The notes below the pieces were generated by a model, which was not told where the DNA came from, ran no database searches, and saw only the letters and a list, made by a program, of their open reading frames with translations. 23,912 nt of DNA from a virus. This document shows positions 1 to 23,912 of the stretch, in pieces. A program made the translations under genes and the position numbers. The first letter of the stretch is position 1. Each line of letters opens with the position of its first letter. The stretch lies in the IMG/VR virus record IMGVR_UViG_3300020452_000507, positions 1-23,912 of that record; one strand, 5' to 3'.

Positions 1-812
1 GTTCCACTACCCATAAATGGATCTAACACAATATCTCCTTTCTCGCTTCCTGCAAGGATACAGGGTTCAATCAGATCGGGTGGATATGTTGCAAAGTGAG
101 CTCCCTTATATGGTTTCTTAGTTACAGTCCATACTGATCTCTTATTTTTCTTCTCATAACTCTTAGTTAATCCTGAGTGTGGAGTTTGTCCATACTCATT
201 TGTACTTGTGTACTTACCTTTACTTCTATCTCTGGTTCCCCAATCTTTTGCTGGTTCTTTTATTGCTTCATTATCATAGAAATATTTCTTATTCTTACTG
301 AACAAAAAGATATATTCATGTGCCTTAGTGCATCTATCCTTCACACTCTCAGGCATTGGATTAGGTTTATGCCATATAATATCCTGTCTTAAATGCCATC
401 CATCTGCTCGCATTGCGAAGGCGAACATCCAAGGGATTCCGATGAGGTCTTTCTCTTTGAGTCCTCCGATTCTATTCGCTCTACGAGGACACACATCTGG
501 TAGGTCTTGTTTAGTATGCGAGACTGTTTGTTTTGCCAATCCTTGTCCCCTTCCAGGTCGGTAATTATAGTAACTATCGCCAAGATTAACCCAACAAGTT
601 CCATCATCTGTGAGCACATTTTTCACCTCCTTGAATACTTTAACTAGCTCATTAATAAACTCTTCTGGAGTTTGTTCCAAACCTATTTGTGAATCTTCAC
701 CACCATAATCTCTTAGACCATAGTAAGGTGGAGATGTAACACACATCCTTGCTTTCTCATCAAACTCTTTAAGAGTTTCACGACAATCGCCAAATAAAAT
801 AGTATCTCTCAT
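1..812 (-). CDS. Beta-class DNA methyltransferase (N4-cytosine or N6-adenine), 3' end cut by the window edge
   Basis: This gene probably transfers a methyl group from SAM to an amino group of adenine or cytosine in DNA. The frame opens at an ATG at 810-812 and runs uninterrupted for 270 codons to the window edge. The catalytic motif TSPPYYGL is at residues 26-33. The motif X-like HFATYPPDLIEP is at 239-250, and the SAM-binding LDPFMGSG is at 263-270, ending exactly at the edge. Catalytic motif before SAM motif is the beta-class order, with the probable target-recognition region between them. The start lies 4 nt past the halogenase stop, so this is the fifth gene of the operon. Whether the target is N4C or N6A cannot be told from SPPY. 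It could be an orphan protective methylase or the modification arm of a module with the nearby helicase and nuclease. The family call is firm; the partnership is inference. Confidence 0.9.
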   Translation of the reverse strand, partial: MRDTILFGDCRETLKEFDEKARMCVTSPPYYGLRDYGGEDSQIGLEQTPEEFINELVKVFKEVKNVLTDDGTCWVNLGDSYYNYRPGRGQGLAKQTVSHTKQDLPDVCPRRANRIGGLKEKDLIGIPWMFAFAMRADGWHLRQDIIWHKPNPMPESVKDRCTKAHEYIFLFSKNKKYFYDNEAIKEPAKDWGTRDRSKGKYTSTNEYGQTPHSGLTKSYEKKNKRSVWTVTKKPYKGAHFATYPPDLIEPCILAGSEKGDIVLDPFMGSG

Positions 813-816
813 AATA

Positions 817-2004
817 TTATTCTACCCCATCAACCCAACATTTAAAAGAATTTAGATGCCATTGTGAATAAAAGTAATATTTCGCCTCTTCACCAGCATT
901 AATAATTAAACATCCATCATGCCAATCATATTTCTTTGCTGCCTTATATACATTCTCAAAGTATCTATCCATTGTAAATGGAATAGACTTTGCATATTCC
1001 CAGAAAGGAGTATCAAACTTAGAACCATACTGATAATGCCATAGTACAAATGTTTCAATCTGTTGCATTGCACCATGAATATGGTCATTCATATATTCTT
1101 TATCTGCTCTTGTAGGTAACAAAGGTTTATGTTTATGCCCATAGTCACTATTTCCATCAATACTATCTATTTGATTAATATAATCCCAAGCAACTTGACA
1201 TACTTTCTGATAAAATGCAGTAGATGTAGCTTCTAATGGTTCTAAAAATGCACATCTATTACCATTAAGAATAGTTCTATCACCAATACAAACTTCTTTT
1301 GCAACGTAATTATCAAATTTTAAATTAGAACCATCAGTCTCAGGAAGATTAAATCTTTCTAAGAAATCTTCTCTTGCTACCTGTGTCGATGTTATTGTAT
1401 CATTATACAAATAACCATAGGATACACTATCCTGATTAGGAATAACAAATGCCCACCCATTAGGAGTAGCAACAGTTCTTGTATAGTGTAAATCGGGATC
1501 TCTACCTTCCTTTCTATAAAGAAGTGCAGAGTTTAAAGGATTCTTTAATGGTAGATATTCAATTTTACCACTCTTATCTTTACCCCTACAATCAATAATC
1601 CAATCAGCATCTACTTCACTTTCAGCATCATTAATAGTTTTCTCAGTAACATTAAAAACACCTGATTCTAATACTGCCTTGGATAGTAAACTTGGAACAT
1701 AGTGCATAGACATTCCATCTTTAGTAAATGGATGAAATATCTTATCATTCTTCTTACCCCACCCTTCATATAATATACCACTTTTGAATGTTGCACCAAT
1801 ATTATTATCATACCAATTAGTCCCTAGAATTGACTCAAAATACAATAAGGGTGCTAATGTTGTACCTTGTCCAACCTTTTCCATTGGATGCTCAACAGGA
1901 CTATGATATATTTCTATCTCAATTCCATTAGCTCTACCATAATGTTGAAAATGTAATGCAGATATACACCCTGCATTACCAGCACCAAGAATTGCTATCT
2001 TCAT
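817..2004 (-). CDS. Flavin-dependent halogenase (tryptophan halogenase family)
   Basis: This is a predicted FADH2-dependent halogenase, in which hypohalous acid made at the flavin is relayed by a lysine to an electron-rich substrate. The 395-residue protein has the FAD-binding GAGNAG at 7-12, GQGTTLAP at 45-52 in the place of the family's GEATxP, and the catalytic-type lysine K74 in NNIGATFK. The signature GWxWxIP appears as GWAFVIP (183-189), with Phe for the second Trp. PLEAT (256-260) carries E258, equivalent to the family's catalytic Glu. The C-terminal LWHYQYGSKFDTPFW region is also typical. It is shorter than the roughly 500-residue bacterial tryptophan halogenases. Cyanophages are known to encode such enzymes, and one viral member iodinates diverse substrates in vitro. 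The natural substrate is unknown. The start overlaps the upstream gene by 4 nt (ATGA), which suggests translational coupling. Confidence 0.9.
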   Translation of the reverse strand: MKIAILGAGNAGCISALHFQHYGRANGIEIEIYHSPVEHPMEKVGQGTTLAPLLYFESILGTNWYDNNIGATFKSGILYEGWGKKNDKIFHPFTKDGMSMHYVPSLLSKAVLESGVFNVTEKTINDAESEVDADWIIDCRGKDKSGKIEYLPLKNPLNSALLYRKEGRDPDLHYTRTVATPNGWAFVIPNQDSVSYGYLYNDTITSTQVAREDFLERFNLPETDGSNLKFDNYVAKEVCIGDRTILNGNRCAFLEPLEATSTAFYQKVCQVAWDYINQIDSIDGNSDYGHKHKPLLPTRADKEYMNDHIHGAMQQIETFVLWHYQYGSKFDTPFWEYAKSIPFTMDRYFENVYKAAKKYDWHDGCLIINAGEEAKYYFYSQWHLNSFKCWVDGVE

Positions 2005-2432
2005 TTAGTATTCCACTCCTCCAAAAGTTTTGAACTACTATTCATCTTATTAGCACCACCAACACCAAATTCAAATATAACTCTAGGATCATCTTTGTAT
2101 TTAATATATTCTGGAGTATTCATTCTACCACGATCTCCTCCATTTGCAAAGACCACTTCCTCATATACTTGTAATGCCATCTCAATTGCATCACAAGCAC
2201 TATCATCTTTATCATTAAATTCAATAACAATATCAGGAGTCTTTAACTCCTTAAGAACTGACACCCTTTCATCTATATTCATAAAAGGTTTTCCTTTTTT
2301 TCTTCTTAACCAATCGTCAGAATTTACAGCAACACATAATGTATCACCAAATTCCTTTGCTGCCTTAAAGTAAGCAATATGCCCACTGTGTAATGGATCA
2401 AATCCACCAGTAACTAATACAACTTTACTCAT
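2001..2432 (-). CDS. Cytidylyltransferase-fold nucleotidyltransferase
   Basis: This enzyme probably transfers a nucleotide monophosphate (CMP or AMP) from an NTP to a phosphorylated small molecule. The HxGH nucleotide-binding motif is in GGFDPLHSGH (residues 9-18). The VNSDDWLRRKKG stretch and a GGDR near residue 98 resemble the C-terminal adenylyltransferase domain of HldE/RfaE and TagD-like glycerol-phosphate cytidylyltransferases. A late NSSSKLL stands where the family's ISTT-type motif is expected. At 143 residues it matches a single-domain member. It overlaps both neighbours by 4 nt. Related enzymes activate sugar or polyol phosphates for surface polymers, but the phage substrate cannot be read from sequence. 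The fold is confident; which nucleotide and substrate it uses is unknown. Confidence 0.85.
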   Translation of the reverse strand: MSKVVLVTGGFDPLHSGHIAYFKAAKEFGDTLCVAVNSDDWLRRKKGKPFMNIDERVSVLKELKTPDIVIEFNDKDDSACDAIEMALQVYEEVVFANGGDRGRMNTPEYIKYKDDPRVIFEFGVGGANKMNSSSKLLEEWNTK

Positions 2433-2944
2433 ATTGATCTAATGAATTGTAAATCATAATCTTCAGATTCCTCAAAGTAATCTCTTGATTCATTTAATTG
2501 ATTATAACCAATTAAAAAGAAATCTTCTGGTTCAGGATCAGCTGATGCTGTATATACTGCTCCAGTATCCTTAAAATTATATAATTTATCTGAGGATATG
2601 CAACATGCCTTACCACTCTTTACATCAGAAACTATAAAGTAATCAGCAAGTTTATCCTCATACTCTTTTGCTGCTCTCCTATTTTTAATTATTAAACCTC
2701 TAATCGCTGTACCTGATTTATTCTTAAACTGTGTTACCTTTGATTCATAGGATACTTTATCCTTAGTTACTAAATCAATACCAGGTAAATTTACCCTTTC
2801 AAGTAAACCATTACTATATTCAGCAAGTGCTTTCTCAACCATTTCACCTGCTTTTGGAAATCTTAAATTGTTATCAGTATAACCTCTAATTGCATATAGA
2901 AGTTTGGATAATCTATCCAACTGAAAGGTTTTGAAATTAATCAT
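2429..2944 (-). CDS. Putative PD-(D/E)XK-type nuclease
   Basis: I do not recognise a named family. The 171-residue protein has a layout typical of restriction-endonuclease-like folds. An N-terminal helix region (GEMVEKALAEY, 33-43) precedes a beta-hairpin with GID (D57) and YESK (E67, K69), spaced as D-x9-E-x-K. A basic IIKNRR (85-90) follows, then a strand region around ADYFIVSDV (100-108). These would be the metal-binding residues of a DNA nuclease. No separate DNA-binding domain is evident, and the C-terminal 30 residues are acidic. It overlaps the helicase gene by 4 nt (ATGA) and is probably translated with it, so the helicase is its most likely partner. It may be the cleavage subunit of a restriction or recombination complex. 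Fold assignment is by eye only. Confidence 0.55.
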   Translation of the reverse strand: MINFKTFQLDRLSKLLYAIRGYTDNNLRFPKAGEMVEKALAEYSNGLLERVNLPGIDLVTKDKVSYESKVTQFKNKSGTAIRGLIIKNRRAAKEYEDKLADYFIVSDVKSGKACCISSDKLYNFKDTGAVYTASADPEPEDFFLIGYNQLNESRDYFEESEDYDLQFIRSI

Positions 2945-4113
2945 CGTGTAATAACAGAAATTGCAGGTTCACCCTTATTGAACACAGTATCAACTACTGC
3001 CTCAACCTTTCTTGCGGTGCTAATCCCAACATTATTATACACAGGAATACATACCTTTCCGTGAGTCTTGTGACACTTTCCTAATCGGATCACTCTACCA
3101 ATCGTTTGACTGATGCTAATATAATCCATATTTCTCATAAACAATGCTGCCTCAAGACCTGCAACATTAATACCTTCTGAAAGGATGCTGTGATGGAGTA
3201 CAATAAACCTTGTATCATCTCTACCCCATCCGTTCAATGTATTAAAAAACTCCTCTCTACCCACCTTTTTACCATTGATTATAGCACCTGTTTTAGCAGT
3301 GATATACATCCAATTATATCCTCTCTCCTTTAACTTACAGCAAAAATCAGTTTGAGATATTAAACTAACAATCTGCTTAGTAGATTTGGCACATATAAGA
3401 ACCTTATCCACACTCAAGTTATCAATAGCACTGAGAATATTCTCTGATTCAACTTCAGCATATATCTCATCTTTTTGAAGCAATCTGGTTTTATATACCT
3501 CAACTTTAGGTGGGAGAATATAACCCTGATCCACTAACTTAGGTGCTGGTACATTCACAATTACATTACCAAATATATCAGTATTATTCATACCAACTTT
3601 AAATGGTGTTCTTGAATGTTTAGGTGTTGCAGTAAAGAAATAAGAACGTAGAGCATTGAATGGTAGAGAATAATGATCTACAGACTCAATAAAGTTCTTT
3701 TGTATTGCGTTATGTGCCTCATCAAAGTATATTGTATCTACAACAATGTCTGCCTCTACCAATCTATGAAGTGAATGATATGTTGTGAAGATTATCTTAT
3801 TACCCTTACAAGATCTCACCCACTTCTCAATCATATCTGCTTTAGTTGTGCTGAAGTGTGAAGTCTCTCCACTGTGTACGTGCATCACAGAAACATTCTC
3901 AATCACTTCCAAGAACTCAGATGATAATTGCTCTGCTAACAGGATGCGTGGAGCAACTACAACAATAGTAGGATAAGTAACACCATCATATCTTCTAATG
4001 GCATCTTCTATCATACACATGGTTTTACCACCGCCTGTAGGAACGATGATTTGCCCCTTATAATGGTTTGCCATAGCATCCAGAGCATCAAATTGGTGTG
4101 GACGTAATGGCAT
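2941..4113 (-). CDS. SF2 DNA helicase, DEAH-box, Res/HsdR-like
   Basis: This is a predicted ATP-dependent DNA translocase or helicase of 390 residues, little more than the two RecA-like domains. Visible motifs are a Q-like element LRPHQFDAL (3-11), Walker A PTGGGKT (25-31), motif Ia VVAPRILLAEQ (52-62), DEAH (131-134), motif III TAT (161-163), motif V-like LSEGINVAGLEAALF (311-325) and motif VI QTIGRVIR (336-343). The style is that of restriction translocases and UvsW-like repair helicases. No nuclease domain is fused; the candidate nuclease is the next gene, overlapping by 4 nt. It is the first gene of the minus-strand operon. No clear Shine-Dalgarno sequence precedes its ATG. It could act in repair or recombination alone, or form a motor-nuclease complex with its neighbour. 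The helicase call is strong; the role is inferred. Confidence 0.9.
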   Translation of the reverse strand: MPLRPHQFDALDAMANHYKGQIIVPTGGGKTMCMIEDAIRRYDGVTYPTIVVVAPRILLAEQLSSEFLEVIENVSVMHVHSGETSHFSTTKADMIEKWVRSCKGNKIIFTTYHSLHRLVEADIVVDTIYFDEAHNAIQKNFIESVDHYSLPFNALRSYFFTATPKHSRTPFKVGMNNTDIFGNVIVNVPAPKLVDQGYILPPKVEVYKTRLLQKDEIYAEVESENILSAIDNLSVDKVLICAKSTKQIVSLISQTDFCCKLKERGYNWMYITAKTGAIINGKKVGREEFFNTLNGWGRDDTRFIVLHHSILSEGINVAGLEAALFMRNMDYISISQTIGRVIRLGKCHKTHGKVCIPVYNNVGISTARKVEAVVDTVFNKGEPAISVITR

Positions 4114-4135
4114 CGTTAAACTTTAATATGAATAT

Positions 4136-4141
4136 ATTATA
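4136..4141 (-). promoter_or_regulatory. Possible -10 box for the helicase operon
   Basis: A perfect TATAAT lies on the minus strand about 22 nt upstream of the helicase ATG. The expected -35 position falls inside the terminator hairpin and has no TTGACA-like match. In DNA this AT-rich a chance TATAAT is common. It is listed because the operon needs a promoter close by, downstream of the terminator. Confidence 0.25.
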
Positions 4142-4146
4142 GCATT

Positions 4147-4168
4147 AAAAAACCCCCTTTCGGGGTTT
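4147..4168 (-). terminator. Rho-independent terminator (minus-strand direction)
   Basis: On the minus strand AAACCCC pairs perfectly with GGGGTTT around a GAAAG loop and is followed by further T residues, giving six in a row. That is a textbook intrinsic terminator. It would stop leftward transcription coming from 4169-4335, where no gene is recognised. In the plus direction the hairpin has only a short TTTAT tail, so it would work less well that way. Confidence 0.65.
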
Positions 4169-4237
4169 ATGTGCCAGTTCGCCCATTGGTTCTTAAAGAA
4201 ATTATAAAGCTTCTCGTACAATCCATACAAAGGTATG

Positions 4238-4245
4238 TATAAATT
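4238..4245 (+). promoter_or_regulatory. Possible T4-type late promoter element
   Basis: TATAAATT matches the T4 late consensus TATAAATA at seven of eight positions and points toward the plus-strand methyltransferase gene. Its expected start site near 4251 would give a leader of about 85 nt. One mismatch in AT-rich DNA is weak evidence. Confidence 0.22.
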
Positions 4246-4335
4246 CCAGAATGTTAACCCAGTTTACAAAGTGGACTAGGTATGGCGAAACCTCCCATCA
4301 AATCCGTTATAGTAGTCTCATAATTAATTAATCCA

Positions 4336-5679
4336 ATGACTAACGGACTAGTCGCTGCTATACAAGATCAGGTTGATCCTTTCTTTAAAGAGCAAGAAGA
4401 AGTTCCCGAAAAAACAAATACAATTTACTGCCATCAATTTCCATCAATGATGAAATTGCATGATCTTGGTGACCCAGATTATACTAAATTTGGTTTACCT
4501 TTGTATATTGGTGAAACTTTAACTGAAAGAACAGTAGGAGATAATTTAGTTCGATTCACTGATGGAGATTATTCTAAATGTCCAGAGAGTGTTAATCTAC
4601 TTGCTAAATGGGAAGTACATCCTGATCTTAGTGACCATGATATTCGTGAAGAAATGAGAAAGATTGGATGGAGTAAAACAAATCCTTTTGGTGGTTCACC
4701 AGAACTAAGAGTAAATCCTTTAGAGAATAATTGGTCTCAAGCAGTTCATAATATTGGTGAATTGGTAAAGAGAATGAATGAGTATTATAAAACCTATCAA
4801 AAAGATACAGGATTCTCTCCATTAGTTACTAAGAAGAACTCAAAGAAAAGAAAGGATGATATGCACAGAATCCCTGATCGTGAAGTAATATTTGATCTAT
4901 GCGAAAGGTTGAAAGATTTATCAAAAGATGCTAGAATATACATTCCACAAGATGCTCATGGACACTTTTGCAATTATTTGATAACCAAAATGGGATTCAC
5001 CAATCTCTTTACGGATCAAGCATACAAATATTTTGCTAGAGATGAGTTTATTGATAATCCAGAATATATAACTCACATCACCCAAAATCAATTCAAAGGA
5101 AGAAATATGAAATTTGATGCAATCATTGGCAATCCTCCTTATGGTAAAGGTGGTAAACTAGCAGTTAGTTTCTTGAATAAATCAGGAGAGAAAGTAGGTG
5201 AAAATGGACAGATCCTCTTAGTTTTACCAAGATCACTTAAAGGTGATGCCAATATGAATTTGGTAAATCTCGATCTACATTGTAAATCTAGTGAAGATGT
5301 TGATCCTAAATGTTTTCCTACTGGAATTGATGCGTGTGTTCAAGAGTGGGAAGTAAGAAATTATAATAGAAAATTAATTCCAGTGCATAGAACACATCCT
5401 GATTTCCAATTCTTAAAATATGAAGACAGATTTGACGCAGATGTTTTTATTGGAGAATATGGTGATGGCCCATCTGGTAAAGTTTTAACTGATAAAAATA
5501 AATTTGTAACGTATGCTAAAGGTCATTTCTGGCTTAAAGCAAAACCAGAAATTGTAGAGAGATTGGTAAATCTCGAACCAACTTTACGGAAAGTTGCTAA
5601 AGCAGATACTAATGGTAGAGGTCACTGTGGTAAAAATAAAATAATCAAGGCATATATGGAGGCGTATGATAAAGTTTGA
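4336..5679 (+). CDS. Gamma-class N6-adenine methyltransferase-like protein with degenerate motif I
   Basis: The 447-residue protein carries the catalytic motif IV of adenine methyltransferases in FDAIIGNPPYG (260-270). An ILLVLPRSLKG segment (293-303) follows, as usual in Eco57I-like enzymes. The expected SAM-binding DPxxGSGxF is replaced by a look-alike, IYIPQDAHGHF (201-211), which keeps the strand-loop-helix setting but lacks the Gly-rich loop. The first 180 residues are unrecognised. The C-terminal 140 residues may be the target-recognition part. The last 14 nt overlap the oxygenase gene. Two genes downstream, a 134-residue protein has a good motif I and no motif IV, so the two may form one enzyme. 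Alternatives are an inactive DNA-binding homologue, or an enzyme that binds SAM through a diverged loop. The NPPY motif is certain; activity alone is doubtful. Confidence 0.75.
   Translation: MTNGLVAAIQDQVDPFFKEQEEVPEKTNTIYCHQFPSMMKLHDLGDPDYTKFGLPLYIGETLTERTVGDNLVRFTDGDYSKCPESVNLLAKWEVHPDLSDHDIREEMRKIGWSKTNPFGGSPELRVNPLENNWSQAVHNIGELVKRMNEYYKTYQKDTGFSPLVTKKNSKKRKDDMHRIPDREVIFDLCERLKDLSKDARIYIPQDAHGHFCNYLITKMGFTNLFTDQAYKYFARDEFIDNPEYITHITQNQFKGRNMKFDAIIGNPPYGKGGKLAVSFLNKSGEKVGENGQILLVLPRSLKGDANMNLVNLDLHCKSSEDVDPKCFPTGIDACVQEWEVRNYNRKLIPVHRTHPDFQFLKYEDRFDADVFIGEYGDGPSGKVLTDKNKFVTYAKGHFWLKAKPEIVERLVNLEPTLRKVAKADTNGRGHCGKNKIIKAYMEAYDKV
5658..5662 (+). promoter_or_regulatory. Ribosome binding site of the oxygenase gene
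   Basis: GGAGG sits 3 nt before the ATG at 5666, inside the end of the preceding gene. It is one of the few strong Shine-Dalgarno sequences in the window and supports this start despite the 14-nt overlap. The spacing is short. Confidence 0.6.
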
Positions 5680-6259
5680 ACATTACATCTATACTAACAA
5701 CAATGCTTTACCAGAAGATCTATGTAAAGAAATTATTGATAGATTTGAAAAGGATGATAGAAAACAAGCAGGTCATATACTAAGAAGAGGTCAATTAGTT
5801 GTTGATAAAACTCTAAAAGATTCTGAAGATCTTTTTATTAGTCCCTTTAAAGAATGGAAAGATATTGATAACATACTTTCAAAAAATGTTTCAGAAAATA
5901 TACAAAACTATCTCGATCATTGTTATAAAGGTTTTAATCAACTAGATCCAGTACCAACTCCATTTGGAAGTTGTAAGTTTAAAGATGCTGGTTATAATGT
6001 AAAAAGTTACGAACCAGGTGGATATTTTAATTGGCATAATGATAATACCCAAGAAGATTATCCTAGAATGTTTGCTATGCTATACTATCTAAATGATTTA
6101 ACAAATGATGGTGGTGGTCATACAGAATTTGCAGATGGAACATCAGTTACTCCAACTGTGGGAAAGCTAGTTATGTTTCCTGCCGTATGGAATTTCATAC
6201 ATCGTGGATGTCCACCCCTCAAATATAAAAAATATATTATCTCCACTTACATACACTAA
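5666..6259 (+). CDS. 2OG-Fe(II) oxygenase, prolyl-4-hydroxylase-like
   Basis: This is a predicted 2-oxoglutarate- and Fe(II)-dependent oxygenase of 197 residues. The iron triad is H124 and D126 (FNWHNDN) plus H179 (FIHRG). K189, ten residues after the distal histidine, fits the 2OG carboxylate-binding position. Between them lie the strands LYYLND and GGHTEFADG typical of the double-stranded beta-helix of P4H-type enzymes. Such genes are frequent in cyanophages; protein hydroxylation is the family's best-known activity, but phage substrates are largely unknown. It sits between two methyltransferase pieces, overlapping the first by 14 nt and sharing 1 nt (TAATG) with the next start, so all three are probably made together. 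Action on modified DNA is possible but unsupported by any motif. The enzyme class is confident. Confidence 0.9.
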   Translation: MIKFEHYIYTNNNALPEDLCKEIIDRFEKDDRKQAGHILRRGQLVVDKTLKDSEDLFISPFKEWKDIDNILSKNVSENIQNYLDHCYKGFNQLDPVPTPFGSCKFKDAGYNVKSYEPGGYFNWHNDNTQEDYPRMFAMLYYLNDLTNDGGGHTEFADGTSVTPTVGKLVMFPAVWNFIHRGCPPLKYKKYIISTYIH

Positions 6260-6663
6260 TGGCAAAGAATAAACACAATCAAGAAACAGGATCTAGTATA
6301 GAAAGATCTGATGAAAGAATAGCAGAAACTCAAGAAGTCTTTACACCTCCTGAGATCTGTAGAGAAATGATAGAAAGAATACCATTAGAAACTAGAAAGA
6401 ACCCAGAGTCAAAGTTTTTAGATAACTCTGCAGGTTCTGGCAACTTTCTAGTTGAGTTAAGAGATGAATTAGTTAAGTATCATAATCTCGATCACGTAAT
6501 AGATAATATGCTTTATTGCGTAGAATTAATGGAAGATAATCATAAGGAAATATGTGAACGTCTAGACGTATCAATAGATCACCCACATTATGTTTGTGCA
6601 GATGCTTTAGAATATGATTATAGTTTTGGTAAACCTATTGGTGTTGAATTATTCTTTACTTAA
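6259..6663 (+). CDS. N-terminal half of a gamma-class adenine methyltransferase (SAM-binding part only)
   Basis: The 134-residue protein has motif X EVFTPPEICREMI (26-38), SAM-binding motif I FLDNSAGSGNF (53-63), an acidic motif II position E89 in YCVEL, and a motif III-like CADALEYD (113-120). In complete gamma-class enzymes, motif IV (NPPY) follows within a few tens of residues. Here the frame ends first, with an unrelated-looking tail after GKPIG. Its 3' end overlaps the converging adhesin gene by 8 nt. It may be one subunit of a split enzyme with the NPPY protein encoded two genes upstream, or the stump of a full gene cut when the adhesin cluster was recombined in. Its start shares one nucleotide with the oxygenase stop. 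The motifs are clear; whether it works is open. Confidence 0.75.
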   Translation: MAKNKHNQETGSSIERSDERIAETQEVFTPPEICREMIERIPLETRKNPESKFLDNSAGSGNFLVELRDELVKYHNLDHVIDNMLYCVELMEDNHKEICERLDVSIDHPHYVCADALEYDYSFGKPIGVELFFT

Positions 6664-9600
6664 TCGTACAGTTTGCACTATTTGTACCACCAGGACCAGT
6701 TGCATTTACAGTATAAGTTGTTGTTCTCTCTGGACTCATTGTAGTAGTACCAGCAGAACTAGCAGGTAAAGAGAATGTTGGATCGTTAGGATTAGATGAT
6801 CCAAATATTCTAGTAACTTGACCACTAACATCCCAAGTCATAGCAGCAGCTGTATAAGGTACATCTAAAGTTGGATGCCATAACTCAAAAGTCTGGTTAG
6901 CATCAGTACCATCACTATCAAATAATATAATCTTTTTAGTATTATTTGATAATTGATTTGGATTTGGATAGGTAGTGCCATTAGCAGCATTTAAACCAGT
7001 CCATGTAATAGGATATTCCCCTTCAGGTAAAGAGATAACATCACTCATAAACACACCATCTTCTTGTATTTTAGTGAAATCTAATGAGCAAACTGTCCAA
7101 TCTCTCTCGGAAAACTCATCTGCTTCATCAGTATCACCAGGACCTTGTAACCAGAAAGCAACACCACCTGGATTATAATACCAATTATTATTAGCACCTG
7201 GTTCTGGTTCTTGTCCTGCAGGGAAGGAAGAGTTTGTTATCGTTACAGTTAAATCATATTGTCCTGCAGCCAACGTAAAGTTTTCTACCCTTATATAATC
7301 AGAAGTAGGATTACTAAATGTTTCTACTTCACCTAATGGAAATCCTCCAGGGAAAGTAGGTCCCTTTATAGAGAATTTTGCATTATTATCTGCCTGTGCT
7401 TTAAATGTATAAGCATTAGTACCACCAGTAACATTAAATCTATAAACTGCGGTTTGAGCTTGATTTGGTAAACAATCAGTTGGAGTTCCTGCATTTGAAG
7501 ATGCAGGGAATACTGCATATTCTCTCATAAACGGAGACCAAGCAACATCCATAGCATATGATATTGGATTATCATAAGATCTACCCCAGTATGCTCTACC
7601 AGCAGCAAAAGTTTGAGCAAATCCACCAAATGACATACTATCCAAAGCATATCCTTGATCAGCTTTATCAGTCCAACTATGCTTCACCCTAAAGAGACAA
7701 TTACCTGAACCACTAACCATTAAATGACTAACAGGATTTTCCTTAAATCTTACATAGTAAGGAGCCCCGATTGTTACTGTAGGTGCATTAGGATTTGGTG
7801 CTGGTGTAGAACCTGAACCTTCACAAGGTCCATCATATCTTCCTTTTATTGAACTATTACTAATATTACCACCAAGTACAAATGGAGCTCCACAAATAGC
7901 TGCACCAGCTTTACCACCATCACCATCTATACCAGTAGTTGATTCTCCTGGTTGACCATAATCACCACCATCTCCACCTTTACCACCATCAGTAGAACAA
8001 AGTCCAGTATCTACTCTAAGGTCAGCACCAGGTAAACAAGTTGGGCAACCACCTTCAGTGCCATCTTCTCCAACTTTTGCATTTTGAGGTCCACCACCAA
8101 CCGATTGTGTGTATCCATATCCAGCACCCCAGCCGCCCATTCCACCTTTACCTTGGATTGGATTCTCAGAAGGAACTGAATTTAAACAAGTTCCAGTTTG
8201 CCAATTTGCCTTACAAACAGTAGTACACCAAGTTCCAAGCCAACTATCAATACAATCAGGACCATACCTACAACATCCACCACTTGCCTGTGCTATTAAA
8301 GTATCTCCACTATTACAAGTTGGAGTGTCACCACAAACTGGATTAGCATCATATTGTTTATCACATATACCTTTCATTGCATCCAATCCATCAGGATGAA
8401 TATATCCCATTGCACCCTGCTCTCCACCACCTCCACCACCATAAATCTTGGCATTATTACCAACATATACTTGAGTAGTATTTCCTGTATGAACTATCTT
8501 TAACGCAGTACCACCATCTTTACCTGGATCACTCTTAGTTTTATCTGTTTGAACAGAATACTGAAATAATGCTTCTCTACCAGCAGATCCATAAATCTCA
8601 CCATCAACTTGAATCCTAAAATTATTTGCAGGTATAGGATTACTTGGTGTTAATCTAGCAGCAGCGACTTTATCATCACCTACTCCACCACCACCTGTTA
8701 CACCATTATTACCAGTATCACCACTTCCACTAATCATATCCAGAAATGTAATTTTCTGAACATTTCTTGTTATATTTCCATATGAATCATTAGTACTATC
8801 TACTCCACTTATTCCACCATTTGACCAATCAATACCATTACCACCAGTAAATCTAGCCATACTCAATTCTGTGGCATTAGATCTTTGATCTGCATAATAT
8901 CTCTTAATTGAACCTCTCATTTGAGATGCTTTCCAATTAAATTCAGTAGTAGCTGCTATTTGTTCATTCTCAGTAGAATTTGGAACAATAGGTTCTAATT
9001 CATCAGGATTAGTATTCCTTTTCATCTCTGATGCAGAAACAGGAACCGCATTATTAACAGGATATATTTCTTTAAAATATTGTCTCATCTTGCTCCATTT
9101 AATAGGAACACTACCTGTAAAATAAGGACCTGCTTTCTGAACATCAAAATATGGTCCACTCTGATGTTCTGTAAGAGGACCACCATTAGATACTTTATTA
9201 CTATTACCAGGATTAGTACTACCACTTGATGATTCTACGATAAGTTTTCCACTCATCGCAGCATGATTACCACACTGATAATAATAAGTTCCTGATGACC
9301 CTACAGGAGCGATCCAAGTAACTGTTTGTGTTTCAGATCCTTGACCACTAACACCTGCTATTTGATTAGAAGTTCCAGTAATAGGATCAGTTTTAATATA
9401 AAATGGATGCCCTGAAGCATCTACTAAAAAATTAACTCTATCTCCTTCCCTAATAGTTACATCTACATCATTACCATTTACTGAACCATTTCTATCTGTT
9501 CCTGAAAGACTATATCCACTATTATTAGGTGCTGTTACATCAATATTATATCCTGGTAATGGTGCAACACTTAATACAGTAATGGTTCCACCCATCGCAG

Positions 9601-9817
9601 CATGATTACCACACTTATAATAATAAGTTCCTGCAGCTCCAAGTGATGGTGTCCAGTTAACCGTACCATCAGTTGCTCCATTATTAATTACACCATTAAC
9701 TAAATCTCCACTTCCTGTGGTATCTGTCGTTTTAATGTAGAACGGATGACCCGTTGCTTCTACATGAAAATTAATTCTCTCACCTTCTTTAATTCTTACT
9801 TCTGGATTACTTGGCAT
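6656..9817 (-). CDS. Gly/Cys-rich tail adhesin with two cupredoxin domains
   Basis: This 1053-residue virion protein is probably a fibre tip or adhesin. Residues 1-84 are most of one cupredoxin (Cu ligands H24, C69, H72, M75) and 88-194 a complete second one (H137, C182, H185, M188). Both use CxxHxxM spacing. Residues 237-250 resemble the short helical element before T4-like gp38-type adhesin heads. Poly-Gly and GG-rich tracts follow (376-380, 460-466, 610-640), as in glycine-rich motif adhesins, with 14 cysteines between 485 and 665. Later parts read as beta-sandwich regions (around FTLAAGQYDLTVTITN) and an Ig-like C-terminus (TTTYTVNATGPGG). The start has a weak AGGA 3 nt before ATG. The missing front of the first cupredoxin is at the end of the upstream gene in another frame. 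Receptor specificity is unknown. Confidence 0.8.
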   Translation of the reverse strand: MPSNPEVRIKEGERINFHVEATGHPFYIKTTDTTGSGDLVNGVINNGATDGTVNWTPSLGAAGTYYYKCGNHAAMGGTITVLSVAPLPGYNIDVTAPNNSGYSLSGTDRNGSVNGNDVDVTIREGDRVNFLVDASGHPFYIKTDPITGTSNQIAGVSGQGSETQTVTWIAPVGSSGTYYYQCGNHAAMSGKLIVESSSGSTNPGNSNKVSNGGPLTEHQSGPYFDVQKAGPYFTGSVPIKWSKMRQYFKEIYPVNNAVPVSASEMKRNTNPDELEPIVPNSTENEQIAATTEFNWKASQMRGSIKRYYADQRSNATELSMARFTGGNGIDWSNGGISGVDSTNDSYGNITRNVQKITFLDMISGSGDTGNNGVTGGGGVGDDKVAAARLTPSNPIPANNFRIQVDGEIYGSAGREALFQYSVQTDKTKSDPGKDGGTALKIVHTGNTTQVYVGNNAKIYGGGGGGEQGAMGYIHPDGLDAMKGICDKQYDANPVCGDTPTCNSGDTLIAQASGGCCRYGPDCIDSWLGTWCTTVCKANWQTGTCLNSVPSENPIQGKGGMGGWGAGYGYTQSVGGGPQNAKVGEDGTEGGCPTCLPGADLRVDTGLCSTDGGKGGDGGDYGQPGESTTGIDGDGGKAGAAICGAPFVLGGNISNSSIKGRYDGPCEGSGSTPAPNPNAPTVTIGAPYYVRFKENPVSHLMVSGSGNCLFRVKHSWTDKADQGYALDSMSFGGFAQTFAAGRAYWGRSYDNPISYAMDVAWSPFMREYAVFPASSNAGTPTDCLPNQAQTAVYRFNVTGGTNAYTFKAQADNNAKFSIKGPTFPGGFPLGEVETFSNPTSDYIRVENFTLAAGQYDLTVTITNSSFPAGQEPEPGANNNWYYNPGGVAFWLQGPGDTDEADEFSERDWTVCSLDFTKIQEDGVFMSDVISLPEGEYPITWTGLNAANGTTYPNPNQLSNNTKKIILFDSDGTDANQTFELWHPTLDVPYTAAAMTWDVSGQVTRIFGSSNPNDPTFSLPASSAGTTTMSPERTTTYTVNATGPGGTNSANCTIK

Positions 9818-9903
9818 TATTCCTAGATAGTCCCGTCTGTATCATTTCCTATTAATATATATTCATTATTGTTAGGTGCTGTTACGTCAACATTAAATCC
9901 TGG
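9236..9903 (-). repeat. Two tandem cupredoxin-domain copies spanning the gene boundary
   Basis: Each copy begins with a PG(F/Y)N(V/I)DVTAPNN strand, then an EG(E/D)R(I/V)NF strand, a GHPFYIKT histidine ligand, and a YYY(K/Q)CGNHAAM loop. The His-to-Cys distance is 45 residues in both copies. Copy 1 starts in the protease gene and continues in the adhesin gene; copy 2 lies wholly in the adhesin gene. The copies look like a duplication followed by divergence. Confidence 0.75.
9815..9825 (-). other. Frame break between the protease/Calx-beta gene and the adhesin gene
   Basis: The upstream frame stops at TAG (9823-9825) and the downstream ATG (9815-9817) lies 5 nt further on, in the -1 frame. 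The protein sequences on either side together make one cupredoxin domain matching the intact copy that follows. An AGGA overlapping the stop could allow re-initiation. No canonical XXXYYYZ slippery heptamer is present at the site. The break could be a real mutation, a recoding site or an assembly error. Confidence 0.6.
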
Positions 9904-12900
9904 TTGAGATGTATCCTTAACACTAACTCCAAGAGTATTACCAACTTGATTATTTCTAGCAGAATCACTGTATAATTTTATCTGAATAATTTCTGTACCC
10001 TCTTCAGCCATATCCTTTGCAAGAGCATGAGAGAAACTAAACGTATTAGAAATAACAGTACCTTGTCCTTCAATAGATCCAGTTGTTAAATCACTTGAAT
10101 TAATACCTTCCAATTTCCACCAAAGATCAGTAGAATCTACAACATTAGTTGTTGTTACTGTTGTTGTAAATGTATCACCTTCCTTAATAATAGATTCTGG
10201 TGTTGATAAAACATAAACTGGATTAGAAGTTGTTGAGGTATCAAATATTGTAATTACTGAGGTATTTGCTACATTATTAGTAAGACCAGAATCAGTATAT
10301 AATTTAATTAAAATTTTCTCTGTTCCTTCTGTTGTAGCATCCTCCGCAATAGTGTGTGAGAAAGCAAAACCACCACTAGAAATAGATCCAGATCCACTTA
10401 ATGCACCTGAAGAAAAATCACCAGCATTTATAGTTCCAGTATGAGATTCAACTACCCAATATAAAGTAGTTCCATCATTAATATTAGTTGTTGTTACTGT
10501 TGTTGTAAATGATTGCCCCTCATTCAACTGAGTTACACTTGGAGATATACTATAGGTTGGTGCTTGAGATGTTGATGTATCATTAATAGTAATGCTAAGT
10601 GTATTACCAACCTGAGTTGTTCTTCCAGAATCAGTAAATAACTTAACCAACATAGTTTCTGATCCTTCTGTTAGAATATCATTTCTAAGAGTAGTACCAA
10701 ATGCCTTAGAACCAGTAGCATCAGTAACGATATTACTTTCTAAAGTTCCTTCATTAAAATCAGATGCAGTTATATTTGTACCACTAAATTGCCAATATAA
10801 AGTTGTATTTGATGCAACATTAGTAGTTGTTACTGTAATAGCAAGGAATTGTCCTTCATTAACTGGATCTAAATTTGAAGAAAGTGCATATGTAGGAGTA
10901 GCAGAATCAGTTGAAGTATCATTAATTGTAATTAATGATGAAGTTGCTACAATATTATTAAAACCAGCATCAGTAGCTAATTGAATCGCAAACTTTTCTT
11001 CTCCTTCTGTTGTTGTATCAGCAGCAACAGTATGTTGGAAATTAAATTGACTACTTGATGTCGTACCAGAACCATTCAAAGCACCTGAAGAAAAATCACC
11101 AGCATTTATAGTTCCAGTATGCTGATCTAATTGCCAATATAAAGTAGTTCCATCAGCAACATTACTTGTAGTAACTGTAGTTGTAAAGGTTTCTCCTTCA
11201 TTTATTGAAGTATTGGATGGAGATATAACATAAGTAGGTGTTGAAGGAGTTTGAGATGTATCATTTATAGTTACACTAGCCTCAGCAACCTTAACTGTTC
11301 TTGCAGAATCTACATATAATTTAACTAAACAAGTTTCTGTTCCTTCAGTTGTTGCATCACTAGAAAGAGTATGAGTAAAGTTAAATGTATTATTAGATAT
11401 AGATCCAGATCCAGTTAATGCTCCTGTAGAAAAATCATTACCATCAATATTAGTACCTTCTAGTGCCCAATATAAAGTAGTTCCATTAGCAACATTACTT
11501 GTAGTAACTGTAGTTGTGAATGAAGAACCTTCATTTACAGATGTTGGATTAGGACTTATACTATATGTTGCTTGAGGTATAGAAGTATCATTAACAACAA
11601 TACTAAGTGTATTACCAACCTGAGATGTTCTTCCAGAATCAGTATATAATCTAACAGCAATAGTTTCACTTCCTTCAAGTGTTACATCATTATCAAGAGT
11701 ATGACTAAAATTAAAAGTTCCTTGTGCATTAACAGATCCAGATCCAGTTAATGATCCTGAAGAGAAATCAGAAGATGTTATACCAGTTCCTGATAGTTCC
11801 CAATATAAAGCTGTTCCACTAGAAACATTAGTAGTTGTTACTGTTGTAGTAACAGTAGAACCTTCATTTATAGTTGTACTACTTGCGGAAAGACTATAAG
11901 TTTTAGATTGAGAAGTATCATTGATTGTAATATCTGGAGTACTTGCAACCAAAAGATTAAAAGTAGCATCAGTATATAATTTAACTGTAAATTTTTCTTC
12001 ACCCTCAGTTGTTAGATCATCTGCAAGAGTTTTACTGAAAAGAAAAGTTCCTTGTGAATTAACAGATGCAGATCCATCTAATGTTCCACCAACAATATCA
12101 GATGTGCTTATATTTCCAGTTTCTTCATTTATTTTCCAATAAAGAGTAGTTCCTGGTGATACATTAGTTGTTGTTACTGTTATTGTGAAGAAATCACCTT
12201 CATCCAGAGTAGTATTTGAAGGAGTGATATTATAGGTAGGTGTAGTAGGAGCTGTTGATGTATCTTGAATAACTACAGAATTATTACTAGCAACCTCATT
12301 TGTTCTACCAGAATCAGTATATAATTTAAAATTTATTCTCTCATTACCTTCTGTGACTGAATCTTCTATAATAGTTTTACTAACAGCAGCAGAATTATTA
12401 TTAATTGTTACACTACCAGTTAAAGAAGAAGGAGTAAAATCAGCAGAGGACATACCACTTCCAGTTATTTCCCAATATAAAGTAGTACCATTAACAACAC
12501 CTGATGTTCCAATACCATATGTAAAAGATTCTCCTTCATTTGGAGTAGTTTTTGAAGGGGATATTGCATATGCCTGAGCAACAGATGTATCATTAATTTG
12601 AATAGAGGTACTAGCAACCTGTATTTGTCTTGCAGCATCAGTAAATAATTTTACATTAAGAGTTTCTATTCCTTCCGTAGTTAAATCATTAGCAAGAGTA
12701 TGACTAAACTGGAATGATCCTTGACTATTAACAGATCCAGATCCAGTTAATGAACCTGATGAGAAATCAGAAGATGTTATACCAGTTCCATCTAATCTCC
12801 AATATAAAGTAGTTCCATTAGCAACGTCTGTAGTAGTAATAGTAGTAACAAGAGTACTACCTTCATTAACATTGGTACTAGGAGAAAGATTTATAACATA

Positions 12901-15900
12901 AGTTGGATTAGAGGGTTGTTGAGGTAATCCTACGCTATCATCAACATTTAAATAATACCAAAATCTACCACTACCATCTGTCTGAAAATTACCATTTACA
13001 GTAGATATATTAAATCCACTCCAAAATGATCCACCATCACTACTAATCTCAAGAACCTGATCATTACTTCCAGATTTAATTCTCATCTTATAATTAGCCA
13101 AGGTTGATGAACTGGTACTAGTACTAACGATTTGAACAGGATACCACCCATTAGCAATTCTTAATTCACTAGGGGAACCAGCATCAGATGAAGAAAATTC
13201 TCTTATTGATACAATTTTAACCGTCACAGAAGTACCACTTGTAGTAATACTAAATCTTTCATTTAAATTTGGTCTTGATGGTGATATACCACTAGTTGTT
13301 TCATAACTAGGATTTGGTGTTGTTTTTATACTAGACCATTCTTTAATTACTTTAACATCTTCTCCTTTAGTATCATATTGACTCAACCATTTAAGATCAA
13401 AAGCACCATTAGGAGCAAATCCTTTATACCAGTTAGTTGCATTTGAAATACCATTTTTAACACTTGCCTTCAATACATTAGGCAACCAACCTCTATTTTG
13501 TTGTAGAATACACGCCAATAATCCAGCAGCAACAGGTGCAGCAGCAGAAGTTCCATTAAAATACTTATCTCTAAACTTATATGATCCACCACCAGGATGA
13601 GTTCTTGTTGATGGATGTTGTGGTATAGGTCCATGACCTCTACTATAAAAGAAAGTATTAGCATTATCATAAGATGTAGCAGCTAAAGTAGAATCCGCAG
13701 GTGCATAGAAATCGACTAATGGTCCAACATTTGAATATGATCTATCGTCTCCATGTTGACCAGATGATGAACCAAATGGACTAAGAACATCACAGTTAAA
13801 CGCTAAATTATTAGAAGTTATTTCACAACTATCTGCATAAGTATTTCTAGTTCCTGTATCTTTTAATAAAGCATCACTTGATGTACTCTTTCTCATATCA
13901 CCTAATAATTGGTCATCCATTGCACCAATTACAAAAATTTCTTGGAAATTATCAGTAGCATATCCACTAGGATTTGTTATATTTAACCTAAAATTATGTG
14001 AACATGGCCAACCACCACGGTTAGTATATCCACAATTCTCAGCTTCAGTATTACAACCTTGGGTAGTAGCGTTCCATGTAAGTGCATTCCAGAAATTAGG
14101 ATCATTATCAGTAGCACGATACATTCCATCATTACCAGCAGCAGCAACAAAAACTACACCAGCATTTGCTGCTTCTCTCATAGCATAAAACGATGGAAAA
14201 GCAGCATCAGTAGTGCCTGGATTTAGCCATGCAGGAAATCCACCAGCACCAGCACCCATAACTCTTGGTCTCATAAAATCAGGTTGGCTTCCCCATTCAT
14301 TAAAAGGTAAACTATTATCATTATAATCTGCTTGATCATAAGTTACGTCATTTGCAGAGTTCCAAGAATTTCCTGAAGGTTGGAATTGATATTTTCCGTA
14401 ACTAGTCTTATCAAAGTTTATTCTACCAAGCATAGAACCAGTTCCAAAACTGCAATTTGTTACTGTAGGATCTTTTGTTCCATGTTTTGGATTGGTTGGT
14501 TTATATTGGTGAAATACTTTTATAGCATCAAGACAAGCATCATCAGCAGGAGCATCCAACTGTCCTAATGGATATGAAAGAGTCCATTTGTTAGAATTAA
14601 ATGCCCATCCATAATTCTTACCATACATTAATGAAGCACAAGGTGTTCCATGATCACCACCAGCTCTAACTGAACTATTATTTGTTGGTGGGACAGAATC
14701 TGTTCCACAATGCCTTGCTCTACTATAACCACTAGGAACTGTAATACTACCAAAATCAGTGAAATTATTAGATCTATTAGAAGCACTAGACCACCATGCT
14801 CTTGCTGCATTTTCAGTTGGAACTCTAGTTCCATCCCAACGAGTCTCTAAATATGAAGCATTTGCGTTAAAATACTCAGGATCAAGATAGTATGGAGCAT
14901 CCAATAGTATATCTAATACACCAGATCTACTATGTCTAGATAAAACATTTCCAGTAATATAATGTTGTGGATCTTCATCATCGGTGACAAATTCTGGATG
15001 ACCAGTCCAAACACCATTATCCAATATAATACAATCTACATCAGTTCCATCATTTGTATATGAAATATCTTGACTTATTTGTGTTCTAGTATCTGACCAA
15101 GGATTAGTTGATGTTCCTTCAGCACATCTTAAAATTTGATATCCAGTTCTATTCTGATCAGCAGAAGTAGGATTATCTTGTGGAATATGAGTAACAAACG
15201 TACTTGCTCCAGCATTTCCACCACCACCTAATTCTCTTATATTCATATTACCTAGAAATCTCAACTTCCAAGCAATACAACCAGGATTACGATCCCAAGT
15301 TTCTGCCCCACTGGACATATTACCATTTCTTACTTCAAAATTAATAGTAATAGTCCCTGCATTTAATTTACCTAATTGAATAATTCTATATCCAATTCCT
15401 TGATTTCTAGGATCTTTTCTATCTTTACCCCATACATTATCTGGAAATGTAGAAGGAAGATCATCAGTGTTTTTCGTTAAATCATCAGTAGTTATTAATG
15501 GCACTTTTGGATAATTATCAGTCCATACAGCACCATATTCCCCATCACAAGCTACTTCTAATTCATAATATCCTGTATTTGAAATAGTAACTAGATTAGC
15601 TCCAGTTTGAGTTGCATTTCTTAAAGGATCTGGATCAGAGGCATTTGTTGGAGCAGACGGATATACACCATAATCATATATCAAAGGAAATCCCATAGAC
15701 TGCCAATAGTTCATTGCAGCAGTTCCTGAATGTGCATTTTTCACCAGAACCCAGTTAGTGGTTCCTTGATTAAGTTGTCCAGTAATGGACATTAAAGAAC
15801 TAGCAACCTCAGTATATTCATTATTTGCAACACTAAAAAGAGTTCTATAATTCTTTACATTCTTACCAAACCTTAAAGAAAAAGGAGTACATTCATACTT

Positions 15901-16149
15901 ATCCGTATCTGGATGATAATTAGGATCTACAAATACTGCTGCAACATCTGAATTTTTCCGTAATTCTTCTACTTCTGAAACAGAAAGTTGATATGTTCCT
16001 CTAGTTTCACTATGTTTTGTTTCATTCTTACATAAACAAGGTCTATCTGGGACATTGGTCGTATTAAATGTTATAGAAGTTAAATCATTATGTATCCTCT
16101 GCCAAGAAGCAGCATCCTTAGCAATTACCTGATAATTCTTTCTTGCCAT
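9823..16149 (-). CDS. Virion subtilisin-like (S8) serine protease with nine Calx-beta-like repeats
   Basis: The 2108-residue protein has a full S8 catalytic set: Asp D377 (IILDNG), His H500 (GGDHGTPCASL), oxyanion Asn N673 (VAAAGNDG) and Ser S868 (NGTSAAAPVAAG). Residues 52-81 (YQLSVSEVEELRKNSDVAAV and the DPNYHPD that follows) resemble the end of an I9 protease propeptide, so it may be made as a zymogen. The protease domain is large, with insertions. After a linker (890-1082) come nine repeats of about 111 residues to residue 2081, then the opening strand of a cupredoxin. No signal peptide is visible. A strong AAAGGGA precedes the start. The setting among fibre genes suggests a structural protein that cuts host surface proteins or processes fibres. 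The protease call is firm; virion location is inferred. Confidence 0.88.
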   Translation of the reverse strand: MARKNYQVIAKDAASWQRIHNDLTSITFNTTNVPDRPCLCKNETKHSETRGTYQLSVSEVEELRKNSDVAAVFVDPNYHPDTDKYECTPFSLRFGKNVKNYRTLFSVANNEYTEVASSLMSITGQLNQGTTNWVLVKNAHSGTAAMNYWQSMGFPLIYDYGVYPSAPTNASDPDPLRNATQTGANLVTISNTGYYELEVACDGEYGAVWTDNYPKVPLITTDDLTKNTDDLPSTFPDNVWGKDRKDPRNQGIGYRIIQLGKLNAGTITINFEVRNGNMSSGAETWDRNPGCIAWKLRFLGNMNIRELGGGGNAGASTFVTHIPQDNPTSADQNRTGYQILRCAEGTSTNPWSDTRTQISQDISYTNDGTDVDCIILDNGVWTGHPEFVTDDEDPQHYITGNVLSRHSRSGVLDILLDAPYYLDPEYFNANASYLETRWDGTRVPTENAARAWWSSASNRSNNFTDFGSITVPSGYSRARHCGTDSVPPTNNSSVRAGGDHGTPCASLMYGKNYGWAFNSNKWTLSYPLGQLDAPADDACLDAIKVFHQYKPTNPKHGTKDPTVTNCSFGTGSMLGRINFDKTSYGKYQFQPSGNSWNSANDVTYDQADYNDNSLPFNEWGSQPDFMRPRVMGAGAGGFPAWLNPGTTDAAFPSFYAMREAANAGVVFVAAAGNDGMYRATDNDPNFWNALTWNATTQGCNTEAENCGYTNRGGWPCSHNFRLNITNPSGYATDNFQEIFVIGAMDDQLLGDMRKSTSSDALLKDTGTRNTYADSCEITSNNLAFNCDVLSPFGSSSGQHGDDRSYSNVGPLVDFYAPADSTLAATSYDNANTFFYSRGHGPIPQHPSTRTHPGGGSYKFRDKYFNGTSAAAPVAAGLLACILQQNRGWLPNVLKASVKNGISNATNWYKGFAPNGAFDLKWLSQYDTKGEDVKVIKEWSSIKTTPNPSYETTSGISPSRPNLNERFSITTSGTSVTVKIVSIREFSSSDAGSPSELRIANGWYPVQIVSTSTSSSTLANYKMRIKSGSNDQVLEISSDGGSFWSGFNISTVNGNFQTDGSGRFWYYLNVDDSVGLPQQPSNPTYVINLSPSTNVNEGSTLVTTITTTDVANGTTLYWRLDGTGITSSDFSSGSLTGSGSVNSQGSFQFSHTLANDLTTEGIETLNVKLFTDAARQIQVASTSIQINDTSVAQAYAISPSKTTPNEGESFTYGIGTSGVVNGTTLYWEITGSGMSSADFTPSSLTGSVTINNNSAAVSKTIIEDSVTEGNERINFKLYTDSGRTNEVASNNSVVIQDTSTAPTTPTYNITPSNTTLDEGDFFTITVTTTNVSPGTTLYWKINEETGNISTSDIVGGTLDGSASVNSQGTFLFSKTLADDLTTEGEEKFTVKLYTDATFNLLVASTPDITINDTSQSKTYSLSASSTTINEGSTVTTTVTTTNVSSGTALYWELSGTGITSSDFSSGSLTGSGSVNAQGTFNFSHTLDNDVTLEGSETIAVRLYTDSGRTSQVGNTLSIVVNDTSIPQATYSISPNPTSVNEGSSFTTTVTTSNVANGTTLYWALEGTNIDGNDFSTGALTGSGSISNNTFNFTHTLSSDATTEGTETCLVKLYVDSARTVKVAEASVTINDTSQTPSTPTYVISPSNTSINEGETFTTTVTTSNVADGTTLYWQLDQHTGTINAGDFSSGALNGSGTTSSSQFNFQHTVAADTTTEGEEKFAIQLATDAGFNNIVATSSLITINDTSTDSATPTYALSSNLDPVNEGQFLAITVTTTNVASNTTLYWQFSGTNITASDFNEGTLESNIVTDATGSKAFGTTLRNDILTEGSETMLVKLFTDSGRTTQVGNTLSITINDTSTSQAPTYSISPSVTQLNEGQSFTTTVTTTNINDGTTLYWVVESHTGTINAGDFSSGALSGSGSISSGGFAFSHTIAEDATTEGTEKILIKLYTDSGLTNNVANTSVITIFDTSTTSNPVYVLSTPESIIKEGDTFTTTVTTTNVVDSTDLWWKLEGINSSDLTTGSIEGQGTVISNTFSFSHALAKDMAEEGTEIIQIKLYSDSARNNQVGNTLGVSVKDTSQPGFNVDVTAPNNNEYILIGNDTDGTI
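9907..12903 (-). repeat. Nine tandem Calx-beta-like repeats within the protease gene
   Basis: Each unit of about 333 bp encodes a strand with NEG near the front, TTVTTTNV, GTTLYW, a DFSSGxL element, a TxEGxE turn, VKLYTDSGR and a closing INDTS. The acidic EG and ND positions are those that usually bind calcium in Calx-beta domains. Units are diverged overall, but 10403-10443 and 11081-11121 are identical over 41 bp, and another pair is close at about 11741-11810 and 12739-12808, indicating recent copying between units. They probably form an elongated spacer. Confidence 0.8.
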
Positions 16150-16156
16150 TAATGAT

Positions 16157-16163
16157 TCCCTTT
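16157..16163 (-). promoter_or_regulatory. Ribosome binding site of the protease gene
   Basis: AAAGGGA on the minus strand lies 7 nt before the ATG and overlaps the stop codon region of the preceding fibre gene. This supports the chosen start and suggests coupled translation. Confidence 0.65.
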
Positions 16164-18192
16164 AGTGTAGATCAACCCAAGTACTTCCAGTATAACCTTG
16201 GAACTTATTAGTTGAAGTATTGAAAATCAATGCTCCAGCTTCAACTCCAGTACTAGTTATATTGGTAAGATTACCTCTTTCAGTAGTAGTTACTCTTGGT
16301 AAAATTACATATCTACCTAAAATATTTCCAGCATCACCAAAGTCAACTGCTGCTCTAGGATTTGCTATACCAGAACCAACATTACCTTCACCTTTTAATA
16401 TAATTCCAGAAGTATTCTCTAAGATAAGATTTGAACGATCAAGAGTAATATTTGATGCTCCAATATCAATCGGAGTATCAGCAACACGTATAGATGTTAT
16501 TCCAGTAAGAGATGTGTTAATACCTATACCAGAAGCAAAGTTTGCAGGACCACCTACCAATACATTACTATCACCAATATTTTCTATTGAAGATCCAATA
16601 GCAACTCTACTGATTAGTGCAGTACTTCCTCTTGCATCAATATCCGCTTTAGTATCTGCAAGAGCAACACCTATTGCTAAAGTAGATAAACCAACACTAC
16701 CTGCAACATTTAACTTATTAAAGGTTGAAATACCAGAAATAGTGTTAATATTAGATCCATTTATAATATCAGGAATAGAAGCAGTTCCAGTGAAAGCACC
16801 AGTAACCTCTAAATCTCCAATTACAGAAACATTTCCTGTAAACGATGATACACCAACTACGTCCAGTTTTGAATCTGGTTGAGACTTACCTATACCTAAT
16901 TTACCATCATAAGTAAGAGTCATCAAGTTGGTAGTTGATCTATGATACCAGTTATAATTTCCAGTATTAACACCAACAAAAGCACCTAGATGCAAATACT
17001 GATTAATATTACCAGTATCACCATTAAATATATCAAAAGATTTAGCTTCATTACCAAATCTAATACCACCCATACTATCACCTACACCAGTAGTAGGTGG
17101 AATTCTTTGGCAGAGAGATAATACTGAATTTCTTTGTCCGATAACAGTTACAGAAGATATACCTGCACTATAAACTTCTACATTATGTTCGGGTGCATTA
17201 ATACCCACACCCAACTTACCAGATACATTAAAAGTAGAAGCAGTTGAAATTCCTAAATTAGCACTTGTAGCAACAACTCTTCCTGTTGTAACAACACCAG
17301 TTGTTGTTGAAGAATTAATATAAGTAGTCTCTAATCTAGTAATAGATGATAAACCACTAGTAACATCACCTGTAAGATCTCCAGTAACATTACCATTAAC
17401 ATTACCAGATAAAGGACCAGTAAATGCAATACCAGTTACACTACCACTAACATCAAGGCTAGATGCAATTGCAACACCAAGATCACTATTACCAGAAGTA
17501 ACATTACCTGTTAAATCACCAACAAATCCAGATCCAGCAGTTACAACACCTACAGTATTTGTATTTGTGTTTTCTAGTTGAATAATAGTAGATAAACCAC
17601 TAGATATATCTCCATCAACATTTCCTTTGAAAGTAGTAGCAGTAACAACACCAGTTGCTACTATACCACCTGTAGAATTAATTCCTACACCATCAACAAG
17701 AGTTAAACCATTATTTCCACCAACTTGGAGGGTAAATCGAGGATCTACAGTCCCCACACCTACGTTACCCCTCGCATATATGCTTGTATATCCTAACCCA
17801 ACATCAACATTATCCCATTGAGATGTTGGTAAACCATCTAAACTAGAACCATCTCCAAAATAAGTAACAATACCAGAAGCAGTAGCAGTTATAATTCCAG
17901 AAGGAGATCCTATAGCAACACCTTCACCAACTTGTCCAGAACTTATATTACTTGAATTTACAATTAAAGTATCTGTTACTGTTAAAGATGTAATAATACC
18001 TGTTGTGGCATTAACTACACCAGATCCAGCAACATTTGGATCTTGAATTACTTTGACTTTACCTCGGACATCCAAAGCCTCAGTCGGAACGGTAGTACCC
18101 ACTCCAACCAAGCCGTTTGCATTTACAATCAGATTGTCATCATCAACCTGGACACCATTTCGGAAATTGAATGCCTTCTTGATATTAGCCAT
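16162..18192 (-). CDS. Phage tail fibre protein
   Basis: The 676-residue protein is a fibre-like structural protein. It carries several GxGTxxPxxxLDVxG motifs (for example 29-44 and 145-159, with looser copies later). Between them lies a run of short GDLTGNVTSG-type repeats (about 195-290). Both are common in phage fibres and other trimeric beta-rich stalks. The C-terminus FNTSTNKFQGYTGSTW followed by VDLH is a frequent ending of fibre proteins in marine T4-like phages. There are no enzymatic motifs. It has no S74 chaperone of its own, so folding may depend on another protein. It lies 26 nt after the large fibre gene and 12 nt before the protease gene, in the same direction. The position of the protein in the virion cannot be told from sequence. 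Confidence 0.8.
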   Translation of the reverse strand: MANIKKAFNFRNGVQVDDDNLIVNANGLVGVGTTVPTEALDVRGKVKVIQDPNVAGSGVVNATTGIITSLTVTDTLIVNSSNISSGQVGEGVAIGSPSGIITATASGIVTYFGDGSSLDGLPTSQWDNVDVGLGYTSIYARGNVGVGTVDPRFTLQVGGNNGLTLVDGVGINSTGGIVATGVVTATTFKGNVDGDISSGLSTIIQLENTNTNTVGVVTAGSGFVGDLTGNVTSGNSDLGVAIASSLDVSGSVTGIAFTGPLSGNVNGNVTGDLTGDVTSGLSSITRLETTYINSSTTTGVVTTGRVVATSANLGISTASTFNVSGKLGVGINAPEHNVEVYSAGISSVTVIGQRNSVLSLCQRIPPTTGVGDSMGGIRFGNEAKSFDIFNGDTGNINQYLHLGAFVGVNTGNYNWYHRSTTNLMTLTYDGKLGIGKSQPDSKLDVVGVSSFTGNVSVIGDLEVTGAFTGTASIPDIINGSNINTISGISTFNKLNVAGSVGLSTLAIGVALADTKADIDARGSTALISRVAIGSSIENIGDSNVLVGGPANFASGIGINTSLTGITSIRVADTPIDIGASNITLDRSNLILENTSGIILKGEGNVGSGIANPRAAVDFGDAGNILGRYVILPRVTTTERGNLTNITSTGVEAGALIFNTSTNKFQGYTGSTWVDLH

Positions 18193-18212
18193 TTATATAC
18201 TAATTTTTTAGT

Positions 18213-18220
18213 TATTTATT
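18213..18220 (-). promoter_or_regulatory. Possible late promoter element before the 676-residue fibre gene
   Basis: AATAAATA on the minus strand matches the T4 late consensus TATAAATA at seven of eight positions. It overlaps the stop codon of the upstream gene, about 20 nt before the fibre ATG. The 26-bp gap is otherwise AT-rich with no terminator. The support is weak. Confidence 0.25.
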
Positions 18221-21200
18221 ATGAATGAAAAGCATCAACTTTAGAATTCAATTCCTTAATTGCTTCTATTAAGAGAGGAACAAGTTTTTCATAAGCAACA
18301 GCGTGTGTACCATCATCTCTAATAGTAGTTACACCAGGTAAATCTAATGCTTCAATCTCTTGAGCAATTACACCAGTGTCTCCTTTACCTTCATTCTTAG
18401 ATGCTCCATTCCAATCAAATGTATTACCACTAATTGAAAGAACCTTTTTAAGAGCATTAGGAATAGGTGTTATATTATCCTTTAACCTTCTATCAGAAGC
18501 TAAGAATGCAGTAATATCACCTATAGCTTCTATATCATCATGTACTTTAATTCCACTAGAGTTAGTTTCAAGTCTTAGTTGACCTTGATGTCTTAATTGA
18601 ATACCTGCTCCAGCAGTGTAAATTAAACCTTGCTCAGTATTAGATTTGTTGGTTATCTCAACATTAGAATCACTCTGAATGTATATGCTAGAAGAAGTAT
18701 TATCTCTGATAATATTGGTACGTGTACCACCTACAGTGACATTGTGCCATATAGCAAAATGAGAATTGGAAGCAGTTGCACCAGCAGTTAAAACGTCATT
18801 ATCAGGTAAATGTAAACCACCATCAGCATTGATATTAGAAGTAACATCTAAAATACCACCAATATACACATTTTTAGCAAATCCAGCTCCACCATCTGTA
18901 ATGAAAGATCCCGAATCAACACCTGTACTGTCAGTAGTATTACATAAACTAACATTACCCTCAAGAACACTTATTGCTCTTTGTGAGGTAGATAACTTAT
19001 TACCTATAGAAATACCACCTTCAATAATTACACCACCAGATGGCACTCCACCACATGCAGATGTAGCTTCTGTTCCATTGGTAAATCTACTTTCACCATC
19101 AACGATTAATTTCTTAGTAATTCTAAGATCCTTATTGAATCTTACATTTCCATTGAATGTAACTGGACCATTAAACTGAGATAGTATTTGTTTAGATGCA
19201 CCACCTTCAACCAATAATCTATCTTTAATAATTACTTCATCAAATACAACACTGAGTGTACTTGGATCTTCACCTGTTACAGTTGGAACTGGTATATCAA
19301 ATGTTATTTGTTCACCAGAGTCAGATGAAATCTTAGTGTTTCCAATATAGAAATCACCCTTATCATTCATACCTGTGTAAACAACAGTACCACAAGACAT
19401 TTCTTGTGATTGTGATAAGAATTCTTCCCTTTCAGTTAGAGTCTTAAGTTGAACTTGAGGTAAACCAGTTGAGTAGTTACCTGGACCATAACCAAGATAT
19501 TCAAAGGTATGACCAGATGCACGAAGTATAGAAGGTCTTCTTAATTCAACAGGAAGTGGTTTAATCTTCTTAATCTGAGAATTAATAACGTGATTATCAA
19601 CAATAGTACCTAATGCACCACGAATAACCTTAATTGTAGTTTGATTACCGATAGTTTCATCGACAATCCTCATTATTTCACTATCAATTTGGATAAATGA
19701 TCCTAATGGGAATCTTGCTTGAATAGATGCAGCAGTTGTAGTTCCATCAGATAAAGTAACCTTAAATTCATCTTGAGTAGTAACTGGTTGATTTAAGATT
19801 AAAGATTCATTATCATAGAATGATAATCCTCTTGTTCCTAATCTCTCCCCATCCTTTCCAGATTGTGCATTATTGGCAGATAATCCATGCTTAAGAATAT
19901 ATTTTGGAGATGATATTCCTGTAGTGCTAGTAACTGCAGTAAATGTATCTACATCAATAACAGATTCTACAATAAAGTCTCCAAGATTAGAATCAGAAGC
20001 ATTTAAGATTCTAATAGCATTTCCTTCAGATAATCCATGTGCCTTTGTAGCACTGAATGTAGTAACTTTTGTAGATCCTACGTGAGTAGGAGTTCCAGTT
20101 ATTTCAACTACCTCACCTAAACTAACAACACTCTGTCCTTCAAGAATAACCTCACTTGCAGTTTTATTAATATTAATCTTATTAATATCATTAACATCAT
20201 TAATTCTGAAATAATTGTCAGTTCCTGTACTAATACCAGTTACCTGAACATAATTATTAGTTGCTAAACTAATATTAACATCAGAAATAGCAATGTTTGC
20301 TTGGGGAGCACCACCAATACCACCTTGATCTGTAAGTGATGAATCAAAATATAATGGAGATAATGTACTCTTATACCCAGATCCTGATTCTGTTATCTCA
20401 TATTCAGTAACTGATCCACCACTAACAACAACTTTAGCAGTAGCACCTTTCCAAACAGCAGAAGATGGTGCAGATGCATCATCAAATAATTTTACATTAT
20501 AATATGTACCATCAGTATGTCCAGATCCACCTTGTAAAGTTCCACCATACTTTAAACCATTTAGATCATGTTCTTTTGTAAATGTTAGAACAGCAGTTGT
20601 AGTATTATCAGATATATCACTAATAGTATTTGAAATTCCAAAGCTATTCAATAACTTATTAGTTGTTTCTCTAGTAATACTCTTTTTAAGATCATTAGTA
20701 ACTACATCACCAATAGGAAATCTCTTAGCATAACTAGTTGCTTCCTCTGGATTGTCATTTACATTATCTCGATCTAATTGAGGATAAAGGTTAACAACAT
20801 TCTGATTGTATTTTGCAGTTGTAAATTCTTCTTCTATAGCATTATTACTATTCAGAACATACAAGTGGAAAACACCATCTTGCGATCCTTCAACATACGG
20901 TAGGATTGTTTCTGTTCTATAAACAAATAGATTCTCTTTGTTATCATTCCTCTCAAATCTAGGTAATCCAGTATTCCTAACATTAGTATCATTATTATAA
21001 GTTCCTACATTACGAACATTACCTAAAACATCAGTTGTTTTATAAGTAAATGTTTTATCATTAATAATACTATTAACAAGGAATGTTCCATTATATCCTT
21101 TATTTGCTGCACCACTTGTATTAATGGTATCAGTTATATTTTTAAAAACAATCTGTTCACCTGCATTTAAATTATGAGATTTATCAGATCTAATAGTAAC

Positions 21201-23906
21201 AATCTTAGTGGTACTATTATAATCAAGATGAGAAATGAATCTTAAATTCCTATTATAATCATAATCAGTCGATCCAATTGAAGTCCTAGTAAAATCAGCA
21301 TCAAATCTTACATTAGTAGAACTAGAATCTTGAATAATGAAACTATCGTTAGGATCTCTAGCATTTTCTAATTCTTTTGGAATTACATATCTGATCTTAT
21401 AGAGTTTATCATCTAAACTCCTATCATCAGTTCTCCTTAAGATGTATGGAATATCCTCATCATTAGCGTCTAAATCTGCAAAATTATCCCATATAGTATT
21501 ATTATTAACACTAACGTGTGTAAACCAATTTTGTTGTACACCATCAAATTGCATTGGGTGTCCCAATTCACCTGGTTTCTTATCAGAAACTCTACTAATA
21601 ACTTTTAATTTACCAGCAGCAGGATTTGAAACAGATTTAATATATGCAGGAGTTGTCCTTTCAGCATTTGTTTTAGATGAAGCAATCTGAATTTCAAACT
21701 GACTTAATTGAATACTATCCTGTCTAGTTCCATTCTTTTCAGAAGTAATTGCATAATACTTTCTATGAGGATCTATTCCTTCTGGAAGATCACCACTTTC
21801 AGCAATAATCCTTATAGACTCACCATTGTTTAAATCATGTGGATTACCACTTGGTTGTGATAATGTTAATTTATGAACTAAAGATGCACTTCCTTGAGTG
21901 GTATCATTATGAACACCCTCATATGCTTTTTCAGAAGTAATATCTACTGTTGAAGTTACATCATACTCTACACCGTTAACTGTAGTAGTACCTGTCTTCT
22001 TAGACATAGAAATGATAGCTTCCGTTTTAGTACCATTTGCCAAATCTACGTAAATCTTTTCATTAAATCTTGAACCTATTCTAAATCCTTGTGCAATATC
22101 AGTTGGTTTAAGATTTCCATTAGTCTGCCCCAACATGAATAGTTTAGATTTACTATCAGTCCAAGGTGAACTATCAGCAGCTTTATAATTTTGGTTTACA
22201 GAAGTATCAAGTTGAGTTAAATCAATTACAGATTCTGGACTAACAACTGCTTTTGGTGTAATAACAGATGTAATATAACCTTTATTATCCTTTGCAAATG
22301 ATTCTTTCTTAAATCCACCAGCAGCAAGAGCAAACTGACCGAAGTTAGAGTTAGAGTTTGTAATTGATGCGTCACCACCAGATTTACCTAAGAAGTGAAT
22401 ATGATAACCAATAGCAAACACAGAAACTATCTGAAGAATAGCATCATTAGTAATTGAAATATGTGCAGTCTTCCATCCATCTCTATAAACAGCATCCTTA
22501 TCTAAATGATAAACGGTAGCAGCATTTAATGAAGATGCTTCAGATGATAATAACTCACCAGTTTGTTTCTGATATGTAATACCATCATAAGATCTACTAT
22601 TAGGATTATATTTTACAAACGCACGATCATCTTTCTGTAGTGATATACCAGTAAACTGTGCAACAACCATAGATCTAAATCCAGTTGCTTTTGCACCATC
22701 AGCCTTCATACCTTGCATACCAAGAACTGATCTTAATGAACAGTTAAAGATATAAGGTGATGCACCAGTTACAGTATCAACTTCTACACTAACTTCAGCA
22801 CTACCAGCACTTAATCCACCAGAAGGACCTGCTTTCAGGTTGGGTGGAACATATGGAAGTAAATATGTAAATTGAGTTTCATTTAAAACATTTTGAACTT
22901 TTGTTGAAATATTATATGCTAATTCATTTACACCCTCAATTTTAATTGGTGTATCACCACTTAATTGGTGCGGAACTGCAGTAGTTACTGTAACTACTTG
23001 ACCAGCAGTATTACCATCACCAGAAATAATATTCTGTATCTGAATACGGTCTGAAGAAAAAGCACCAACTATTTCATACTCAGGTCTCTGTTTTGCAAAT
23101 CCCTGTGTAGCAACTGGAAACTTCTCATCAATATCTCTAATAGATGCTCTATTGTAAGCATTAGATAATTTACTGTAGTAAACATCTAAATCAGTTAATC
23201 CACCAAACTTATCTAACTTATTAATACCATCAGCATACTCAAAACAAGTTAGTTTATGGTGAGAAAATATTGGTTTTGATTGATTACTAGTTGAGAAATT
23301 AGTAGGATCTGTATATACTAAAGTTGAATCATCTCCATCAAAAAGAGAGAACTGCCAGAAATAACAAGCACCAGTAACCCTAAAGATTGCAGTACCCTTT
23401 ACATCATTATCAGTAGGATTAGGAACATACTTAGGTCTTATCTTCGTCTTTCTTAAATCTAGTCCAACAATTGATGTTCCTCTTGGAACTATAACACCAC
23501 CTTCTGTACTGTTATATTTGTAAAGTATATTATTTTCTTGCGTTAAATCAAAATTAGAATTAAGAGTTAATGTAAGAGTGTTCTGTGCTCCAGATTCTGC
23601 ACTACTAGGACTAATTGCTGTAGCAGTTCCATTAACATCCTTTATACCAAATCCTGGTCTATTGTCTATAAGGTGCTCACCTGGAAATAATAATATAGTT
23701 GTTTTCTCTACTATATCATTATCATTACCTTTCAGATATGAGAATCTAGCAGATTCAATGAGTGCTCTTTGAATCGTTTTGAAAGGTTTTGTTAACGAGT
23801 TTCCTTGATTCTCAATACCATCAGTAGCATCAAGGTCATTTGGGTTTACATAAAGAATGCGTCCTTCACTATTCTTTATAAAATTTTCTAATTTATTTAG
23901 AGGCAT
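18219..23906 (-). CDS. Giant virion fibre protein with C-terminal S74 intramolecular chaperone
   Basis: This 1895-residue protein begins MPLNKLENFI near the window edge, which fits my memory of the start of a family of large marine T4-like phage structural proteins. The N-terminal region (about 15-75) has a YVNPNDLDATD stretch, a KPFKTIQRALIESA stretch and LLFPGEH, like the opening of right-handed beta-helix (DUF1565/pectate-lyase-like) proteins. The long middle is beta-rich with no enzymatic motif seen. Residues 1804-1895 form an endosialidase-type S74 chaperone: SDRRLKDNI gives the probable Ser/Lys dyad S1804/K1809, followed by VIAQEIEA and a C-terminal helix. Family members trimerise the fibre and then cut themselves off before that serine. 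It is the first gene of the fibre block inside this window; upstream sequence is not visible. Confidence 0.85.
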   Translation of the reverse strand: MPLNKLENFIKNSEGRILYVNPNDLDATDGIENQGNSLTKPFKTIQRALIESARFSYLKGNDNDIVEKTTILLFPGEHLIDNRPGFGIKDVNGTATAISPSSAESGAQNTLTLTLNSNFDLTQENNILYKYNSTEGGVIVPRGTSIVGLDLRKTKIRPKYVPNPTDNDVKGTAIFRVTGACYFWQFSLFDGDDSTLVYTDPTNFSTSNQSKPIFSHHKLTCFEYADGINKLDKFGGLTDLDVYYSKLSNAYNRASIRDIDEKFPVATQGFAKQRPEYEIVGAFSSDRIQIQNIISGDGNTAGQVVTVTTAVPHQLSGDTPIKIEGVNELAYNISTKVQNVLNETQFTYLLPYVPPNLKAGPSGGLSAGSAEVSVEVDTVTGASPYIFNCSLRSVLGMQGMKADGAKATGFRSMVVAQFTGISLQKDDRAFVKYNPNSRSYDGITYQKQTGELLSSEASSLNAATVYHLDKDAVYRDGWKTAHISITNDAILQIVSVFAIGYHIHFLGKSGGDASITNSNSNFGQFALAAGGFKKESFAKDNKGYITSVITPKAVVSPESVIDLTQLDTSVNQNYKAADSSPWTDSKSKLFMLGQTNGNLKPTDIAQGFRIGSRFNEKIYVDLANGTKTEAIISMSKKTGTTTVNGVEYDVTSTVDITSEKAYEGVHNDTTQGSASLVHKLTLSQPSGNPHDLNNGESIRIIAESGDLPEGIDPHRKYYAITSEKNGTRQDSIQLSQFEIQIASSKTNAERTTPAYIKSVSNPAAGKLKVISRVSDKKPGELGHPMQFDGVQQNWFTHVSVNNNTIWDNFADLDANDEDIPYILRRTDDRSLDDKLYKIRYVIPKELENARDPNDSFIIQDSSSTNVRFDADFTRTSIGSTDYDYNRNLRFISHLDYNSTTKIVTIRSDKSHNLNAGEQIVFKNITDTINTSGAANKGYNGTFLVNSIINDKTFTYKTTDVLGNVRNVGTYNNDTNVRNTGLPRFERNDNKENLFVYRTETILPYVEGSQDGVFHLYVLNSNNAIEEEFTTAKYNQNVVNLYPQLDRDNVNDNPEEATSYAKRFPIGDVVTNDLKKSITRETTNKLLNSFGISNTISDISDNTTTAVLTFTKEHDLNGLKYGGTLQGGSGHTDGTYYNVKLFDDASAPSSAVWKGATAKVVVSGGSVTEYEITESGSGYKSTLSPLYFDSSLTDQGGIGGAPQANIAISDVNISLATNNYVQVTGISTGTDNYFRINDVNDINKININKTASEVILEGQSVVSLGEVVEITGTPTHVGSTKVTTFSATKAHGLSEGNAIRILNASDSNLGDFIVESVIDVDTFTAVTSTTGISSPKYILKHGLSANNAQSGKDGERLGTRGLSFYDNESLILNQPVTTQDEFKVTLSDGTTTAASIQARFPLGSFIQIDSEIMRIVDETIGNQTTIKVIRGALGTIVDNHVINSQIKKIKPLPVELRRPSILRASGHTFEYLGYGPGNYSTGLPQVQLKTLTEREEFLSQSQEMSCGTVVYTGMNDKGDFYIGNTKISSDSGEQITFDIPVPTVTGEDPSTLSVVFDEVIIKDRLLVEGGASKQILSQFNGPVTFNGNVRFNKDLRITKKLIVDGESRFTNGTEATSACGGVPSGGVIIEGGISIGNKLSTSQRAISVLEGNVSLCNTTDSTGVDSGSFITDGGAGFAKNVYIGGILDVTSNINADGGLHLPDNDVLTAGATASNSHFAIWHNVTVGGTRTNIIRDNTSSSIYIQSDSNVEITNKSNTEQGLIYTAGAGIQLRHQGQLRLETNSSGIKVHDDIEAIGDITAFLASDRRLKDNITPIPNALKKVLSISGNTFDWNGASKNEGKGDTGVIAQEIEALDLPGVTTIRDDGTHAVAYEKLVPLLIEAIKELNSKVDAFHS

Positions 23907-23912
23907 CGGAGA

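What the first reader, a model, noticed from the sequence alone, without database searches (positions are those of the whole stretch)
4336..6663. A possible split adenine methyltransferase with a 2OG oxygenase gene between its halves
Two plus-strand genes carry complementary sets of gamma-class methyltransferase motifs. The 447-residue protein has NPPY (266-269) but a degenerate motif I. The 134-residue protein has motifs X, I, II and III but no NPPY. They are in reversed order relative to a normal enzyme, with the part carrying the catalytic motif first, and a 2OG-Fe(II) oxygenase gene is coupled to both by overlaps of 14 and 1 nt. Motif content and overlaps are seen directly. That the halves form one enzyme, or that the oxygenase acts with it on DNA, is inference. 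Such a split, permuted arrangement would be unusual.
Basis: partly seen in the sequence, partly recalled or inferred. Interest (0 to 1): 0.75.

Follow-up and report, generated by a model that had tools for sequence, protein, structure and literature searches.

The report
Two-gene split phage DNA adenine methyltransferase
A marine cyanophage makes what is very probably one DNA-methylating enzyme from two separate genes, one carrying the catalytic motif and one the cofactor-binding half, while the oxygenase gene between them looks like a later insertion; relatives in other phages show the same enzyme whole, split, or fused in swapped order.

Summary
A (4336-5679, 447 aa) carries NPPY and a non-canonical motif I. 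B (6259-6663, 134 aa) carries motifs X, I, II and III and no motif IV. In 77 of 79 distinct phage loci with enough upstream sequence, B lies directly after, or one gene after, a motif-IV gene. In P-SSM2-type phages A is only ~190 aa and begins at NPPY, so B holds the only SAM half. Profile comparison places B and short A side by side on a single-chain methyltransferase family. Aeromonas phages 65, CC2, Aswh_1 and Aeh1 carry both halves fused in the A-B order. The split reading is therefore well supported. The order is that of beta-class enzymes. The 2OG oxygenase is not part of it: the near relative L046 has A and B overlapping without it. New here: B ends in a tail like that of the phage DNA polymerase gp43, a likely sliding-clamp ligand (75 of 90 B, 1 of 554 other ORFs). 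Open: the window's A folds alone as a complete M.TaqI-like domain, with a conserved odd motif I, so how B enters that pocket is unknown. No complex could be modelled.

The parts
4336..5679 (+). A subunit: catalytic (NPPY) and probable target-recognition part of the methyltransferase, 447 aa, phrog_5172
   Evidence: AlphaFold2 model mean pLDDT 87, best PDB match M.TaqI
4408..4806 (+). A residues 25-157: N-terminal domain, similar by profile to the N-terminal domain of helicases found beside other A-B pairs; possibly GIY-YIG-like (inference)
   Evidence: hhalign E 9e-7; no Pfam match
4882..5106 (+). A residues 183-257: retained pseudo-SAM half (strands 1-3 of the Rossmann fold)
   Evidence: profile alignment to single-chain relatives; model strands 200-203, 223-227, 245-248
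4936..4968 (+). non-canonical motif I IYIPQDAHGHF; IYxPxD[AS]xGxF conserved in 25 of 29 long A proteins
5131..5142 (+). motif IV NPPY of A
5666..5679 (+). 14-nt overlap of A and the oxygenase gene; in L046 the B start codon occupies the same relative position
5666..6259 (+). 2OG-Fe(II) oxygenase gene inserted at the A/B junction; probable passenger
   Evidence: Pfam and PHROGs; absent between A and B in L046, L058 and most relatives
6259..6663 (+). B subunit: SAM-binding half (motifs X, I, II, III), 134 aa, phrog_4376
   Evidence: AlphaFold2 half-Rossmann, best PDB matches CamA and M.EcoKI
6334..6354 (+). motif X of B, EVFTPPE
6421..6444 (+). motif I of B, DNSAGSGN
6643..6660 (+). C-terminal tail of B, VELFFT, like the gp43 polymerase tails NLELFFS and NLDSFFS; putative gp45 clamp-binding peptide

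Best explanation
A and B are the two subunits of one phage DNA adenine (N6) methyltransferase. A supplies the catalytic NPPY motif and target recognition. B supplies the SAM-binding half (strands 1-3, motifs X, I, II, III) and carries a C-terminal tail that probably tethers the enzyme to the phage sliding clamp gp45, so that new phage DNA is methylated at the fork, most likely to protect it from restriction. The B family is a mobile SAM-binding module: it pairs with several kinds of motif-IV subunit, and in some Aeromonas phages it is fused behind one. The window's A still carries its own former SAM half with an altered motif I; minimal relatives have lost it. The oxygenase inserted at the A/B junction is a passenger. 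Shown: motifs, linkage, complementarity by profile, natural fusions, predicted half-fold of B, tail similarity. Inferred: physical complex, shared SAM pocket, methylation activity and target, clamp binding, biological role.
For: Linkage: 66 of 79 scored distinct B have an adjacent motif-IV gene, 11 more have one a gene away, against 20/578 background. Short A (189-207 aa) starts within about 12 residues of NPPY and overlaps B in many contigs. Short A aligns to columns 96-293 (E 1.4e-34) and B to columns 34-103 (E 3e-5) of the single-chain gamma-order family. Fused A-B order in Aeromonas phages 65, CC2, Aswh_1 and Aeh1, NPPY at residue 8-13 and motif I at 313-322; B matches the fusion C-terminal part (E 1.4e-13) and short A its N-terminus (E 1.9e-6). 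The Shigella phage PSD9 A and B genes match positions 2-250 and 274-383 of one PHROG, phrog_11371. Canonical motif I absent from 75/75 A beside B, present in 70/72 single-chain relatives. B alone is predicted as strands 1-3 only, best Foldseek matches CamA and M.EcoKI. A and B distances correlate, r 0.80, permutation maximum 0.17, n 59, although shared phylogeny contributes. Tail: 75 of 90 B against 0.17 expected by shuffling and 1 of 554 other ORFs; in Bellamy only B and gp43 among 218 ORFs. gp43, gp55 and gp33 C-termini of this hydrophobic and acidic kind bind gp45 in T4 (PMC2988020).
Against: The window's A is predicted to fold on its own as a complete M.TaqI-like domain including its pseudo-SAM half, so B's half has no free place unless that part moves. 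Its odd motif I is conserved, not decaying, so it may do something. One B neighbour (S-CAM7 isolate 0809CC03, L007) has an apparently intact motif I (DPAMGGG). Some A proteins have NYPY or GNFPYG in place of NPPY. No complex was modelled and no activity is known.
Confidence: 0.8

Rival explanations
1. A and B form a pseudo-dimer rather than one completed Rossmann fold: A keeps its own full fold, its altered pocket binds no SAM or another ligand, and B is a SAM-sensing or regulatory and clamp-tethering subunit docked elsewhere.
For: The window's A models as a complete M.TaqI-like fold; its pseudo motif I is conserved. Other A classes show their own variants (DPxGxH in several helicase-linked A), and bacterial relatives keep a full-length A' with a Lys in motif I (DPACK[TS]G) beside an intact-motif B'.
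Against: P-SSM2-type A has no SAM half at all, so there A cannot be complete without B; Aeromonas fusions also lack a second SAM half; B is only half a fold.
Confidence: 0.25
2. A is an active methyltransferase on its own with unusual SAM binding, and B is a separate protein merely co-transcribed.
For: A has NPPY and a complete predicted fold; L007 has an intact-looking motif I next to B.
Against: Near-invariant linkage across very different A types, short A proteins, and fused A-B proteins.
Confidence: 0.06
3. The oxygenase is a functional third component that acts on the methylated DNA or on the enzyme.
For: It sits between the halves with overlaps of 14 and 1 nt, and is kept in five further closely related contigs.
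Against: L046 and L058 have A and B overlapping without it; most A-B pairs lack it; related oxygenases lie scattered nearby, two of them after B in L046. One closely related group is weak evidence of selection.
Confidence: 0.1
4. The genes are decayed remnants of a degraded methyltransferase.
For: Altered motif I in A.
Against: B is about 57-82% identical across cyanophage loci with invariant motifs; A keeps invariant residues around motif IV and beyond; complete reading frames are kept throughout.
Confidence: 0.03

Closest known systems
Single-chain gamma-order adenine methyltransferases of Vequintavirus and Phapecoctavirus (FFH2, nieznany; phrog_5172)
   Same: The catalytic half of A is homologous over its whole length; together short A and B cover the same fold
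   Different: One chain, order X-I-II-III-IV, canonical motif I; no separate B gene nearby and no gp43-like tail
Fused permuted proteins of Aeromonas phages 65, CC2, Aswh_1, Aeh1 (annotated hypothetical; phrog_11371 kind)
   Same: Same order (IV first, then X-I-II-III); the C-terminal half groups with the B family in the tree
   Different: One polypeptide; catalytic half of a more distant A family; no gp43-like tail
Natural two-subunit C5 methyltransferases M.AquI and M.EcoHK31I (PMC3404938)
   Same: One DNA methyltransferase made from two polypeptides
   Different: Cytosine-C5 enzymes divided around motifs VIII-X or IX; here an amino-methyltransferase divided between motifs III and IV, which separates cofactor and catalytic motifs
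M.TaqI and CamA
   Same: M.TaqI is the best fold match of A; CamA is the best fold match of B
   Different: Both single-chain enzymes with their own SAM site (family knowledge)
T4 gp43, gp55 and gp33 clamp-binding C-termini (PMC2988020)
   Different: Polymerase and late-transcription proteins, not a methyltransferase

Membership tests
Gamma-order N6-adenine methyltransferase | motifs in order X-I-II-III-IV in one chain | tested here: not met
   motif content is spread over two genes, IV first
Gamma-order N6-adenine methyltransferase | homology of the catalytic half to the family | tested here: met
   E 1.4e-34 to 38 single-chain relatives
Gamma-order N6-adenine methyltransferase | canonical motif I in the same protein | tested here: not met
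   IYIPQDAHGHF in A
Beta-class amino-methyltransferase | order IV-TRD-X-I-II-III | tested here: met
   as gene order in the window; in one chain in Aeromonas phages
Beta-class amino-methyltransferase | single polypeptide | tested here: not met
   two genes here
Two-subunit split DNA methyltransferase | conserved motifs divided between two linked genes without loss | tested here: met
Two-subunit split DNA methyltransferase | both proteins needed for activity | not testable with these tools
   needs an assay
Two-subunit split DNA methyltransferase | physical complex with one shared SAM pocket | not tested
gp45 sliding-clamp ligands of T4-like phages | gp43-like hydrophobic/acidic C-terminus | tested here: met
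gp45 sliding-clamp ligands of T4-like phages | binding to gp45 | not testable with these tools
   needs a binding assay or complex model
Restriction-modification system | cognate endonuclease in the locus | tested here: inconclusive
   no endonuclease recognised beside A-B in the window; A's N-terminal domain is related to helicase N-termini but has no Pfam match; some relatives have helicase and nuclease-like genes beside A-B

The most novel reading that the evidence does not exclude
B is a clamp-tethered SAM-binding half-methyltransferase that serves as an exchangeable cofactor subunit for different catalytic subunits, and the series single chain, A with an altered SAM half plus B, minimal A plus B, and permuted fusion is a surviving record of how DNA methyltransferases become circularly permuted by fission and fusion.
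Probability: 0.45. Interest if true: 0.85.

Novelty: new variant of a known kind. Interest (0 to 1): 0.72.

Why it matters
Naturally split DNA methyltransferases are known for cytosine-C5 enzymes (PMC3404938); I found no report in the held library of an amino-methyltransferase cut between its cofactor and catalytic motifs. How proteins such as methyltransferases became circularly permuted is debated between duplication and fission-fusion models (PMC3320104); here both orders and the free halves exist in related phages, so the question becomes testable. A methyltransferase subunit with a clamp-binding tail would link phage DNA modification to the replication fork. PHROGs lists both window families as unknown function and the cyanophage records viewed mostly call the genes hypothetical, so the finding also gives two widespread gene families a likely function.

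Tried and rejected
Reading A through to B in the window was rejected because 28 stops lie between. The oxygenase as a component: rejected on its distribution. Decay: rejected on conservation. A GIY-YIG assignment of A's N-terminus: Pfam found nothing up to E 10, so only its relation to helicase N-termini is claimed. Literature searches for a split phage adenine methyltransferase found none in the held library, but that library lacks most subscription journals; Bujnicki 2002 on methyltransferase permutations was not held. The bacterial B'/A' pairs were looked at only briefly.

Full report
Observation. The window is a 23.9-kb virus record of T4-like cyanophage type; its relatives are Kyanoviridae and the Llyrvirus S-SKS1. 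A carries NPPY (266-269) and hits Pfam Eco57I; B hits N6_Mtase and carries motifs X, I, II and III. PHROGs puts A in phrog_5172 and B in phrog_4376, both of unknown function.

The pair recurs. tblastn found B in cyanophages at 57-71% identity and A, much more diverged, beside it. In IMG/VR, B relatives were fetched twice. Of 79 distinct B with at least 700 nt upstream, 66 have a motif-IV gene adjacent or overlapping, 11 have one with a single gene between (oxygenase 4, other 7), one has it within 6 kb, and in one (L080) the upstream protein has NSPY; the background for other ORFs in the same loci is 20 of 578. The overlapping pairs checked are nearly all in the +1 frame, usually by 14 or 20 nt.

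The halves are complementary. In P-SSM2-type phages A is ~190 aa and begins MKFTLAIGNPPYG, with nothing upstream that could bind SAM, followed by B of ~133 aa. A profile of short A aligns to columns 96-293 of a family of 38 single-chain enzymes (E 1.4e-34) and a profile of B to columns 34-103 (E 3e-5), so the two meet between motifs III and IV. The single-chain enzymes (e.g. FFH2, 272 aa) hold both sets of motifs. Canonical motif I is present in 70 of 72 single-chain relatives and in none of 75 distinct A proteins beside B (pattern-based). One exception outside that set is L007, whose upstream gene reads DPAMGGG.

Natural fusion. PSD9 A matches positions 2-250 and PSD9 B positions 274-383 of phrog_11371. 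Following that lead, Aeromonas phages 65, CC2, Aswh_1 (382-386 aa) and Aeh1 (415 aa) encode one protein with NPPY at residue 8-13 and motifs X, I and II near the C-terminus. B aligns to the C-terminal part (E 1.4e-13) and short A to the first 50 columns (E 1.9e-6). This is the A-B order in one chain, the order of beta-class methyltransferases (family knowledge). In a tree of the SAM halves, the B proteins, the fusion C-termini and bacterial B' lie together, apart from the gamma-order N-halves (100/100); the Aeh1 fusion lies with the split B of Vibrio, Klebsiella and Shigella phages (97/96), and starred branches force at least two changes of the fused state.

Structure. B is predicted as strands 1-3 with their helices and no more (mean pLDDT 79.8; core blocks above 85, tail near 52); its best PDB matches are CamA and M.EcoKI. 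A is predicted as a complete M.TaqI-like fold with its own strands 1-3 (pLDDT 87). Its motif I position reads IYxPxD[AS]xGxF in 25 of 29 long A proteins. So in the window type the old SAM half of A is altered but kept. Either B displaces it or B docks beside it; this is the main open point. A joint model could not be run.

A modular system. B sits beside A of several kinds: phrog_5172 type (window, S-SKS1, P-SSM2), Eco57I-like A with a helicase and a nuclease-like gene (Bellamy; L072), helicase-A fusions (MA01, L103, L123, L124), GIY-YIG-A in Klebsiella and Shigella phages, and A in a Lak megaphage. In bacteria 68 of 79 B' genes are followed directly by an A' with NPPY whose motif I, where the pattern was found, has Lys in place of the first Gly (DPACK[TS]G and close variants). 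That parallel suggests the same division of labour but was not pursued.

Tail. B usually ends in [LIVM][DE]x[FLM][FM] with up to two more residues: 75 of 90 distinct B, 0.17 expected by shuffling, 1 of 554 other ORFs. It persists where a linker is inserted before it (L036, L038, L024). gp43 ends NLELFFS in Bellamy, NLDSFFS in P-SSM2, SLLDMFDF in KpV477 and TLFDMFDF in PSD9, where B ends LEMFM, VLKF, LDFFFE and LLDIFDF (and the translations). Among 218 Bellamy ORFs only B and gp43 match. In T4 such C-termini of gp43, gp55 and gp33 bind the clamp gp45 and are interchangeable (PMC2988020). The pattern was drawn from B tails, so the count in B is descriptive; the independent part is that gp43 is nearly the only other match.

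Oxygenase. In L046 (A 76%, B 82% identical) A overlaps B by 14 nt; in the window the oxygenase start occupies that place and B follows by 1 nt. The oxygenase is between A and B only in the window's close relatives. It is best read as an insertion that kept the overlapping layout.

Function. Protection of phage DNA from restriction is the default reading and rests on general knowledge. Target sequence, activity, complex and clamp binding are all untested.

Noticed in passing
L130-L209 (bacterial genomes, e.g. L175:4974-7149): Widespread bacterial gene pairs: B' with intact motif I and no NPPY, followed at once by a full-length A' with NPPY and a Lys in motif I (DPACK[TS]G). Looks like a related two-subunit methyltransferase.
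   Followed up: partly
L001, L066, L068, L075, L082, L087, L098: Some A proteins carry NYPY or GNFPYG in place of NPPY although still paired with B; whether they are active is unclear.
   Followed up: no
L005:3436-3999, L072:2747-3313, L096:109-675: A conserved ~188-aa protein between A and B with a D...QxK pattern like a PD-(D/E)XK nuclease (by eye); the Bellamy copy has no Pfam, NCBIfam or PADLOC match. With the nearby helicases it may form a phage-borne restriction-like module.
   Followed up: partly
L018, L103, L107, L122, L004: Helicases beside or fused to A share an N-terminal domain with the window's A (hhalign E 9e-7); several helicase-linked A proteins show a different altered motif I, DPxGxH.
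   Followed up: partly
L003:2440-2835: A 131-aa protein in S-CAM7 also ends in a gp43-like tail (NLDTFFSK); the only non-B match among 554 ORFs, another possible clamp ligand.
   Followed up: no
L285, L287: Single-chain-family ORFs that open only 14 residues before NPPF; the upstream half may be in the same frame behind a stop or a missed start.
   Followed up: no
window 817-4113 (-): Minus-strand genes: tryptophan-halogenase-like, nucleotidyltransferase-like, a 171-aa protein with no family match, and a UvsW-like helicase.
   Followed up: no
L107:3436-5014: Two A-type genes in tandem (333 aa NPPF and 189 aa NPPY) before one B, as if two catalytic subunits could share one SAM subunit.
   Followed up: no
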